Part shown: positions 1 through 64,000 of the stretch, piece after piece
How the letters are laid out: every line of letters starts with the position of its first letter
How positions within the stretch are numbered: position 1 is the stretch's first letter
Origin: Corallococcus macrosporus
Lineage (GTDB): Bacteria; Myxococcota; Myxococcia; Myxococcales; Myxococcaceae
Assembly (NCBI RefSeq): GCF_017302985.1
Contig: NZ_JAFIMU010000007.1
Coordinates: forward strand, 496,001-560,000
Reading direction: 5' to 3'
DNA: 64,000 nucleotides
The notes under the pieces: generated by a model
What the model saw: the letters and a program-made list of their open reading frames with translations, nothing else
Told to the model about the DNA's origin: nothing
Database searches by the model: none
Position numbers and translations under genes: made by a program

Positions 1-1334
1 TCGGCCTGCCGGAGGACGCGGGCGGCGAGAAGGTGGCGTGCCTGTGCGTGCCGGACTTCAAGGACCGCCCGCGTGAGGAGGTCCGCCACGAGCTGGAGGA
101 GCACTTCCGCAAGGTGAGCGCGGGCATGCCCTTCTACCGGCGCGTGAAGGTGCTGCGCTTCTGGGACGGCGAGCTGCCGCGCACCTCCACGCGCAAGGTG
201 AAGCGCAAGCGCGTGGTGGAGGAGCTGCAGCGGCTGGACCGCGTGGCGGCGAGCGCGGGCCGCGTGAAGGAGAAGGCGCAGGCGGCGCCCACCACGGGCG
301 GCGTGTCGGACTGGCTGCATCCGCTCATCGCGGAAGTCTGCCACCGCCCGGTGTCGGACGTGCGGCCGGACGCGCAGCTCATCGGCGACCTGGGCTTCGA
401 CTCGCTGATGCTCACGGAGATGTCCGTGGCGCTGGAGGGCGCGGGCGTGCCGCTGCCCGCCATTGAAGACCTGACGCAGGTGCAGACGGTGGAGGACCTG
501 CGCAAGCTGGTGGTGGCCTCCGGACGTCGGCCTTCGGCGGAGACGCGCGCGCGCGACATCAAGAAGGAGGCCGAGCGCGCGGAGGAGGCGGAGATTCCGG
601 TGCCGGAGTCGGTGTCCGCGCTGGGCCGTCAGCTGATGTCCTTCGGGCAGAAGGTGCTCTACGGCGGCGTCTTCGACGTGAAGGTGACGGGCAAGACGTT
701 CATCCCGCAGAACCGCAACTTCCTCGTCATCGCCAACCACGCCAGCCACCTGGACGCGGGCCTGGTGCGCGTGGTGCTGGGCGACCAGGGCGAGCGCATG
801 GTGTCCCTGGCCGCGCGTGACTACTTCTTCGACACGCCGCTCAAGCGCGCGTGGTTCGAGAACTTCACGAACCTCATCCCCATCGACCGGCAGGGTTCGC
901 TGCGCGAGTCGCTGCGGGTGGCGGGCGAGGCGCTGCGGCAGGGCTTCAACGTCCTCATCTTCCCGGAGGGCACGCGCTCCCAGACGGGCGAGCTGATGGA
1001 GTTCAAGCCGACGCTGGGCTACCTGTCGCTCACCTACGGCGTGGACGTGCTGCCGCTGTACATCCACGGCGCGTACGAAGCCTTGCCCAAGGGCTCCATG
1101 TTCCCGAAGACGAAGGAGCTGGAGGTGCACGTGGGCCCGGCGCTGGAGTACGCGTCGCTGAAGGCCCGGGCGCAGGGCATGGCGCGCTCGGAGGGCTACC
1201 GCTACGTGACGCACATCGCGGAGGAGGCGGTGCGCGCGCTCAGGGCGGGCAAGGTGCTGGACCTGGAGCAGGTGGGCGCGGACCGGGACTTCACCCCGCC
1301 CGCCCGGGCCCTGCGGGAAGGGAAGGACGCGTGA
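1..1334 (+). CDS. Acyl ligase-ACP-PlsC acyltransferase fusion, 3' part
   Basis: The gene begins before the window; the first complete codon is at 3. The visible part starts with the C-terminal tail of an AMP-forming acyl ligase, including a TSTRKVKR segment typical of the catalytic lysine region. It continues into an acyl carrier domain with the phosphopantetheine motif GFDSL (serine codon 402-404). It ends in a PlsC-type acyltransferase with HX4D (NHASHLD, from about 735) and FPEGTRS (about 960-980). Such a fusion would activate a fatty acid, load it on the carrier and transfer it to a glycerol-phosphate or lyso-lipid acceptor at the membrane; substrate and acceptor are inference. Its stop overlaps the next start (GTGA), so the two are one operon. 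I am sure of the domains, not of the lipid made. Confidence 0.9.
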   Translation, partial: GLPEDAGGEKVACLCVPDFKDRPREEVRHELEEHFRKVSAGMPFYRRVKVLRFWDGELPRTSTRKVKRKRVVEELQRLDRVAASAGRVKEKAQAAPTTGGVSDWLHPLIAEVCHRPVSDVRPDAQLIGDLGFDSLMLTEMSVALEGAGVPLPAIEDLTQVQTVEDLRKLVVASGRRPSAETRARDIKKEAERAEEAEIPVPESVSALGRQLMSFGQKVLYGGVFDVKVTGKTFIPQNRNFLVIANHASHLDAGLVRVVLGDQGERMVSLAARDYFFDTPLKRAWFENFTNLIPIDRQGSLRESLRVAGEALRQGFNVLIFPEGTRSQTGELMEFKPTLGYLSLTYGVDVLPLYIHGAYEALPKGSMFPKTKELEVHVGPALEYASLKARAQGMARSEGYRYVTHIAEEAVRALRAGKVLDLEQVGADRDFTPPARALREGKDA

Positions 1335-2359
1335 AGCTGCTCGTCACCGGAGGCACGGGATTCCTGGGCACGCACCTGGTGCCCAAGCTGGTGGCCGCGG
1401 GCCACGACGTGCGCCTCATCGCGCGCTCGAAGCCCTCGGGCCCCGCGTTCGCGAAGACGGAAGTGCAGCAGGGCGACCTGAAGGACCGGGACGCCGTGCG
1501 CCGCGCGCTGGAGGGCGTGGACGCCGTCTACCACCTGGCGGGGCTCGTCTCCTTCCAGAACAAGGACGCGCGGCGGATGTACGAGCTGCACGTGGACTGC
1601 ACGCGCGAGCTGCTGCGCGACGTGCGCGAAGCGGGCATCAAGCGCGTCATCCTGGGCTCCACCTCCGGCACCATCGCGGTGTCGAAGGAGGACCGCGTGG
1701 GCACGGAGGACGACGACTACCCCATCACCACCGTCGCCAACTGGCCCTACTACCTGTCCAAGATCTACGAGGAGAAGCTGGCGCTGGAGTACTGCCGCAA
1801 GCACTCGGTGCCCCTCGTGGTGCTCAACCCCAGCCTGCTGATGGGGCCCGGGGATGACCGGCTGTCGTCCACCTGGACGGTGGTGAAGTTCCTCAACCGC
1901 GAGATTCCGGCCATGCCCGGCGGCGGCATCTCCTTCGTGGACGCGCGCGACGCGGCGGACGCCTTCGTGCAGGCGCTCACCAAGGGCGAGGTGTACGGCC
2001 GCCACCTGATGGGCGTGAACATGGCCATGTCGGACTTCTTCGACCGGCTCCAGCGCCTCACCGGCGTGCCCGCCCCGCGCATGAAGCTGCCGCGCGAGCT
2101 GAACATCTGGGGCGGCAAGCTGCTGGAGGGCTGGGCGAAGATGCGCGGCACCACGTCGAAGCTCGACCCGCAGGAGGTCGAGATCGGCGAGCACTTCTTC
2201 TACCTGGAGCCCGCCAAGGCCGAGCGCGAGCTGGGCTTCAAGGCGCGCGACGTGCACGAGACGCTGCTCGACACCGTGCAGTACATCTACGGGAAGATGC
2301 CGCCCGGCAACCTGCCCGGCACGCGCGGCCGGCTGGCCGAGTCCCGCGAAGGCACCTGA
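1331..2359 (+). CDS. NAD(P)-dependent epimerase/dehydratase-type SDR
   Basis: A 342-residue extended short-chain dehydrogenase. It shows TGGTGFLG (6-13) for dinucleotide binding, a GSTSG strand end (109-113) and the catalytic YxxxK pair Y140/K144. The GTG start at 1331 is chosen because it overlaps the stop of the upstream fusion by 4 nt; an open frame extends upstream to 851, but that part is antiparallel to no known domain and lies inside the acyltransferase. The family includes dihydroflavonol-reductase-like and sterol-dehydrogenase-like enzymes. Coupling to the ligase-ACP-PlsC gene suggests it reduces or modifies a lipid intermediate, which is inference. Confidence 0.9.
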   Translation: MKLLVTGGTGFLGTHLVPKLVAAGHDVRLIARSKPSGPAFAKTEVQQGDLKDRDAVRRALEGVDAVYHLAGLVSFQNKDARRMYELHVDCTRELLRDVREAGIKRVILGSTSGTIAVSKEDRVGTEDDDYPITTVANWPYYLSKIYEEKLALEYCRKHSVPLVVLNPSLLMGPGDDRLSSTWTVVKFLNREIPAMPGGGISFVDARDAADAFVQALTKGEVYGRHLMGVNMAMSDFFDRLQRLTGVPAPRMKLPRELNIWGGKLLEGWAKMRGTTSKLDPQEVEIGEHFFYLEPAKAERELGFKARDVHETLLDTVQYIYGKMPPGNLPGTRGRLAESREGT

Positions 2360-2387
2360 CGTCGGTTTGAAGCGGGGCGCGGCGGCC

Positions 2388-2564
2388 TCAAGGGTTCGCC
2401 GCGCCGCCGTGCACCCGGCCGCCGCTCACGCGCTCCACGAGCCGGGCGGCGTTCGGGTCCCTGTCCTTCTGGTGCCACACCCAGGCGGCGCCCAGGAAGG
2501 CCACGCCCAGGAGGACGAGGATGAGGCGGGCCAGGAAGGACGGACCGCGGGCGTCGTCCGCCAT
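2388..2564 (-). CDS. Small single-span membrane protein
   Basis: A 58-residue protein starting MADDARGPSF, with one hydrophobic segment at about 11-30 (LARLILVLLGVAFLG...) followed by a charged tail. Its ATG lies 5 nt after the stop of the FHA-GGDEF gene, so the two are very probably co-transcribed and co-translated. I do not recognise a family. A role as a membrane partner or localiser of the diguanylate cyclase is only suggested by position. Confidence 0.6.
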   Translation of the reverse strand: MADDARGPSFLARLILVLLGVAFLGAAWVWHQKDRDPNAARLVERVSGGRVHGGAANP

Positions 2565-2569
2565 GGCGC

Positions 2570-3451
<882 letters not shown>

Positions 3452-3461
3452 CGCGACGGCC

Positions 3462-3467
3462 ACGCTA
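3462..3467 (-). promoter_or_regulatory. -10-like box of the FHA-GGDEF gene
   Basis: On the minus strand this reads TAGCGT and ends 10 nt before the ATG at 3451. Position and sequence match boxes in front of several other genes in the window; no good -35 is visible. Confidence 0.35.
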
Positions 3468-3642
3468 GCACGCAAGGTCCGGGGAAGCCACGCAAGGCGG
3501 GAGGACGCACGGGGTTGCGCCCCTCCTCCTACATGCCGCGAAAACGGGAGGTCGCTTTCCTCCCATCCACCCCGCCCGGTTGGGCACTCAACGGTAAGGC
3601 GTGCACGGGCCGCACGGCCATTGTGGGCCAGCGGCCGGGGGC

Positions 3643-3648
3643 TAACGT
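3643..3648 (+). promoter_or_regulatory. -10-like box of glgC
   Basis: TAACGT lies 11 nt before the ATG at 3660, implying a very short 5' leader. No clear Shine-Dalgarno sequence or -35 element is seen. Confidence 0.35.
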
Positions 3649-3659
3649 GGCCGGCACCT

Positions 3660-4889
3660 ATGTCAAAGCTGCTGGCCATGATTCTGGCGGGAGGCGCGGG
3701 CACGCGCCTGGAGCCCCTGACCCGTGAGCGCGCGAAGCCCGCGGTCCCGTTCGGCGGGCGCTACCGCATCATCGACTTCGTCCTCTCCAACTTCGCCAAC
3801 TCCGGCGTGTACCGGATGAAGGTGCTGACCCAGTACAAGAGCGACTCGCTCAACAACCACCTGTCGCGCGCGTGGCGCCTGACGGCGTTCCTGGGTCACT
3901 ACGTGGAGGCGGTGCCCGCGCAGATGCGCACCGGCGTGGACTGGTACAAGGGCAGCGCGGACGCCATCTACCAGAACCTCAACATCATCACGGACGAGGA
4001 GCCGGACCACATCTTCGTCTTCGGCGCGGACCACGTGTACCGGATGGACGTGCGCAAGATGCTGGACTTCCACATCGAGCGGAAGGCCGCGTGCACGGTG
4101 GCGGCCATCCCCGTCCCCATCGAGCAGGGGCGCGAGTTCGGCATCATCGACGTGGGGCCGGACGGGCGGATGCTGCAGTTCCTGGAGAAGCCCCAGAACC
4201 CGCCGCCCATGCCGGGCAACCCGAAGATGTGCCTGGCGTCCATGGGCAACTACCTCTTCAGCACGGACACGCTGGTGAAGGAGGTGGTGCGCGACGCGGC
4301 GGACGAGAAGAGCGCGCACGACTTCGGCAAGTCCATCATCAGCGAGCTCTACAAGCACGAGCCCGTGTACGTGTACGACTTCGCCCAGAACACGGTGGCC
4401 GGCCAGGAGGACAAGGAGCGCGGCTACTGGCGGGACGTGGGGAACATCGACGTGTACTACCAGTCCAACATGGACCTGGTGGAGGTGGACCCGACCTTCA
4501 ACCTGTACAACGACCGCTGGCCCATCATCACGCAGCCCAACAACTACCCGCCGGCGAAGTTCGTCTTCGCGGACCGGGAGAACAAGCGCGTGGGCACCGC
4601 GACGGACTCGCTGGTGGCGGAGGGCTGCATCATCTCCGGCGGCCACGTGCACCGCTCCGTGCTGTCGCCGAAGGTGCGGGTGAACTCGTATTCGGAGGTG
4701 GAGGACTCCATCCTCTTCGAGAACGTCACCATTGGCCGGCGCTGCCGCATCAAGCGGGCCATCATCGACAAGAACGTGGAGATTCCGCCCGGGATGACCA
4801 TTGGCTACGACCCGGTGGAGGACAAGCGCCGCTTCCACGTCACGTCCGGCGGCGTCGTCGTCATCCCCAAGGGAATGAAGGTCACCTGA
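3660..4889 (+). CDS. glgC: Glucose-1-phosphate adenylyltransferase
   Basis: A 409-residue enzyme of normal family length. It makes ADP-glucose from ATP and glucose-1-phosphate, the committed step of bacterial glycogen synthesis, in the cytosol. Seen: the N-terminal nucleotidyltransferase signature [11 protein letters not shown] (11-21), the [16 protein letters not shown] block (25-40), the conserved EKPQNPP substrate loop, and a C-terminal hexapeptide left-handed helix region. It stands alone here; no other glg gene is adjacent. A strong terminator follows at 4915-4957. Myxobacteria store and burn glycogen around sporulation, so developmental regulation is plausible but not shown here. Confidence 0.97.
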
Positions 4890-4914
4890 CCTGACAGCGG
4901 GCTCGGCGGACGGC

Positions 4915-4957
4915 GGGCGCTCCCGGGACACGTTCCCCGGAGCGCCCTTCCCTTTTT
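4915..4957 (+). terminator. Intrinsic terminator of glgC
   Basis: A 13-bp stem (GGGCGCTCC/GGAGCGCCC core, one mismatch further in) with a short loop is followed by TTCCCTTTTT. It lies 25 nt after the glgC stop and is the clearest Rho-independent terminator in the window. Confidence 0.8.
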
Positions 4958-4963
4958 CCGCGC

Positions 4964-5449
4964 TCACTTCGTGGCGAAGGCCGCCTTCACTTCCGGGCGG
5001 TTGAGCACGACGAGCGACCAGATGCCCGGGATGAGCCCCAGGCCCCACGCCGGGCCGCAGCACGGGATGCAGCAGATGATGGCCACCGTCACGGCCAGCC
5101 CGTGGAGCTGGAGGTTCTTCATCTTCCACGCCCCGAAGACGACCAGCCCGTTGAGGCAGATTCCGGGCAGGGCGCTGACGGCGAGGAAGGTCGGGTTCAG
5201 CAAGGAAGCCACGATGGCGCGCGCCTGCGCCCGGAGCTCCGGCGGGTACACCGCCAGGGCCTTCTCGATGCCCGCGTGCATCTGCTCCATGCCCGCTGGG
5301 GTCAGCGTCCGGTAGAGCCCGAAGAGCGAGTAGAGCGCCCACAGCCCGCCCATCCCCATCATCAGGAGGGCGGGCGTCTTGAGGGCCTGGGCCGCCCTCT
5401 CACGCGCAGGGTCGATGTCCGGCGGCGGGATGCCCGGGGTTCTGGCCAT
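4964..5449 (-). CDS. Unknown membrane protein
   Basis: A 161-residue protein. Its N-terminal 25 residues are polar and followed by a hydrophobic segment (about 26-48), a soluble helical stretch (50-85), and two further hydrophobic segments. The last contains a cysteine-rich turn (IICCIPCCGPAWG) and ends in a LNRPEVKAAF motif that I associate with small uncharacterised bacterial membrane proteins. It starts 10 nt after the adenosine deaminase stop, so it is probably the second gene of that operon. An alternative TTG start at 5458 would abut the deaminase stop. Function unknown. Confidence 0.75.
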   Translation of the reverse strand: MARTPGIPPPDIDPARERAAQALKTPALLMMGMGGLWALYSLFGLYRTLTPAGMEQMHAGIEKALAVYPPELRAQARAIVASLLNPTFLAVSALPGICLNGLVVFGAWKMKNLQLHGLAVTVAIICCIPCCGPAWGLGLIPGIWSLVVLNRPEVKAAFATK

Positions 5450-5458
5450 GGCGCGCAA

Positions 5459-6622
5459 TCAGGCCGGCTGGCGCATGGCCGCGACGGGGCGCTTCTCGAA
5501 GGCGGCGAGCGTGGTGGCGATCTCCTGGTTCACCTGCCGCAGCATGTCCTGCTTCTCCCGGAACGGAAGGAAGGCGCTCTTGAAGCCGGACACGATGATG
5601 GTGGTGAGGTCCTCCAGCGACAGGCCCAGGTTGCGGTGGGCGAGCCACAGCTCCTTCGTCACCGTGGTGTCGGTGATGAGGCGGTTGTCGGTGTTGATGG
5701 TCACCCGCAGGCCGTAGTCGAAATAGAACTTGAGCGGGTGGGACTCCAGCGAGGACACCGCGCCCGTCTGGACGTTGGAGGACGGGCAGACCTCCATGGG
5801 GATGCGGTGGTCGTTGACGTAGTTGAGCAGGTCGCCGTCCTCGCGCAGCCGGGTGCCGTGGCCGATGCGGTGCGCGCCCAGCGAGTGGATGGCCTGGGAG
5901 ATGGACTCCGGGCCGTAGGCCTCACCGGCGTGCGCGGTGCAGTTGACGTTGTTCTTGAGGATGAGGCGGAAGGCGTCCAGGTGGTCCTTGGCGGGGAAGC
6001 TGGCCTCCGCGCCCGCCAGGTCGAAGCCGACGACGCCGCGGTTCTTGTACGCGACGGACAGCTCCGCCAGGCGCATGGACGTCTGCGGGTTGATGTGGCG
6101 GATGCCGCAGACGATGACGGCGCACTTGATGCCCGTCTCACGCTTGGCGGCGCGCAGGCCCTCCAGCACGGAGTCGATGACCGTGGTCATCTTCAGGCCC
6201 TTCTGCAGGTGCAGCGCGGGCGAGTAGCGCACCTCCAGCCAGCGCACGTTCTCCGCGGCGGCGTCCACGGCCAGCTCGTAGGCGGCGCGGTAGAGGGACT
6301 CGGCCGTCTGGAGCACGGAGAGCGTCACGTCGAACGCGACGAGGTACTCCTCCAGGCTCTTGCACACCTGGCCCATGTGGATGGCCTTGGCCAGGCCGTC
6401 CTCGGTGTCGGCCATGAGCTTGATCTTCTGCTGCTCGGCCAGCTCCAGGATGGTCTTCAGGCGCATGGACCCGTCCAGGTGGCAGTGCAGGTCCGTCTTG
6501 GGGAGCGCGTGGAGCAGCTCCTCGGTCACCGCCAGCGTGGGGGGCGGGATGATGTCCGTGCGCCGGGCGGATGAAGGGATGCCGGTGGCGTTGGGGGTTT
6601 CGTCGTCACGAATCGTGGGCAT
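5459..6622 (-). CDS. add: Adenosine deaminase
   Basis: A 387-residue zinc enzyme that converts adenosine (or deoxyadenosine) to inosine in purine salvage. Seen: HxH metal ligands H46/H48 in TDLHCHLDGS, catalytic HAGE (231-234), HRIGHG (251-256) and SSNVQTG (281-287). The usual NTDDP metal/substrate motif reads NTDNR (310-314): the first Asp, which binds zinc, is kept and the second is Asn. As far as I recall this variant also occurs in actinobacterial deaminases, so activity is likely, though the exact substrate could be an adenosine derivative. The N-terminal 35 residues are an extension. GAGGA lies about 8 nt before the ATG. The unknown membrane protein follows in the same operon. Confidence 0.93.
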   Translation of the reverse strand: MPTIRDDETPNATGIPSSARRTDIIPPPTLAVTEELLHALPKTDLHCHLDGSMRLKTILELAEQQKIKLMADTEDGLAKAIHMGQVCKSLEEYLVAFDVTLSVLQTAESLYRAAYELAVDAAAENVRWLEVRYSPALHLQKGLKMTTVIDSVLEGLRAAKRETGIKCAVIVCGIRHINPQTSMRLAELSVAYKNRGVVGFDLAGAEASFPAKDHLDAFRLILKNNVNCTAHAGEAYGPESISQAIHSLGAHRIGHGTRLREDGDLLNYVNDHRIPMEVCPSSNVQTGAVSSLESHPLKFYFDYGLRVTINTDNRLITDTTVTKELWLAHRNLGLSLEDLTTIIVSGFKSAFLPFREKQDMLRQVNQEIATTLAAFEKRPVAAMRQPA

Positions 6623-6660
6623 GGTCGAAGTTCCTCGCTTGCGTCATCCTCTCCCAAACC

Positions 6661-7788
6661 ATGCCGTCCCGCGCCTGTCCACGCCCCCTCCTGGTGCCCT
6701 GCCTGACGTTGACGCTGGCCGTCATGGCGTGCCAGCGGGCGCCGGTGGAAGCGGCCTTCCAGTACTCCAGTGATGCATCCTCCCGGACGGGGCTGACGGC
6801 CCTGGCGGACGGGGTGCTCCTGGGCAACGAGGCGGGCGCCGTGGTGCGCCTGGACCGCGAGGGCAGGCCGGTGTGGACCGCCCGACTGGGCCGCGAGGTG
6901 GCGGTGGCCCCCGTCCTGGCCGGTGACAGCGTCATCGTGGGGACGGTGGTGGGGGAGCTGGCGTGTCTGTCGCTTCAGGACGGCAAGGAGCGCTGGCGCC
7001 TGGGCGGCGAGCCTCCCGTGCTCGCACCGCCCGTGGTGGACGACGCGGGACGCACCGTCTTCCTGGTGGCGCCCGACGGAGCGGTGCACGCCCTGGCGGC
7101 GGACTCCGGTCAGGCACGCTGGAAGCGGCCGGCCCCCGGGGCTTCGGCGCAGGCTCCGGAGTCCGCTCCGGTGAAACCGTTGGAGCCGCAGGTGTCCGTG
7201 GCCCCGGCGCTTCGGGCGGCGCCGGTGCTGGTGGAGGGCGTGCTGGTGGTGCCGCTCGCCTCCGGGCTGTGGGCGCTGGACGCGGAGAGTGGGGAGCCGC
7301 GCTGGTCGAAGCCGGTGACGGACGTGGTGGGGTTGGACTCGGAGCGCGACACCGTCTTCGTGGCCACGCGTCCGGGACAGGTGCTGGCGCTGTCGGTGAA
7401 GGACGGGAGCACGCGCTGGGAGCAGCGCTTCGCGGACGGCGTGACGGGGCCACCCGCGCGGGCGCTGGGCGCGCTGTGGGTGGGCGCGGGCCCCACGTCG
7501 CTGGTGGGGCTGTCCACGTCGGAGGGCCGGGAGGTGGCGCGGGTGGCGCTGCCTTCGCCGCTCGTGGGCCGGGTGCAGGTGGGGCTGGAGGACCTGCTGC
7601 TGGTGCCCACGTCCGGGCGCGAGGGGCGCCTCATCGCGCTCAAGGCGCCGGGCTGGACGCCCGCGTTCACGGTGCGGGCGGACACGCCGCTGCGCACCCG
7701 GCCGGTGGTGCGAGGACCGCTGGTGTTCGTGCTGGGGCTGGACGGCCGCGTGCTGGCATGGCGGCTGCGGGTGCCGCCGCCGGCCTGA
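6661..7788 (+). CDS. PQQ-like beta-propeller lipoprotein
   Basis: A 375-residue exported protein. The start at 6661 gives a signal peptide ending in the lipobox VMAC with C24 as the lipidated cysteine. The rest is a chain of PQQ/WD-like blades (GAVVRLDREGRPVWTARLG, then LQDGKERWRLGG, ADSGQARWKRPA, VKDGSTRWEQRF), as in BamB-like propellers. A BamB role in outer-membrane protein assembly is possible, but no other bam gene is near, so a generic periplasmic scaffold is equally likely. It is divergent from add and convergent with the MFS gene. Confidence 0.82.
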   Translation: MPSRACPRPLLVPCLTLTLAVMACQRAPVEAAFQYSSDASSRTGLTALADGVLLGNEAGAVVRLDREGRPVWTARLGREVAVAPVLAGDSVIVGTVVGELACLSLQDGKERWRLGGEPPVLAPPVVDDAGRTVFLVAPDGAVHALAADSGQARWKRPAPGASAQAPESAPVKPLEPQVSVAPALRAAPVLVEGVLVVPLASGLWALDAESGEPRWSKPVTDVVGLDSERDTVFVATRPGQVLALSVKDGSTRWEQRFADGVTGPPARALGALWVGAGPTSLVGLSTSEGREVARVALPSPLVGRVQVGLEDLLLVPTSGREGRLIALKAPGWTPAFTVRADTPLRTRPVVRGPLVFVLGLDGRVLAWRLRVPPPA

Positions 7789-7802
7789 CGCCTCAAGCGC
7801 CT

Positions 7803-9062
7803 TCAGCCGGTGCGCGCGTCCACGTTCGCGTTCACGCCGCCAGCGGACTCCACGTAATCCAGGTCGCGGTGGAAGGTCTCGGCCAGCCGGGACAGGGCCA
7901 CGAGCGCGAGGAGGAAGCAGACCGCGCCCACCGCGAGCGCCGCGTGCGCCACGCCCAGGGAGCCCTTGAGCTGACCGAAGGCGGTGGCCGCGAGCACCGC
8001 GGAGCCGCGCACGAAGTTGGGCACGGACGTCGTCACGGTGGCGCGGATGTTGGTGCCGAACTGCTCGGCGGCCATGGTGATGAGCACGGCCCAGTAGCCC
8101 ACGCTCAGGCCAATGAGGAAGGTCAGCGCGTAGATGAGCGGGGGGGTGAGCCCCGGCACGAGCCCGTACACGAGCACCAGCGCGAACCAGGCGCACAGGC
8201 TGAGGCCCACGGCGCGCTTGCGGCTCTGGAGCCACTGGCTCAGCACGCCGGACAGCAGGTCCCCCAGCGTCAGGCCCACGCTGCCGAAGAGGATGGCGTC
8301 GCCCGCCGTCACCGTGCCCTGCACGTGGAGGCCCGCGGTCAGCTCCGGGGCGAAGACGAAGAGGATGCCGGTGGTGAAGTAGATGGGCACGCCCACGAGG
8401 ATGCAGCCCAGGTACTTCGGGAAGCGGCCGCCCTGGAGGAGCAGCAGCGCGTTGCCCTTCGATGCGCCGGCCTTCTGGGTAAAGAGGACGGACTCGGACA
8501 CCTTGAAGCGCGCGAAGAGGAGCGTCAGGCCCAGCACGCCGCCCGTCACGTAGGCCGTCTTCCAGTGCAGGTGCTGCGCGACGAGCGCCGCGACGACGAC
8601 GCCCAGCATGCCCAGCGTGGCGACGACGGTGGTGCCCAGGCCGCGCTTCTCCTTCGGCAGGGACTCCGCCACCAGGGTGATGGCCGCGCCCAGTTCGCCC
8701 GCGAGCCCCAGGCCCCCGAGGAAGCGGCAGGCGGCGTAGCTGTTCACGTCCCAGACGAAGGGGTTGAGCAGGTTCGCCGCCGAGTACAGCAGGATGGAGC
8801 CGAACATCACCGACAGGCGTCCCCGCTTGTCCCCGAGCAGTCCCCAGAAGAGGCCGCCCACCATCATCCCCGCCATCTGCGCGTTGTAGATGACGAGCCC
8901 CTTCTGGAAGATGTCCGAGGGGTCGGTGAGGCCCAGGTCCTTCAGCGAAGCGACGCGCACCACGCCGAACAGCGTGATGTCGAAGAGGTCCACGAAGTAG
9001 CCCAGCCCCGCCACGAGGACGGTGAGGTTCAGGACCGAGCGCAGTTCCCGGAGGCGGTTCAT
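7803..9062 (-). CDS. MFS transporter
   Basis: A 419-residue inner-membrane protein with about 12 hydrophobic segments and a central cytoplasmic loop near 195-215. The loop 2-3 motif GDKRGR and the helix 4-5 block RFLGGLGLAGELG ... ESLPKEKRG point to the sugar/metabolite-proton symporter branch of the major facilitator superfamily. Substrate unknown. The ATG at 9062 is chosen because the first helix follows at once and TAGGGT lies 8 nt upstream; the open frame extends further but has no coding character. Confidence 0.88.
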   Translation of the reverse strand: MNRLRELRSVLNLTVLVAGLGYFVDLFDITLFGVVRVASLKDLGLTDPSDIFQKGLVIYNAQMAGMMVGGLFWGLLGDKRGRLSVMFGSILLYSAANLLNPFVWDVNSYAACRFLGGLGLAGELGAAITLVAESLPKEKRGLGTTVVATLGMLGVVVAALVAQHLHWKTAYVTGGVLGLTLLFARFKVSESVLFTQKAGASKGNALLLLQGGRFPKYLGCILVGVPIYFTTGILFVFAPELTAGLHVQGTVTAGDAILFGSVGLTLGDLLSGVLSQWLQSRKRAVGLSLCAWFALVLVYGLVPGLTPPLIYALTFLIGLSVGYWAVLITMAAEQFGTNIRATVTTSVPNFVRGSAVLAATAFGQLKGSLGVAHAALAVGAVCFLLALVALSRLAETFHRDLDYVESAGGVNANVDARTG

Positions 9063-9070
9063 GGCGCGCG

Positions 9071-9076
9071 ACCCTA
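9071..9076 (-). promoter_or_regulatory. -10-like box of the MFS gene
   Basis: The minus strand reads TAGGGT, 8 nt before the ATG at 9062. It is one of the series of start-proximal TANNNT boxes in this window. Confidence 0.3.
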
Positions 9077-9254
9077 CCGCTTCCGGCCCCGGGCCCGCCC
9101 CTTCTTCAAACACAGACATCCCCCCCCGCCGCGCCACCCCACCCTCCGCGTCCGGGAGGACAGGCGGGGGCGGCTGACGCCCACCCGCCCTCCCCTCCCG
9201 AGCGTGACAGGCGATCCACACGTTGCGGTGCTTCCAGAAGAATTCCCTGGAAGG

Positions 9255-9260
9255 TAGGTT
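9255..9260 (+). promoter_or_regulatory. -10-like box of the Pro-rich protein operon
   Basis: TAGGTT lies 7 nt before the ATG at 9268. No Shine-Dalgarno sequence is seen between them, which fits a leaderless transcript. Confidence 0.35.
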
Positions 9261-9267
9261 TTACTGC

Positions 9268-12200
9268 ATGTCCGTGTTGGAGGTCGTGGCGTGGCAGCGC
9301 GTGGTGGGACTGGCCTTGTGGCTGGCGCTCGGCGGCTCCGCGTGGGCGGCCGGACCATGGCGGGCGGTCGCGCGAGTGACGTCCGCGGAGGACCGCGCAT
9401 TGCTGGAGCGGGTGCGAGGGCAGAGCAGTGACCTGCCGGTGGTGCTGGAGGTGGAGACAGGTCCGTCCATGGACTCGAGCCGCGATGGCGCGTGGCGTGA
9501 GGCGGAGCGGTTGGCTTCACGGAAGGACGCTCGCGCGGTGTTGTGGTTCACGCGCGCTGGAGCGGAGCTGCGGGTGTCGGTGGCGGCTCCGCGCACGGGA
9601 CACCTGTTCGTGCGAAGTGCGCGGGTGGAGGGAGCACCGGAGACGCTGACCTGGTCCGTGGGAGCGGAGGCCCTGGCATTGGCGGCACGTTCTGCGCTGC
9701 GAGCAGTGGATGCGGGCGAACCGCTAGGAGAAGTCGTCGCGCCTCAGCCTCCCGCGCCAGCGCCAATGGCCAAGGTACCGCCCCTGCCCCCTACGTCGGA
9801 GCCGGTGGCCAAGGCACCGCTTTCGCATTCCACGTCACCCGTGGTCGCCAAAGCTCCGCCTCCATCTCCCGTGCCTGATACGGAGGCCAAGACACCGACT
9901 CCGCCCACCGCGCAGACTCCGGTGACCAGGACACCGCCTTCGCGCTCCAAGCAGGAGCCGGTGACGAAGACACCGCCTCCGCCCACTGCGCCGAATCCGT
10001 TGGCCAAGACACCGCCTTCGCTCTCCCCGCAGGCTCCGGCAAGCAAGGCACCGCCGCCGGCCTCCGCGTCGGCTCCAGTCGCAAAGACACCGCCTCCACT
10101 TCTCACACAGGATCCGGTGACCAAGGCATCTCCGCTGCCTTCCGCGCCGGATCCATTGGCCAAGACGCCGCCTCTTCCTCCTGCGTTGGATCCAGTGGCT
10201 AAAGCACCGCCTCTGCATCCTGCGGCAGCTCCGCTCGCCAGGGGATCGCCGTCTTCTGCGGCGAACCCGGAGGCCAGGACACCCCTTCCGCCTCCCGCAT
10301 CACCTCCGCTCGCCAAGGGCTCGCCGTCTTCTGCGGCGAGCCCGGAGAACAAGCCCCCCCTTCCGCCTCCCGCATCAGCGTCGGTGGCCGAGGCGCTACG
10401 TCCACCTTCCGCGTCGCCGTCGGTGGCCAAGGCACCGCTTCAGCCTCCTGTGTCGGATCCGGTCGCCAAGACACCGCTTCCGCTTCCCGCACGGGATCCA
10501 GCGCCCAAGGCGCCGCCTCCACTTCCCCCGTCCGATCCAGTCGCAAAGGCACTGCCTCCCGCGCCAGCTCCGACGACCAAGGCGCCGCCGCCACTTCCTT
10601 CATTCGTTCCAGTCGCAAAGGCACCGTTTCCCCTCCCCGCGCAGGCTCCGGCGACCAAGGCACCGCCGCCACTTCCCCCATCCGAGCCAGACGTAAAGGC
10701 ACAGCCTCCGCCTCTCGCGCCAAATCCGGTCGCCCAGGCACCGCGTCCGGATCATGCGCCGGCCCCATTGGCCAAGGCACCGCCTCCGCCTCACGCGTTG
10801 GCTCCGGTCGCCGAGGCTCCGCCTCCGTCTGCCGCGCAGACTCCGGTCGCCAAGGCACCGCTTCCGTCTCACGCGTCAGCTCCGGTCGCCAAGGCTCCGC
10901 CTCCGTCTGCCGCGTCAGCTCCGGTCGCCGAGGCTCCGCCTCCGTCTGCCGCGCAGACTCCGGTCGCCAAGGCACCGCTTCCGTCTCACGCTTCAGCTCG
11001 GGTCGCCGAGGCTTCACCTCCGCATTCCACGCCGCCTCTGGACACCAAGGCGCAGCCTCCCGCGTCTACTCGGGTCGTCGAGGCACCACCTCCACCTTCC
11101 ACGCCGCCTCTGGCCACCAAGGCGCAGCCTCCCGCGTCTGCTCGGATCGTCGAGGCTCCACCTCCGCCTTCCACATCACCCGTGCTCGCCAAGGCTCCGC
11201 CTTCGCACCCCGAGTCGGCTCGGATCGCCGAGGCGCCACCTCCGCCTTCCACATCACCCGTGCTCGCCAAGGCTCCGCCTTCGCACCCCGAGTCGGCTCG
11301 GATCGCCGAGGCGCCACCTCCGCCTTCCACATCGCCGCTGGTCGCCAAGGCTCCGCCTTCGCACCCCGAGTCGGCTCGGGTCATCGAAGATCCACCTCCG
11401 CCTTCCACATCGCCGCTGGTCGCCAAGGCTCCGCCTTCGCACAGCGAGTCGGCTCGGGTCATCGAAGCTCCACCTCCGCCTTACACTTCACCTCTGGTCG
11501 CCAAAGCTCAGCCTCCGGCGTCGGCTCAGGTCGCCGAGGCTCCACCTCCGCGCTCCACCTCGCCTCTGGTCGCCAAGGCACCGCGTCCGCCTCACGCGCC
11601 GACTCCGGTCGCCGAGGCTCCACCTCCGCCTTCCACATCACCCGTGCTCGCCAAGGCACCGCCTTCCCATCCCGAGTCGGCCCGGGTTGCCGAGGATCCA
11701 TCAGGGGGGCCGACGGATCCGGGGGTGGCCGGGGCTCCACCGCCGCATCCCGCGCTGGCTCCGGTGGACGGGGCACCGCGGGCAGTGCCGACGAATCCGA
11801 TGGACGGGGCCTTCGTGCAGGTGGGTCTGCATGCGGCGCTCGACGGCTATCACCCCGCCGGACAGCAGGGCCTGTCCGTGGGCGCGGGATGGGCGGGCCG
11901 GGTGCTGCGGCTTCGCGTGCAGTTGCTGGCGGCGCTGCCGGTGCACCTGCGGGACGCATACACGGACCTTCGCCTGGCGCAGGGTTCGGCGCTGGCGTGG
12001 GTGGACGTGCCCTTCGTGAAGGCCGGGGCCTGGGAGGGCACGGTGGGCCTGGGCGCGGGCGCCGCGGGCTTCTGGCGGCGCACGGAGGCTCGGGCCGCGG
12101 AGGTGGAACCGACGCCGTCGCGGCTGCTCGCGGCCTTCGTCATGGGGCCCGCGATGCGGGTGGCGTGGCGGGTGGGGCCGGCGCTCGCGCTGGAGGCGTC

Positions 12201-12327
12201 GCTGTCGGGCGAGGTGCTCCTGGGACGGCCCCGGCTGGGCTACTCGGTGGATGGTGTCTTCGTGCTCCGGGAGGACGGCGCGTCCGTGCGTCCCCGACTG
12301 GGAGTGGGGATGGTGATTTTTCCGTGA
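9268..12327 (+). CDS. Secreted protein with ~690-residue Pro-rich linker and barrel-like C-terminus
   Basis: A 1019-residue protein. A signal peptide (1-27, cleavage after SAWA) is followed by a compact domain (28 to about 155). Residues 159-845 are almost entirely Pro/Ala/Lys/Ser repeats of the type VAKAPPP, including five 26-residue repeats encoded by 78-bp tandem DNA repeats. The final domain (846-1019) has alternating hydrophobic strands (FVQVGLHAALDGY, LSVGAGWAGR) and ends in Phe-Pro, as in outer-membrane beta-barrels. I infer an outer-membrane anchor joined to a periplasmic head by a very long flexible arm. Its stop overlaps the sigma factor start, so it is the first gene of a signalling operon. 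No database family is recognised. The start at 9268 was chosen for the signal peptide. Confidence 0.85.
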   Translation: MSVLEVVAWQRVVGLALWLALGGSAWAAGPWRAVARVTSAEDRALLERVRGQSSDLPVVLEVETGPSMDSSRDGAWREAERLASRKDARAVLWFTRAGAELRVSVAAPRTGHLFVRSARVEGAPETLTWSVGAEALALAARSALRAVDAGEPLGEVVAPQPPAPAPMAKVPPLPPTSEPVAKAPLSHSTSPVVAKAPPPSPVPDTEAKTPTPPTAQTPVTRTPPSRSKQEPVTKTPPPPTAPNPLAKTPPSLSPQAPASKAPPPASASAPVAKTPPPLLTQDPVTKASPLPSAPDPLAKTPPLPPALDPVAKAPPLHPAAAPLARGSPSSAANPEARTPLPPPASPPLAKGSPSSAASPENKPPLPPPASASVAEALRPPSASPSVAKAPLQPPVSDPVAKTPLPLPARDPAPKAPPPLPPSDPVAKALPPAPAPTTKAPPPLPSFVPVAKAPFPLPAQAPATKAPPPLPPSEPDVKAQPPPLAPNPVAQAPRPDHAPAPLAKAPPPPHALAPVAEAPPPSAAQTPVAKAPLPSHASAPVAKAPPPSAASAPVAEAPPPSAAQTPVAKAPLPSHASARVAEASPPHSTPPLDTKAQPPASTRVVEAPPPPSTPPLATKAQPPASARIVEAPPPPSTSPVLAKAPPSHPESARIAEAPPPPSTSPVLAKAPPSHPESARIAEAPPPPSTSPLVAKAPPSHPESARVIEDPPPPSTSPLVAKAPPSHSESARVIEAPPPPYTSPLVAKAQPPASAQVAEAPPPRSTSPLVAKAPRPPHAPTPVAEAPPPPSTSPVLAKAPPSHPESARVAEDPSGGPTDPGVAGAPPPHPALAPVDGAPRAVPTNPMDGAFVQVGLHAALDGYHPAGQQGLSVGAGWAGRVLRLRVQLLAALPVHLRDAYTDLRLAQGSALAWVDVPFVKAGAWEGTVGLGAGAAGFWRRTEARAAEVEPTPSRLLAAFVMGPAMRVAWRVGPALALEASLSGEVLLGRPRLGYSVDGVFVLREDGASVRPRLGVGMVIFP
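11141..11530 (+). repeat. 78-bp tandem repeats inside the Pro-rich gene
   Basis: Five successive units begin at 11141, 11219, 11297, 11375 and 11453. Each encodes 26 residues (A-R-I/V-A/I-E-A/D-PPPP-STSP...AKAPPSHPES). The 78-bp spacing is exact, the second and third copies are nearly identical, and the reading frame is kept. Confidence 0.9.
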
Positions 12328-12962
12328 GCACCGATGACCCGATTTCACGCCGTCCCTCCTCCTTGCCGGACATGAGGAGCTCGGGCTCACATGCGACCGT
12401 CGCGCCCCGTGGCGAGGACGCCCGGCTGACGGCGGCCATGCGAGGGCAGCGCGATGCGACCGAGTCCCTGCTCCTGGAGCTGCTGCCCCGCGTCCGCAAC
12501 CTGGTGCGCTACCTGGTGCGCGGGGACTCGGACGTGGAGGACATCGCCCAGGAGTCGCTCATCGCGCTGGTGCGGGGCCTGCCCACCTATCGCGGTGACG
12601 GGCGGTTCCACGGCTGGGTAGACCGGGTGGTGGTGCGCACGACGTTCGCGTGGATCAAGCGTTCACGCGGGCGCGAGGCCCGTTACAGTGAGGATCCGGT
12701 GGAGTTGTTGGCGGTGCCGTCCGACGAAGCGCCGGCGGACGAGTACCTGCATCGCCGTCACCTCGTGACGTTGCTGGACAAGCTGTCGACGGAGCAGCGG
12801 CACGCGCTGGTGCTGCACCACGTCCTGGAATTGAGCGTGCAGGAGATCTCCACAGAGCTGGGCGTCCCCTTCGAAACCGTGCGCAGCCGGCTGCGCCTGG
12901 GACGCACCGCCCTGCGAGCGCTGGCCTCGGACGGTGAGCTGCCCGAGGGGGAGTCCTCATGA
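12324..12962 (+). CDS. ECF-like RNA polymerase sigma factor
   Basis: A 212-residue sigma-70 family protein. Region 2 spans about 45-120 (EDIAQESLIALVRGLPTYRG, then FHGWVDRVVVRT) and region 4 about 150-205 (STEQRHALVLHHVLELSVQEIS followed by FETVRSRLRLGR). The GTG start at 12324 overlaps the stop of the upstream gene (GTGA); an ATG at 12372 is the alternative and still leaves both regions complete. Its own stop overlaps the next ATG. It probably controls this operon and envelope genes, with the downstream membrane protein as regulator; that is inference from gene order. Confidence 0.9.
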   Translation: MSTDDPISRRPSSLPDMRSSGSHATVAPRGEDARLTAAMRGQRDATESLLLELLPRVRNLVRYLVRGDSDVEDIAQESLIALVRGLPTYRGDGRFHGWVDRVVVRTTFAWIKRSRGREARYSEDPVELLAVPSDEAPADEYLHRRHLVTLLDKLSTEQRHALVLHHVLELSVQEISTELGVPFETVRSRLRLGRTALRALASDGELPEGESS

Positions 12963-13762
12963 ACTCCCGCCCCCCCGACGACGGTGAAGCGGAGCCGGTG
13001 GACGACCTGCTGCGGCCCCTGGATGACGGCAGCGGACCGGCGCGGAGGCTGTCGAGGCAACGCTCGAGCGCGCTCGTCCAGGCGGCGCTGGACGCGGCGC
13101 TCCAACAGGCGACGGACCATCCGAGAAGGCGCAAGCGGCCTCCCACGTGGCTGATGGCAGGCGCGGCGCTCGTCTTCACCGGAGCCGCGGCCGCCGCGGC
13201 ATGGCGCTACACGCGTCCCGAGCAGCCCCACCCGGTGGTACTGACACCCGCCGTGCCGGAGCCAATGCAGGTGGCCACGCTGGAGCCGGTACCCCTTCCC
13301 CCCAAGCCCGCGCCCTCCGAACCCTTCACCATCGAGCATCCCCGCCCCCTGCGTCCGAGCATCGCGGTGAAGGAGTCCTCGAAGCCGGAGGACCTGCTGC
13401 GGCAAGCCAACGCGTTCCGTTCAGAGGGGAAATGGAAGGAAGCGGAAGAGCTGTACCTGCGCGTCATCCGAGTGGAGCCGTCATCGCTGGCCGCGTACGT
13501 CGCGAGAGTGGCGTCGGGCTCGCTGCGACTGGAGCACCTGGGGGACGCACGCGGCGCCCTGCGCCAGTTCCAGGACGCGGTGCGACTGCAACCCGGAGCC
13601 ATGCTGGATCCGGAGGCCCGCCACGGCGTGGCAGAAGCCTACCGAGCCCTGGGTGACACGGAGGCGGAGGCCCGAGCGCTGGGAGAGTTCCTCACGCTGC
13701 ATCCGGACTCGCCACTGGGCGCGGCGTCCCGTGCGCGGCTCCGGGAGTTGTCACCGCCATGA
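12959..13762 (+). CDS. Membrane TPR protein, probable anti-sigma partner
   Basis: A 267-residue protein. A short cytoplasmic N-terminus (1-60, helical, Arg-rich near the end) is followed by one membrane span (64-82), a Pro-rich linker (85-130), and a periplasmic region with about three TPR-like helical pairs (145-265). It overlaps the sigma gene by 4 nt (ATGA). A short cytoplasmic region, a single span and a periplasmic sensor is the layout of membrane anti-sigma factors, but no zinc-finger or FecR domain is visible. Regulator of the upstream sigma is an inference; TPR repeats might contact the Pro-rich outer-membrane protein. Confidence 0.82.
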   Translation: MNSRPPDDGEAEPVDDLLRPLDDGSGPARRLSRQRSSALVQAALDAALQQATDHPRRRKRPPTWLMAGAALVFTGAAAAAAWRYTRPEQPHPVVLTPAVPEPMQVATLEPVPLPPKPAPSEPFTIEHPRPLRPSIAVKESSKPEDLLRQANAFRSEGKWKEAEELYLRVIRVEPSSLAAYVARVASGSLRLEHLGDARGALRQFQDAVRLQPGAMLDPEARHGVAEAYRALGDTEAEARALGEFLTLHPDSPLGAASRARLRELSPP

Positions 13763-13791
13763 GCCACGGCCCGCGGTGGAGCAGCCGCAAG

Positions 13792-13814
13792 CCAGGGCAC
13801 ACGATGTGCCCAGG
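13792..13814 (+). terminator. Hairpin after the sigma operon
   Basis: GGGCACA/TGTGCCC with a 3-nt loop, extended by an outer CC/GG pair, lies 30 nt after the TPR gene stop. There is no T-run, so it may end transcription weakly or only protect the 3' end. Confidence 0.35.
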
Positions 13815-13874
13815 CCTTCGGCCATGAAGGTCCTCGCCATGGATGAGCAAGAAGCCCCCGGCGCGCACCGCACG

Positions 13875-13899
13875 AACCTGTCCGACAGTCGGACAGGTT
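13875..13899. repeat. 25-nt palindrome, copy 1
   Basis: Perfect 12-bp arms AACCTGTCCGAC and GTCGGACAGGTT around a central A. The same element recurs at 16847, 16924 and 49222, always outside genes. Confidence 0.9.
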
Positions 13900-14118
13900 T
13901 GAAGAACCGCGCCACCCGCCGTGGCTGGACGCAACCACTGCCGCCGAGCAACGAACACCGGTGTCAAAAGCAACCAGGTTGCGGCGACGTCGGTCGGGAG
14001 GCGGATCACACGAATAGCTGGGGCCTGGGGCATTCGGAGCGCGGCCTGCCTTCACCCAGCGATGTGGCGATTGCCCGTCATGGGCGTGGCACACATGGCG
14101 CGGCGAGGTGACAGCCCC

Positions 14119-15306
14119 ATGAGACTCCGCATCACGCGATTCATTCCATGGGCAGCGATGTTGGGCACCGCGTGCACGGTGAACGACCCGGTGGCCACGC
14201 TGCACTCGCCTGACGGGGGGAGCGACATCCCGGATGCATGGGCCGAGCACTGCGCGGACAGCGGACCGCCACTCCTGCTGGGAGATCCGGCATCAGTGCC
14301 TCTGCTGTGCAGCGGCCAACTGGCGGAGACGTTGTTCCGCCGCGCGGCATGCTCCTGTGAAGGCCTGTCCCTCAGCGCCCCTTTCTCCGTGGATGCATTC
14401 CGAAGCTCCGTGGGCCCGTACGCACCCGGGGGCACGGGCGGCGACGTGGGAGTGAATGGCAGTCTGTCCGCGAACGACCGCGTCACGGTGGGCGGCTCGC
14501 TCCAGGTGGGAGGAGTCCAGCTCAGCCGCCCGCTCACGGTGGGCGGAAGCCTGCACAGCAACGGTCCCCTCTCCGGTCCGGGCACGTCCGCCACCGTGGC
14601 CGGCGACGCGAGGGTGAATGGAGGCGTAGCGCTCGCCGCCCTCACCGTGGGTGGCGTGCTCACGGTTCCTCCGGAGTTCTCCCCCGGGCCAGCCCGGGCG
14701 TCGGAGCTGCGCCGAGAGCCCGTGCCCCCGGTCACGCCCTGCGACTGCGCCAACGGCTCCCGCTTCGACCCGGCCGCGCTCATCGCCCACCACTCCGTGG
14801 ACAATGACAACGCGGCCATCGATCTGGACCCGGCGACGCTGGAAGGCGTCACCGGCGAGCGCGTGCTGGAACTGCCCTGCGGCCGCTTCCTGCTGACCCG
14901 CATCGCGGGGCCCGGCCACGCCACGCTGCGCATCCGGGGCCGCACCGCGCTGTTCATCCCCGGCGGTGTGGACTTGGTCGAAGCGCTCACCGTGGACGTG
15001 CAGCCTCCGGGTGAGCTGGATCTCTTCCTCGCGGGCGGCTTCATCGTGTCCGGCCAGCTCACGCTGGGCTCAGCCGCCCTACCCTCGCGGGTGCGCGTCT
15101 ACGTCGCGGGCACGCAGCCCTTGGACATCTCCGCGGGCAGCACGCTCGCCGGAAACCTCTACGCGCCACAGGCCCAGCTCAACCTGAGCGGCAACGCGGA
15201 GGTCTTCGGCTCCCTGTTCGTGCGCCACCTGGAGGCGTCCGGAGCGATACAGGTGCACCACGACGCGGACGTGCTCAACGCGGGCGCCGCGTGCCCCGCG
15301 GGTTGA
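14119..15306 (+). CDS. Lipoprotein with bactofilin-like repeats
   Basis: A 395-residue exported protein. The start at 14119 has GAGGTG 8 nt upstream and gives a signal peptide ending at LGTAC (C19), a tolerable lipobox. Residues 110-200 contain short repeats (VNGSLSANDRVTVGGSLQVGG, TVGGSLHSNGPLSG, VAGDARVNG) of the kind seen in polymer-forming bactofilin-like beta-helices. The C-terminal third (GTQPLDISAGSTLAGNLYAPQ and on to FGSLFVRHL) resembles the domain found at the end of pilin-like or collagen-binding-like surface proteins. Four or more cysteines occur in the N-terminal half (CSCEG, CDC). I infer a surface or periplasmic structural protein. It may be co-regulated with the sigma operon 350 nt upstream. 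Confidence 0.78.
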   Translation: MRLRITRFIPWAAMLGTACTVNDPVATLHSPDGGSDIPDAWAEHCADSGPPLLLGDPASVPLLCSGQLAETLFRRAACSCEGLSLSAPFSVDAFRSSVGPYAPGGTGGDVGVNGSLSANDRVTVGGSLQVGGVQLSRPLTVGGSLHSNGPLSGPGTSATVAGDARVNGGVALAALTVGGVLTVPPEFSPGPARASELRREPVPPVTPCDCANGSRFDPAALIAHHSVDNDNAAIDLDPATLEGVTGERVLELPCGRFLLTRIAGPGHATLRIRGRTALFIPGGVDLVEALTVDVQPPGELDLFLAGGFIVSGQLTLGSAALPSRVRVYVAGTQPLDISAGSTLAGNLYAPQAQLNLSGNAEVFGSLFVRHLEASGAIQVHHDADVLNAGAACPAG

Positions 15307-15373
15307 TCAGTGAGCGAGACGCCCGTTGACCCATCCGAGAGGCGAGCAGCATCTTCATGAACGACAAGGGACA

Positions 15374-15393
15374 TGAACGGACGTCGCCGTTCA
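15374..15393. terminator. Hairpin between convergent genes
   Basis: TGAACGG/CCGTTCA with a 6-nt loop lies between the lipoprotein and the GntR-type gene and overlaps the latter's stop codon. It may end transcription from both sides; no T-run is present. Confidence 0.35.
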
Positions 15394-16725
15394 CGAAGCA
15401 GGGAGCCCCAGGAATCGAGTGACGAAGTGCCAGAGGCGCACAGCCCACCGGCCCAGCGGCCCCAGGCTGCCGTGAACCGGGCCGCCATCCATGTGCTCAG
15501 TCACACAGGCATGCCCGCTGGAACCGGCAGGTGGAGCTTCGGGTTTGCGTCCACCCTCCAGAGACGAAGCGACCCAACCAGTTGGACTGATGGACAGGCT
15601 TCCAAGGACCGCGCTCGCCACGCCTCCCTCGGTGCACGCTCCACCGACCGAGCCAGGTGCAAGCCCCGGGACGGATGGAGACATCAGCCCTGCGGAGTCG
15701 GACGCCACGGAAAAGTCCTGCCCATGGCGGCAGAGCGCGAGCGCAGGTGCTGAGCTGTCATTGGCGGCTGACTCCAGGCGGTCGAAACCACGCTCCTCCA
15801 CGACGAGGCGCGCGTCCGACGCAGCGTCTTGATGGAGAGTTGGCTCAGGGACGCTGAGGCTCCGCACCTCAACGCAAGGAGGTGACGCATGAGCATCGTG
15901 CTCCCTGGCGGCTGACGCGGAGTCATCGTTGTCACGAACCTCCACGCAAGGGCCGGTATCTGACGCGGTGGCTTCGCAGAGGCGCTCCTCAGCGCGGGAG
16001 TCGTCAGGCGCCGCCCGCTCCCGAGGGACAGGAGCGAAAGCGTCCAGCAAGCCCTCATCGCACGCCTCCAGCAGCGCCGGCAGTTGGTGCTGAAGCGTTC
16101 GCACATCCCGCTCGTTCAGTGCGTGCATCGCGCACCTGGCCCATGCACTCAGCGACTCGCCCCCCATGAAGGACAGCAGCCGGGCCGCGTTGCCCCTCAT
16201 GGCCCGTTGCAGCGACTGGACGAGGAGCATGTGCCCGGGACGTGAAGCCGTGTGGGCCGCCAGCCGCAGCAACTCGAATTCCAGCTCCGCGCAGCGCTCT
16301 CCGGGGTGCCAGCGCGCCGCGTCCGAGAGCGCGTAACAGACGGACTCCAACTGGTCCACCTGCGACGCGGAGGCCTTCGTGCAGCAGTCGGCCAGCAGCT
16401 CCACCAGCACCTGACGCTTGAGGCTGAAGAAGCCCTCAAAAAGCCGCCGGCCCTCCTCGGTGTGCCGGTGATGCAGCGCCAGGCCCAGGTTCTCCAGCGT
16501 CAGCGACTCATCCAGTGCCACCGCGCGCGTCTTGCGACCGGGGTGCTTCACCACCAGGCCTCGCGCCGCCAGTCTCCGGAACGCCTCACGCACGGTGCCC
16601 CGGCAGCAGTTGAATTCACCCGCCAGCTTCTCTTCCGAGGCGAACTGCCCCCGCGGCAGCATCCCCAGCGAAATGTAGCGCTCGAGTTGCTCCTCTACGT
16701 ACGCCACGCGTCCCACCCGCTCCAT
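15391..16725 (-). CDS. GntR-family regulator with long disordered tail
   Basis: A 444-residue protein. The ATG at 16725 has a strong AGGAGG site upstream, so 18 further in-frame residues are left out. Residues 5-70 are a winged helix of GntR type (LPRGQFASEEKLAGEF, RGTVREAFRRLAARGLV). Residues 95-230 are helical, as in the FCD effector domain. The remaining 210 residues are low complexity, with two PCVEVR copies and a related VVEER. The last 20 are hydrophobic and aromatic (GRWAVRLWHFVTRFLG), like an amphipathic membrane or protein anchor. GntR/FCD proteins are usually about 230-250 residues, so the tail is an addition. Target genes unknown; autoregulation would be expected. Confidence 0.85.
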   Translation of the reverse strand: MERVGRVAYVEEQLERYISLGMLPRGQFASEEKLAGEFNCCRGTVREAFRRLAARGLVVKHPGRKTRAVALDESLTLENLGLALHHRHTEEGRRLFEGFFSLKRQVLVELLADCCTKASASQVDQLESVCYALSDAARWHPGERCAELEFELLRLAAHTASRPGHMLLVQSLQRAMRGNAARLLSFMGGESLSAWARCAMHALNERDVRTLQHQLPALLEACDEGLLDAFAPVPRERAAPDDSRAEERLCEATASDTGPCVEVRDNDDSASAAREHDAHASPPCVEVRSLSVPEPTLHQDAASDARLVVEERGFDRLESAANDSSAPALALCRHGQDFSVASDSAGLMSPSVPGLAPGSVGGACTEGGVASAVLGSLSISPTGWVASSLEGGRKPEAPPAGSSGHACVTEHMDGGPVHGSLGPLGRWAVRLWHFVTRFLGLPAS

Positions 16726-16846
16726 CACCGTCCTCCTCCTCGCCCACGCCACGCGCATCCAACCAGAGGGGTCTGACATGGACTCGCGGGCCCACCGTCC
16801 TCGTCACCTGTTCGAACCAGCGCGGCCCCGGGGGCCATGCGTCAAG

Positions 16847-16871
16847 AACCTGTCCGACTGTCGGACAGGTT
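16847..16871. repeat. 25-nt palindrome, copy 2
   Basis: Arms AACCTGTCCGAC and GTCGGACAGGTT, central T. The right flank (TTGCGCAAAGCGCTTCCGGC) is closely matched after copy 3. Confidence 0.9.
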
Positions 16872-16923
16872 TGCGCAAAGCGCTTCCGGCCAGCCGGGGC
16901 CCACCAGGGTGCCTTGCGGCACA

Positions 16924-16948
16924 AACCTGTCTGACAGTCGGACAGGTT
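16924..16948. repeat. 25-nt palindrome, copy 3
   Basis: Arms AACCTGTCTGAC and GTCGGACAGGTT, central A, with one C-to-T change giving a G-T pair. The right flank TTGCGTGAAGCGCTCCCGGC resembles that of copy 2. Confidence 0.88.
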
Positions 16949-17109
16949 TGCGTGAAGCGCTCCCGGCGGCCGCCTCTTCCCGGAGCCCTACCCTGGCATC
17001 CACGCATGCCCACCGCCGCGTCCCGATGCTGCGCTCCGTGTCACTCGCGTCTTCGCGGAGTCATTTGGGGCACGGGGTCTGGTCATGCGCATCTGGCGAC
17101 CTGCGCTGC

Positions 17110-17973
17110 TCAGCGGAACACGACGGTCTTGTGACCGTTGAGCAGGATGCGGTGCTGCACGAACCACGTCACGGCTCGGCCCAGCACGACGTTCTCCACG
17201 TCGCGCCCTATGGCCGTCAGGGCCTCGGGCGACAGTGTGTGGTCCACTCGCTCCACGTCCTGTTCGATGATGGGTCCTTCGTCCAGGTCGCCCGTGACGA
17301 AGTGGGCCGTCGCGCCGATCAGCTTCACGCCCCGGTCGTACGCCTGCTGGTACGGCCTCGCGCCCTTGAAGCTGGGCAGGAACGAGTGGTGGATGTTGAT
17401 GAGCCGCCCTCGCAGCGCATCGCACGTCTCCGGGGAGAGGATCTGCATGTACCGGGCGAGCACCACCAGGTCCACGCGCTGCTCGCGCACCAACTCCAGC
17501 AGGCGCGCTTCCTGCCGTGCCTTGTTCTCCACCGTCACCGGCAGGTGGTGGAACGGGATGTCGTGGGATGCGGCCAGTTGGTAGAAGTCCCGGTGGTTGG
17601 ACACGATGGCCGGGATCTCCACCGGCAGGATTCCACTGCGGTAGCGATACAGCAGGTCGTTCAGGCAGTGGCCAATCTTCGAGACCATCAGCAACACCCG
17701 CGGCTTCTCCGCCGCGTCATGCAGGCGCCAGTCCATGGAGAAGCGCTGCGCGAGCACCCCGAAGGCGTCGCGCAACGCCGCGGACTCGACCTTCCCCTCT
17801 TCATCCGCGAAGTGCACGCGCATGAAGAACAGCCGCGTCTGCGGGTCGCCGTACTGCGCGCTGTCGAGGATGTTGCAGCCGTGCTCGGCGAGCCAGCCGG
17901 AGACAGCATGGACGATGCCGCGCTGATCCGGGCACGACAGCGTGAGGATGTATTGGGCGGGACGCTCGGTCAT
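17110..17973 (-). CDS. purU: Formyltetrahydrofolate deformylase
   Basis: A 287-residue enzyme of normal length that hydrolyses 10-formyltetrahydrofolate to formate and tetrahydrofolate, balancing one-carbon pools. Residues 6-85 are an ACT domain. Residues 90-287 are the formyltransferase fold with the catalytic triad N193, H195 (INIHHSFLPSFKGA) and D229 (TGDLDEGPII). It stands alone, divergent from the TIGR02587 gene. A TATAGT box lies 11 nt before the ATG. Confidence 0.97.
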   Translation of the reverse strand: MTERPAQYILTLSCPDQRGIVHAVSGWLAEHGCNILDSAQYGDPQTRLFFMRVHFADEEGKVESAALRDAFGVLAQRFSMDWRLHDAAEKPRVLLMVSKIGHCLNDLLYRYRSGILPVEIPAIVSNHRDFYQLAASHDIPFHHLPVTVENKARQEARLLELVREQRVDLVVLARYMQILSPETCDALRGRLINIHHSFLPSFKGARPYQQAYDRGVKLIGATAHFVTGDLDEGPIIEQDVERVDHTLSPEALTAIGRDVENVVLGRAVTWFVQHRILLNGHKTVVFR

Positions 17974-17984
17974 GGGCGGCGGCG

Positions 17985-17990
17985 ACTATA
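17985..17990 (-). promoter_or_regulatory. -10-like box of purU
   Basis: The minus strand reads TATAGT, close to the sigma-70 consensus, 11 nt before the ATG. No TTGACA-like -35 is found at the usual distance. Confidence 0.45.
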
Positions 17991-18101
17991 GCCACGCCGG
18001 ATGAACGCCCGTCCCCGGGCGCTATGGGGAGTGTCCGGTGTCCAGCGGGTTCGCGGGCGGCATTTCGTGCTCGGGAGGCTTCCCTCGCGGCGAAGCGAAC
18101 C

Positions 18102-18107
18102 TAGACT
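18102..18107 (+). promoter_or_regulatory. -10-like box of the TIGR02587 gene
   Basis: TAGACT lies 10 nt before the ATG at 18118, in the divergent region shared with purU. Confidence 0.35.
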
Positions 18108-18117
18108 CTGGCCTGTC

Positions 18118-18987
18118 ATGGCCGACGCCCTCCCATCCGAAGCGGCCCGCCGACGACCGGTGGCGGACTCCCTGCGCGAATACGGCCGGGGCATCGCGGG
18201 CGGCCTGCTCTTCAGCCTGCCGCTGCTCTACACGATGGAGGTGTGGTGGGCGGGCTTCACGTCCCACCCAGGCAGCGTGTTGGGCTACCTGGTGGCCACG
18301 TACGTGCTGCTGCTCGGGTACAACCGCTACGGCGGTTTCCGCAGGGACGTGTACTGGTTCGACGTCTTCACGGACTCCCTGGAGGAGCTGGGGCTGGGAC
18401 TGCTCGTGTCCGTGGCCGTGCTCGTGCTCATTGGCCGCATCGGCCAGGGCACGTCACTGCAGGAAGCGGTGGGCATGGTCGTGGTGGAGGCCGGCACGGT
18501 GGCCATCGGCGTGTCGGTGGGCACCGCGCAGCTGGGCGGTCAGCACCGCGAGGAGAACGAGGCGGAGGACAAGAAGCGGCTGGAGTCCGCGGATCATGTC
18601 CCCGGGCAGCTGGTCATTTCGTTCTGCGGCGCGGTGCTGTTCGCCGCCAACGTGGCGCCCACGGAGGAGATCGTGATGATCGCCGTGGAGACGCAGCCCT
18701 GGTGCCTGCTGGGACTCGCCGTGCTGTCGCTGCTGCTGGGCGGGCTCATCCTCTTCCAGAGCGACTTCACCCGCGCGCACCGATTCACTCGCCGCCGACT
18801 GCGCCGGGATGTGCTGGCCGGCACGTTCGTCACGTATGCCATCGCGCTGCTTTCGAGCGTGTTCGTGTTGTGGTTCTTCGGCCGGTTCAACGGCAACGGC
18901 CTGAGCGTCTGCCTGGCCCAGGTGGTGGTGCTGGGCCTGGCGTCGACGCTGGGGGCCTCTGCGGGGAGACTGCTCATCCAATCATGA
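18118..18987 (+). CDS. TIGR02587-family integral membrane protein
   Basis: A 289-residue inner-membrane protein with seven or eight hydrophobic segments (for example GIAGGLLFSLPLLYTM, LGLGLLVSVAVLVLIG, CLLGLAVLSLLLGGLILF). A charged loop rich in Glu and Lys (HREENEAEDKKRLES) sits near the middle, and the block ANVAPTEEIVMIA is polar inside the membrane. I match it to TIGR02587, a family of unknown function known to travel with TIGR02588. The next gene is that partner, overlapping by 4 nt (ATGA). Start at 18118 chosen from the promoter-like box and the hydrophobic profile. Confidence 0.85.
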   Translation: MADALPSEAARRRPVADSLREYGRGIAGGLLFSLPLLYTMEVWWAGFTSHPGSVLGYLVATYVLLLGYNRYGGFRRDVYWFDVFTDSLEELGLGLLVSVAVLVLIGRIGQGTSLQEAVGMVVVEAGTVAIGVSVGTAQLGGQHREENEAEDKKRLESADHVPGQLVISFCGAVLFAANVAPTEEIVMIAVETQPWCLLGLAVLSLLLGGLILFQSDFTRAHRFTRRRLRRDVLAGTFVTYAIALLSSVFVLWFFGRFNGNGLSVCLAQVVVLGLASTLGASAGRLLIQS

Positions 18988-19370
18988 GGATGCACTGGAA
19001 CTGGCTGGAGGGCGTTGTCTTCGTGTCGAGCTGCGTGCTCGTGGCGCTGGTGCTGGGCTACCTGTCCGTGGACGCGTGGAACACGGGCAGCGGCCCGCCG
19101 GACCTCGTCGTGAAGGTGGGCACGCCAGTGGCGGCCTCGAACGCGAAGGAGTGGCGGGTGCCCGTCACGGTGACGAACCACGGCGACACGGCGGCCGAGG
19201 AGGTCCACGTCCGCGTGTCCCTGCGCGGCGGCCGCGAGCCGGGCGAGGAGGTGGAGTTCGTGCTGGCGTACGTGCCTCGCCACTCCCAGCGGGAGGCCTG
19301 GGTCGCGTTCCGCCAGGAGCCACCGCCCGAAGGCGTGGAAGCGCACGCGGTGGGCTTCGCCACGCCCTGA
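18984..19370 (+). CDS. TIGR02588-family protein
   Basis: A 128-residue protein with one N-terminal membrane span (about 9-29) and an external beta-rich domain (VTVTNHGDTAAEEVHVRVSL resembles a CARDB-like fold). It overlaps the TIGR02587 gene by 4 nt, which is the known two-gene arrangement for these families. The pair probably forms one membrane complex; function is unknown. Confidence 0.82.
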   Translation: MRMHWNWLEGVVFVSSCVLVALVLGYLSVDAWNTGSGPPDLVVKVGTPVAASNAKEWRVPVTVTNHGDTAAEEVHVRVSLRGGREPGEEVEFVLAYVPRHSQREAWVAFRQEPPPEGVEAHAVGFATP

Positions 19371-19380
19371 CGCACGCTGC

Positions 19381-19386
19381 TATCCT
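19381..19386 (+). promoter_or_regulatory. TATCCT box of the first repeat-protein gene
   Basis: TATCCT within GCTATCCTG lies 8 nt before the ATG at 19395. The same 9-mer precedes the second paralogue and an 8-nt core precedes the third. Confidence 0.45.
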
Positions 19387-19394
19387 GACCTCGC

Positions 19395-22082
19395 ATGCGC
19401 GCGAGGACGTGGTGGTGGGCAGCCGTACTCGTCCTCGGACTGGGCATGGCCGTGGTGTCCTCCCGGGCTCCTCGCGCTCACGCGCCTTCGTCGAATGAGC
19501 ACTTCCGCGCCACGGACACGGGCCCTTCGGGAACGCGCTTCACGAAGCAGCTCGCGACGAACGCGGAGAGCTCGCTGCGCATCACGGGCGTCGTGCGGGA
19601 TGCACGCGGTCCGGTCGCGGGCGTGCAGGTCTCGGCATCTCGGGTGGACGCGGACACACTGTCGGCGCGTCTCTTCCCCGAGGATCCGCTGGCCATGCAG
19701 TCCGACGCATGGATGCTGCGACAAGCGGACCCCTCCTACCTGGAACAGGAGTCCGTGCGGCTCGTGGAAACCCGCGAGGGCGCAGCGCCCGAGTTCGCGC
19801 GGACAGCGACGGCGGCGGATGGCAGCTTCGCCCTCGAGGGACTGCCGCCGGGCGCATTCTCCCTCTGGGCGATTGGGGACACGGGCGCGACGGTGCAGCC
19901 GGATGTCCAGGCGGGCAGCGACGGCGTGACGTTGACGCTGGAGGAGGGGGTCTTCATCTCCGGCATGGTGGTGGAGCAGTACCGGCTCGTTCCCATTCCA
20001 GGAGCGCTCGTGACGGTGGTCCACGAGGCCGGGTCCCGCTACTTCGATGCGCTCGCCGATGCCCGGGGGCGATTCCGCGTCGGGCCGCTGCCGCCGGGCC
20101 GCTACCTGAAGGTCGCGAGCGCCAAGGGCTGGGTGACCACGGCCCGCCGTGAGGAAGTCTGGCTCGACGCGAACGTGGACGTGATGCTCTACCTTCAGCC
20201 ACAGCTCCGGCTGGAGGGCGTGGTGCTGACCTCCGAGGGCCGCCCCGCGAGCGGAGTGAACGTCCACCTGGTCTCCCAGGTGGACTCCGACGACACGCGG
20301 ACCACTCGGAGCGATGGACGGGGAAGGTTCGTCTTCGACGCGGTTCCCCAGACTGAGTACGAACTCTGGGCTCGCTCCGAGGACGAGACTGCCTTCGGCG
20401 CGACCCTGGCCATACCGCCCGATTCCGTGGCCCTCCGGATGAAGCCCGTCCTGTTCATGGAGGGCACCGTGAGGGACGAACAGGGCACGCCCCTGAAGGG
20501 CGTGCACCTGGACTTCCAGGGCCAGGGCCAGGGAGACCGCACCTCCCCCACGGCCGTCACGGATGAAGCGGGCCGTTACCGGGTGGGGCCGCTGCTCAAG
20601 TCCGGCACGCGGGTCAGGCTGCGGGGTGAGCACCTTCTCGATGCCCTGGAGGACATCGAGCTGTCCATGCCCCATGCAGGCCCCTGGGACTTCACCCTGC
20701 GGCGGGCCCCATCGGTGGAAGGGCTCGTGGTCGACACCGAAGGCACGCCCCTGCCGGGAATCGAGGTTAAGCTCGAACGGAGCCAGGGTGCCCCCAAGGC
20801 CACGGGGTACTTCCGCTCCGACCTCGATGCCGTCCGGTCCGACGACGCGGGCCGCTTCGTCGTGGACGGTGAGGAGGGAGGCGCGAGTCACATTCTCATC
20901 GACGCTCCGGGCTTCCGCGCCGTGAAGCAGGCGGTGGTGATTCCGTCAGCAGGCATCCGCGTGGTGCTGGAGCGGGGGGCCTCCGTGTCCGGCACGGTCG
21001 TGGATGCGAAGGGTCAGCCCATGCGCCTCGTGGACCTCCAGCTCTGGGACACCGCGTCCCGGAGCGAAACTCCCCGCACCACGTCCCCGGACAAGGCGGG
21101 GGCCTTCTCATTCCAGGGACTGAAGGCGGGCCACTACGTGGTGGAGGCCCACGTCCAGAGGCCGGGCATCCAGCACGCGGTGTCCCAGACCGTGGACCTG
21201 GAGGAGCGGACACAGGCGCGCGTGACGCTGCGCTTCGAGGAGGGGCGCACGATCCAGGGGAGGACCATCGACACCGAGGGACAACCCGTGGCCGGCGTCC
21301 GGGTCCAGGCCTGCCCCACCCTGGAGGACCTCTCCGCGTGGCGGACCACGGGCCCCAGCTGCCGCTTCCCTGCCGGGGACGGCGTGCTGTCCGGAGCGGA
21401 TGGCCACTTCATCCTCAAGCACCTGACCGCGCCGCGCCATCAACTCATCGCGAGGAAGGACAGCCATGGGTTCGCGCCCGCGCGCTCCCGGGGCGGAACG
21501 CCCGACCTCGAAACACTGCTTGTCACGACGGGCGAGGAGGACCTCCAACTGGTCCTGGAACGGAGGCCCCGGCTGCGGGGACAGGTCGTGAGCGAAGAGG
21601 GGGCTCCCCTGCCCTGCTCGGTCGGGTTGTGGGGCCCCTCCGCCCATTTTCCGGATGGGACCTTCGACCTTCCCCTGCCAGTGGATGGGTACCAACGCCT
21701 CGTCGTGAGCGCGAAGGGCTTCCTGGACCTCTGGCACGACTTCAACGCGAGCCCGGGCCAGGACGTCGACCTGGGGGTTCTGCGGATGGCCCGCGGCCGC
21801 ACGGTGCGCGTCCTCGTCCAGGATGAGAGGACCCGCGCGCCACTCGCCGGAGTGGACGTGGTCATCGCCGCCCACAACGAGCCTCCTGCTTCCGACCGCA
21901 TCCGTCTCCCTTCCCCCTTCGAGGGGACCCTGGATGAGGAAGGAGGCACGGACATGGACGGGCTGCCCCGCGCCCGCATCAGCCTCTCCGTCCGGAGGGC
22001 CCAGAGCATGATCGTCCAGGAGGTGACCGTCGAAGCGAACCAGGAGACCGTCACGGTGCGGCTGCCCGACCCCTCCCGCTAG
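19395..22082 (+). CDS. Carboxypeptidase-regulatory-like repeat protein 1
   Basis: An 895-residue exported protein. An N-terminal hydrophobic segment (6-25) serves as signal or anchor. The rest is a chain of about nine beta-sandwich repeats of the carboxypeptidase regulatory-like type, each with a GxVxDxxGxPLxGVxV start and a DAxGRFxLxGLPPGxY turn. It shares the opening RITGVVRDARGPVAGVQV with the next gene and a closing GRTVRVLVQDERT block with both. Such proteins are extracytoplasmic scaffolds without catalytic residues. It begins the array of three. Function unknown; adhesion or matrix roles are inference. Confidence 0.88.
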   Translation: MRARTWWWAAVLVLGLGMAVVSSRAPRAHAPSSNEHFRATDTGPSGTRFTKQLATNAESSLRITGVVRDARGPVAGVQVSASRVDADTLSARLFPEDPLAMQSDAWMLRQADPSYLEQESVRLVETREGAAPEFARTATAADGSFALEGLPPGAFSLWAIGDTGATVQPDVQAGSDGVTLTLEEGVFISGMVVEQYRLVPIPGALVTVVHEAGSRYFDALADARGRFRVGPLPPGRYLKVASAKGWVTTARREEVWLDANVDVMLYLQPQLRLEGVVLTSEGRPASGVNVHLVSQVDSDDTRTTRSDGRGRFVFDAVPQTEYELWARSEDETAFGATLAIPPDSVALRMKPVLFMEGTVRDEQGTPLKGVHLDFQGQGQGDRTSPTAVTDEAGRYRVGPLLKSGTRVRLRGEHLLDALEDIELSMPHAGPWDFTLRRAPSVEGLVVDTEGTPLPGIEVKLERSQGAPKATGYFRSDLDAVRSDDAGRFVVDGEEGGASHILIDAPGFRAVKQAVVIPSAGIRVVLERGASVSGTVVDAKGQPMRLVDLQLWDTASRSETPRTTSPDKAGAFSFQGLKAGHYVVEAHVQRPGIQHAVSQTVDLEERTQARVTLRFEEGRTIQGRTIDTEGQPVAGVRVQACPTLEDLSAWRTTGPSCRFPAGDGVLSGADGHFILKHLTAPRHQLIARKDSHGFAPARSRGGTPDLETLLVTTGEEDLQLVLERRPRLRGQVVSEEGAPLPCSVGLWGPSAHFPDGTFDLPLPVDGYQRLVVSAKGFLDLWHDFNASPGQDVDLGVLRMARGRTVRVLVQDERTRAPLAGVDVVIAAHNEPPASDRIRLPSPFEGTLDEEGGTDMDGLPRARISLSVRRAQSMIVQEVTVEANQETVTVRLPDPSR

Positions 22083-22086
22083 CGGC

Positions 22087-22092
22087 TATCCT
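22087..22092 (+). promoter_or_regulatory. TATCCT box of the second repeat-protein gene
   Basis: TATCCT within GCTATCCTG, four nt after the stop of the first paralogue and 29 nt before the ATG at 22122. It may give the second gene its own promoter. Confidence 0.4.
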
Positions 22093-22121
22093 GCGCCTTC
22101 GCACTCCGGGAGACGCGGCGC

Positions 22122-25100
22122 ATGCGCAGGGGAAATCGGGCAGCCGGGTTCGCGGTCGTGGTCGTCGCTGGACTGCTGCTCGTGGCCTTCTTCGTCCTGC
22201 GTGGAGATGGGAGCGCTTCTAACTCCTCGGCCCGGGGCTCTACCGCCTCTGGGTTCTTCTCCCGCTTCGGTGCCGGGCAGGCTTCGTCCCACTCCGCCAG
22301 GGGGCCGCGCATCACCGGCGTCGTGCGGGATGCCCGGGGTCCTGTCGCGGGCGTGCGCGTTTCCGCTTCGCGCGTGGAGCCGGAGGTCACGCTGTCGGAG
22401 CGCTCCTGCCCTCCTTCCGACACGGGTGAGCCTCCGCTCCGGCTGATGCAGTGCTGGGACGAGGCCTTCGATGAACGGGTGGAGGCGGTGGATCAGCGCG
22501 AGGGAGAAGCCCCCACCGTCGCGGAGACCACCAGCGCGGAGGATGGCACCTTCGTCCTGGACGGGCTTCCTCCTGAAGGAACGGTCTGGCTCCACGCCAC
22601 CCACGGCCAGCGCGTCGCGATGCGGCCAGATGTGCCGACGGGCCTCGAGGGTGTGGTCCTGCAGCTCGACGAAGGCCTCTTCTTCGACGGCATCGTCACG
22701 AACGAGCCCCCAGGAAGAGCGCCTGTCGCGGGTGCGCGCGTCACCGTCTTCTCCCACGAACACACGCGATTCTTCCCCGCGACCAGCGGCACGGACGGAC
22801 GCTTCCGCATCGGGCCCGTGCCACCGGCCGACTACGGCATCCTCGTCACGGTCGTGGGCCTCAGCCCCATGCTGCGCATGCGGGCGGATCCGATGGAGGA
22901 GGCCACCTTCATCCTGGACCGCCCCGCGAGGTACTCGGGCACGGTGCTGACGCAGAAGGGAGCCCCCGCGCCCGGCGTCTCCGTCCGGCTGTACACGCCC
23001 AGCTTCACGCCCGAGTCGCGCACCGCGCTCACGGATGCTCAAGGACGCTTCGCCTTCCGGTCCGTCGAAGGCGCACCCGGCCAGCTCTTCGTGGAGACAC
23101 CGGCGCATGACGGCTTCGCCTACGCCGAGACGGAGCCTCGCGAGGACCTGGTCCTCACGCTCGGGCCCGGCATGTTTATCCAGGGCACCGTCAGCAATGA
23201 AAACGGCAGCCCGATTCCGGGGGCTCGAGTCGACGCGGATCTCCATGATGCGAACGCGCCTTCCCCACGCGGACAGACCGTCACGGATGCGCGAGGCCAC
23301 TACCGGCTGGGCCCCCTGTTCCGGCTGCCGCACTTCATGGCGGCCCGAGCCGCGCACCATGTCGACGTGGAGCCGGAGTACCAGGAACTCGGTGGGGTCG
23401 AGGAGGAACTCGACTTCACCCTGCCGCACGCGGTCTCCGTGGAGGGCATCCTCATTGACGAAGCGGGCCAGCCGCTCGCGGGCCGCACGGTCCGGCTCCA
23501 TCCGGGCCCGGTGTCACCCTCCAAGCAAGAGGTCGTCACGGATCAGACCGTGACGGACGCAGCCGGGCGCTTCACCCTGGACTCGGCGGAAGCAGGCCCC
23601 GCGTGGCTGGACGTCGACGCCGCGATCTTCATCCCGCAGCGCCTTCCCGTGGAGCTTCCGTCGGAGCACGTGCGGATGGTGCTGCGCCAGGGTGTCGAGG
23701 TGACCGTCACGGTCCTGAGCGCGGTGGGAGCCCCGGTGCGCGGCGCGCAGGTGACCCTCTGGAAGCGCGATGCGCGCGGCGAGGCCGACCATGTCGCGGA
23801 CACCGATGCCCGGGGACAGGCCACGCTCCAGGGTGTGGCCCCGGGGCACTACGTGGCGGAAGCGCGGGTCCAGCGACGCGACGTGGACGTGCATGCCTCC
23901 CAACCCCTGGAGGTCCAGGCGGAGGCCTCATCCCTCACGCTACGTCTTGAGGAAGGCCGGACCCTGCGGGGCGTCGTCGTGACGCCTCAGGGACTGCCAC
24001 TGCCCGGTGTCACCCTCCGCGCGCAGGTCCTGGACGCGGACCGGCCCCGCTACCGCGGCGAGTCTCCCACCACGGGCGTGTTCCCCGAAGGCGTCCGCAC
24101 GGATGCCGGAGGCCACTTCACCCTGCGCTCGCTGGGCGCGACCCGCCACCTGATCACCGTGAAGCTGTCCGAGCATGTCCTCGATGCCTCGGCCTCGCGG
24201 GGCGTGCGCCCTGGCGAGAACGAAACCGAGACCGCCGTGGTGGACCGCGATACGGCGGAGGTCCGGCTGGTGCTGCGGCGCATCCCGCACGTGCGGGGCC
24301 GGGTGGTGGCGGAAGACGGCTCGGCGCTGGAGTTCTTCGAAGTGAACGGGACCCGGTACTCGAACCGGGACGGGCGCTTCGACCGGCGCATGTTCGACGC
24401 CACCGGTCCCCAGCGGTTCCTGGTGCGCGCCCAGGGCTTCGCGCAGGTGGACCGCACCGCCACGCCGGACGGCGAGAACGACGTGGACCTGGGCACCATC
24501 ACGCTGACGAGAGGGCGGACCGTGCGGGTGCTGCTGCGCGAGTCCTCCACGGGCGCGCCGTACAACGGGCGCATGCGCGACAGCGCGGGGCGTGAGGTGA
24601 CGGCGGCCCTCGGCTATCAGGTCCACGGCGAAGGCTTCGCGGACGGGCCGCCCTTCCTGCCTCCGGTCCGGACGGGGCCTCGCAAGGATGGCTCGCTGCT
24701 GCTGGAGCACATGCCGCTGAGCGCGTTCACGCTCGAGGTGGACACCCAGTTCCACCTGCCGTCTCGCGCGAGGGTGGGCGCGGAGGAAGAGAGCATCACC
24801 CTCCCGCTCGACACGGGCGCCCGGGTGAAGGGGCACGTCCGCGACGCGCAGGGCCAGCCGCTCAGGGCCCGGCTCACCTTCACGCGCTCGGACGGGGTGA
24901 CGCAGCACATGGACGTCGGTCCGGGCGACTTCACGTTGAGCACCCTGCCTCCCGGGCTCTACACGGTGAATGCCTGGGCGGAGGACGCGGCGGACGGCAC
25001 CCGCTTCCCTGCCTGCGGCGTGCGGATCCCGCCCGGCGGCGACGTCACACTCGACTTCGACGCGCTGGGCACCGGCGCCACCGTCACGCTCCGGTTGCCG

Positions 25101-25367
25101 GAGGACGTCGACCGCGTGTTCCTCCTGCCCGGCCAGCCGTCCGCGCCCGGCAGCGCCGGGGACTTCGTCCACCTGGGCCTCCAGCAACATCCCCTGGAGG
25201 AATGGACCGGCACGTCCGTCACGTTCCGCCGCGTTCCCTCCGGCCACTACACCGTCATCGCGAGCAACCGCGACCGGAACCGGGTCCACCGCGAGGAGCT
25301 GGACGTGCCCGCAGAAGGCACGCTGTCCCGCGACGTGCGGCCCGCCTGGGTTCCCCTCGCGCGCTGA
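22122..25367 (+). CDS. Carboxypeptidase-regulatory-like repeat protein 2
   Basis: A 1081-residue paralogue of its neighbours. It has an N-terminal membrane segment (about 8-27) and then ten or more carboxypeptidase-regulatory-like repeats. The shared N-terminal block (RITGVVRDARGPVAGVRV, then SASRVEPEVTLSER) is nearly identical to gene 1 and partly to gene 3. The last third (GRTVRVLLRESST) matches the other two in order. It is the longest of the three, which points to gain or loss of whole repeats. No enzyme motif is visible. Confidence 0.88.
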   Translation: MRRGNRAAGFAVVVVAGLLLVAFFVLRGDGSASNSSARGSTASGFFSRFGAGQASSHSARGPRITGVVRDARGPVAGVRVSASRVEPEVTLSERSCPPSDTGEPPLRLMQCWDEAFDERVEAVDQREGEAPTVAETTSAEDGTFVLDGLPPEGTVWLHATHGQRVAMRPDVPTGLEGVVLQLDEGLFFDGIVTNEPPGRAPVAGARVTVFSHEHTRFFPATSGTDGRFRIGPVPPADYGILVTVVGLSPMLRMRADPMEEATFILDRPARYSGTVLTQKGAPAPGVSVRLYTPSFTPESRTALTDAQGRFAFRSVEGAPGQLFVETPAHDGFAYAETEPREDLVLTLGPGMFIQGTVSNENGSPIPGARVDADLHDANAPSPRGQTVTDARGHYRLGPLFRLPHFMAARAAHHVDVEPEYQELGGVEEELDFTLPHAVSVEGILIDEAGQPLAGRTVRLHPGPVSPSKQEVVTDQTVTDAAGRFTLDSAEAGPAWLDVDAAIFIPQRLPVELPSEHVRMVLRQGVEVTVTVLSAVGAPVRGAQVTLWKRDARGEADHVADTDARGQATLQGVAPGHYVAEARVQRRDVDVHASQPLEVQAEASSLTLRLEEGRTLRGVVVTPQGLPLPGVTLRAQVLDADRPRYRGESPTTGVFPEGVRTDAGGHFTLRSLGATRHLITVKLSEHVLDASASRGVRPGENETETAVVDRDTAEVRLVLRRIPHVRGRVVAEDGSALEFFEVNGTRYSNRDGRFDRRMFDATGPQRFLVRAQGFAQVDRTATPDGENDVDLGTITLTRGRTVRVLLRESSTGAPYNGRMRDSAGREVTAALGYQVHGEGFADGPPFLPPVRTGPRKDGSLLLEHMPLSAFTLEVDTQFHLPSRARVGAEEESITLPLDTGARVKGHVRDAQGQPLRARLTFTRSDGVTQHMDVGPGDFTLSTLPPGLYTVNAWAEDAADGTRFPACGVRIPPGGDVTLDFDALGTGATVTLRLPEDVDRVFLLPGQPSAPGSAGDFVHLGLQQHPLEEWTGTSVTFRRVPSGHYTVIASNRDRNRVHREELDVPAEGTLSRDVRPAWVPLAR

Positions 25368-25387
25368 CGCACGACACAGGGTCCCGC

Positions 25388-25393
25388 TATCCT
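25388..25393 (+). promoter_or_regulatory. TATCCT box of the third repeat-protein gene
   Basis: TATCCT within CGCTATCCTG lies 7 nt before the ATG at 25401, in the 33-nt gap after the second paralogue. Confidence 0.45.
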
Positions 25394-25400
25394 GCCGCGA

Positions 25401-28379
25401 ATGGGGAACGCGAGACGTGGAGGACTGAAGCCCTGGCTGGGAGGAGGCGCGCTCGCAGTCGTCGCGCTCCTCGCGTTCCTCCTGTGGAACGCCCGGCCCG
25501 CGTCGTCCGCGACGGACGCGCCTTCGCCCGCCTCCGCGTCCACCGTGACGCCGAAGCCCCGCGTCTCCCAGCTCACGACCCCACCGCGTCCCGTGGGCAC
25601 CGCGCGAATCACCGGCCGCGTGCTGGGGACCCACGGCGCGGCCGTGGGCGTGCGCGTCTCCGCATCCCGCGTGGAGCCGGGGCTCACGCTGTCGGAGCGG
25701 CCCTGCCCCTCCCCTTCCGGCCCGCAGGACGCACAGGCGCCGCTCCTCAAGACGGGCCGATGCAGCTTCGACTCCGAGCACATGCTGGGCGAAGCCGTGG
25801 AGGCCCGCGACGGTGAGGCGCCGGTGTTCGCGGAGGCGGCCACGGACGCGGAAGGCCGCTTCGTGCTCGACGGCCTGCCCGAGGGCAGCGTCACGCTCTG
25901 GGCGCTGGGCGACACGGGTGCGGTGTCGCAGGGCGGCGTGCCCGTGGGCTCGGACGACGTGGAGCTGACGCTGGAGCAGGGCGTCCTCTTCCAGGGACGC
26001 GTCACCGCCACGGACCGGACGCCCATTCCCGATGCGCGGGTGACGCTCGTCTCCCGCTGGCACACGCGCTTCTTCGACGCGACCACGGATGCCGAAGGCC
26101 ACTTCGTCGCGGGGCCCCTGCCCCAGGGCAGCTACGCCGCCTTCGTCACCGCGGACGGCGGGTCCTCGTGGTTCAAGCCGGAGCTGGACTCACCGGCGGA
26201 CCTTGCAGCCGTGGTGCTCGCGCGCACGCTCCCCATCGCGGGCCAGGTCCTTTCAGCGGAAGGCACTCCGGCGCCGGGCGTCCAGGTCCTCCTCGAGGGA
26301 AGCACCGCGACGGCCTCCACCCAGCGCACCACGACGGATGACGCGGGATGCTTCCGGTTCACCGCGCCCGCGGTCGCCCACCAGCTCAACGCTGAATCCG
26401 GAGGCGCGTTCGCCACGCTGGACGTGACGCCGCCCCTGGAGCACGTGGAGCTGCGGCTCCAGCAGGGCGTGTTCCTGGAAGGCACGGTGCGCGACGACAC
26501 GGGGCAGCCCATCCCGAACGCTCGCGTGCAGACCTACCGAGAGGACGGCGGTCCCCTCGCCGCCGAAGCGGACACCGCGACGGACAGCGCGGGCCGCTAC
26601 CGGATGGGGCCCACGCGGTCCGGGCCGCACACCTTCCGGATCCTCGCGTCGCATCACCTCGACCTGGAGGTCACGGCCCAGAAGCTCCTGCGGGGCATGG
26701 CGCCGCTGGACTTCATGCTCCGGCGAGCGAAGAGCGTGGAGGGCCGCGTCGTCGACACGTCGGGCGCTCCGCTCGAGGGCATCCACCTGGAGCTCTCCGG
26801 CAACCTGGGCGCCTGGGACGATCTCGTCTCCCGCGACTCCCAGCGCTCCGACGCCACGGGGCGCTTCGTCCTGGACGCCCAGCGCGGGGGGAAGGCGCAG
26901 TTGCTCGTGGAGGATCCTTCCTTCCAAAGCCTCTCCATCGACGTGAGCGTCCCCTCGAAGGACGTCGTGGTGGTGCTGGACCGGGGCGCCTCCGTCTCCG
27001 GCACCGTCACCGACCCACGGGGGCTGCCGCTGCGCGGCGCGACCGTGACGTTGTTGGAGGACAGCGAGGACACGGAGGACTCCTCGCTGTACGAGGAGCC
27101 GCGGCAGGGCATGACGGATGAGCAGGGCCGCTTCCAGTTGCAAGGGATTGCCCCGGGCAAGTACCTCCTGGGGGCCGTCATCCGGGGAGACCTGATCGAC
27201 GCCTCGGTGTCCCAGCCCATCGCGTTCCAGGCGCGCGAGCACCAGGACGTGTCCCTTCGCCTGGAAGCAGGCCGCCAGCGCTCCGGCATCGCGGTGGATG
27301 GCACGGGCCAGCCGCTCGCGGACGTCATGATCACCGCGGCGCTCCCCGACGAGGATGATTCGCAGTGGCGCGGAGGCTCGGGCGAGGACGGTCCCGCCGG
27401 CCTCCGCACGGGCCCGGACGGACGCTTCACCTTGCGCGGGCTCGTGGCGCCCCGCTATGCGCTGTGGGCCTCCCTCCCGGGCCATTCCTTCCGCCCCGAG
27501 CGCTCGCAGGGAGGCGAGCCCTTCACGGAGCAGGGCGGCCTGTGGGTGGACTCCGGCGAGGCGCCGCTCCGGCTCGTGCTGGAGCGCGATGGACGCATCC
27601 GGGGCCGCGTCGTGGGCTCCAGGGGCGAGGCCGTCACCTCCTTCACGGTGCATGGCCGAGGCCTCCTGGGTCAGGAGCAGCCCGGTGAATGGCCGGACGG
27701 CGTCTTCGACCTTCCCTTCAAGGGCTCGGGGCCGGCGACGCTCACGGTGAGGGCCTCCGGCTTCGCGCCCCTGATCCGTGACGTGACCCTGACGGAGGGC
27801 GTGGACATGGACCTGGGCGTGCTGACGCTGGACCCGGGCTGGACGCTGCGGCTCGCCCTCCAGGACGCGGAGACGGGCGCCGTCCTCTCCGACGTGGGGT
27901 TCCTCTACGCGAAGCTGATGAACCCCGCGGACTCAGACATCGCCCGCGCGATGGTGCGGCCCCGGCGCCTCGCCCCCGAGGATGACGGCTACACGCTGAC
28001 GCAGCTTCCGCCCCCGCCCTTCGTCCTGGAGCTCAAGGCCCGCGGCACGCGGCCGTTCCAACACGAGGTGACGTCCCGCCTGGACACGCTCACCGTGCCC
28101 CTGGACCTGGCCGCGAAGGTGCGCTTCACCGCCCAGGACAAGGACGGCAAGCCCCTGCCCGCCCTCATCCGGCTGCGGTACGCGGAGGGTCTGGTGAGCT
28201 ATCCCTTCCAGGAGTACGCCCCGGAGGGCACCGTCCTCTCCCGGGGCATCGAACCGGGCGAGTACTTCCTGGATGCCCGCCCCATCGACCCCGAGTCGAA
28301 GCAGCACTTCCCTGCCAGGCGGATCCAGATTCCGCCCCGGGGCGAGGTGGCCTTCACCGTGGAGGCGACCCCGCCCTGA
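25401..28379 (+). CDS. Carboxypeptidase-regulatory-like repeat protein 3
   Basis: A 992-residue paralogue. It has an N-terminal membrane segment (about 13-30) and then about ten repeats with the same GxVxxxxGxPxxGVxV and GRFxLxGLxxGxY signatures. Its N-terminal block (GVRVSASRVEPGLTLSER) is closest to gene 2. It ends 9 nt before the convergent LPMO stop, so antisense transcription across the LPMO is possible. Function unknown. Confidence 0.88.
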   Translation: MGNARRGGLKPWLGGGALAVVALLAFLLWNARPASSATDAPSPASASTVTPKPRVSQLTTPPRPVGTARITGRVLGTHGAAVGVRVSASRVEPGLTLSERPCPSPSGPQDAQAPLLKTGRCSFDSEHMLGEAVEARDGEAPVFAEAATDAEGRFVLDGLPEGSVTLWALGDTGAVSQGGVPVGSDDVELTLEQGVLFQGRVTATDRTPIPDARVTLVSRWHTRFFDATTDAEGHFVAGPLPQGSYAAFVTADGGSSWFKPELDSPADLAAVVLARTLPIAGQVLSAEGTPAPGVQVLLEGSTATASTQRTTTDDAGCFRFTAPAVAHQLNAESGGAFATLDVTPPLEHVELRLQQGVFLEGTVRDDTGQPIPNARVQTYREDGGPLAAEADTATDSAGRYRMGPTRSGPHTFRILASHHLDLEVTAQKLLRGMAPLDFMLRRAKSVEGRVVDTSGAPLEGIHLELSGNLGAWDDLVSRDSQRSDATGRFVLDAQRGGKAQLLVEDPSFQSLSIDVSVPSKDVVVVLDRGASVSGTVTDPRGLPLRGATVTLLEDSEDTEDSSLYEEPRQGMTDEQGRFQLQGIAPGKYLLGAVIRGDLIDASVSQPIAFQAREHQDVSLRLEAGRQRSGIAVDGTGQPLADVMITAALPDEDDSQWRGGSGEDGPAGLRTGPDGRFTLRGLVAPRYALWASLPGHSFRPERSQGGEPFTEQGGLWVDSGEAPLRLVLERDGRIRGRVVGSRGEAVTSFTVHGRGLLGQEQPGEWPDGVFDLPFKGSGPATLTVRASGFAPLIRDVTLTEGVDMDLGVLTLDPGWTLRLALQDAETGAVLSDVGFLYAKLMNPADSDIARAMVRPRRLAPEDDGYTLTQLPPPPFVLELKARGTRPFQHEVTSRLDTLTVPLDLAAKVRFTAQDKDGKPLPALIRLRYAEGLVSYPFQEYAPEGTVLSRGIEPGEYFLDARPIDPESKQHFPARRIQIPPRGEVAFTVEATPP

Positions 28380-28388
28380 GCGGGAGGG

Positions 28389-29561
28389 CTACGGCACGCG
28401 CTCCCACGCGTCCTGCCAGGCGATGCCCGTGCCCGGCGCGTAGTACGACGCCACGCCCTTGCACCAGCCGGAGTACGGGAAGGGCTTGCAGCGGTAGACG
28501 AGCCCGTCCGTGCCCTCCACCAGCGTGCCCGCCGTGTAGCTGTCGAGCCCCGCCGGGTACTTGTACTGCGCCGTCCCGGTGCCGCCGTCACCGCCGCCGG
28601 TGGAAGGCTTCTCGATGTCCACCTGGAACGTGTAGCCCGTCTCCTTCGCGTACACGCGGTTGCCCAGCGCGTCCTGCACCGGCGTCACGCTGCCCGTCGT
28701 CTGCAGCACGCCCACCTGCACGCGGCTGGAGCCCGCGTTCACCTGCTGCGCCAGCCGGTACATCCACGTGGCCGCGGGCGTGGCCGCGTCGAGCGTCAGC
28801 GGATGGGACTCGGCGTCGCGGCCCGCGCTGTCGAAGAGGCGGAACGTCACCTTGCTCGCCCTGGGCAAATCCTCGCGCGCCTGCACCTGGCCCAGCTCCT
28901 TCCACGCCACCGGCGGGGGCGGCGTGTTGCTGAACTTCACGTCCGTGCAGGCGTAGAAGGCCTCCGGGCTGTCCGCGCGCTGCCAGATGGCGTAGACGAC
29001 GTGCGAGCCCGTGCGCGCCGCCGGGAAGGGGCAGCTGAGCCGGTAGCGGTTGTTCACCGCGGACACGTTGGTGACGTTGCAGAAGGGCGACGCCTCCAGG
29101 TCGGACCACTTCAGGGGCAGCGCCGGGTTGTAGCCCTCCTTCGTCACGAAGAGCTGGAAGTAGCCCGTGGCGTGCACCGCGGTGGCGTGGAAGACGAACT
29201 CGAAGCGGCCGCTGCTGTCGGGGGTGATGAGCGTGGACGGCCAGTCCGTGCGCGCCAGGTCCAGCCCCTTGTGGCTCTCATTGGCCGCGCTGCACAGCTT
29301 GCCGTCGGGGATGATTTCGCGGTGACGGCCGTTGGCGGCGCCCTGCCGGACGCCGTTCCAGTCATAGAGCGCCTGCGTCCCACCGGCCTGCACCGCGGCC
29401 TTGCACGCGGCGGACTTCGGACTCTCCGGCCCTTCCTTGAAACATCCGTAGACGCGGCTCAGGGGAACTTCCATGGAGCCGTGCGCCGCCGCCGGACCAG
29501 CGGACAGCAGGGAGACGAAAGCGAGCGCTGCGGTGAAGGCCCTGCGAATGGCTGGGAACAT
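28389..29561 (-). CDS. AA10 lytic polysaccharide monooxygenase with chitin-binding module
   Basis: A 390-residue secreted copper enzyme. A signal peptide ends at AAA before H27, which would become the N-terminal histidine of the copper histidine brace; the second ligand is H130 (AVHATGYF). AFYACTDVKF (201-210) is the usual end of the catalytic domain. Residues 222-315 look like a GbpA-type beta domain, then a Gly-rich linker (321-329) and a CBM5/12-like module with Trp and Tyr (334-390). This architecture attacks chitin or cellulose oxidatively. It lies 64 nt after the DUF1552 gene; its ribosome-binding site is inside a hairpin. Confidence 0.92.
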   Translation of the reverse strand: MFPAIRRAFTAALAFVSLLSAGPAAAHGSMEVPLSRVYGCFKEGPESPKSAACKAAVQAGGTQALYDWNGVRQGAANGRHREIIPDGKLCSAANESHKGLDLARTDWPSTLITPDSSGRFEFVFHATAVHATGYFQLFVTKEGYNPALPLKWSDLEASPFCNVTNVSAVNNRYRLSCPFPAARTGSHVVYAIWQRADSPEAFYACTDVKFSNTPPPPVAWKELGQVQAREDLPRASKVTFRLFDSAGRDAESHPLTLDAATPAATWMYRLAQQVNAGSSRVQVGVLQTTGSVTPVQDALGNRVYAKETGYTFQVDIEKPSTGGGDGGTGTAQYKYPAGLDSYTAGTLVEGTDGLVYRCKPFPYSGWCKGVASYYAPGTGIAWQDAWERVP

Positions 29562-29597
29562 CCCTTCCTCCTCTGTTCGAAAACAAAGGAGGAAGGG
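29562..29597 (-). promoter_or_regulatory. Hairpin sequestering the LPMO ribosome-binding site
   Basis: On the minus strand CCCTTCCTCCT pairs perfectly with AGGAGGAAGGG across a 14-nt loop. The second arm is the Shine-Dalgarno sequence and touches the ATG at 29561. It could switch translation, or act as a terminator or processing site after the DUF1552 gene. Confidence 0.65.
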
Positions 29598-29624
29598 CGC
29601 GCGTGAATCGGGTCAACGGCTGCG

Positions 29625-31052
29625 TCAGGCCAGCAGCTCCGTCAGCAGGCCCTTGGGCAGCGAGGGGTCGCCGAAGTCGTCCAGCGGGCCCCCGGCCGCG
29701 TTCTTCACGCCCACCGCGGCGCCGATGGTGTTGAGCATCTTGTTGAGGTTGGGGCTGGAGTTGCCGCCCGCCGCCGTCACCGCGACGCCCTGCTTGAAGT
29801 AGCCGTTGCAGCTGCCCGCCAGGATGAAGGGCACGTTGCGCGGCGAGTGCGCCGGCCCGTTGCCCAGGTCGTTGAACCAGACGGACACGCCCTGGTCGAC
29901 CAGCTTCTTGCCGTCCGGCATCTGGTACGCCGCCAGCCGGTCCAGCAGGTAGTTGAAGGTCTGCGCGAACTGCGCGTCCACGCGCGAGTGCAGCAGGTCC
30001 GACCCGGCGATGACGCTGCCGTTCGCGTCGTGCGACAGCCGGCGGTGGGAGATGTAGTGGAAGTTCTCCATCAGCTGCCCCGTCGTCGGGTCGCGGTAGC
30101 GCGTGGAGCCGTCGTTGCCGTCACCCACCTGGATGGCCACCGAGCGCGTGGTGCCGCACGCCACCGCCAGCACCGCGATGTCCATGTGCAGCCGCACCGA
30201 GGCCAGCACCTTGTCGCCGTCCGTGCTGTTGTAGCCGGGCGCCTGCTGCTGCAGCCGCAGCTCCTCGTCCACGCGGGCGCGGCAGCTCAGGGCCACCTCC
30301 AGGTCGCGCACGTTGGACAGGTGCAGGTCCAGGCGCTGCCGGTCCGTGCTGCTCAGCTCCGGCCGCGACTGGAGCGCCTTCAACTGACCCGACACCAGGT
30401 CGTTGAGGCTCTTCTGGCGCACCAGCAACTGCTCGCGCGCCTCCGGCGTGAGGCCGCCGGGGCCGCCCACCATGGTCTGGTAGGCCACCCACGGGTCGTG
30501 CAGCGCGGCCCGGCGTGAGGAGTTGCCCCGGTGGGAGATGCACGGGCCGCCCAGCCACCCGCCGGCCCTGCCCGCGTAGAGGAAGAGCGAGTCGCGCTTC
30601 TGCGGGTTCAGCTCGCGGCCGATGCGGTGGTCCAGCGACTCGCCGGACGCCTCGGAGTTGCCGCCCGCGCCCTCCACGGCGGGGCCCCGCGCGGTGAGGC
30701 ACTGGAGCGCGCCCCGGGCGTGGCCGTCCCCGTAGTTGTAGTCCTTCATGTTGACGTTGCGCACCACCAGCAGGCGCGCGCGGTGGTCCGCCAGCTCCAC
30801 CAGCGACTTGCCCGCGAGCGTCGTGGTGGTGAGGTTGCCCAGCGGCTCCGGCCAGAAGCGCTCCGGCTCGCTGCCCAGCTCGGAGGTGTTCTGCGCGGTG
30901 GCCACGCCATCCGCCTGGCGAAGGAAGATGGCGTACGGCAGCGCGCCGGGCTCCGCCGCCTGGGCCTTCCGGGGCAACAGCCCCTCCAGCACCGGCAGCC
31001 CCAGCACGACGCCACCCAGTCCCTGCAACATGCGTCGACGGCTCAGTTTCAC
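29625..31052 (-). CDS. DUF1552 protein, Tat-exported
   Basis: A 475-residue protein of the DUF1552 family, common in planctomycetes and myxobacteria. The N-terminus VKLSRRRMLQGLGG is a twin-arginine signal, followed by a hydrophobic stretch and KAQAA. The core resembles sulfatase/DUF1501-like secreted proteins (for example NGPAHSPRNVPFILAGSCNG). The GTG start at 31052 has GGAGGAG upstream and overlaps the stop of the DUF1592 gene by 4 nt. The family is always paired with DUF1592-type proteins; no activity is established that I know of. Confidence 0.9.
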   Translation of the reverse strand: MKLSRRRMLQGLGGVVLGLPVLEGLLPRKAQAAEPGALPYAIFLRQADGVATAQNTSELGSEPERFWPEPLGNLTTTTLAGKSLVELADHRARLLVVRNVNMKDYNYGDGHARGALQCLTARGPAVEGAGGNSEASGESLDHRIGRELNPQKRDSLFLYAGRAGGWLGGPCISHRGNSSRRAALHDPWVAYQTMVGGPGGLTPEAREQLLVRQKSLNDLVSGQLKALQSRPELSSTDRQRLDLHLSNVRDLEVALSCRARVDEELRLQQQAPGYNSTDGDKVLASVRLHMDIAVLAVACGTTRSVAIQVGDGNDGSTRYRDPTTGQLMENFHYISHRRLSHDANGSVIAGSDLLHSRVDAQFAQTFNYLLDRLAAYQMPDGKKLVDQGVSVWFNDLGNGPAHSPRNVPFILAGSCNGYFKQGVAVTAAGGNSSPNLNKMLNTIGAAVGVKNAAGGPLDDFGDPSLPKGLLTELLA

Positions 31053-32758
31053 GGCAGCTCCTCCGGGTGGCGATTCACGAAGCCCACGCCCGTCACGACC
31101 TCGACGACCAGGTCCACGATGGGCAGCTGCCCCGCCTGCGACAGCTTGCCCAGCCGCTGCACCAGCGCCTCGTCCTCTTCCGCCGCGGGGCGCCCGCTCA
31201 GGAACTCCACCCAGTGGCGCGCGTAGCACGCGTGCACCGCTTGCGCGTTCGCGAGCGCGTCCGCCAGGTCCAGCGCGCCGTTCACCGACACCTTCTGCCC
31301 GCCGATGCCCGGCGACGCCGAGGCGTCCACCGGGTGCCCGTTGTCCGTCGTGCGGTAGCCGCCCACGGCGTCGAAGTTCTCGAAGGGGAAGCCCAGCGGG
31401 TTGATGAGCGTCGTATGGCAGGACGCGCACAGCGTGCCGGGCCCTTCCGTGTGCGACGTCACCACCTCGCGGTTGGTGCGGCCGTTGGGCGCGGGCAGCG
31501 CGGGGATGTTGGCCGGCGGCGCGCCAATCTTCTGGCAGAGCAGGCGCTCCGACAGGAACACGCCGCGGTGGATGGGGTCCGGGTCCAGCGACGTCGCGTG
31601 CGACGCGAGGAAGCCCACCTGCGTGAGGATGCCCCGCCGCTGCGCGCCGTCCAGTGTCACCGGCACGAAGTTGGCGGTGAACGTCCCGGTGAGGCCGTAG
31701 ACGCGCGCCAGCTCGTCGTTGACGAAGGTGTCGCGCGACGTGAGCAGGTCCGCGAAGCGGCCCTTGCGTCCGAAGACGACGTCCTCCACGAAGAGGGCGT
31801 TCTCCTTCGCCGCGGACTCCGCCAGCTTCGCGGTGACGTTGGGGAAGCGCGTGGTGTTGGGGAGGATGCGCCCATAGCGGGCCACGTCGAAGACGACCTG
31901 GTGGTAGGCGTCCACCACGCCGCGCGCCCGGGGGTCCGCCATCATCCGGCGGGCTTCCGCGGCCACGCCCTCGCGCTGGGACAGCAGGCCCTCGCGAGCG
32001 GCGGCGAACAGCGCGTCGTCCGGCATGGAGTTCCAGAGCGCGTAGCTCAGCCGCGACGCCACCTCGAACGCATCCAGCGGCACCTTGCCGTCCGCCGCCT
32101 GCGTGCTGCGCTCCACGCGGTAGAGGAACAGGGGCGACTGGAGGAAGCCCTCCAGCACCATCCGCAGGCCGCCCTGGAACGCGGCCATCGTCGGGTACGC
32201 CTGCGGCCCCTTGCGGTACAGGGCCAGGTAGCCCTCCACCTCGTCCGCGGTGAGCGGACGGCGCAGGGCGCGCAGGCCGAAGGACTCCACGAACGCCTTC
32301 GCGCGCGCCTCGTCCGTGGTGCTGCCCGGGGGCAGCAGCTTGCCCAGCTTCGTCGCGTCCGTGGCCACCTGCCCGGCCAGGTCCGCCGCCGCGCGCTGGT
32401 ACGCACCCCACAGCGCCTCGTCCACCGACAGCGCGCGGGCGTCGTTGCCGAAGAGGAAGCCGCTCTGGGCCGGATCCGCGCGGAACGTCTGCGCCAGCGC
32501 CGTGGGCGCCGCGTCCAGCTTGAGCAGGTCCTTCACGCTGCTCAGCCACTGCGCATGCGTCAGCCGCGCGACGCGCACCGAGCGCGCCGGCTGCTCCACC
32601 AGCGGCGGGGGGTTGTTCGTCCCGCCCGGGCCGCCACCACCCCCGGGGCCCGGGTTGCGTGGATTCGCCGCGTCAGAAATCTGGCCTTCGCAGGCACTCA
32701 AGAAACTCAGGGAGGCCGCGAGCAGCGCGGAACTCATCCAGTGTCGACGTCGCGCCAT
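31049..32758 (-). CDS. DUF1592/DUF1588 lipoprotein with CxxCH haem motif
   Basis: A 569-residue lipoprotein (lipobox LSAC, C23) with a Gly/Pro-rich linker to about residue 55. Domains follow the DUF1587-DUF1595-DUF1592-DUF1588-DUF1585 order of planctomycete-type proteins: LTHAQWLSSVKDLL, LRALRRPLTADEVEGYLALY, SRLSYALWNSMPDD, RRGILTQVGFL, and a C-terminal VSVNGALDLADALA block. A CASCH motif near residue 445 (CASCHTTLINPLGFPFENFD) could bind a c-type haem. It is coupled to the DUF1552 gene and followed by the LPMO. An electron-transfer role is inference. Confidence 0.9.
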   Translation of the reverse strand: MARRRHWMSSALLAASLSFLSACEGQISDAANPRNPGPGGGGGPGGTNNPPPLVEQPARSVRVARLTHAQWLSSVKDLLKLDAAPTALAQTFRADPAQSGFLFGNDARALSVDEALWGAYQRAAADLAGQVATDATKLGKLLPPGSTTDEARAKAFVESFGLRALRRPLTADEVEGYLALYRKGPQAYPTMAAFQGGLRMVLEGFLQSPLFLYRVERSTQAADGKVPLDAFEVASRLSYALWNSMPDDALFAAAREGLLSQREGVAAEARRMMADPRARGVVDAYHQVVFDVARYGRILPNTTRFPNVTAKLAESAAKENALFVEDVVFGRKGRFADLLTSRDTFVNDELARVYGLTGTFTANFVPVTLDGAQRRGILTQVGFLASHATSLDPDPIHRGVFLSERLLCQKIGAPPANIPALPAPNGRTNREVVTSHTEGPGTLCASCHTTLINPLGFPFENFDAVGGYRTTDNGHPVDASASPGIGGQKVSVNGALDLADALANAQAVHACYARHWVEFLSGRPAAEEDEALVQRLGKLSQAGQLPIVDLVVEVVTGVGFVNRHPEELP

Positions 32759-32826
32759 GGGGGGAAGCGCCTCCGTTCGTTGGAGGTCATCCCAATGGGG
32801 AAGCGTCAGGAAGTCAATCCGTACAC

Positions 32827-32844
32827 CGGCCGGCCAGCCGGCCG
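32827..32844. repeat. 18-nt GC palindrome
   Basis: CGGCCGGC and GCCGGCCG around CA, in the gap between the helicase stop and the DUF1592 gene. It may be an operator or weak terminator; no T-run. Confidence 0.4.
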
Positions 32845-32881
32845 CGTCACACGAATACTGGAAACGGCCACCGGCACCGGA

Positions 32882-35218
32882 TCAGCCGGGAATCAGGAAG
32901 CGCGCGATGACGCGCTTGAGGCCCACGTTGCCGCCGAACTCCACGGTGACCTTGGCGTTGGGGCCGCTGCCTTCCGCGGCGACGATTCGGCCGGAGCCGA
33001 ACTGTTCGTGGCGCACGCGCATGCCGCGCACGTCACCGCCCACGCCGTCCATGTCGGACGACGCCTGGGAATAGCTGCGGTCCACGCGCGGGCCCGTCTC
33101 GTCGTCGTCCCAGTTGCGGCGGCGCTGCGGCATGGCGGCGGCGCGCGGCGGGGGCGGCAGGTCGTTCTCCTTGAAGCCGAAGAGCGCCTGCGGCACGTCC
33201 GCGAGGAAGCGGCTGGGCGGGTTGTACTTGAGCTCGCCGAAGAGGGAGCGGCACTGCGCCAGGCTCACGAAGAGCCGCTTGCGCGCGCGGGTGAAGCCCA
33301 CGTAGCAGAGCCGGCGCTCCTCGGCCATCTCCTCACCGCCGTCGGGCTCCTCGCTCTTGAGCGCGCGCGAGTGCGGGAAGACGCCCTCCTCCAGGCCGGT
33401 GAGGAACACGGCGTCGAACTCCAGGCCCTTGGCCGCGTGCAGCGTCATCAAAGCCACGCGCCCCTCGCTCACCTCCGCGTCCGCCTCGCCCACCAGGCTG
33501 ATCTGCTCCAGGAAGGCCTGCAGCGGAGGCACGTCCGCGGTGAGCGGCGCGGAGTCCACGCCCTCCGGCGCCTCCTCCTCGCGCGCCTCCACCGCCTGCG
33601 CGGCCGCGACCATGTCCGACGCGCGCTTCAGGTCGAACTCCTGCGCCGCGCCCAAAAGCTCCTTCAGGTTCTCCGCCCGGGTGAGCGCCTCGTCGCTGCC
33701 GTCCGCGACGAGCGACTCCACGAGCTTGGACTCCTTGAGCATCTGGTCCACCGCGCCCGCAGCGTCCTTCGCCGTCAGCGAGAAGGCGTGCAGCGACTGG
33801 AGCAACTGGTGGAAGCCGCCCAGGCGCTTCTGCGCGGTGGCGTTGAGGGACGGGATGCGGTGGCGCTCGCCCAGGGCTTCGTAGAGGCTCAGGCCCTGCT
33901 CGTTCGCGAAGTCCGTCAGCCGCTCCTCGGTGGTGTCGCCGATGCCGCGCGCTGGCACGTTGAGCACGCGCAAGAGGTCCGCGTCCGAGCGCGGGTTCAC
34001 CATCAGCCGCAGGTACGCGGACGCGTCACGGACCTCCGCGCGGTCGTAGAAGCTGCGTCCGCTCACCAACTGGTACGGCACGCGCGCCAGCCGCAGCGCC
34101 TCCTCCAGCACGCGGCTCTGCGCGTTGGTCCGGTAGAACACCGCCATGCTGGAGAACTTGATGAAGCCCTCGCGCTGGACGGCCAGGATGCGCCGGGCCA
34201 CCTCCTGCGCCTCCGCGCGCTCGTCGCGGTGGAGCATCAGCTCCAGGTTCTCCCCCTTGGGCCGTTCGCTCCAGAGCTTCTTCGCCATGCGGCGCGGGTT
34301 CTTGGAGATGACCTCGTGCGCGGCGGTGAGGATGTTCTGGTCGGAGCGGTAGTTCTGCTCCAGCTTCACCACCTTCGCGCCCGGGTACTGCATGGGGAAC
34401 TGGAGGATGTTGTCCACGTTCGCGCCGCGCCAGCGGTAGATGGACTGGTCGTCGTCACCCACCACCACCAGGTTCGCGGACGGCGGCGGGGCAATCTGGC
34501 GCAGGAACGCGTACTGCACGGGGTTGGTGTCCTGGAACTCGTCCACCAGCACGTGCGTGAAGCGCGTGCGGTAGCGCTCCAGCACGTCCGGCCGGTCGCG
34601 GAAGAGCTTCACGAGCAGGAGCAGCAGGTCCCCGAAGTCCACCGCGTTCGCCGCGCGCAGCAGCTTCTGGTAGCCCGCGTACACGCGCTTGACGATCTGC
34701 CCGCGGATGTCCTCCTGCTCCACGTGCATGTCCTCCGGCAGCCGCGCGGCGTTCTTCTCCTGGTCGATGCGGTGGAGGATTTCGCGCGGCTGCATCACCG
34801 GCTCCACGCCCGTGTCGCGCATGGCGCGCTTCACCAGGTTGAGCTGGTCGCCGTCGTCGTAGATGACGAAGGACTTCGTGAGGCCCACGGCCTCCGCCTC
34901 GCGGCGCAAAATCATGGCCGCGGCCGAGTGGAACGTGCTCACCACCAGGTCGTTGGCCTGCGCGCCCAAGAGCTGGGTGAGGCGCTCGCGCATCTCGCGC
35001 GCGGCCTTGTTGGTGAAGGTGACGGCCAGGATGCGCCAGGGGAAGACGCGGCGCACCTTCACCAGGTGGGCCACCCGGCGGGTGATGACGCGCGTCTTGC
35101 CGCTGCCGGCGCCCGACAGCACGAGCAGGGGGCCGTCGCCGTGGAGCACGGCTTCCGCCTGGGGCGGATTGAGGTCTTCGAGGAGGGCGGTTTCGTGCGC
35201 GTTCACGGGGGCTTCCAC
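32882..35218 (-). CDS. UvrD/PcrA-type DNA helicase
   Basis: A 778-residue superfamily 1A 3'-5' helicase acting in repair and fork clearance. Motifs: GAGSGKT (36-42), FTNKAAREM, LVDEFQDTN, GDDDQSIYRWRGA, LEQNYRS, TLHAAKGLEFDAVFLTGLEEG and EERRLCYVGFTRARKRL. The end carries a short linker and a Tudor-like domain (VRHEQFGSGRIV, then GLKRVIARFLIPG), which in PcrA/UvrD contacts RNA polymerase. The GTG start at 35218 (VEAPVNAHET) is the longest reasonable one. PcrA is the likelier name from the deltaproteobacterial context, but I leave the symbol empty. Confidence 0.95.
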   Translation of the reverse strand: MEAPVNAHETALLEDLNPPQAEAVLHGDGPLLVLSGAGSGKTRVITRRVAHLVKVRRVFPWRILAVTFTNKAAREMRERLTQLLGAQANDLVVSTFHSAAAMILRREAEAVGLTKSFVIYDDGDQLNLVKRAMRDTGVEPVMQPREILHRIDQEKNAARLPEDMHVEQEDIRGQIVKRVYAGYQKLLRAANAVDFGDLLLLLVKLFRDRPDVLERYRTRFTHVLVDEFQDTNPVQYAFLRQIAPPPSANLVVVGDDDQSIYRWRGANVDNILQFPMQYPGAKVVKLEQNYRSDQNILTAAHEVISKNPRRMAKKLWSERPKGENLELMLHRDERAEAQEVARRILAVQREGFIKFSSMAVFYRTNAQSRVLEEALRLARVPYQLVSGRSFYDRAEVRDASAYLRLMVNPRSDADLLRVLNVPARGIGDTTEERLTDFANEQGLSLYEALGERHRIPSLNATAQKRLGGFHQLLQSLHAFSLTAKDAAGAVDQMLKESKLVESLVADGSDEALTRAENLKELLGAAQEFDLKRASDMVAAAQAVEAREEEAPEGVDSAPLTADVPPLQAFLEQISLVGEADAEVSEGRVALMTLHAAKGLEFDAVFLTGLEEGVFPHSRALKSEEPDGGEEMAEERRLCYVGFTRARKRLFVSLAQCRSLFGELKYNPPSRFLADVPQALFGFKENDLPPPPRAAAMPQRRRNWDDDETGPRVDRSYSQASSDMDGVGGDVRGMRVRHEQFGSGRIVAAEGSGPNAKVTVEFGGNVGLKRVIARFLIPG

Positions 35219-35329
35219 CGGGGGGAAAGAACCCGGTCTTCTAACGTCTTTCGCACGCCGGTGCCGGGTCTTCCGCCATCCCTGGCGCCCGCCGGGCCGT
35301 CCGCCCCCGGGACGGGCAGGAGCGTGGGG

Positions 35330-35335
35330 TATAAA
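35330..35335 (+). promoter_or_regulatory. TATAAA box of the thioesterase gene
   Basis: TATAAA lies 14 nt before the ATG at 35350, in the region divergent from the helicase gene. Confidence 0.4.
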
Positions 35336-35349
35336 CAGGGTCCACAGCC

Positions 35350-35820
35350 ATGTCCGACACCCCGTCCCGCCCCTCCCAGGCCCAGCTCGACCGCTTCGCG
35401 GAACTCTTCAACCAGAGCCTCACCCTGCGCCACTTCGGCGCCCGGATGTCCTTCCCCGAAGGCCGCATGGTGGTGGTGGAGCTCCCGGAGGTGCAGGCGC
35501 AGCACCGGGGCGGCCTGGGGGCCTCCGCCGTCAACGGCGGCGTGCTCTCCGCCCTCTTCGACTTCGCCATCGGCTGCACCCCGGCCCTGCGCGACCCCAC
35601 CCGCCGCTGCGCCACCGTCCAGTTGTCCATGAGCTTCGAGCGCCCCGCCACCGGCAACCACCTCCGGGTGGAGGCCGTCATCGACAACGGCGGCCCGTCC
35701 ACCGTGTTCGCCTCCGCGAAGCTGATGGACGCGGAAGGCCGGGTGTGCGCCCGCTGCCAGGGCGTCGTGCGCGTCTCCTCCCAGCCGTGGGCCTCCGGCG
35801 AGAGCCCCGCCACCAACTGA
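35350..35820 (+). CDS. PaaI-type hotdog thioesterase
   Basis: A 156-residue single hotdog domain that would hydrolyse an acyl- or aryl-CoA thioester. Seen: QHRGGLGASAVNGGVLSALFDFA (51-73). The usual HGG reads NGG (62-64), the acidic residue D71 is kept. PaaI/YdiI enzymes use an Asp or Glu at this place, so activity is plausible. It stands alone, upstream of a sigma factor gene. Substrate unknown. Confidence 0.85.
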   Translation: MSDTPSRPSQAQLDRFAELFNQSLTLRHFGARMSFPEGRMVVVELPEVQAQHRGGLGASAVNGGVLSALFDFAIGCTPALRDPTRRCATVQLSMSFERPATGNHLRVEAVIDNGGPSTVFASAKLMDAEGRVCARCQGVVRVSSQPWASGESPATN

Positions 35821-35948
35821 CATTCCCCCACCCCGGGCCACCCTTGCCCCTTTCCGTCGATATGCCCGGCCTGGAGGCGCGTTTTCCTGGCAGCCCGGGG
35901 CCGGAATGGTCCCCGGGAGACGAGCGCGGCTCGCAACGGGAAGACGGC

Positions 35949-36590
35949 ATGGATGCAGCCGTACAGGGCTTGGGGATGACGACCCTCCAGTCACGGCAGG
36001 ACACAGACAGGGTCGCGCGTCCGGCGGCGCCGGACGAGGAGGCCCTGTCGCGGCGCGCGCTGGCGGGCGAGCGGGCCGCGTGGGACGCGCTCATCGCGCG
36101 GCACCAGCGCCGGGTGGTGGTGTCGCTGCTCGCGCGGGGCATCCGGGTGGACCGGGCCCAGGAGCTGGCGCAGGAGACGTGGGCGCGGCTCATCCAGCAG
36201 CAGCAGCGGGGCCTGCTCCCGGAGCTGCGCCTGCCGTACCTGGCCATCACCCAGGCGGCGTTCCTCGCGTCGGATGACGCCCGGCGCACGCGGCGCGAGT
36301 CGGTGGACGGCACGGTGGAGGACCTGCCGGAGCGGCAGCATCCGGTGGACCCCGCGCAGTCCGCGGAGAAGCGCCTGTTGTCGGAGGAGCAGCTGGCCCG
36401 GGCGCGCGACGCGCTGGAGCAGGTGTCGCCGGGCGCGCGCAACGTCTTCCTCCTGGCCTGTGACGGCCAGGGGCTTCCCCATGCCGAGGTCGCCTCCCGC
36501 GTCGGGCTGTCCGTCCAGCGCGTGCGACAGATTTTGTGCGAGGTCCGCAAGAAGCTGCGCACCGCGCTCGAAGAGGAAAACCATGTCTAG
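35949..36590 (+). CDS. ECF-type sigma factor
   Basis: A 213-residue sigma-70 family protein from the ATG at 35949, which has GGGAAG 7 nt upstream; 35976 is an alternative. Region 2 is at about 28-115 (LALAGERAAWDALIARHQ-like, then AQELAQETWARLIQ) and region 4 at about 150-205 (SPGARNVFLLACDGQGLPHAEVA, VQRVRQILCEVRKKL). It overlaps the downstream anti-sigma gene by 8 nt and is convergent with another sigma/anti-sigma pair. Confidence 0.9.
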   Translation: MDAAVQGLGMTTLQSRQDTDRVARPAAPDEEALSRRALAGERAAWDALIARHQRRVVVSLLARGIRVDRAQELAQETWARLIQQQQRGLLPELRLPYLAITQAAFLASDDARRTRRESVDGTVEDLPERQHPVDPAQSAEKRLLSEEQLARARDALEQVSPGARNVFLLACDGQGLPHAEVASRVGLSVQRVRQILCEVRKKLRTALEEENHV

Positions 36591-37119
36591 CCCCACGCCC
36601 CACCTCACCCGCGACCGCACGGAGCAGTACCTGCTGGGCGCGCTGCCGCCCGAAGCCGAGGCGGAGCTGGAGGCCCACACGCTCACGTGCGAGCCGTGCG
36701 CGCGGCTGCTCCAGGAGGAGGCCCTGCTGGAGGAGCAGCTGTACGAGGTCGCCGCCGCCACGCCGCGCGAGGCCGTCGTGGTGCGCCCCGCGCGCTGGCA
36801 CCGTCCGGCCGCTGCCGCGGCGGCGCTGGTCGCGGTGGCCGCCTCCGTGTTCCTGATGCTGCGGCCGGGAGGGACGGAAGCCACCCCGCCCGTGACGCCC
36901 GTGGAAGCGCCGGCCGTCGCGGCGCGGGACGTGGAGGAAGGGCCCCGGGACATCGTGGTCGCATGCCCGGACCTGGCCACGCAGGAGCACTGCCTCCGGT
37001 CCGCGAGCGCGCGCGGGCTGCTCGTGTATCACCCCGGTGGACAGGGCGAGGTCCCCCGCTACGACGCGTCCAGCGAGCTGCCCCGGGTGGCGCTGAACTC
37101 GCGGCCGGCCGCCCTGTGA
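36583..37119 (+). CDS. Zinc-finger membrane anti-sigma factor
   Basis: A 178-residue protein. Residues 1-50 hold a zf-HC2/ZAS motif H-x3-C-x2-C (HTLTCEPC) after LLGALPPEAEAELEA, the sigma-binding part. A single membrane span (about 71-88) follows, then a periplasmic domain with three cysteines-containing blocks (VVACPDLATQEHC). It overlaps the sigma gene by 8 nt, so it is the cognate regulator. Release would follow envelope stress or a redox signal, which the external cysteines may sense (inference). Confidence 0.9.
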   Translation: MSSPTPHLTRDRTEQYLLGALPPEAEAELEAHTLTCEPCARLLQEEALLEEQLYEVAAATPREAVVVRPARWHRPAAAAAALVAVAASVFLMLRPGGTEATPPVTPVEAPAVAARDVEEGPRDIVVACPDLATQEHCLRSASARGLLVYHPGGQGEVPRYDASSELPRVALNSRPAAL

Positions 37120-37130
37120 GGACTTCCGTG

Positions 37131-38381
37131 ATGAGCTTGCGAACCCGCATCCCCGGCCTGCTGCTGGCGCTCTGGGCGCCCCTCGCCGCGGCCCAGACCC
37201 CGTCCACCCCGGCGGCCAGCCCCGACGCCACGGCGGCTCCCGCCACCTCCGGGGCCCTGCCCGCCGCGCCTGGCGCCACGCGCCCGAAGCTGCCGCAGGG
37301 CTGGTACGTCACGGAGAGCGCGCCCCAGCACTACGAGGCGGGCGTGGACGCGTCCTCTCCGTGCGAGGGCACGCGCAGCGCGTTCCTGCGCTCGCGCACC
37401 CAGGCCACGGACAGCTTCGGCACGTTCATGCAGGCCTTCAGCGCGCAGGACTACCGGGGCAAGCGCCTGCGCTTCTCCGCGGCCGTGCGCCACCAGGACG
37501 TGAAGGGCTGGGCGGGGCTGTGGATGCGCGTGGAGGGCGCGGACCCCAAGCAGCCGCTCGCCTTCGACAACATGCAGTCGCGCGCCCTCGTGGGCACCCA
37601 CGGCTGCAAGCGCTACGACGTGGTGCTGGACGTCCCGCAGGAGGCCACCACCATCATGGCGGGCCTCATCATGAGCGGCACCGGCCAGGCGTGGCTCGGC
37701 GGCGTGCGCTTCGAGACGGTGGACGCGTCGGTGAAGACGACGGACCTGCTCGCCACCCCGCAGCCCCTGCCCTCCGGTCCGCAGGGCCTGGAGGAGATTC
37801 CCGCCTCATCCCCCGTCTGGAGCGGCGGCGAGCGGCTGGGCCGCGTGGGCTACTACTGGTTCGACGCCCTCTCCGTGCAGACGGAGAACCCGCTCGTGAA
37901 GGGCAAGGGCCAGCTGTGGCAGGGCACCGTGGGCGACGAGCTCTTCGAGCACGGCATCGAGGTGAACGGCACCTACCGCAACTACCCGCTGCGCGTGAAG
38001 GTCCACGCGGGAGGCCCCACCACCCGCATCCAGGGCACCTGGGGCACCGGGCCCGTGGACATCCGCCTCAGCCCGGACGTGCTGCACATGCGCTGGGGCG
38101 TCTTCGAGCGCAAGCTCCTGCGCGACCGGGAGGCCGCCGCGGAGCAGGGCTGCAACGTCTACCGGCAGATGGAGGGCGTGCACGAGATGGACCGCATCGA
38201 CGTGTGCGGCGTCGCGCTCGCCACCCGGCCGCCCCTCACGCAGCTGGTGGTGTCGTTCCTCGCCAACACCTTCCGCCGCGACCCGTCCCCCTTCACTCCG
38301 CCGGTACCGAGCGCGCCCGTGCGCTCCCCCCAGCCGGACAACTCGGCCGGGAGCAACCGCCCCGCCACGAAGGCCAGGTAG
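37131..38381 (+). CDS. Exported protein with carbohydrate-binding-like domain
   Basis: A 416-residue protein with a signal peptide (1-22, LLLALWAPLAAAQ) and a Pro/Ala-rich linker to about 55. Residues 56-200 look like a jelly-roll carbohydrate-binding-like domain (WAGLWMRVEG, RYDVVLDVPQEATTIMAGLIMSG, WLGGVRFE). The C-terminal half is a second beta-rich region with four cysteines. It lies 11 nt after the anti-sigma gene and is the third gene of the operon, so it is probably a periplasmic output or signal-sensing partner. I do not recognise an enzyme. Confidence 0.78.
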   Translation: MSLRTRIPGLLLALWAPLAAAQTPSTPAASPDATAAPATSGALPAAPGATRPKLPQGWYVTESAPQHYEAGVDASSPCEGTRSAFLRSRTQATDSFGTFMQAFSAQDYRGKRLRFSAAVRHQDVKGWAGLWMRVEGADPKQPLAFDNMQSRALVGTHGCKRYDVVLDVPQEATTIMAGLIMSGTGQAWLGGVRFETVDASVKTTDLLATPQPLPSGPQGLEEIPASSPVWSGGERLGRVGYYWFDALSVQTENPLVKGKGQLWQGTVGDELFEHGIEVNGTYRNYPLRVKVHAGGPTTRIQGTWGTGPVDIRLSPDVLHMRWGVFERKLLRDREAAAEQGCNVYRQMEGVHEMDRIDVCGVALATRPPLTQLVVSFLANTFRRDPSPFTPPVPSAPVRSPQPDNSAGSNRPATKAR

Positions 38382-38392
38382 GGCGGAGCGTG

Positions 38393-38424
38393 GGTGGAAG
38401 GAAGGGCGCTGCCCCTCCTCCACC
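38393..38424. terminator. Hairpin between two convergent sigma operons
   Basis: GGTGGA pairs with TCCACC, extended inward by GGA/TCC and GGG/CCC with bulges. It is the only strong hairpin in the 51-nt gap between the two convergent operons and could stop both. Confidence 0.4.
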
Positions 38425-38432
38425 GCCGGACG

Positions 38433-39623
38433 TCAGAACGCGAAGTCGCGCTCCAGCGTCTCCTGCCCGGCCTGCACCGTGAGGTGGGCCGCGTGCGCGC
38501 CGGTCGCCAGCGCGGTGGACAGGTCGAAGGACAGCCCCTCCGGCCCCTGCGTCGGCTTGAGCGAAGGACGCCCCGGCGACAGGAAGACCGCGGCCGTCAC
38601 GGCGCGCGTGCCCAGGGGCTGCACCAGAAGCCGCACCCGTTGACGCTCGCGCACCAGCACCACGCGGAAGTCGCGCCGCTCCTCCAGCACCTCGCGGTGC
38701 TCCGGCAGGCGGGCCGCGCTCGGGCGCCGGGCCACGTCCGCGCGGGAGTCACGCGCCGCGCGCGGGGCCTGCGCTCCGTCCTCTTCCAGCTCCAGCGCCT
38801 CGTCGATGGCGGCGTCGCCCTCTTCCAGCGCCAGCACGGCCTGCGCGCACTCGCCACAGCCGGCCGTGTGGGCCTCCACGCGCTCGCGCTCCTCGCGGGT
38901 CATCTCGCCCGAGTCCAGCCGCCACAGCTCGTCGTCCGTGAGGTGACGGCGCGGGGGGCTGTCCACCACCGCGGTGTCCGCCCGGTCCGCGCGGCAACTG
39001 GCACAGTCCTTCAGGTGCTCCGGATCCTTCATGGGGCGGCCCGTCCAGGACGCCACCAGGTCATCGCAGCCGGCCCGCGCGGAGAACCACCACGCGCCGG
39101 GACGCTCCACGGGGTCCAACAGGTCGCGCTCGGCGCGGCGCTCGGCGTTGAGCGGGATGAACCAGCGCGCGCGGGAGCGCAGCGCGGTGTCCAGGTGGCC
39201 CAGCGCCCCGAGAAACCGCTCGCGAGCGGCGAGCGCGTCCCCGTCCAGCGGGCCCTTCAGCAGCTCCCAGGTGGCGAGCGCGCGGGCGGCGGAGGCGGCC
39301 CGGTCCCGGGCGGCCAGTCCTTCCAGCGCGGAAGAGCGCCACAGCTCCGCCTCCTCGCCCTCCTCGCCCAGCGCCACCTCCATCGACTCCTCGGCGGCAC
39401 GCAGGAGCAGCGGCTGGAGCGCCTGCGGCTTCTGCTGGCCAAGCCAGGCTTCCACTTCGGAGCGGCCCAGGCCCTTCAAGGCCTCTTCCACCCCGTCGGT
39501 GCCGAGCCGGTCCGAGCGGCGCAGCACGTCCCCCACCAGCTCCAACAGCTCGCCCACCGGAAGGGGGCCCGCGCCCAGGCGCGCGTACCGGGCCTGGTAG
39601 CGGGACAGCGCGTCGCCCTTCAT
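38433..39623 (-). CDS. Anti-sigma-like protein with two zinc-finger motifs, no membrane span
   Basis: A 396-residue protein. Residues 1-195 are helical and Leu/Glu-rich. Two H-x3-C-x2-C motifs follow: H203/C207/C210 (HLKDCASC) and H252/C256/C259 (HTAGCGEC). The second is preceded by LDSGEMTREERERVEA, the usual zf-HC2 context. The C-terminal 100 residues are beta-rich, without a hydrophobic segment. It starts 46 nt after the sigma gene of the same strand. I infer a soluble anti-sigma factor; the family name is not certain. Confidence 0.8.
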   Translation of the reverse strand: MKGDALSRYQARYARLGAGPLPVGELLELVGDVLRRSDRLGTDGVEEALKGLGRSEVEAWLGQQKPQALQPLLLRAAEESMEVALGEEGEEAELWRSSALEGLAARDRAASAARALATWELLKGPLDGDALAARERFLGALGHLDTALRSRARWFIPLNAERRAERDLLDPVERPGAWWFSARAGCDDLVASWTGRPMKDPEHLKDCASCRADRADTAVVDSPPRRHLTDDELWRLDSGEMTREERERVEAHTAGCGECAQAVLALEEGDAAIDEALELEEDGAQAPRAARDSRADVARRPSAARLPEHREVLEERRDFRVVLVRERQRVRLLVQPLGTRAVTAAVFLSPGRPSLKPTQGPEGLSFDLSTALATGAHAAHLTVQAGQETLERDFAF

Positions 39624-39669
39624 CGCGACATCCCGGGCATGGCGGAGGAATCCAGCGCCCCGCGAGACA

Positions 39670-40428
39670 TCACGACGGGTCCTCCGGCATTCCGTCCCGC
39701 TGCAGCTCCAGCAGGTACAGACGCAGGTATGCCTGGGCGCGGCTGACGCGCTTGTACGAGTTCACCACGCTGATGTTCAAACGGCGTGCGCATTCCTCGT
39801 GATCCTCCACGTCCTCGTGGTGATACAGCTCCCATGCGGAAGCCTCCTTGGGGTGCTCCTGCTGGAGCCTGGCGTAGGCGGCCCAGTACAGCTCCTGCGC
39901 CTCGGCGCGCTCCTCGCGACGCCGTGCGCCCTCCACCGCCCGGGCCACCTCGGACGGCGTCTCCTCCATCACGTCGTCGGGCGAGGCCGGCGCGGGCGCC
40001 AGCTCCTCCCGGTGCCGCCGGTAGAAGTCGATGGCGACGTGCTTGACGATGCGCAGGAAGAACGTCTTGGGAGACGCGCTCCTGCCCGGCATCTGCTCGG
40101 ACACGCCCCGGAACTGGTCCAGGCCGCGGTCGAGGAACTTCCCCACCGCGTCCTGGAAGAGCTCGTCGGCGTCCGCCGGGGAGCCGCGTCCGTAGCTGCC
40201 CTGAATCCTGCTGATGACGTAGCGGGCCGGGCGCGCCCATCGCGCGCACAGGGCCCCCAGCGGGGTCCCCACGGCCTCGCCCGTGGCGCGGCGGCGGGAC
40301 ACCTCCGCGAACAATTCCTCATCCGTGAGCTGCTCGTACACCGGAGGACCCTGGAGGCTGTCCCGGGACGTCCTCATCCCGGGAGGTTGGGTTACGGGGA
40401 TGTGGCGCGGCAAATTAACACGTTGCAT
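39670..40428 (-). CDS. Sigma-70 family RNA polymerase sigma factor
   Basis: A 252-residue protein, longer than most ECF factors. Region 2 is at about 85-145 (ADADELFQDAVGKFLDRG, then TFFLRIVKHVAIDFYRR) and region 4 at about 195-245 (EECARRLNISVVNSYKRVSRAQAYLRLYLL). The ATG at 40428 is preceded by GGAGG at 10 nt; an inner ATG at 40377 lacks such a site. The two-zinc-finger protein follows and is probably its regulator. Confidence 0.88.
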   Translation of the reverse strand: MQRVNLPRHIPVTQPPGMRTSRDSLQGPPVYEQLTDEELFAEVSRRRATGEAVGTPLGALCARWARPARYVISRIQGSYGRGSPADADELFQDAVGKFLDRGLDQFRGVSEQMPGRSASPKTFFLRIVKHVAIDFYRRHREELAPAPASPDDVMEETPSEVARAVEGARRREERAEAQELYWAAYARLQQEHPKEASAWELYHHEDVEDHEECARRLNISVVNSYKRVSRAQAYLRLYLLELQRDGMPEDPS

Positions 40429-40841
40429 CCGCGAACAGCCTCCGACTGGTTACCCGAACCCCCGACTCCGGCGCCCGGCATTTCCTGACAGGTTTTTTTC
40501 GCGGGCCGCGCATGACGCGGCGGGTCTTCTCCCTAGAGGCTCGGCGGAGGCCCGGGCAGGCCCGCAAGGCCCCGGAAACAGGCCTTTGAAACGCGCCGTC
40601 AGGATTCCGGCCCGGGGGGCGTCCAGGGGCGCATCGCTTTCGAGCGCCCGGCCGAAGAGGCCCTACACGCCGTGGTTCGACTCCACCCCTCCGCTCGCAA
40701 GGCGGGGGGCCCGCCGGCGGTCCGGCACTGAACTCTGGATTCAGCCTTCCGGCTTCCTCACTCGGGCGCTCACTTTTTCCCTCCCCACACCCAGGCGGCC
40801 CTTCCGGGCATGCCTTTTGTCCCGAAAGGGGGACGACCGCC
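40429..40841. other. 413-nt divergent region
   Basis: This gap lies between a sigma gene (minus) and the Ro60-like gene (plus). A run of seven T begins at about 40494. The right end holds a hairpin over the ribosome-binding site (40799-40830). The centre (40510-40780) has no gene that I trust; it is a reasonable place to look for a small RNA such as a Y-like RNA, given the gene downstream. Confidence 0.5.
40799..40830 (+). promoter_or_regulatory. Hairpin over the Ro60-like gene's ribosome-binding site
   Basis: CCCTTCCGGG pairs with CCCGAAAGGG (one mismatch) across a 12-nt loop. The last G bases belong to the GGGGG Shine-Dalgarno run before the ATG at 40842, so the stem would hinder ribosome access. 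Confidence 0.5.
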
Positions 40842-42605
40842 ATGACCACCGCTCGCACCCAGACGACCCTTCCGGAGACGCAGCGCGGACCGGCCGAGCG
40901 GCTGCTCGACGTGGTGCTCGGCGGCTCCGCCCACCTGTGGCACCACCGCCCGGGCCTGGACGTGAACGGCACCTGGGTGGCCGCCGCCAGCGCGGACGCG
41001 AAGGCGCACGCGCGCGGCCGCAAGGTGGCGCCGGGCCTGTTCGTGCCCGCGGCGGTGAAGCTGTACGGCCAGCTCCTGGAGCTCTACCGCCTCAACCCCA
41101 CGCTGATGGCGCACTTCGCGTCGTACGCGCTGACGCAGACGGACTGGCGCGACCTGAAGGTGGCCACCTGCGCGCTGATGCTGGTGCAGGAGCACGCGGG
41201 CCAGCCCGTGCGCGACGGCGAGGGCGCGGTCGCCTTCCACGACGACGACTACCGCGCCATCGGCGAGGCCATGGTGCTGCACTACGTGCGCCGCTCCACG
41301 CGGATGCTCACGCCCAAGGCCGTGCTGCGCGTGGCGGAGCTGCTGGAGACGCCGGAGATTGCCCGCCTCAACCGCGCCGCGGGCTTCGGTGACCCCGCGT
41401 CGCGCAAGCCGCCGCTGGGCCGCTGGAAGCGCGTGGCGCAGAAGTGGCTGGCCGCGCGCGAGGCGAACCTGCCCATGCTCCAGGGCCTGGTGAAGGCGGG
41501 CTACAAGGAGACGCTGAAGAAGCTTGCGCGCAAGGCGGGCTACAAGCCCCAGTCGCAGGGCTTCTTCGAGGTGCTCGGCTGGAAGCAGAAGCAGGCGGAC
41601 GGGGGTCACCGGCAGGTGGGCCTGCAGGGCCTGACGCTGGTGAAGCGCGAGCGCTTCGACGGCCTCTCCGAGGCGGAGATCTGCGAGTGGATTGAACTGG
41701 AGCGGCTCTCCTACAAGGAGGTCGTGGGCCGGCTGCCGAAGGACGTGGGCCTCACGCCCGCCATCCTGGCGACGCTGCTGCCGTCGCTGTCGGACCGCGA
41801 CCTGCGGCTGATGACGCCCACGCTGGAGGACCTGGGCCTGCTGCAGGAGCCGTCCGTGAAGGCGCGCTGGGAGCGGGCGGTGGCGAACGCCACGGATCAG
41901 CGCTCGCTGAACATCGCGAAGAACGTCCGGAGCGAGGACGTGCGTCGCAAGCTGGAGGAGGCGAGCGACAACGCGGTGAAGAAGGCGGTGGCGGAGGCGA
42001 CGGCGGAGACGGACGTGCGGGTGATGTTCCTCATCGACAAGTCGGGCTCCATGGAGGGCGCCATCGAGCAGTCCAAGGAGGCGCTGTCGCGCATCCTCGC
42101 GGGCTTCCCGATGGACAAGCTGCACGTGGCGGCGTTCGACACCATGGGCACGGTGCTCAAGCCCAAGGCAGCGAACCGCACGGCGGTGCAGCACATGCTG
42201 GCCGGGCTGAAGGCGTCTGGCGGCACGGTGCACGCGGCCGGTGTGCACGCGCTGCACCGCGCCGGGGTGCGCATCCCGGCGGAGGCGAAGCTGGTGGTGA
42301 TGGTGGTGGGTGACGAGGCGGGCGAGGCGGGCGACCAGTTCGCCCGGGCCTTCCACGCGTGTGGCTACAGCGTGGCGGCCCTGGCGCTGCTGGTGAGCGT
42401 GGCGGGGGCGCGCGGCAACACGGTGCGCTCGGGCGCGAAGCAACTGGGCGTGCCCTTCAGCGAGGTGAACGTGGAGCAGTTCGCGGACCCGTACCAGGTG
42501 CCGCGTGTGCTCCAGGCGCTGATGGACGCGCCGCGCGAGGCGGGGGCCAGCCAGTCCGGCTGGGTGGACCGGGTGATGAGCACGCCGCTGTTGAAGGTGG
42601 CGTGA
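40842..42605 (+). CDS. Ro60-like helical-repeat/vWA protein
   Basis: A 587-residue cytoplasmic protein. The first 380 residues are alpha-helical repeats (KLYGQLLELYRLNPTLMAHFA, LLETPEIARLNRAAGF, GLTPAILATLLPSLSD). Residues 390-560 are a von Willebrand A domain with an intact MIDAS DKSGSM at 399-404. Length and order match bacterial Ro60/Rsr proteins, which bind Y RNAs and feed structured RNAs to nucleases, but I cannot confirm a TROVE module by eye, so this is a careful analogy. A ribosome-binding-site hairpin precedes it, and an Arg-rich gene 16 nt on is co-transcribed. Confidence 0.78.
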   Translation: MTTARTQTTLPETQRGPAERLLDVVLGGSAHLWHHRPGLDVNGTWVAAASADAKAHARGRKVAPGLFVPAAVKLYGQLLELYRLNPTLMAHFASYALTQTDWRDLKVATCALMLVQEHAGQPVRDGEGAVAFHDDDYRAIGEAMVLHYVRRSTRMLTPKAVLRVAELLETPEIARLNRAAGFGDPASRKPPLGRWKRVAQKWLAAREANLPMLQGLVKAGYKETLKKLARKAGYKPQSQGFFEVLGWKQKQADGGHRQVGLQGLTLVKRERFDGLSEAEICEWIELERLSYKEVVGRLPKDVGLTPAILATLLPSLSDRDLRLMTPTLEDLGLLQEPSVKARWERAVANATDQRSLNIAKNVRSEDVRRKLEEASDNAVKKAVAEATAETDVRVMFLIDKSGSMEGAIEQSKEALSRILAGFPMDKLHVAAFDTMGTVLKPKAANRTAVQHMLAGLKASGGTVHAAGVHALHRAGVRIPAEAKLVVMVVGDEAGEAGDQFARAFHACGYSVAALALLVSVAGARGNTVRSGAKQLGVPFSEVNVEQFADPYQVPRVLQALMDAPREAGASQSGWVDRVMSTPLLKVA

Positions 42606-42621
42606 AGAAGGAGGCAGGGGC

Positions 42622-43989
42622 GTGGACTACCGGAAGCTGCTCGGGAAGGTGGAGTCGGCGGTGCTGCCGTATTTCGGCGGCGGGACCGTGGACGCGCCTT
42701 CACGCCGCCTGCGCGTCACCCTGCCCGTCGCCCCGGGCTGGTGGCGTTTCGAGGTGAAGGGCCGCGAGGCCACCGCGAAAGAGCCGGCGTCTCCAGAAGG
42801 GCTGGAGGCGCTGCCGCGCGTGCGGGGCCATGTCTGGGGGACGCGGCTGGTGCGCGAGGGCGCGGTGGCGGAGGCCCTATCGTTGATGCCGGAGGAGGAG
42901 CCGCCGCGCCTGTCGCCGGTGACGGCGCGCCGCTGGCATGACGGCACGCTGCTCTTCGAGGGCGTGGAGTTCGAAAGCGAGGCGGAGGAGGCGGCGCGCC
43001 GGGCGCTGGAGGAGGACCGGGCGCTGGGGGACGCGCGGGGCGTGAGCGCGTCGCTGCGCGCGGCGTTCGGCTTCGCGGTGCTGGAGGCAGCGTCGCGGGG
43101 CATGGGCATCCCGTTCGCGCCCGTGGAGGCCCGAGCGCGGGTGCTCGACGTGGCGCGCGAGGGACGCGCGGAGGCGGAGCGTTGCCTGCGCGCATTGGCG
43201 GAGGAGCGCGTGCGCTTCCTGCGGATGCAGGCGGAGCAGGAGGCCCGGCGCGAGGCGGAGGCCCATGCGCGGTCACGTGCGTGGACAGACCTTGAGCACG
43301 GGTCGCCAGCGGTCTGGCGGGACGCGGAGGGACGCGAGATCGCCCGGCCGTTGTCGGGCCGTGAGCGTGAACGCTGGGACGCCCTCCACGGAGTCGGCGC
43401 GCGCGAGTGGACGCACCCGGAGTTCGGCGTGCGAGAGGCCTCATCGGACGCGGAGGCGCATGCGCGGACGGCCTGGCGGGACTCGAACGGCCGAGCGACC
43501 GCGCGGACCGTTCGGGGGCGCGAACGCGGAGAAGCGTGGCGGGACGCGGACGTTCGCGAGGCCGCGCGGGCCATGTCGGAGCGAGAGCGAGGGGAAGTCT
43601 GGCGAGACGCGGACGGCCGCGGGCACGAGACGCGGGAGGCGCGACGGGATGCCTCCGCTCGCGCATCGAGCGTGCGTGACGGACGGGGCCACGGGCGACA
43701 CGGGCACCGGCGCGCGGAGCCGGACGCCGGTGCGTGGGTGGAGCGTGCGCTCGACAAGGCCGGGGCGCGGCTGCTTGGCCATCGCCGGCTGGGGGATGGC
43801 CTCCTGGAGGTCGTCTACGCGTTCATGGGCGAGCGCTTCGTCACGGTGGTGGAGGCCGCGACGCTGCGCGTGCGCGACGCGGGCGTGTGCCTGGCGGGCG
43901 CGGACACCCAGGTCACGCTGGAGAGCCTGCCGTCGGTGCTCCGGGAGGCCATCGAAACGGACGCGCTGGTCATCACCCGGCACGTCTGA
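42622..43989 (+). CDS. Unknown protein with Arg/Glu-rich repeats
   Basis: A 455-residue protein starting at GTG 42622 with AAGGAGG 7 nt upstream. Residues 1-190 form a compact mixed domain (LRVTLPVAPGWWRFEV, FGFAVLEAASRGMG). Residues 190-375 are extremely Arg/Glu/Ala-rich with loose repeats (AWRDADVREAARAMSERERGE and similar, about three copies). Residues 375-455 form a second folded part (LLEVVYAFMGERFVTVVEAATLRVRDAG). I do not recognise a family. The basic middle could bind RNA or an acidic partner. It sits between the Ro60-like and JAMM genes on the same strand. Confidence 0.78.
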   Translation: MDYRKLLGKVESAVLPYFGGGTVDAPSRRLRVTLPVAPGWWRFEVKGREATAKEPASPEGLEALPRVRGHVWGTRLVREGAVAEALSLMPEEEPPRLSPVTARRWHDGTLLFEGVEFESEAEEAARRALEEDRALGDARGVSASLRAAFGFAVLEAASRGMGIPFAPVEARARVLDVAREGRAEAERCLRALAEERVRFLRMQAEQEARREAEAHARSRAWTDLEHGSPAVWRDAEGREIARPLSGRERERWDALHGVGAREWTHPEFGVREASSDAEAHARTAWRDSNGRATARTVRGRERGEAWRDADVREAARAMSERERGEVWRDADGRGHETREARRDASARASSVRDGRGHGRHGHRRAEPDAGAWVERALDKAGARLLGHRRLGDGLLEVVYAFMGERFVTVVEAATLRVRDAGVCLAGADTQVTLESLPSVLREAIETDALVITRHV

Positions 43990-44052
43990 AACGCGCGTGT
44001 CCGACCGGGCCCGTTCCCCACGTCGGTACGGGCCATTCGGAGGAAGAACTTC

Positions 44053-44481
44053 ATGTCGACGACGCGCGAGGTGTGCCTGCTCATCGGACCGGAGGACGCG
44101 GTGCTCTGGGGGGACTCCTTCGACGACCCCGTGGCGCTTCCGGACTCCCGCGCACGGTGGGAGGCCATCTGGAGCCTGCGGGACACGCTCGTGGAGATCA
44201 CCCACAGCCACCCGGAGGGCCCCCTCGGCTTCTCCCAGGAGGACGAGACGACCATGGCCGCGCTCCAGGTGGCGCTGGGCCGGCCGCTGCGCTTCTCCGT
44301 GGTGGCCCCCGACGGCATGCTGGTCCGCATCGGCGGCGAGGACGTGCTCGTGCGCGACGAGCCCGCGTGGGCCGCGGCGCTGCGCATCGCCTCGGGGCTG
44401 ATGTACGGCCGTCCCCGGGCCGCCCCCACCCTGCTCCAGGAAGACGGCCTGCTGGTGGACAGCGCCCACCGCAAGCCGTGA
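44053..44481 (+). CDS. JAMM-type metalloprotease-like protein
   Basis: A 142-residue protein with GGAGGAAG upstream of the ATG. It carries the zinc motif H-x-H-x7-S-x2-D at H51/H53/S61/D64 (HSHPEGPLGFSQED), the signature of the JAB/MPN+ family that cleaves isopeptide bonds or C-terminal tails of ubiquitin-like proteins. A glutamate (E37 or E48) would complete the site, but I cannot decide which. It ends a three-gene set with the Ro60-like and Arg-rich proteins. Substrate unknown; a candidate ubiquitin-like/E1 pair lies 7.6 kb away. Confidence 0.75.
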   Translation: MSTTREVCLLIGPEDAVLWGDSFDDPVALPDSRARWEAIWSLRDTLVEITHSHPEGPLGFSQEDETTMAALQVALGRPLRFSVVAPDGMLVRIGGEDVLVRDEPAWAAALRIASGLMYGRPRAAPTLLQEDGLLVDSAHRKP

Positions 44482-44489
44482 ACCGCTTC

Positions 44490-45659
44490 TCAGCCCGGCA
44501 GCAGGATGATGCGGGCGATCTCCGGCGGCGCGGCGACGCGCATGGGCGGCCCCACGAAGCCGCACCCGCGGCTGACGTAGAGGTGGGACTCGGCCAGCCG
44601 GCTCAGGCCCGCGTTCTGCTCGCCCCAGATGAGGTGGCCCACCACGGTGCCCGGGAACATCTGCCCGCCGTGCGTATGGCCTGAAATCTGGAGCCCCAGG
44701 CCGCGCTGCGCCACCACCTCGAAGTTGGAGGGCTGGTGCGCCAGCAGCACCGACGCACGGTCCGGCCTGCGCCCCTGGAGCGCCGCGTCCAGGTCATAGC
44801 CGGGCTCACCGAACCGGCTCGCGCTCCAGTCGTCCACGCCGATGAGGTCGAACGACGCGCCCGCGTCCCCGATGGACACGGTGCGGTTGCGCAGCACGGT
44901 GATGCCCAGCCCCCGGACGAACTCCGTCCACGCCTCCACGCCGGAGTAGTAGTCGTGGTTGCCGGTGACGAAGTACGCGCCGTGCCGGGCCTTCAGCGCG
45001 CCGAAGCCGCCCACGTACGGGCCCAGCTCCCGCACCGTGCCGTCCACCAGGTCGCCCGTCACCGCGATGAGGTCCGGCTTGAGTGCGTTGGCGCGCGCCA
45101 CCAGCTCGTCCACGAAGCGGCGCTGCAACACGCCGCCGATGTGGATGTCCGTGAGCTGCACCAGCGTGAAGCCCTCCAGCGCCTTGGGCAGACCGGGCAG
45201 CCGCACCGGGATGTCGCGCACGTCCGGCGGATGGAACGCGCGCCAGGCGCCGAAGCTGCTCACCGTCGCGCCCGCCACGGTGGCGCCCGCGGCCATCCCT
45301 CGAGCGAGGAAGGCCCGGCGCTCCGGGGACGGCGGCTCCGGCGCCTTGCGCACCCGGGCGAGCACGGCCCGCACCACGTCCAGCCCCAGGGTGAACATGA
45401 GCAGGTAGAGCACCAGCCCCATCCACACCAGCAGCACGATGCCCGTCCACCACGCGGCCTCGGAGGAGAACATCGCGCCCACCATCCGGGCGCCCAGGGA
45501 GCCCACGAGCCCCCCGGCGAAGAGCCCCATCCCCACGCGGCGCAGCGCCTTGTGCGCCGTCACGTCGCGCACCAGGCGGCGGTACAGGTAGACGTGCGCC
45601 ACCGCGAGCAGCGCGGTGACGGGCACGAGGAACAGCGCCATCCGGAGCCATTGGGGCAT
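44490..45659 (-). CDS. Membrane-anchored metallophosphoesterase
   Basis: A 389-residue protein. Four hydrophobic segments lie in the first 140 residues, with a Tat-like RRAFLARG before the last. The catalytic domain (155-389) has all calcineurin-like motifs: LTDIHIGG (D171, H173), TGDLVDG (202), GNHD (233-236), AHQP (307-310) and SGHTHGGQ (326-333). YkuE-like proteins are close relatives. A two-metal phosphodiester or pyrophosphate hydrolase facing the periplasm is likely. Substrate unknown. It ends 9 nt after the convergent JAMM gene. Confidence 0.92.
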   Translation of the reverse strand: MPQWLRMALFLVPVTALLAVAHVYLYRRLVRDVTAHKALRRVGMGLFAGGLVGSLGARMVGAMFSSEAAWWTGIVLLVWMGLVLYLLMFTLGLDVVRAVLARVRKAPEPPSPERRAFLARGMAAGATVAGATVSSFGAWRAFHPPDVRDIPVRLPGLPKALEGFTLVQLTDIHIGGVLQRRFVDELVARANALKPDLIAVTGDLVDGTVRELGPYVGGFGALKARHGAYFVTGNHDYYSGVEAWTEFVRGLGITVLRNRTVSIGDAGASFDLIGVDDWSASRFGEPGYDLDAALQGRRPDRASVLLAHQPSNFEVVAQRGLGLQISGHTHGGQMFPGTVVGHLIWGEQNAGLSRLAESHLYVSRGCGFVGPPMRVAAPPEIARIILLPG

Positions 45660-45671
45660 GAAGGCCGCGTC

Positions 45672-45929
45672 CTACCCGCGCAGGAGCCGGTCCACGAGCG
45701 CCACGTACTGCTGCTTCGCGGCGTCCTTCGCCAGCCCCTTGCGGCCGGCCCACGCGTCGTACTTCGCGCGGCCCTTGATATCGAGCATGCCGGGGCGCTT
45801 GCCCTGCACGTCCCCTTCGGTGCCCTGCTTGTAGAGGGAGTACAGCTCCAGCAGCGTGTCGTTCGAGGGGGCCTTGGACAGCGTCTTCACCCGGCTCTGG
45901 GCGGCGCTGAAGTCATCATCGAGGGCCAT
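45672..45929 (-). CDS. Acyl-CoA-binding protein
   Basis: An 85-residue four-helix protein of the ACBP family that carries medium- to long-chain acyl-CoA esters in the cytosol. The core YSLYKQGTEGDVQG and PGMLDIKGRAKYDAW matches the family signature including the binding Tyr, Lys and Trp. It lies 12 nt before the metallophosphoesterase gene on the same strand and may share its transcript. Confidence 0.95.
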   Translation of the reverse strand: MALDDDFSAAQSRVKTLSKAPSNDTLLELYSLYKQGTEGDVQGKRPGMLDIKGRAKYDAWAGRKGLAKDAAKQQYVALVDRLLRG

Positions 45930-45974
45930 GCGCGGTCTCCGGCAAGCGTGTGCCGGAGACCTTAACAGCCTGCT

Positions 45975-46490
45975 TTACATCGTCGGCAGCCAAAGGTGGC
46001 GGATGTCCTCTGGCAGCTGGGCGCTCACGTCCTCCGCCTCACCTTCGCTGATCTGATGGCGGACGGCGTCCATCACCGCGCGCACCACGGGCTCCACCGC
46101 ATCCGGATGCAGCGCCAGGTCCTCGCCCACCTGTTTCAGGAGCTCGTCGCGGCCGAACTTCTCCGGACGGGGTTCGGCGTCGTGGCGCTCACAGCGGTGC
46201 AGCAACTCCGTGAGCTTGCGCGGCAGTTGTGCCTCCAGGTCCTGCGACTCCTCCGCCTGGATGCGCTGCTCCAGGCCGCAGAGCACGGAGACGGCCGCCT
46301 GCTGGGCGACGCTCGGAGACATGCCGCCCCGCTCGCAGAGGTGGTCGATGAAGCGGGCATACGTCTGACTGGCCCGCATCGCACTGCGTCGCGCACGCCG
46401 CTCCTCGATGGACAGCTCGCGCCGCTCCTCCGCAGGCTCCTCGTCCTGGGGTGTGCCCGAACGGCGCTGCGGATCACGGTCTTCAGCCAT
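45975..46490 (-). CDS. DUF2267 protein
   Basis: A 171-residue soluble protein. The first 35 residues are charged and disordered. The rest fits DUF2267: ASQTYARFIDHLCERGGMSPSVAQQAAVSVLCGLEQRI and QLPEDIRHLWLPTM at the end, which match the duplicated helical half-domains of the family. It contains two half repeats (about 38-95 and 105-171). Function unknown. It begins an operon-like series with ACBP and the metallophosphoesterase. Confidence 0.85.
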   Translation of the reverse strand: MAEDRDPQRRSGTPQDEEPAEERRELSIEERRARRSAMRASQTYARFIDHLCERGGMSPSVAQQAAVSVLCGLEQRIQAEESQDLEAQLPRKLTELLHRCERHDAEPRPEKFGRDELLKQVGEDLALHPDAVEPVVRAVMDAVRHQISEGEAEDVSAQLPEDIRHLWLPTM

Positions 46491-46593
46491 GGGGGTTCCT
46501 CCCTGTCGGTCCCGGTGGGTAACAGGGTGCCCATGCCCGTCCCGGCGGGCACGTCATCGCGGACTGCTGGACTGTCCGCCGGCTGCCCGGCTG

Positions 46594-48942
46594 CTAGGCG
46601 GCCACGCGCCGGACGTAGGTGTCCCAGAGGGCGCCGAAGAAGAAGCCGCCGAAGCGGGCCAGGGCCTCCGCCCGGTGCACGCCGTCCCGGGCGTTGAGGA
46701 CCCGAAGGGTGGTGAGCTGGCGGGCGAACTCCTCCGCCGTCAGCCGCAGGAAGCCCCGGCCGATGCACGGCGCCTCCGGACCGTCTCCCCGGTGCAGGGA
46801 CACGAACAGCGTCGTGGTGTCCTTCCACAGGTCCAGGCCCGGGTCGTCGTAGAGGTCCTTGTAGCCCTCCAGGTAGTACGTCTCCCCGGCCTCGCTGAGC
46901 AGGTGGAGCAGGTACTCCATCCGCTGACCACCCGGCCGAGCGTGCTCGCGGGTCATCAGGCGCAGCTCGCCGCGCGTCACCACCAGCGGGCGGGACGACA
47001 GCACCGGCGCCGTCACCGTGCCCATCAGCTTCAGGGGGTGGCGCTCGTCGCGCAGCGTCGCGTCCAGGTCCTCCGCCGTCACGGTGAGCACGAAGCGCAG
47101 GGGCGTGGCGTCGTCGCGCTCCGGGTCGCCCGCCTCCAGGTGCGGGGCCTTCACGTCACCGGACACGAAGCCGTGCATCGTCTCCGTGAAGCGGACGCCC
47201 ACGGGCCCGGGGGCCGGACGGGCCTCCGCCTCCGGCAGCGGCGCGTAGTCGATGGTCCATCCGTAACGCCGGGCCATCAGCGCGCAGGCGCGCTCGGCGA
47301 CCGCGGAGATGGTGAGCAGCGGGTTGATGCCCAGCGAGCGCGGCACCACCGAGCCGTCGGACACGTACAGCCCCTCGTGCACCGCGCGGCCGGAGGCGCC
47401 GGAGAAGACGCGCCCTTCGTGGTCCACCACGCCGTCCTCCGCCCGGTCGCCCATGACACAGCCGCCCAGCGGATGCGTGCACAGCAGCTCCTTGCCGAAG
47501 GCCTCGGACCAGAGCGGGTAGCGCACGAAGGTGCCGCCCAGCGCGGCGGTGGCCCGGCGCAGGCGCTCCTCGATGCGGGTGAGCTGCGGATCGCGTCCGG
47601 CGTCCGGCCAGTGCAGGCGCACGCGGTCGTGCTCCAGCCGCAGCTCGCCCTTGCCCTCGTCGTGGGACATCACCATCAGCGTCTGCGTGTGCTCCACCGC
47701 GCCGTGGTCCGGACCGCGCACCAGGCTGTCCGCCTGACGCAGCCGCTCCTGCACCCAGTCCAGGATGCCCTCATCGGTGTCCTCGCCCACCAGCGCCGCG
47801 GCCCCCGCGAGCGCCGCGGGCATCAGCGACGCGAGCGCGCCGGGGATGGCGCCCTCTTCGATGATCATCCCCTCGTCCAGCCGCGCGGTGTCGCGCTGGT
47901 CGATGACGCCCGCGATGCAGGGGCCCACCGGGTCGCGCGTCTCGTGGTCCTGCTCGCCGTGGCCCACGCCGTGGACGGGCATGTCCAGGTTGTAGCCGAA
48001 GGCCAGCACGTCGCCGTTGCTGCTGAAGCGGTGGCCCAGCTTCGAGGACACGGACAGGCCGCGTTCGCGCGAGCGCAGCAGGATTTCCGCCGTGCCCATG
48101 GTGCCCGCCGCGAGGATGACCTTGTCCGCGGTGAGCCAGGCATCCGGCGCGTCGAAGCGCTCGCGGCCGGTGTTGAGGGGGCGGTAATAGACGCGCCACT
48201 TCGCGCCGTCCGGCACCACCGCGCGCACCGCCACCTCGGTGAAGATGCGGGCCCCGTGCGCGTGGGCATCCGGCAGGTAGTTCATGAGCACGGTGTTCTT
48301 CGCGCCGGTGTTGCAGCCCGTGGCGCAGTCACCGCACAGCGAGCACCCCGGCTGCCGCACGCCCGCGGCGTTGACGCCCGCCTCGAACGTCACCGCCACC
48401 GGAGGCCGCGTCAGCCGTCCGCCCAGCTTCTCCGCGGAGATGCCGAACGTCTTGAGCTTCTGCAGGGGCGGATGGTCCTCCGGGTACGGCAGCGGCCGCA
48501 GCATCAGCTCCGCGTGCGCGAAGCCGTCCTCCAGCAGGCCGTGCACGTCGGCGCGCAGGGCCTCCGGCCAGCGGGGATCCTCGAACACGCGAGGGTCGGG
48601 CCGCATCGTCACGCCGGCGTTGATGAGCGACGTGCCGCCCAGGCCGCAGCCGTCGATGACGGACACGTCGCCGTTGCGGTGGACTTCAATCAGACCCGTG
48701 GGGCTGCCCACGTCCAGGTCGCCCTGGCCCGGGGCGCAGTGGAGCTGGAACTCGGCCACGGCCTGCGCGGGCGTGCGAGGCATCTCTCCCGGGTGCATCT
48801 CCCGGCCCCGCTCCAGCACGCAGACCTGCTGTCCCGCGCGCGCCAGCCGGCTGGCGGAGATGCCGCCGCCATAGCCAGACCCCACGACGACCACGGGGTA
48901 GTGTGATGCCAGCTCGCTCCACGGGGACGACAGCCTGCGCAT
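46594..48942 (-). CDS. GMC-type oxidoreductase with extra C-terminal domain
   Basis: A 782-residue flavoprotein related to cholesterol-oxidase-like enzymes. FAD-binding GSGYGGG is at 21-27, GCGLGGTSLINAG at about 98-110, and the active-site end THPLGGCVMGD with GLYVSDGSVVPRSLGINPLLTISA. A C-x2-C-x2-C-x3-C cluster (C200, C203, C206, C210) resembles a [4Fe-4S] ligand set and is typical of this branch. The last 200 residues (after about 580) form an extra beta-rich domain beyond normal GMC length. It probably oxidises a sterol or hydrophobic alcohol. It lies alone on the minus strand. Confidence 0.9.
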   Translation of the reverse strand: MRRLSSPWSELASHYPVVVVGSGYGGGISASRLARAGQQVCVLERGREMHPGEMPRTPAQAVAEFQLHCAPGQGDLDVGSPTGLIEVHRNGDVSVIDGCGLGGTSLINAGVTMRPDPRVFEDPRWPEALRADVHGLLEDGFAHAELMLRPLPYPEDHPPLQKLKTFGISAEKLGGRLTRPPVAVTFEAGVNAAGVRQPGCSLCGDCATGCNTGAKNTVLMNYLPDAHAHGARIFTEVAVRAVVPDGAKWRVYYRPLNTGRERFDAPDAWLTADKVILAAGTMGTAEILLRSRERGLSVSSKLGHRFSSNGDVLAFGYNLDMPVHGVGHGEQDHETRDPVGPCIAGVIDQRDTARLDEGMIIEEGAIPGALASLMPAALAGAAALVGEDTDEGILDWVQERLRQADSLVRGPDHGAVEHTQTLMVMSHDEGKGELRLEHDRVRLHWPDAGRDPQLTRIEERLRRATAALGGTFVRYPLWSEAFGKELLCTHPLGGCVMGDRAEDGVVDHEGRVFSGASGRAVHEGLYVSDGSVVPRSLGINPLLTISAVAERACALMARRYGWTIDYAPLPEAEARPAPGPVGVRFTETMHGFVSGDVKAPHLEAGDPERDDATPLRFVLTVTAEDLDATLRDERHPLKLMGTVTAPVLSSRPLVVTRGELRLMTREHARPGGQRMEYLLHLLSEAGETYYLEGYKDLYDDPGLDLWKDTTTLFVSLHRGDGPEAPCIGRGFLRLTAEEFARQLTTLRVLNARDGVHRAEALARFGGFFFGALWDTYVRRVAA

Positions 48943-49319
48943 GCTCGCTCCTGGCGGCCTGACCGCCGCCTTCTTCCGGTTGCTGCCTTTTATTCCCCAC
49001 CGCTGACGTCAGGGCGGGGGCCGCATGCTGCGCGGTTCAACGGCACGGATCCACTCCCCGTCCGGTCAGAGCCCCTGCCTGTCCTCCTGGACAGGCCCCC
49101 TCCTGCCCGCCCGAACAGCAGGCGGCCCACCTGACCGGTCGGGTCCTGCCGGACAGACGTGAAGGACGCGCGTTCTTGAGCGGAAATCCGCCGCGGCCTG
49201 GCCCCGGGCCCGGTCCGTCCAAACCTGTCCGACTGTCGGACAGGTTCGCGCGGTGCGCCGCCGGCGGGGGGCCGGACTCAAGTCCTTGGGATCCAGAAGA
49301 AGCGGCGCACCACCCGACT
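48943..49319. other. 377-nt gap with palindrome
   Basis: Between the GMC gene and the nfi stop. It holds palindrome copy 4 (49222-49246) and CCTGCC/GGACAG-like partial repeats near 49080-49160. No gene, RNA or clear terminator is seen. Confidence 0.6.
49222..49246. repeat. 25-nt palindrome, copy 4
   Basis: Perfect arms AACCTGTCCGAC and GTCGGACAGGTT around a central T, 32 kb from copy 3. Confidence 0.9.
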
Positions 49320-50036
49320 TCACCCGGGACGCCCCTCCTCCAGCTCCGCGGCCTCGCCCCCCGAGCGGCGGAAGGCGTTCACCAGCCGGTGCGCATGGCG
49401 CGTCGTCTCCGGCTCGCGGTAGCGGGGGCTCGCCTTCAGCACCCACTCCACGGCGGTGTCCAGGTCCATGCGGTGGCCGGGTGAGACGTACACGGGGCTG
49501 ACGCCCGCGCGGGTGCGGACCGCCATGCCCACCACCTCGCCCTTGTGGGTGATGGGGGACGTGGCGCCCCGCCGCTCCGCGAGCTTCCCGGGCGTGCCCA
49601 CCAGCAGGGACTTCGCGCAGCCGATGGACGGGATGTCGAACAGCAGCCCGCCATGGCACGCGATGCCCACCCGCCGAGGGTGCGCGGTGCCCTGGCCGTC
49701 GAAGATGAGCACGTCGGGGCGGACCGTGAGCCGCTTCCAGACGGCGGCCAGCACCGGCAGCTCGCGGAAGGACAGCAGGCCGGGGACATAGGGGAACGTC
49801 AGCGGCACCGCGGCCACGGCGCGGGCCACCGGTTCCAGCGTCGCCGCGTCCAGCACCACCATGCCGCCATAGCCCGTGTCGTTGCCCTTCTCCGTGGAGA
49901 TGTCCGCGCCCGCCAGGCGGGTGACGCGCAGGCCCGGGGGCGGTTCGAGGATGAGCTGCTCGCGCAGGCGCTTCTGCAGGGCCACGGCCTCCGTGGGCGT
50001 CACGTTCCAGTCATGCGGGGCTCGCGGTGACTCCAT
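49320..50036 (-). CDS. nfi: Endonuclease V
   Basis: A 238-residue repair nuclease that nicks DNA one base 3' of deoxyinosine. Seen: the first metal strand RLAGADIS (around 42), the PYVPGLLSFRE element that positions the catalytic glutamate, and DGQGTAHPRRVGIACHGG with the following IGCAKSLL. The ATG at 50036 has GGGAGGAG 6 nt upstream and sets normal length; the open frame beyond it is a shadow of the LysR gene. Deoxyinosine arises by adenine deamination. Stand-alone, divergent from the LysR gene. Confidence 0.95.
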   Translation of the reverse strand: MESPRAPHDWNVTPTEAVALQKRLREQLILEPPPGLRVTRLAGADISTEKGNDTGYGGMVVLDAATLEPVARAVAAVPLTFPYVPGLLSFRELPVLAAVWKRLTVRPDVLIFDGQGTAHPRRVGIACHGGLLFDIPSIGCAKSLLVGTPGKLAERRGATSPITHKGEVVGMAVRTRAGVSPVYVSPGHRMDLDTAVEWVLKASPRYREPETTRHAHRLVNAFRRSGGEAAELEEGRPG

Positions 50037-50125
50037 GGGTCTCCTCCCGTGAACCCAACACTGTGCATCGTCCGGCCGGAGCGTGACCGCCGCTCCCTCC
50101 CCCTGCGTCCAGGAGCGGACGGACA

Positions 50126-50131
50126 TAGACT
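50126..50131 (+). promoter_or_regulatory. -10-like box of the LysR gene
   Basis: TAGACT in CATAGACTG lies 28 nt before the ATG at 50160; an AAGGAG ribosome-binding site lies at 50143-50148. Confidence 0.35.
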
Positions 50132-50159
50132 GGGCGGATTGTGAAGGAGTGCGTACAGA

Positions 50160-51062
50160 ATGCGCGGGAATGACTTCGCGGACCTGAAGGCCTTCGCGGC
50201 CATCGTGGAGCACGGCAACTTCACGCGCGCCGCGTCGCACCTGCGCGTCTCCCCTTCCGCGCTCAGCCAGACACTGCGGGCGCTGGAGGAGCGCCTGGGG
50301 GTCCGGCTGCTCAACCGCACCACGCGCAGCGTCGCGGTGACGGAGGCCGGGGCGCGGCTGCTCGCGAGGCTGAGGCCGGCCATGGAGGAGTTGGAGGCAG
50401 CGGTGGCGGACGTGAAGGACCTCCGCGACACGCCCGCCGGCACGGTGCGGATCCAGGCGGCCCGCTTCGGTGCCATCTCCTACCTGGAGCCGCTGTTCGG
50501 GAAGTTCCACGCGGCCCACCCGGACATCGTGCTGGACCTCACGGTGGACGACGCCATCACCGACCTGGTGGCCGGAGGCTTCGACGTGGGCATCCGGCTG
50601 GGCGAGTGGCTGGACCAGGACATGGTGGCGGTGAAGCTGGGAGGCCCGCTGCGTCAGGTGCCCGTCGCCTCGCCGCGCTACCTCGCGAAGCACGGCACGC
50701 CCAGGCAGCCCCGCGACCTGCTCAAGCACCGGTGCATCAACTGGCGCCAGCCGGGCTCCGGCGGCATCTACGCGTGGGAGTTCAAGAAGGGCGGCGGCGA
50801 CTGGTTCTCCATCGCGGTGAAGGGACCGCTCGTCGTCAGCGACCGCGCGCTCGCGCTGTCCGCCGCGCTTCAGGACGTGGGCATCGCGTTCTGGGCGGAG
50901 GAACGCGTGCGCCCCCATGTGCAGTCCGGGAAGCTGGTGACGCTGATGGAAGACTGGTGCGCGCCCTTCCCCGGCTTCTTCCTCTACTACCCGAAGCAGA
51001 AGCACACGCCGCCACCGGTGCGCGCCTTCGTGCAGTTCCTGCGTCAGGCGTGGTCCTCCTGA
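50160..51062 (+). CDS. LysR-family transcriptional regulator
   Basis: A 300-residue regulator. The helix-turn-helix is at about 17-40 (NFTRAASHLRVSPSALSQTLRALEERLG) and the substrate-binding domain spans 90-300 (VRIQAARFGAISYLEPLF, VRLGEWLDQDMVAVKLGG-like core). It belongs to the common CrgA-like branch with a two-domain effector fold. It lies next to an SDR gene on the same strand, a frequent target arrangement, but only about 115 nt separates them and an SDR promoter box exists. Confidence 0.92.
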   Translation: MRGNDFADLKAFAAIVEHGNFTRAASHLRVSPSALSQTLRALEERLGVRLLNRTTRSVAVTEAGARLLARLRPAMEELEAAVADVKDLRDTPAGTVRIQAARFGAISYLEPLFGKFHAAHPDIVLDLTVDDAITDLVAGGFDVGIRLGEWLDQDMVAVKLGGPLRQVPVASPRYLAKHGTPRQPRDLLKHRCINWRQPGSGGIYAWEFKKGGGDWFSIAVKGPLVVSDRALALSAALQDVGIAFWAEERVRPHVQSGKLVTLMEDWCAPFPGFFLYYPKQKHTPPPVRAFVQFLRQAWSS

Positions 51063-51068
51063 TTCTGT

Positions 51069-51089
51069 ATGGCTTCCTTCACAAGCCAT
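51069..51089 (+). terminator. Hairpin after the LysR gene
   Basis: ATGGCTT/AAGCCAT with a 7-nt loop starts 6 nt after the LysR stop. There is no T-run, so termination is uncertain. Confidence 0.35.
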
Positions 51090-51126
51090 GAGGACTGCCG
51101 CGCATTCTCAACACAATCCGCGCCGC

Positions 51127-51132
51127 TATCTT
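51127..51132 (+). promoter_or_regulatory. TATCTT box of the SDR gene
   Basis: TATCTT in GCTATCTTG, the same context as the TATCCT boxes of the repeat-protein genes, lies 45 nt before the ATG at 51178. Confidence 0.35.
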
Positions 51133-51177
51133 GAAGCCATCCCAGCCACTCACGGCTGCAAGAGAGGACATGGCGCC

Positions 51178-52047
51178 ATGGCAACGAACGACTCGAAGGT
51201 GTGGTTCATCACGGGCATCTCGCGGGGCCTGGGACGGGAGCTGGCGAAGGCCGTCCTGGCGCGCGGTGACGTCGTCATCGGGACGACTCGCGATGGGACG
51301 TCGGGCCTGGAGGCTCGCGCCGGCGCGCTGCACGTGCTGACGCTGGAGCTGACCGACGCGGCGCGGATCCCCCAGGTGGTGAAGCAGGCGCACGCGCTGC
51401 ATGGGCGTCTGGACGTGGTGGTGAACAACGCGGGCTACGGCCTGCTGGGCGCCATCGAGGAGGCGACGGCGGAGGAGGCACGCCACGTCTTCGACGTGAA
51501 CTTCTTCGGACCGCTGCGCGTGGTCCAGGCCGCGCTGCCCTTCCTGCGGGCGCAGCGGAAGGGACACGTCGTGAACATCACCTCCATCGCGGGCCTGGCG
51601 CCCATGGCGGGCTCCGGGCTGTACGCGGCGGCGAAGTGCGCGCTGGAGGGCCTGTCGCTGAGCCTGGCGCAGGAGGTGGCGCCGCTGGGCGTGAAGGTGA
51701 CGTTGGTGGAGCCGGGGGCGTTCCGCACGGACTTCCTGTCCCAGCACTCGCGCCGGGAGAGCCAGGGCCGCATCGAGGACTACGCGAAGACGGCCGGCGC
51801 GGTGGTGGAGTACCTGGGGAAGATCTCCGGCAAGCAGCTGGGCGACCCGGCCCTGGGCGCGAAGGCCATCGTGGACGCGGTGGTGGCGGACGCCGCGCCG
51901 CTGCACCTGGTGCTGGGCTCGGACGCGCTGCGCCGCACGCGCGAGCGGGTGGGCATCCTCAGCGGCGAGCTGGACCGGTGGGAGGCCGTCACGAAGAGCA
52001 CGGACCTCACCGGCCCGGAGGCCGCGGGCACGCTGCGGCCGTCCTGA
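51178..52047 (+). CDS. Short-chain dehydrogenase/reductase
   Basis: A 289-residue classical SDR. TGISRGLG binds the nucleotide (12-19), NNAGYG follows at about 82-87, and the catalytic YxxxK is YAAAK with the preceding Ser in NITSIAG. The 40-residue tail carries a Thr/Arg-rich end. The ATG at 51178 has GAGAGGAC upstream. Substrate unknown; the upstream LysR gene may control it. Confidence 0.92.
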   Translation: MATNDSKVWFITGISRGLGRELAKAVLARGDVVIGTTRDGTSGLEARAGALHVLTLELTDAARIPQVVKQAHALHGRLDVVVNNAGYGLLGAIEEATAEEARHVFDVNFFGPLRVVQAALPFLRAQRKGHVVNITSIAGLAPMAGSGLYAAAKCALEGLSLSLAQEVAPLGVKVTLVEPGAFRTDFLSQHSRRESQGRIEDYAKTAGAVVEYLGKISGKQLGDPALGAKAIVDAVVADAAPLHLVLGSDALRRTRERVGILSGELDRWEAVTKSTDLTGPEAAGTLRPS

Positions 52048-52066
52048 CGGGTGGGGTTGTCAGGAA

Positions 52067-52080
52067 GCGCCCGGGGGCGC
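52067..52080 (+). terminator. Small GC hairpin after the SDR gene
   Basis: GCGCCC/GGGCGC with a 2-nt loop lies 19 nt after the SDR stop; without a T-run it is a weak terminator candidate. Confidence 0.25.
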
Positions 52081-52120
52081 CGTCCCGGGCCAGGGTTCCC
52101 TTCCTGGAGGCTCGAAGCCC

Positions 52121-52369
52121 ATGGCGACGCTCAACATCACCCTCGATGGACACTCGGCGGACGTGCCGGTGGAGCTGGAGCGGCACATCAGCGACGCCGA
52201 CGTGCGCCGCATCGCGGTGGAGCTGGTGCGCTCGGGCGGCGTGCCCGGCCTGCACCGCTTCGAGCTGCGGGAGGAGGCCTTCCAGCACTACGTCGTGGAC
52301 CGCTTCCGGGGCGCGCACGGCGAGGAGCGCATCTACCTGCGTCCGAAGGTGCCCTTCGGGGCGTGCTGA
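52121..52369 (+). CDS. Small protein, possible ubiquitin-like fold
   Basis: An 82-residue protein. Strand-like LNITLDG (4-10), helix-like SDADVRRIAVELVRSG (23-38) and further strands (LHRFEL, RIYLRPKVPFG) would suit a beta-grasp order, but I cannot be certain without structure prediction. It ends in PFGAC and lacks the usual Gly-Gly tail. Evidence for a ubiquitin-like role is mainly that the E1/ThiF gene starts 11 nt downstream. GGAGG lies 10 nt before the ATG. Confidence 0.6.
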   Translation: MATLNITLDGHSADVPVELERHISDADVRRIAVELVRSGGVPGLHRFELREEAFQHYVVDRFRGAHGEERIYLRPKVPFGAC

Positions 52370-52380
52370 GGACCGCCGCC

Positions 52381-53019
52381 ATGCGCATCGTCTTCTGTGG
52401 CGTGGGGGCCATCGGGTCCGCGGCGGTGATGTTGTGCCGCAACCTGGACGCGACATTGGTGTTCATCGACTTCGACCGGGTGGAGTCGAAGAACCTGCTG
52501 TCGCAGGCCTACGTGAAGCCGTCCGTCGGCAAGAACAAGGCGGAGGCGCTGAAGCTCCAGCTGCACAACCTTCACGGTGTGAAGGCGGAGTCCTTCGGCG
52601 TGCGCCTCACGCGCGACAACGTGGAGGCGCTCTGCAAGGGCGCGGGCCTGCTGGTGGATTGTTTCGACAACCAGGACAGCCGCCAGTTGCTCAGCGACCA
52701 CGCCCGGAAGACGGGCATGCCGCTGGTGCACGGCGCGGTGTCCGCGGACGGCACGTTCGGGCTGGTGCGCTGGGATGAGCGCTTCACGCCCGACGCCGAG
52801 GACGCGCAGGGCCAGGCCACCTGCGAGGGCGGCGAGCACCTGCCGCTCCTGGGCCTGCTGGCCGCGACGCTCGCGCGGGCGGTGCAGGACTTCCGCAAGC
52901 ACGGGGTGAAGCGGGACGCGTTCGTGAACCTGAACGCCGTCACCCCGCTCGCGCCAGGTCCGTGCGCGCCTGGTCGAAGCGCACCAGCGCCTGGACGATG
53001 TCCTCCTTCGAGTCCGTGA
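52381..53019 (+). CDS. E1/ThiF-like adenylyltransferase
   Basis: A 212-residue ThiF/MoeB/E1-family enzyme, shorter than most. Seen: nucleotide-binding GVGAIG (7-12), IDFDRVESKNL (29-39), K51, and the conserved aspartate motif DCFDNQDSR (93-101). C148 in ATCEGG may be the thioester cysteine. Such enzymes adenylate the C-terminus of a ubiquitin-like or sulfur-carrier protein; the neighbour just upstream is the obvious candidate. The last 20 residues are low complexity and run antisense over the end of the LOG gene, so the true C-terminus may be close to residue 190. Confidence 0.85.
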   Translation: MRIVFCGVGAIGSAAVMLCRNLDATLVFIDFDRVESKNLLSQAYVKPSVGKNKAEALKLQLHNLHGVKAESFGVRLTRDNVEALCKGAGLLVDCFDNQDSRQLLSDHARKTGMPLVHGAVSADGTFGLVRWDERFTPDAEDAQGQATCEGGEHLPLLGLLAATLARAVQDFRKHGVKRDAFVNLNAVTPLAPGPCAPGRSAPAPGRCPPSSP

Positions 53020-54091
53020 GGAGCAGGTGGCGCGCGTAGCCGTGCCCCCGGGCCAGGTGCTCCAGCAGTGGGTACACGGGCCGGGTCTTCGTCCAGAACT
53101 CGCGGCCCAGGAAGAGCATGGGGCTGATGACGCCCACGGTGTTGTAGTGGTTCTGGCAGGCGTCCTGGAAGATCTCCTGCACGGTGCCCGCGCTGCCGGG
53201 TGAGTAGACGACGCCGCCCCGCGCGATGGTGAGCAGGCCCTCCTCGCGCACGCTGTTGGCGAAGTACTTGGCGATGCGCGTGGCGAAGGGGTTGGGCGGC
53301 TCGTGGCCGTAGAGCCAGGTGGGGATGCCCAGGCTGTCGCCCATCGCCGCCGCGTCGCGCAGGGGCCAGGTGGCGCGCACCTCGAAGGCCCGCGCCAGCC
53401 AGTCCCGGTCCTTGTACGACGGAGCGCGCGCCAGCACCGTGAGCGCCGCGTCCAGCTCGTCGTCCGCGCGCCCCGCGAACCACGCGCCCAGGTGCGTGGC
53501 CTCCATGGCGCCCGGGCCGCCGCCGCTCACGAGGAAGAAGCCCAGGCGTGCCAGCGCGCGGGCCAGCTCCGCCACGGCGCGGTAGTCCTCCTGCCCCCGC
53601 AGCATCGAGTGCCCGCCCATGATGGCCACCACCCGGCGAGGCCGGCCCTGGTCGAGCAGCGCCTCCTCCAGCGCGTCGCTGATGGCGTGGTCGTGAAGCC
53701 GCTGCGCCAGCATCTCCAGGAGGGACGGCGGATGGGCGCCGCCGCGCGAGTTCCAGTGCGCGTAGATGCGCGCGTCCAGCGTGTCCGCGTAGGTCTCCGG
53801 CCGGGTCGGGTCGAAGCCCGCGTACAGCTCCTCCGGCGTGTAGAGACCTCCCCGGTAGGGACAGTAGGGCAGCCCGGAGAACGGCGGGAACACCATGGCG
53901 CCCCGCGCGAGGACCTGTTGCAGCGTCTCCGGCTCCATCAGGCAACCCAGGAAGACAGTACCGGTGAGGTCCGCGCCGAGCAGCGCGGCGCTCGACGCCC
54001 GCAGGTCCAGGCCCTGGAGGATGACGTTGGCGAGGCTGCGGCCATCGCGCAGGTGCTGCTCGAACGCAGCCAGGGTCTCGAGTTCCGTCAT
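52940..54091 (-). CDS. LOG-family nucleotide-binding protein
   Basis: A 383-residue protein. The first 130 residues are an extra N-terminal part (GLPYCPYRGGLYTPEELYAGF). The core (about 140-340) is the Rossmann-like LOG fold with SGGGPGAMEATHLGA and YSPGSAGTVQEIF, which replaces the PGGxGTxxE motif of cytokinin-nucleotide phosphoribohydrolases. LOG-like enzymes cleave nucleoside 5'-monophosphates; here the substrate is unknown. Its 3' end overlaps the convergent E1 gene by 80 nt. Confidence 0.88.
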   Translation of the reverse strand: MTELETLAAFEQHLRDGRSLANVILQGLDLRASSAALLGADLTGTVFLGCLMEPETLQQVLARGAMVFPPFSGLPYCPYRGGLYTPEELYAGFDPTRPETYADTLDARIYAHWNSRGGAHPPSLLEMLAQRLHDHAISDALEEALLDQGRPRRVVAIMGGHSMLRGQEDYRAVAELARALARLGFFLVSGGGPGAMEATHLGAWFAGRADDELDAALTVLARAPSYKDRDWLARAFEVRATWPLRDAAAMGDSLGIPTWLYGHEPPNPFATRIAKYFANSVREEGLLTIARGGVVYSPGSAGTVQEIFQDACQNHYNTVGVISPMLFLGREFWTKTRPVYPLLEHLARGHGYARHLLLTDSKEDIVQALVRFDQARTDLARAG

Positions 54092-54129
54092 GGGGGGTGC
54101 TCCGCGAGGTGCGTGTCCGGAAAGGGGAG

Positions 54130-54135
54130 TATCCT
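54130..54135 (+). promoter_or_regulatory. TATCCTA divergent promoter box
   Basis: TATCCT on the plus strand and TAGGAT on the minus strand overlap at 54130-54136. It could serve both the LOG gene and the next gene. Confidence 0.35.
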
Positions 54136-54181
54136 AGCGTTGCCCTTTTCCAACCGCGCGGTGAGCGCCAAAGGAAGCCCT

Positions 54182-55510
54182 GTGCCAGGCGACGTCATCG
54201 TGCTGCCAGTCCCCGTGGTGCCGGACCCCATCGTCTTTCCGGAGGACCCCTACTGGAAGGAACAGGAGCGGATGCAGGCGGAGGCCTGGCGGTACGTCCA
54301 GAAGACGCTGCGGGAGACCGGCATGCTCCCCAAGTGGGAGCTCCTGCTGCGCGACCCCAAGTTCGCGGCGGCGGTGGCGGCGGAGACGGCGCGCATCCTG
54401 GGCGAGGCGGCGGAAGAGCTCGCGAAGCGGCGGGGCATTGAGTACGGAATCCTGCTGAGCCTTCAGGCCTCCATGGAGGCGGACCGGAAACGCCAGGCCA
54501 CGGCCAAGCGCAAACGCGAAGCCGAGGAGGCCGAGGAAGAGTTCCAGCGCAAGCGCGTCCGGCTCAAGTACATCTCCGCGGAGCCCCGGGGCTTGCAGGG
54601 GTTGGTGAAGGAGCGCAACGTCGAACAAGAGCAGAACGTGACGTACGGCAAGTCCGCCGAGCTCCGCTCCAATCTCAAGCACTGGGCCAAGGGCAAGCAC
54701 AAGGGCGACCGGCTCGTCATCGTCGGGACGCTGAAGGGCGTGGAGCTGAAGGAGATCCTCCTGGCCATCGACCCGCGCATCGACGTGAGCGAGATCCAGG
54801 ACCACGTCAACTATGGCGGTGACCTGATGGTCATTGGCCTGGAGCCGAGGGATCCGGCCCAGCGGCTCCTATGGGGCAGGAACGATCGGCGAGTCGTCAC
54901 CAAGACGGTGCAGATGAAGTGGGGAGAGACCGCCGACCCCGAAGGCACGCTCGGGATGATCACCTACGCGGGCTTGCAGCTCGCCGGCCTGCGTGACGAG
55001 ACCCCCGCGCCCGGAGGCCTCCGGGTCATCTCCGTGGGCGTCCTCAACCCCGATCATCCCTGGAACAAGTTCGATGGCGTCTCCGCCGCCCTGCTCGTCC
55101 CCCAACTGCTGACCTCCTTCGCGGGAGGCGAGAACCGGACCTACAGCGTTCCGCGGGGTGGGCTCTACTCGACGGTGGATCGCATCGTCATCCGCACCCA
55201 GAACTGGACCTTCCGCTTCTACGTCGACGGAGAGAACATCCACCTGGCCTCCGCGACCTACACCCCCGACCAGCACGCGGACCTGCTCGCCGAGCCCCGC
55301 CCCGCCAAGGACAAGAGCGGTGAGATGGAGGGCATGTTGATCAAGACGAAGACGGAGGCGTGGATCCAGATGAGCGCCAGCACGAGCGGGCAGAAGAAGT
55401 ACAAGATCCCGCTCTCCGCGCTCCCGTCGTCGCTCAACTCCAAGGACAAGGTCGTCTTCACCGTCGACCCCAAGGGCAACCTCCTCAGTATCCGCAAGAA
55501 GGAGGACTGA
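54182..55510 (+). CDS. Unknown protein with charged helical segment
   Basis: A 442-residue protein from GTG 54182, which has AAGGAAG 5 nt upstream; GTG 54161 or TTG 54140 are alternatives. The first 90 residues are Pro-rich and then helical (YWKEQERMQAEAWRYVQKTLRE). Residues 95-135 are a strongly charged helix, likely a coiled coil (RKRQATAKRKREAEEAEEEF). The C-terminal half is beta-rich (FRFYVDGENIHLASATYTPDQ). I recognise no domain or signal peptide. It sits between the LOG gene and a lipase gene; the context does not tell its job. Confidence 0.75.
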   Translation: MPGDVIVLPVPVVPDPIVFPEDPYWKEQERMQAEAWRYVQKTLRETGMLPKWELLLRDPKFAAAVAAETARILGEAAEELAKRRGIEYGILLSLQASMEADRKRQATAKRKREAEEAEEEFQRKRVRLKYISAEPRGLQGLVKERNVEQEQNVTYGKSAELRSNLKHWAKGKHKGDRLVIVGTLKGVELKEILLAIDPRIDVSEIQDHVNYGGDLMVIGLEPRDPAQRLLWGRNDRRVVTKTVQMKWGETADPEGTLGMITYAGLQLAGLRDETPAPGGLRVISVGVLNPDHPWNKFDGVSAALLVPQLLTSFAGGENRTYSVPRGGLYSTVDRIVIRTQNWTFRFYVDGENIHLASATYTPDQHADLLAEPRPAKDKSGEMEGMLIKTKTEAWIQMSASTSGQKKYKIPLSALPSSLNSKDKVVFTVDPKGNLLSIRKKED

Positions 55511-55636
55511 GCGGAGGCTCCTTCCACTGCCAGGGCGTAAGGTCCACCCGTCCTTGTCCGGCGCCACCGTCCCGCCCTTTCCCCTCGCGACCGGGCAGGC
55601 CGTGGAGATGGCGAGGACGCCGGGCGCGTTGCCCTC

Positions 55637-56638
55637 CTAGCGGACCGGCTGCGCCACCGGCCGCTGCGGCAGGGCCTTCACGGACACCTTGGCGCGCGCC
55701 ACGTTGTCCGCGGTGGGCGCCTCGCTGGTGTCCTGGAGCGGGCCGTTGCTGTCCGAGTAGACGCCATCCGCGAAGGAGCCCACGAACAACTGGGGCGTGG
55801 CGGGCAGCGCGTTGGAGAGCACGGTGAGGTAGTTGTCCATCTCGTGCCGGATGGTCGCCTCCTGCGTGCTGGTATCCCAGTGCTTGTGGAAGAAGAGCAC
55901 GTCGAACTCCACGCCCACCTGGGTGTAGTTCAGCCCCGGCGGCAGCGTGGGTACCACGTCGTACTGGTTGACCACGCGCACCGTCGCGGGACTCGTGACG
56001 TACCGCGCGTAGGCCGTCCCCCAGGAGTCCGCGAGCCCGGCCTTCGGCGCCGCAAACGTGACGGTGATGACCTTCAGCGACGGCTGGCTCACCGCCAGGT
56101 CCAGCGCCAGCAACTCCGCCAGTCCTCCGCCCAGGCTGTGACCCGTCACGTAGAGCGTCTGGATGCCGTGGGCCTTCAGCCACGCGAACACCTGCGCCTG
56201 CAGGGACTGCGGCACGCCGGTGCCCGTGCCCGTGTAGATGCCCCAGAAGCCGCCGTGCACCTGCGGCACGGGCGACATCGCCGCGCCGGAGAACGGCGTG
56301 AAGGACGTGGTGGCGTAGTGCTCGTCCGCGCTCACGTCCGCCGCGGTCACGGTCCCGCGCAGCGCCAGCATCGCCGTGCTCGAAGCCGAGTCGGAGGTGA
56401 ACCACAGGCCGAACGCCTCCGCGGCCCCGCCCTTCTCCGGCACCCACGCGGTGAGGCTGTCCGCCTGCGTCCAGCCCGAAGGCGCGGAGTACGTCTTGCC
56501 GTTGAAGGCGGAGTAGGCCGCGACCACACCCTGCCCCATCCCCAGCACCTGGGTCGCGTCCAGCACGGGCTCGGGCGGCGTGATGAGCGGGCTCTGCTGC
56601 GGACGGGCGGCGGCAACGGACGGGGTCGTCATGGTCAA
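55637..56638 (-). CDS. Class 3 lipase (alpha/beta hydrolase)
   Basis: A 333-residue lipase. The nucleophile elbow GHSLGG holds S168; D227 (NQYDVVP) and H265 (IRHEMDNY) complete the triad in the usual order and spacing. The FAAPKAG block (195-201) is typical of class 3 (fungal-like) lipases, which hydrolyse triacylglycerols or related esters. There is no signal peptide, so it is cytoplasmic or secreted by another route. GGAG lies 7 nt before the ATG. Confidence 0.92.
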   Translation of the reverse strand: MTMTTPSVAAARPQQSPLITPPEPVLDATQVLGMGQGVVAAYSAFNGKTYSAPSGWTQADSLTAWVPEKGGAAEAFGLWFTSDSASSTAMLALRGTVTAADVSADEHYATTSFTPFSGAAMSPVPQVHGGFWGIYTGTGTGVPQSLQAQVFAWLKAHGIQTLYVTGHSLGGGLAELLALDLAVSQPSLKVITVTFAAPKAGLADSWGTAYARYVTSPATVRVVNQYDVVPTLPPGLNYTQVGVEFDVLFFHKHWDTSTQEATIRHEMDNYLTVLSNALPATPQLFVGSFADGVYSDSNGPLQDTSEAPTADNVARAKVSVKALPQRPVAQPVR

Positions 56639-56796
56639 CTCCAGGCGGGTGGAACGGGGCGAGGCATGTCGCCAGCCGTTGCCAGAACCGGGTTGCAGCG
56701 CCCATGCCGCACGCCGCCCCCTCGGAAGACCTCGCGGCGAGGGCGGGCCCGCGCGCGTTCGACGCGTCGACCGACGCGTCGAACCGCCTTGCCGGG

Positions 56797-57828
56797 TTAC
56801 TCGATGGACGCGACCTTGTCGTCCTTGCCGAACTTCACCCGCACCTTGGACGTCTTCGACTTCCAGTACGTCCAGGTGCTGGAGTTGAACGACGGCGTCT
56901 CATGCGGAGGCGGCGGGCCCCACGCCATGCGCACGGCCTCGCGGCTCATGCCGGGCTCCACCTCCGACGCGGAGACCTTCTTGCGGTCGTCCGGCGACAG
57001 GGCCTGGAGCTTCGCGGCCTGGTCCTCCGCCGCGAACGACGCCTGGAACAGCTTCCACGTCTCCGAACCCGAGCGGGAGTCGTTCTCGAACTCCAGCTCC
57101 GCGCCGGTCTCCACGACCTTGAACTTCACGGAGGACGAGCCCTTGTCCAGCACCTCCACGCGCGCGTTGAACGGGATGATGGGACCCTTGAGGTAGTTCA
57201 CCCAGGACACGGTGCCGTCATCGAAGTGGAAGTTGGCGGTCGCGTAGTAATAGGTCTTCTCCACCGGGAGCGGCGGGGGGGCGGGGGCCACGGGCTCGTC
57301 GCCAATCCGCACGACCTTGCCGTCCGGACCGAACTCCACCTCGAACGTGGAGAACTTCGAGCTCCAGTACGTCCAGCGGTTGCCCTGGAGCGACGGCGTC
57401 TTGTGCGGCGGCGGAGGCCCCACGGTCAGCAGCACCGCGTCACGCGACATCCCCTTGGCCAGCTCTCCGGCGCGGACCTGCTTCTGGTCCTCGGGCGACA
57501 GCGCGGCGATGCGCGCGGCCGGGTCCTCCGGCGCGAAGAAGCTGTTGAACAGCACGTTGATGGGCTTGCCCAGGCTCCGGTGCGTCACGAAGCGGAACTC
57601 GGCGCCCGAGTCCATCACCTTGCAGCGGATCTCGTCGTCATCCCGCTCGACGACCGCGACCTTCGCCCCCACGGGGATGGCCACGCCCTTGCCGCGGTAG
57701 TTCACCGCGGAGAGCTGGTTCTTGTTGAGCAGGAAGGTGGCCTGGGCAAACACCACCTCGGCCTGGGCACTCAGCGCCGTCAGCAACCCCAGCGCGAAGA
57801 GCGCGCCAAGGACATTCTTTCGATACAC
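56797..57828 (-). CDS. Exported protein with two BamE-like repeats
   Basis: A 343-residue exported protein (signal peptide 1-23, SAQA). Two clearly homologous halves, 27-178 and 193-343, each end in the GMSR(D/E)AV - GPPPPH - WTYW block that recalls the BamE/SmpA fold (a helix-turn-strand with a WxY core). The halves are about 30-40% alike by eye and joined by a Pro-rich linker. BamE proteins are single-domain lipoproteins of the outer-membrane assembly machine, but this one has no lipobox. Role unknown. Confidence 0.82.
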   Translation of the reverse strand: MYRKNVLGALFALGLLTALSAQAEVVFAQATFLLNKNQLSAVNYRGKGVAIPVGAKVAVVERDDDEIRCKVMDSGAEFRFVTHRSLGKPINVLFNSFFAPEDPAARIAALSPEDQKQVRAGELAKGMSRDAVLLTVGPPPPHKTPSLQGNRWTYWSSKFSTFEVEFGPDGKVVRIGDEPVAPAPPPLPVEKTYYYATANFHFDDGTVSWVNYLKGPIIPFNARVEVLDKGSSSVKFKVVETGAELEFENDSRSGSETWKLFQASFAAEDQAAKLQALSPDDRKKVSASEVEPGMSREAVRMAWGPPPPHETPSFNSSTWTYWKSKTSKVRVKFGKDDKVASIE

Positions 57829-57938
57829 GTAAACCCCCTCGGTTCAAGCAACGGCGTGGTTGTAGTGGTGTCACACGCGCGCCTGCAAGAGGGTCCGCCG
57901 CGCCTCGGAGTGCGCGCGGCGGTCCGGCCCGGGGCCGC

Positions 57939-59900
57939 TCAGGGGACGTAGCCCGCCCCGATGTTGATGCCCGGGTCGCCAGTGCTTCCGTCGGCCCGCG
58001 AAACCCCCACGTTGATCATCCCGAACATGGCGATGAGCTGCTCCGTGTTCGCGCCATCCAGGGCGCTGTTGCCGAAGAAGGGGTCCCACGCGCCTTCGAT
58101 GATGGCACCGGAGAGCTCCGTGACGGCGTCCTTGCTCGCGTCGATGTCACCGGCGAAGTGGTTGCCCAGCCACTCGAAGACGGTGTCCACGCTCGCGCGG
58201 TCCCCGGTGCCGCTCTTGATTTGCGAATAGGCGTCCTTCACCCCTGGGATGGCCTCCAGGGTGGTCTCCATGAGACTGCCCATCACGTCCACGATGGCCG
58301 TCTTGCGCGCGTGCTCGTCATCCATGGCCTGCAGCGCGCCCCGAGCCCCCTGGAAGAGCGAGCCCAGGACGAACCCCATGTTGCGAGCCAGGGCGTTGCC
58401 CCCTCTGTTCTCCATGAAGTCGGCGCTGCCCTTGTTCGCGGCCAGCGTGTCCACGATGCCCTGCTCCGCTCCCACGCCCAGGTACTTCTGGAGGGCGTCC
58501 GTCACGAGGCTCCGGCTGTCCTCGCCGCGGAAGGCGACGTGGTCGAAGAACTTCACCAGCGGCTTGTCCCGCCCTCCGCTGAGGGGGTTCTCGGGGTTGG
58601 CGGACGCATCGACGATGCCCGCGGTGTCGTTCGCGAACAGGGTGGCCAGCGCGCGGTGGGTCCCCGGGCTGTCGTGGAGGAAGTCCCCGTCCACGGCCAG
58701 CGAGGCCTGGAGGAACGTCTCGACGCGCAGGTCCTTCGCGGCCTGCGGGTTGGAGAAGCCGGCCGGGTCCAGGCGGGCCACGTCCATCAGGAACTCGTTC
58801 ACGCCGGCCCGGGCGGCGTCCTGGAAGTGCGTCCCGGTCTGCATCTCCGGCGCCTCCGCGGCGGTGAGCGCGCCCAGGAAGTCCGTGCGCTGCGTGCCGG
58901 AGAGCTCCACGATGGGCCCCACCCCGTTCGTCGGGCTCTGGGTCATGGAGCCCAGGGCCCACGCCACGGCCCGGGCCTCTTCGGGAGCAAGCGACGACGG
59001 GTCGGCCTTGAACGCCTCCAGGTAGCCATGTGCGAACTCGCTCCGCAGCGCATCGCTGCCCGAGTTCGCGACGATCCACGCCGCGGTGGAGGCGCCGGGG
59101 GCGTCACCCGCCGGCTGGCCCTGCTGGATGCCCTCCAGCGCCGCCGCGGCCTCGGCCTGGCCCGGCGAGCCCGGGGGCAGCGAGTGGAGCGCGCCCATCA
59201 TCCGGGAGAGCCCCTGCATCCGGGCCTCGTTCGCCTCCCGGTCCGTCCCCAGCGGGTTGCTCGCGTTCTGGACGCCCCAGGCCAGCGCCTCGCCGAGCAG
59301 GTCCGGCCCCAGCGCCTGCACCAGCTTGCCCTGCTCCTCGACGGAGAAGGACTCGGTGGCGGCGGACAGCAGGGTCCTGGCGAGTCCCGGGGCCATGTCC
59401 GGCATGCCGTGCAACTGGGTCATCAACTGCGCGACCCGGTCCGAGCCCAGGGCGGTCATCAGCTCCTGGCGGAAGGCGACGTCCTCGGCGCTCGTGCCAC
59501 GGTGCTCCCCCAGCAGGGTGGTCAGGCCATAGGGCTGCTCCTCCGGCGGGAACGCGTCGAGCTGGTCGATGGCCGCCTGGACCCCCGGAGAGACCGCCCC
59601 CGTCGTGGTGGGCGTGGGCTTGAGGACCTGCGCCGTCGAGACGACGGTGCCGCCCGGAGGCATCGGGGTGCCGGCCGGGGGCATGGGCGTGGGCGTAAAG
59701 GCATGGAAGGTCGTGCCGCCCCCCAGGAGCTGGGCCTGGCGCGTGCGCGGATCCGCCGCCGCGAACGAGTCCTGGTTCCGCCGCTGCTGGACCGGGTCCG
59801 GCATCACCGGCCGCGCGGGAGGCGGTTCGAACTTCACCTGGACGGGCTTGTTCTCCTGCAACGGCTGAGACTGCGCGGGACCCCGGAACTGGATCTTCAT
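57939..59900 (-). CDS. Unknown 653-residue helical protein
   Basis: A soluble, mostly helical protein starting at MKIQFRGPAQ, where GAGGGGGAAG lies just upstream; 18 in-frame residues before it are left out. The first 100 residues are Pro/Gln/Thr-rich and disordered. The rest has regular helices, for example QELMTALGSDRVAQLMTQL and MDDEHARKTAIVDVMG, with a Gly-rich C-terminal end. No signal peptide or membrane span is seen. I do not recognise a family; a secreted effector or toxin-like protein is one possibility. Starts 98 nt downstream of the vWA gene on the same strand. Confidence 0.78.
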   Translation of the reverse strand: MKIQFRGPAQSQPLQENKPVQVKFEPPPARPVMPDPVQQRRNQDSFAAADPRTRQAQLLGGGTTFHAFTPTPMPPAGTPMPPGGTVVSTAQVLKPTPTTTGAVSPGVQAAIDQLDAFPPEEQPYGLTTLLGEHRGTSAEDVAFRQELMTALGSDRVAQLMTQLHGMPDMAPGLARTLLSAATESFSVEEQGKLVQALGPDLLGEALAWGVQNASNPLGTDREANEARMQGLSRMMGALHSLPPGSPGQAEAAAALEGIQQGQPAGDAPGASTAAWIVANSGSDALRSEFAHGYLEAFKADPSSLAPEEARAVAWALGSMTQSPTNGVGPIVELSGTQRTDFLGALTAAEAPEMQTGTHFQDAARAGVNEFLMDVARLDPAGFSNPQAAKDLRVETFLQASLAVDGDFLHDSPGTHRALATLFANDTAGIVDASANPENPLSGGRDKPLVKFFDHVAFRGEDSRSLVTDALQKYLGVGAEQGIVDTLAANKGSADFMENRGGNALARNMGFVLGSLFQGARGALQAMDDEHARKTAIVDVMGSLMETTLEAIPGVKDAYSQIKSGTGDRASVDTVFEWLGNHFAGDIDASKDAVTELSGAIIEGAWDPFFGNSALDGANTEQLIAMFGMINVGVSRADGSTGDPGINIGAGYVP

Positions 59901-59998
59901 GAAACGCTTCCCCCTCGACGCGTGTGAGCCACGCTTGAGACATGGCTCTACCAACGCGCTCCGGGGGAGCGTGCTTAAACGCGATTAAATGCGGTTAA

Positions 59999-61096
59999 TC
60001 AGGCCGCGGCGCTGCCGCGCACGCCGTCCCAGTCCTCCACTTCGTAGAGGAACTTCGTGCCGCCCTTGAGCTTGCGGTTGGCGGACGTGCTCTGGACGAA
60101 GACGACGTACTTCTCCAGGCTCGCGGGCCGGATGCGCACCGTCTCTCCCGGCGGCAGCCCGAGCATCTCCCGCGCGCGCTCGCCGCTGTAGAGGTCGCCG
60201 GACTTGCGGTCCATCAGCACCACCTCCTTGCGGCCCTGGATGGTCTCCGTCTTGGTGAACTCGTAGAAGCCGCGCCCCGTCTTGAAGCCCAGGCCGTTCT
60301 CCGTCACGAACTCCTTGATGGCGCTGTCCGCCTCCACCTCCAGCACCTGGAAGCGCCCCGGCGGAACGGCGCGCAGGTCCGTCTCACCGAACAGCGTGGA
60401 CGCGGCCCGCTTGAGCATCGTGTTGAACATCGCGTTCAGGCCGCGGTTCATGCGGCCCTCGCGGGACACCTCCGCCTCGTACGCCTGGAGCTGCGCGTCC
60501 GACGACTGCTTGTAGCAGACGGCCAGCAGCATGTCGGTGACGTGCGCGAACTGATCCAGGCTCAGGTGGAAGCCGCCCGACTTCTCCGCCAGCTCCTTGT
60601 AGAACGACGTCGCGTGACGGCGGTTCAGCGCCTGGACGCCATACACCGGCACGCCCATGGCCCCCAGCGCGGCCACCTCCTTGCGCCAGTCCAGCTTCTT
60701 CGGGTTGTGCTGGGGCGGGTGCGGCACGTCGTCGCCAATGAGCACGAATGCCTTCGTGTAGCCCTTCGTCCAGGACAGGCTTTGCGCCTCGTGCAACACC
60801 AGCTCGTAGCACTCGGGCGCGTCTCCGCCGCCCGTCTGGCCCACCTTCTCCACGAAGCGCGTGATGGCCTTCGCGTCGTCCGTGAGGTCCAGGGCCTTGG
60901 TCACGTAGGTGGACCCCGCGTCACAGTAGTCCCCGTGCGCGATGATGCCGATGCGGATGCCCGGAATCTCCTTCGTCAGCCGGTCCACGGCGGCCCCCAG
61001 CTTCTTCCGCACCTGCGCGAGACACGGATACATGCTGCCCGTGGTGTCAAAGCTGAAGACGACCTCGACGCGATTATCAATCAAAGACATCGTCAT
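59999..61096 (-). CDS. von Willebrand A-domain protein
   Basis: A 365-residue cytoplasmic protein. The vWA domain (8-200) has the MIDAS DTTGS (17-21, a DxTGS variant), later TGGGDAPE and IGDDVPHPP. The C-terminal 150 residues are a second domain (VLEVEADSAIKEFVTENGLGF, TETIQGRKEVVLMDRKSG). AGGGGGAG is a strong ribosome-binding site. Such proteins often work with a partner that supplies a chaperone or protease role, but none is adjacent. It lies upstream of the unknown 653-residue protein. Confidence 0.88.
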   Translation of the reverse strand: MTMSLIDNRVEVVFSFDTTGSMYPCLAQVRKKLGAAVDRLTKEIPGIRIGIIAHGDYCDAGSTYVTKALDLTDDAKAITRFVEKVGQTGGGDAPECYELVLHEAQSLSWTKGYTKAFVLIGDDVPHPPQHNPKKLDWRKEVAALGAMGVPVYGVQALNRRHATSFYKELAEKSGGFHLSLDQFAHVTDMLLAVCYKQSSDAQLQAYEAEVSREGRMNRGLNAMFNTMLKRAASTLFGETDLRAVPPGRFQVLEVEADSAIKEFVTENGLGFKTGRGFYEFTKTETIQGRKEVVLMDRKSGDLYSGERAREMLGLPPGETVRIRPASLEKYVVFVQSTSANRKLKGGTKFLYEVEDWDGVRGSAAA

Positions 61097-61281
61097 GGCG
61101 CACTCCCCCTCGTTTGATTCCTCGCTGCGACGAAAGGAACAATACGCGTGGGGTCTGACATCGAAGGGGGCTCCCGGCGTCGGATTCCGGGCGGCCTCGC
61201 ACTCCCGTGCCGTTGCCAGACCGGGGGCCTCGTTGCGTAGTCCTGTTGCGGGATGTCAGACCCGCCCATCCAGGGGGAACC

Positions 61282-62520
61282 ATGAGGAACATCGGCATCA
61301 TCGGCGCGGGTCAGGCGGGGCTCCAGTTGGGCTTCGGCCTGCTGGAGAAGGGCTACGCCGTCACGGTCTACTCGGACCGCACGCCCGAGCAGCTCTTCAA
61401 CGCCCGGCTCGCCGCGACCACCTACCTCTTCGGCCGCGCGTACCAGTACGAGCAGGAGCTGGGGCTCGACTTCTGGAAGGGCCCGGGGGAGTACGCCCGG
61501 GGTGGGGACCTGGACGTCTGCGCGGCCCCGGGCCAGCGGGCGCTGCGCGTGCAGGGGCGCATCCTCCAGCCGGGCAAGGCCCTGGACCTGCGGGCGAAGT
61601 ACTCACGCTGGCTCGCGGAGTTCGAGCGGCGCGGCGGCACCGTGGTGGTGCGGGACGTGGACGTGGACGGCCTGGAGGCGCTCGCCCCGGAGCATGACCT
61701 GGTGGTGGTGACGACGGGGCGCAACAGCTTCACCCGGCTGTTTGAAAGGGACGCCGAGCGCAGCGTCCATACCCAGCCGCAGCGAAACCTCACGGCAATG
61801 ATTGTCACCGGCATGAAGCCGCTGAATGAGACGCCCTACCCCGCGCTCAAGTTCATCCTGACGGCGGGCCACGGCGAGTACTTCTCCATGCCGTACTTCG
61901 ACCGCATCCGGGGGCCGCTGAACTGCATCCTGCTGGAGGCCATCCCAGGACAGGGGCTGGACCGCTTCGGCGGCATCGGCACCGCGCGGGAGGCGATGGA
62001 GCGGATGAAGCAGGTGCTGCGCGACTTCTCGCCCTGGGTGGCGGAGCGGCTGGAGAACGCCGCCATCGTGGACGAGGCCTCCTGGCTCACCGGCGCGTTC
62101 ACGCCCACGGTGCGCAAGCCGGTGGGCCGGCTGCCCTCGGGCCGGGAGGTGATGGGGATGGGGGACGTGGTCATGCTCAACGACCCCATCGCGGGCCAGG
62201 GGCTCAACAGCGCGTCGAAGCAGGCGCACGCGATGACGGGGGCCATCCTGGAGCACGGCGACCAGCCCTTCACGGCGGACTGGATGGAGCAGACCTTCGA
62301 GCACTTCTGGCGGACGGAAGGCCAGTTCATCACCGCGTTCACCAACATGCTGCTCCAGCCGCCTCCGCCGCACGTGCTGCGCTACCTGGGGGCGGCCTCC
62401 GCGGTGTCGACGCTGGCGGACACGTTCTTCGACAACTTCGGAGAGCCGCAGCGCTTCTGGCCGTGGATCGTCAGCCCGGCGGAGACGGAGGCCCGCATCC
62501 AGCAGGCGTCCGTCGCGTAG
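61282..62520 (+). CDS. Styrene monooxygenase StyA-like flavoprotein
   Basis: A 412-residue two-component-type monooxygenase. N-terminal FAD fold GIIGAGQAGLQLG (4-16), then RLAATTYLFGRAYQYEQELGLDFW (a StyA hallmark), and MGDVVMLNDPIAGQGLNSASKQA around 290-310 for the second flavin contact. StyA enzymes epoxidise styrene or indole with reduced FAD supplied by a separate reductase (StyB), which I do not see nearby. GGGGGA lies upstream of the ATG. Physiological substrate unknown. Confidence 0.9.
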   Translation: MRNIGIIGAGQAGLQLGFGLLEKGYAVTVYSDRTPEQLFNARLAATTYLFGRAYQYEQELGLDFWKGPGEYARGGDLDVCAAPGQRALRVQGRILQPGKALDLRAKYSRWLAEFERRGGTVVVRDVDVDGLEALAPEHDLVVVTTGRNSFTRLFERDAERSVHTQPQRNLTAMIVTGMKPLNETPYPALKFILTAGHGEYFSMPYFDRIRGPLNCILLEAIPGQGLDRFGGIGTAREAMERMKQVLRDFSPWVAERLENAAIVDEASWLTGAFTPTVRKPVGRLPSGREVMGMGDVVMLNDPIAGQGLNSASKQAHAMTGAILEHGDQPFTADWMEQTFEHFWRTEGQFITAFTNMLLQPPPPHVLRYLGAASAVSTLADTFFDNFGEPQRFWPWIVSPAETEARIQQASVA

Positions 62521-62612
62521 CGGCTGTAAGTCTTTGTCATTCCCACCCGGCTGGTCCTTCACTCCCCGTCCTCATGGCTGAATCCTGTCAGTCCCAAGAC
62601 GGGGGGACGACC

Positions 62613-64000
62613 ATGACAATCCAGTTCGGCTTCATCGACCAGAGTGACGGCGCCAACCTCCGGACACTTCCTGCGGAGATGAAGGGCTCGGCCTGTCTGA
62701 CCCAGGCGCCCCTGCCTCCGGGAACACGTGTGAGCGTCATCCGCGACCATGCCCAGGCTCCGGGATGGTCCTACGTGTCGACCTCCGTCGGGGGATACCT
62801 GCTGCAAGGCTATATGCAGTCCCTGCGCATCACGACCCGGCTGCCGGAGCCCGCGGCGACCCTCTATCAGGTCCGTCCCGGTGACCGCCTGGAGCCCATC
62901 GCCGCGCGCATCTACCGGCAGGCCATCCAGCCGGGGCGGGACCTGCGCTTCTACGAGAATGTCATCCATCACGTGAACGCGAAGGGCGGCCGCAAGGGGG
63001 TCCAGCGCGTCGACGGTGACGTGCGGCTGGTCGCTGGCGAGCGCATCTGGCTGGTGAGCATTGCCTTCGCCAACCAGCTCCAGGGAATCGTGTCGAGCGG
63101 CTCCATCACCCATGAGGCGCTGACCCGGGCCCGGAGAGCCGCCCAGCACCTGGATGACGTCATCACCTCCGTGAACCAGGCGGATCAATTCTTCGGCGAG
63201 GTCGCCGGCCAGTACGGCCAGGCCATCCGGGACAACTGGCTGGAGATCGCCGCGATGGTCGTGGGCTTCATCGCCGCGGAGGCCTTTTCCGCCTTCCTGG
63301 CGGCGACGCCCACGGGGGTGGGGCAGCTGGCGGCGGCGCTCATCCAGTTGGGACTTGCTGCGTGGGGCGCCCATGGCCTCGTCGAGGCCGGAGGGGAGGC
63401 CCTGAAGCACGCGCAGTTGTGGCTCACCCAGGCCTGGGAGGCCAACGGCTCCCCGGAGAAGCTCAAGGAGGCCAGCAAGTCCTTCCTCCGGATGCTCGTG
63501 AGCATCGCCATGGCCGCGCTGGCGCTGATGGGCGCGAAGACCAACCTGGGGCGAGGGCTCAAGCTGGCGAAGGCCGTGAAGATCACCCCACCCCGCATCT
63601 ACATGATGGCGGCGGCGGGTCCCGGCGGTGCCTACGCGGGCGTCCCCGTGTTCCAGCCGGGCTCCATCACCGCCGCCCCCGCTGCCTCGCTTCCCTTCAA
63701 TCCCTGGGGCTCCGGCACGCCGCTGCTGTCAAAGGCCGTCAAGGAAGGCGGGACGTCCAGGCCGGACCCCGAGCCCCCCTTGACCGAGCGCACGCTCAGT
63801 GACGCCGAGCTGGAGAAGCTGCTGGAGAAGCTTCCCAACTGGGACAAGCTCAAGGACTTCGTCGGACGCCGCATCCCGAACGAGGGGACGCCTGAGTTCA
63901 ACGCGTTCAAGCGGGAGCTCCAGTCCGCCGGATACCGTCTGGAGAAGTTGAACGAAGGAGCCCAGCCCTATCGGCTCCGCCGTCCTGACGGAAAGGCCCT
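62613..64000 (+). CDS. SH3/LysM protein, 5' part (possible polymorphic toxin)
   Basis: The frame is open from ATG 62613 (preceded by GGGGGG) to the window end, 462 codons. Residues 1-75 look like an SH3-like beta domain (YVSTSVGGYLLQGYMQSL). Residues 85-150 resemble LysM (YQVRPGDRLEPIAARIY). Two hydrophobic helices follow (about 208-260 and 289-312) and then a Pro-rich region. The last part is a Lys/Glu-rich helix and KLKDFVGRRIPNEG. Multi-domain order with a variable end is the layout of contact-dependent or polymorphic toxins, so an end domain could be toxic; this is inference because the C-terminus is missing. Confidence 0.72.
   Translation, partial: MTIQFGFIDQSDGANLRTLPAEMKGSACLTQAPLPPGTRVSVIRDHAQAPGWSYVSTSVGGYLLQGYMQSLRITTRLPEPAATLYQVRPGDRLEPIAARIYRQAIQPGRDLRFYENVIHHVNAKGGRKGVQRVDGDVRLVAGERIWLVSIAFANQLQGIVSSGSITHEALTRARRAAQHLDDVITSVNQADQFFGEVAGQYGQAIRDNWLEIAAMVVGFIAAEAFSAFLAATPTGVGQLAAALIQLGLAAWGAHGLVEAGGEALKHAQLWLTQAWEANGSPEKLKEASKSFLRMLVSIAMAALALMGAKTNLGRGLKLAKAVKITPPRIYMMAAAGPGGAYAGVPVFQPGSITAAPAASLPFNPWGSGTPLLSKAVKEGGTSRPDPEPPLTERTLSDAELEKLLEKLPNWDKLKDFVGRRIPNEGTPEFNAFKRELQSAGYRLEKLNEGAQPYRLRRPDGKA

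Follow-up and report, generated by a model that had tools for sequence, protein, structure and literature searches.

A candidate trans-envelope signalling unit of myxobacteria in which an OmpA-type barrel protein and a lipoprotein are encoded with an ECF sigma factor

We describe a gene cluster of Corallococcus macrosporus that encodes a secreted barrel protein (gene A), an ECF sigma factor, a membrane TPR protein (T) and a lipoprotein (D). Judged by sequence comparison, the conserved unit is made up of all four genes, and it probably serves trans-envelope signalling, as a TonB-receptor-free analogue of FecA–FecI–FecR and VreA–VreI–VreR. This reading is based on gene content, linkage, topology, predicted folds, a conserved promoter and relatives in which a FecR domain is encoded by the third gene. 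We found no description of the unit in the open-access literature searched.

Results

Organization and conservation of the locus

The features below are numbered from the first letter of the window, the whole 64-kb stretch of DNA that was analysed.

9227..9260, plus strand: promoter-like element GGTGCTTCC-N19-TAGGTT, with conserved spacing to the ATG
9268..9348, plus strand: gene A signal peptide, residues 1–27, a hydrophobic stretch ending AWA/A, aligned with the ATG starts of homologues
9349..9732, plus strand: gene A periplasmic alpha/beta domain (Ndom), approximately residues 28–155 (profile search; AlphaFold model of a homologue)
9733..11802, plus strand: gene A Pro/Ala-rich arm, residues 156–845 (690 aa), 13-residue repeats (composition and period analysis, comparison with homologues)
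11803..12324 (stop codon to 12327), plus strand: gene A predicted 8-strand outer-membrane beta-barrel, residues 846–1019 (alignment; AlphaFold and Foldseek of a homologue)
12324..12962, plus strand: ECF sigma factor, 212 aa (PF08281, 3e-13; PF04542, 3e-10; TIGR02937, 6e-21)
12959..13762, plus strand: T, membrane TPR protein, 267 aa (TPR matches, alignment, AlphaFold, Foldseek)
13878..13896, unstranded: perfect palindrome CTGTCCGACAGTCGGACAG, located between T and D and repeated within the window
14119..15306, plus strand: D, lipoprotein, 395 aa, with lipobox LGTA/CTVNDPVA and a C-terminal DUF7305/ice-binding-adhesin-like domain

The initial annotation had delimited three reading frames, and these were recovered with the same coordinates and both 4-nt overlaps: gene A (9268–12327, plus strand, 1019 aa) runs into the sigma gene at GTGA (12324–12327), which in turn runs into T at ATGA (12959–12962). 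Their parts (Ndom, linker, barrel, sigma and TPR) were contiguous in each of the 44 intact loci that we examined, mostly with 4-nt overlaps (40 of 44 for sigma and T), and they co-occur genome by genome. Homologues with the first gene absent or unlinked, which had been named as the case against the triplet, were thus not found among these loci. In one genome (G067) Ndom, sigma, T and D have all been lost together, and the genetic model Myxococcus xanthus carries the module (L131). The sigma family is not always tied to A, since orphan homologues in two genomes (G039 and G042) stand beside chitinase-type genes, without A, T or D.

A unit of three genes proved too small, as lipoprotein D had been overlooked. 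This fourth gene adjoins the triplet at every locus where it is visible, and this holds for the distant families L171 and L285 too. At least 23 loci have a 4-nt overlap between T and D; in five, D lies divergently, upstream of A. PF23981 was found in 20 of 20 D proteins, and within the family matches to D at E<1e-130 are confined to genomes that have A. D homologues without the module also exist. The palindrome CTGTCCGACAGTCGGACAG, of which the window has further copies, is probably outside the system.

Gene A encodes a putative outer-membrane protein with a tethered domain

The order of parts in gene A is signal peptide, alpha/beta domain, 690-residue Pro/Ala arm and OmpA-type 8-strand barrel. 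Its start at 9268 is backed by the promoter element, which lies at a conserved, fixed distance in related genomes. The folds and topology of the module proteins are predictions, and for gene A they agree with the earlier view of a secreted protein with a barrel-like end: a signal peptide is present, and the AlphaFold model of the barrel from a short-armed homologue matched OmpA, NspA, OmpW, Ail and OprF with probability 1.0 in Foldseek. Unlike the OmpA family, gene A carries its barrel at the C-terminus rather than the N-terminus and has no peptidoglycan-binding OmpA domain. Gene A of the window gave no Pfam match to a TonB-dependent barrel, plug, STN or TonB.

Structure prediction of residues 28–155 had been proposed in the initial annotation; in a homologue the equivalent domain is modelled as an alpha/beta fold of the order b-a-b-a-b-b-b-a, with pLDDT mostly 74–92 (AlphaFold). 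Its profile finds one match per genome, exclusively at such loci; by sequence this domain matched no known family, and its profile found no credible match among solved structures. A TolB-like fold is a lead only, because TolB ranked only 18th in the fold search and its alignment was long and poor.

The 690-residue Pro-rich arm does exist (32% Pro, 20% Ala, 53 K+R and 38 D+E). It is strongly periodic at 13 and 26 residues, corresponding to DNA units of 39 and 78 bp, and the coding frame is the sole open frame of its DNA. Across the 43 other genomes that have this triplet, the arm measures 14–167 residues; the median over all 44 loci is 36.5, and all but two of the 44 orthologues fall within 14–95. 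We conclude from these comparisons that the long arm is a lineage-specific expansion of a 13-residue repeat in the source strain, an over-grown tether and a dispensable part. That it should instead be a functional periplasm-spanning reach required for sensing, as had been supposed, is very improbable. An open, stop-free frame of TonB-like composition would suit such a role, but the arm length cannot belong to the mechanism because orthologue arms span so wide a range. Nor does the T linker show clear compensation for A-arm length (rho 0.28, p 0.07). Fully extended, the arm is estimated at >200 nm (at ~0.3 nm per residue), far beyond any periplasm. The other part of the earlier proposal, a sensor with the sigma factor as output, is consistent with the FecR-domain relatives described below.

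The promoter-like element and the solo barrel

The second box of the element ends 7 nt 5′ of the gene A ATG, so transcription is probably leaderless. Spacing to the ATG is fixed in Corallococcus and Myxococcus/Pyxidicoccus, and for the second box also in a further genus (g7). A promoter matrix scored 38.7 bits at position 9267, its best site in the window and itself part of the training set; the next best scored 9.2 bits. In the source genome the stringent pattern has a single match. A search with other spacing gave a background estimate of ~1 match per genome. In Myxococcus, the same promoter precedes an unlinked paralogue consisting of a solo barrel without Ndom. Most of the remaining pattern matches are non-conserved or precede unrelated or very short frames. 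Matches in two genomes (G059 and G062) precede a conserved membrane protein. We infer that the promoter is driven by the sigma factor of the module; it may not belong to that factor, however, since the genome that lost sigma (G067) still has this promoter in front of its solo barrel.

A promoter motif common to gene A and the solo barrel also raises the possibility that A and D, as proteins of the envelope or the surface, are made by sigma under stress, with T alone sensing, or scaffolding, in the periplasm. A would then be a product and not a receptor, as OprF is of SigX, and both the OprF-type match of the barrel and the SigX–OprF precedent in Pseudomonas (PMC8999054; PMC3832394) are in keeping with this. 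Against it, Ndom is missing from the solo barrel and always present in the copy beside sigma. Moreover, Ndom is conserved (61% mean column identity) whereas the arm is not, and the translationally coupled order A–sigma–T fits operons of receptor, sigma factor and regulator. We regard a pure output role of A and D as unlikely.

The sigma factor and protein T

In T, a cytoplasmic N-terminus is followed by a TM segment (~63–81), a periplasmic linker and a TPR domain (143–264); the topology, with one TM near residue 63, is predicted from hydropathy. Alignment revealed a conserved motif, LLxPLDxxxGPARR(I/L)SRxRSxALVxAAL, in the cytoplasmic part ahead of the single TM helix. The TPR domain was predicted confidently by AlphaFold and resembles the TPR domain of YbgF/CpoB (2xev; TMt 0.91 in Foldseek). 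T of the window gave no match to the FecR domain PF04773 and lacks a zinc anti-sigma motif; apart from TPR it matched no family, and residues 1–62 contain no Cys, hence no HxxxCxxC of the zinc type (ZAS/zf-HC2). An anti-sigma role of T therefore rests on position, topology and relatives. In the source genome, which has 48 sigma region-4 matches, inspection by eye of other sigma neighbours showed mostly CxxC-type anti-sigmas, and a second GPARR motif was not found.

The relatives come from distant Myxococcota, in which A homologues adjoin an ECF sigma gene; at two loci (L172 and L173) a membrane protein with FecR, PEGA and TPR parts is also present. FecR domains occur in T-position proteins of six loci (L172, L173, L269, L277, L278 and L279), and each of the seven FecR loci read in one distant genome (G165) has a sigma gene and a secreted, barrel-ending gene nearby. 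The match between T and FecR–TPR proteins is confined to the TPR domain.

Considering that YbgF (CpoB) and BamD are the natural bacterial envelope proteins nearest to the TPR fold, T could be a periplasm-facing scaffold of that kind, with sigma controlled otherwise, for example through its own transcription. A weak YbgF model match and the lack of a known anti-sigma domain in T are compatible with this. Yet the conserved cytoplasmic motif, the relatives with a FecR domain at the equivalent gene position and the frequent sigma–T overlap all speak for a regulator, and we think a mere scaffold decidedly improbable. T also differs from YbgF/CpoB, which is soluble and tol-pal-encoded, in being membrane-anchored, sigma-linked and outside a tol-pal cluster.

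Discussion

Although the initial annotation knew of no described system with this layout, VreA–VreI–VreR (PUMA3) of Pseudomonas aeruginosa, a cell-surface signalling system without a TonB-dependent barrel receptor, shares its gene order (receptor-like secreted protein, ECF sigma, inner-membrane sigma regulator) and its logic (PMC2729926). The outer component differs: VreA resides mainly in the periplasm and combines an STN-type signalling domain with a TolA/TonB-like C-terminus, but has no barrel (PMC2729926), whereas A lacks STN and TolA-like C-terminal domains, ends in a predicted 8-strand outer-membrane barrel, carries an Ndom without known family match and is accompanied by lipoprotein D. 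With FecA–FecI–FecR the module has in common an outer-membrane protein with an N-terminal periplasmic domain and a one-TM protein, here a putative regulator, beside an ECF sigma (PMC9249621), as well as, in distant relatives, a third gene that encodes a FecR domain; unlike that system, it has no TonB-dependent barrel, plug or STN, and T of the window has TPRs in place of the FecR domain. SigX–OprF–CfrX–CmpX of Pseudomonas likewise ties an ECF sigma to an OmpA-type barrel protein (PMC8999054), but differs in gene order and partners, CfrX being a small soluble putative anti-sigma, and has no arm-borne N-terminal domain (PMC8999054).

In the signalling model that we favour, a small OmpA-type barrel would take the place of the TonB-dependent transducer. 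A would be anchored in the outer membrane by its barrel, with D probably as its outer-membrane partner, and the flexible Pro-rich tether would suspend the alpha/beta domain in the periplasm. T would cross the inner membrane once, hold the ECF sigma by its conserved cytoplasmic segment and dock the alpha/beta domain of A with its periplasmic TPR domain. A surface or envelope change would alter the A–T contact, whereupon T would free (or activate) sigma, which would transcribe its own operon and, in Myxococcus, also the unlinked barrel copy. The sigma–T binding, the A–T contact, the contacts of D, the signal and the direction of control are the parts of this model that we infer.

More tentatively, such units may represent a TonB-independent class of cell-surface signalling that is widespread in Myxococcota, in which a small outer-membrane barrel, to which a Pro-rich tether links a periplasmic signalling domain, and an outer-membrane lipoprotein control an ECF sigma by way of a one-TM regulator of the TPR (or FecR–TPR) type, and of which several versions can share one genome. 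Myxobacterial genomes encode ~50 ECF-type sigma factors each, and to our knowledge an input is known for few of them. With its own outer-membrane component, a conserved unit of this kind offers a definite and testable path from the surface to sigma; since the promoter is nearly unique, the regulon should be small and easy to test. If the model is true, cell-surface signalling would be possible without a TonB-dependent receptor, and OmpA-type barrels could form the outer end of sigma pathways.

Layout and conservation of the triplet

The window belongs to a genome of Corallococcus type, whose named relatives in the same genus are Corallococcus. In it, gene A is followed by genes for an ECF sigma factor and for T, a TPR protein with one TM helix, with a 4-nt overlap at each junction; gene D, encoding a lipoprotein, lies 356 nt beyond T.

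9268-12327: gene A, encoding a signal peptide, a small N-terminal alpha/beta domain (Ndom), an arm and a C-terminal domain; no Pfam or NCBIfam match
12324-12962: sigma gene, ECF sigma factor by Pfam/NCBIfam
12959-13762: gene T, TPRs by Pfam/NCBIfam
14119-15306: gene D, lipoprotein, lipobox LGTA↓CTVNDPVA

Near-perfect or perfect copies of a palindrome, CTGTCCGACNNTCGGACAG, occur at 13878-13896, 16850-16868, 16927-16945 and 49225-49243. With 0.01 matches expected in 64 kb, there are four; the palindrome is a dispersed intergenic repeat.

Searching 96 genomes of the family with the barrel domain of A and with T gave 44 loci for examination, namely the window and 43 other genomes with an intact triplet. 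All 43 show one uninterrupted series of Ndom, linker, barrel, sigma and T, with the order unchanged. Among the 44 loci, A and sigma share 4 nt in 34 (the start being unresolved in the remainder), and sigma and T do so in 40. A profile search found Ndom once per genome and at triplet loci only. As for the sigma factor operon proposed in the initial annotation, no triplet with the first gene absent or unlinked was encountered, A being contiguous with sigma and T in all 44 loci.

The same annotation had placed a protein with a giant Pro-rich arm at the head of this operon. In the window, A consists of the signal peptide, Ndom (∼128 residues), an arm of 690 residues (32% Pro, 20% Ala) and a C-terminal domain of 174 residues; the arm repeats with periods of 13 and 26 residues, or 39 and 78 bp of DNA, and its coding frame is the sole open frame. 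Arm length, however, has a median of 36.5 residues; 42 of the 44 loci fall between 14 and 95, genome G016 has 167 and the window 690. Such short arms mean that the mechanism cannot centre on the giant one. We conclude that the triplet is a real unit and that the 690-residue arm is local to this strain.

In many draft Corallococcus assemblies gene A is broken by a contig end within its barrel-coding part (residues 80-135 of the barrel domain; loci L121-L123 and L125-L127), suggesting that this stretch is hard to sequence. One public entry, under the name Comamonas sp. KCTC 72670, contains the Myxococcus-type cluster (L137) and looks mislabelled.

Lipoprotein D is a fourth member

D adjoins the triplet at every locus with enough sequence (in G029 a contig break cuts the locus short). 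T and D overlap by 4 nt in at least 23 loci, so that A-sigma-T-D form a single run of overlapping genes there; in five loci (L095, L101-L104) D is divergent and immediately upstream of A. All 20 sequences keep the lipobox Cys, and the C-terminus is a DUF7305/adhesin-like domain. At E <1e-130, D is confined within the family to genomes with the triplet or triplet fragments, and genome G067 has jointly lost Ndom, sigma, T and D. T adjoins D in other families too (L171, L285, L297); weaker D homologues exist elsewhere without the module.

Predicted folds of A and T

A was modelled with AlphaFold on the short-armed C. interemptor orthologue (354 aa, 13 sequences; mean pLDDT 77, pTM 0.46). The model gives Ndom the order b-a-b-a-b-b-b-a. 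The C-terminal part has eight long strands and one short hairpin in the model, and matches the OmpA, NspA, OmpW, Ail and OprF barrels with a Foldseek probability of 1.0 and moderate TM scores (0.46-0.55 by target length). Since both ends of known eight-stranded barrels face the periplasm, Ndom would be periplasmic. For T (17 sequences), a confident TPR domain was predicted at residues 143-264; of natural proteins, YbgF/CpoB and BamD are close to it in fold. The TM helix lies near residue 63 and is preceded by a conserved motif, LLxPLDxxxGPARR(I/L)SRxRSxALVxAAL, in whose region a helix (33-49) is predicted with low confidence.

A promoter element shared with solo-barrel genes

Upstream of A, the element GGnGCTTCC - ∼19 nt - TAGnnT - 7 nt - ATG is kept at fixed spacing in Corallococcus and Myxococcus/Pyxidicoccus; of it, genus g7 retains the spacing and the second box. 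In the genome of the window, the only occurrence of the strict pattern is at gene A. A relaxed pattern gave 1-5 sites in each of 14 complete or near-complete genomes, compared with 0-2 for a reversed control; the sites that recurred lay at gene A and at a solo-barrel gene unlinked to it. The latter, present in many Myxococcus/Pyxidicoccus genomes (L097, L105-L113, L115), encodes a signal peptide and barrel without Ndom, and nearly all copies have the gene-A promoter layout. Either this sigma factor has the solo barrel as a second target, or the solo barrel arose by duplication and retained the promoter. G067 keeps the solo barrel with its promoter in the absence of sigma, so users of the promoter other than this sigma are possible.

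Distant relatives and the nature of T

An ECF sigma gene adjoins all distant members, whether found through Ndom (L171-L174) or the barrel (L175); at L172 the order is sigma, T, A. By HHalign, A aligns with the distant A proteins over most of its length (probability 98.3, 320 columns). The third gene at L172 and L173 encodes a membrane protein that combines FecR, PEGA and TPR domains, and L174 and L178 appear similar by eye. T aligns with such FecR-TPR proteins across the TPR domain only (probability 98.6, 123 columns) and contains no known anti-sigma domain. In G165, a distant genome within the phylum, seven of 14 FecR matches were read (L173, L269-L272, L278, L279), and all seven have a sigma gene and, nearby, a gene for a secreted protein whose N-terminal domain is small, often followed by a Pro-rich linker, and whose C-terminal half is barrel-like by strand-pattern counts. 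From these loci we infer that T most likely represents a reduced form of FecR-TPR-type sigma regulator.

A second, weakly related triplet occurs in Myxococcaceae (L178, L277), with a small domain/Pro-rich linker/barrel protein, then an ECF sigma factor, then a FecR-domain membrane protein. Orphan relatives of the window sigma (L280 in G039 and L281 in G042; E ∼1e-80) lack A, T and D and adjoin genes named by eye as chitinase- and hexosaminidase-type, a possible hint of a polysaccharide-related function in this sigma family.

Proposed mechanism

A model on the lines of FecA-FecR-FecI and, closest of all, VreA-VreR-VreI would make A (probably with D) the receptor, T the regulator and sigma the output. 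VreA-VreR-VreI has the same gene order as A-sigma-T, and in both the receptor-like protein is without a TonB-dependent barrel (PMC2729926). Relative to one or both of these systems, the window unit lacks an STN domain, a TonB-dependent barrel and a FecR domain in T, and adds an outer-membrane barrel and a lipoprotein; for these reasons we do not class it as a member, although the four genes probably work in a similar way. The open-access literature, to which the search was confined, yielded no published account of the four-gene unit. What makes the system of interest is the conservation of its four genes and the wider family to which they belong, and not the arm.
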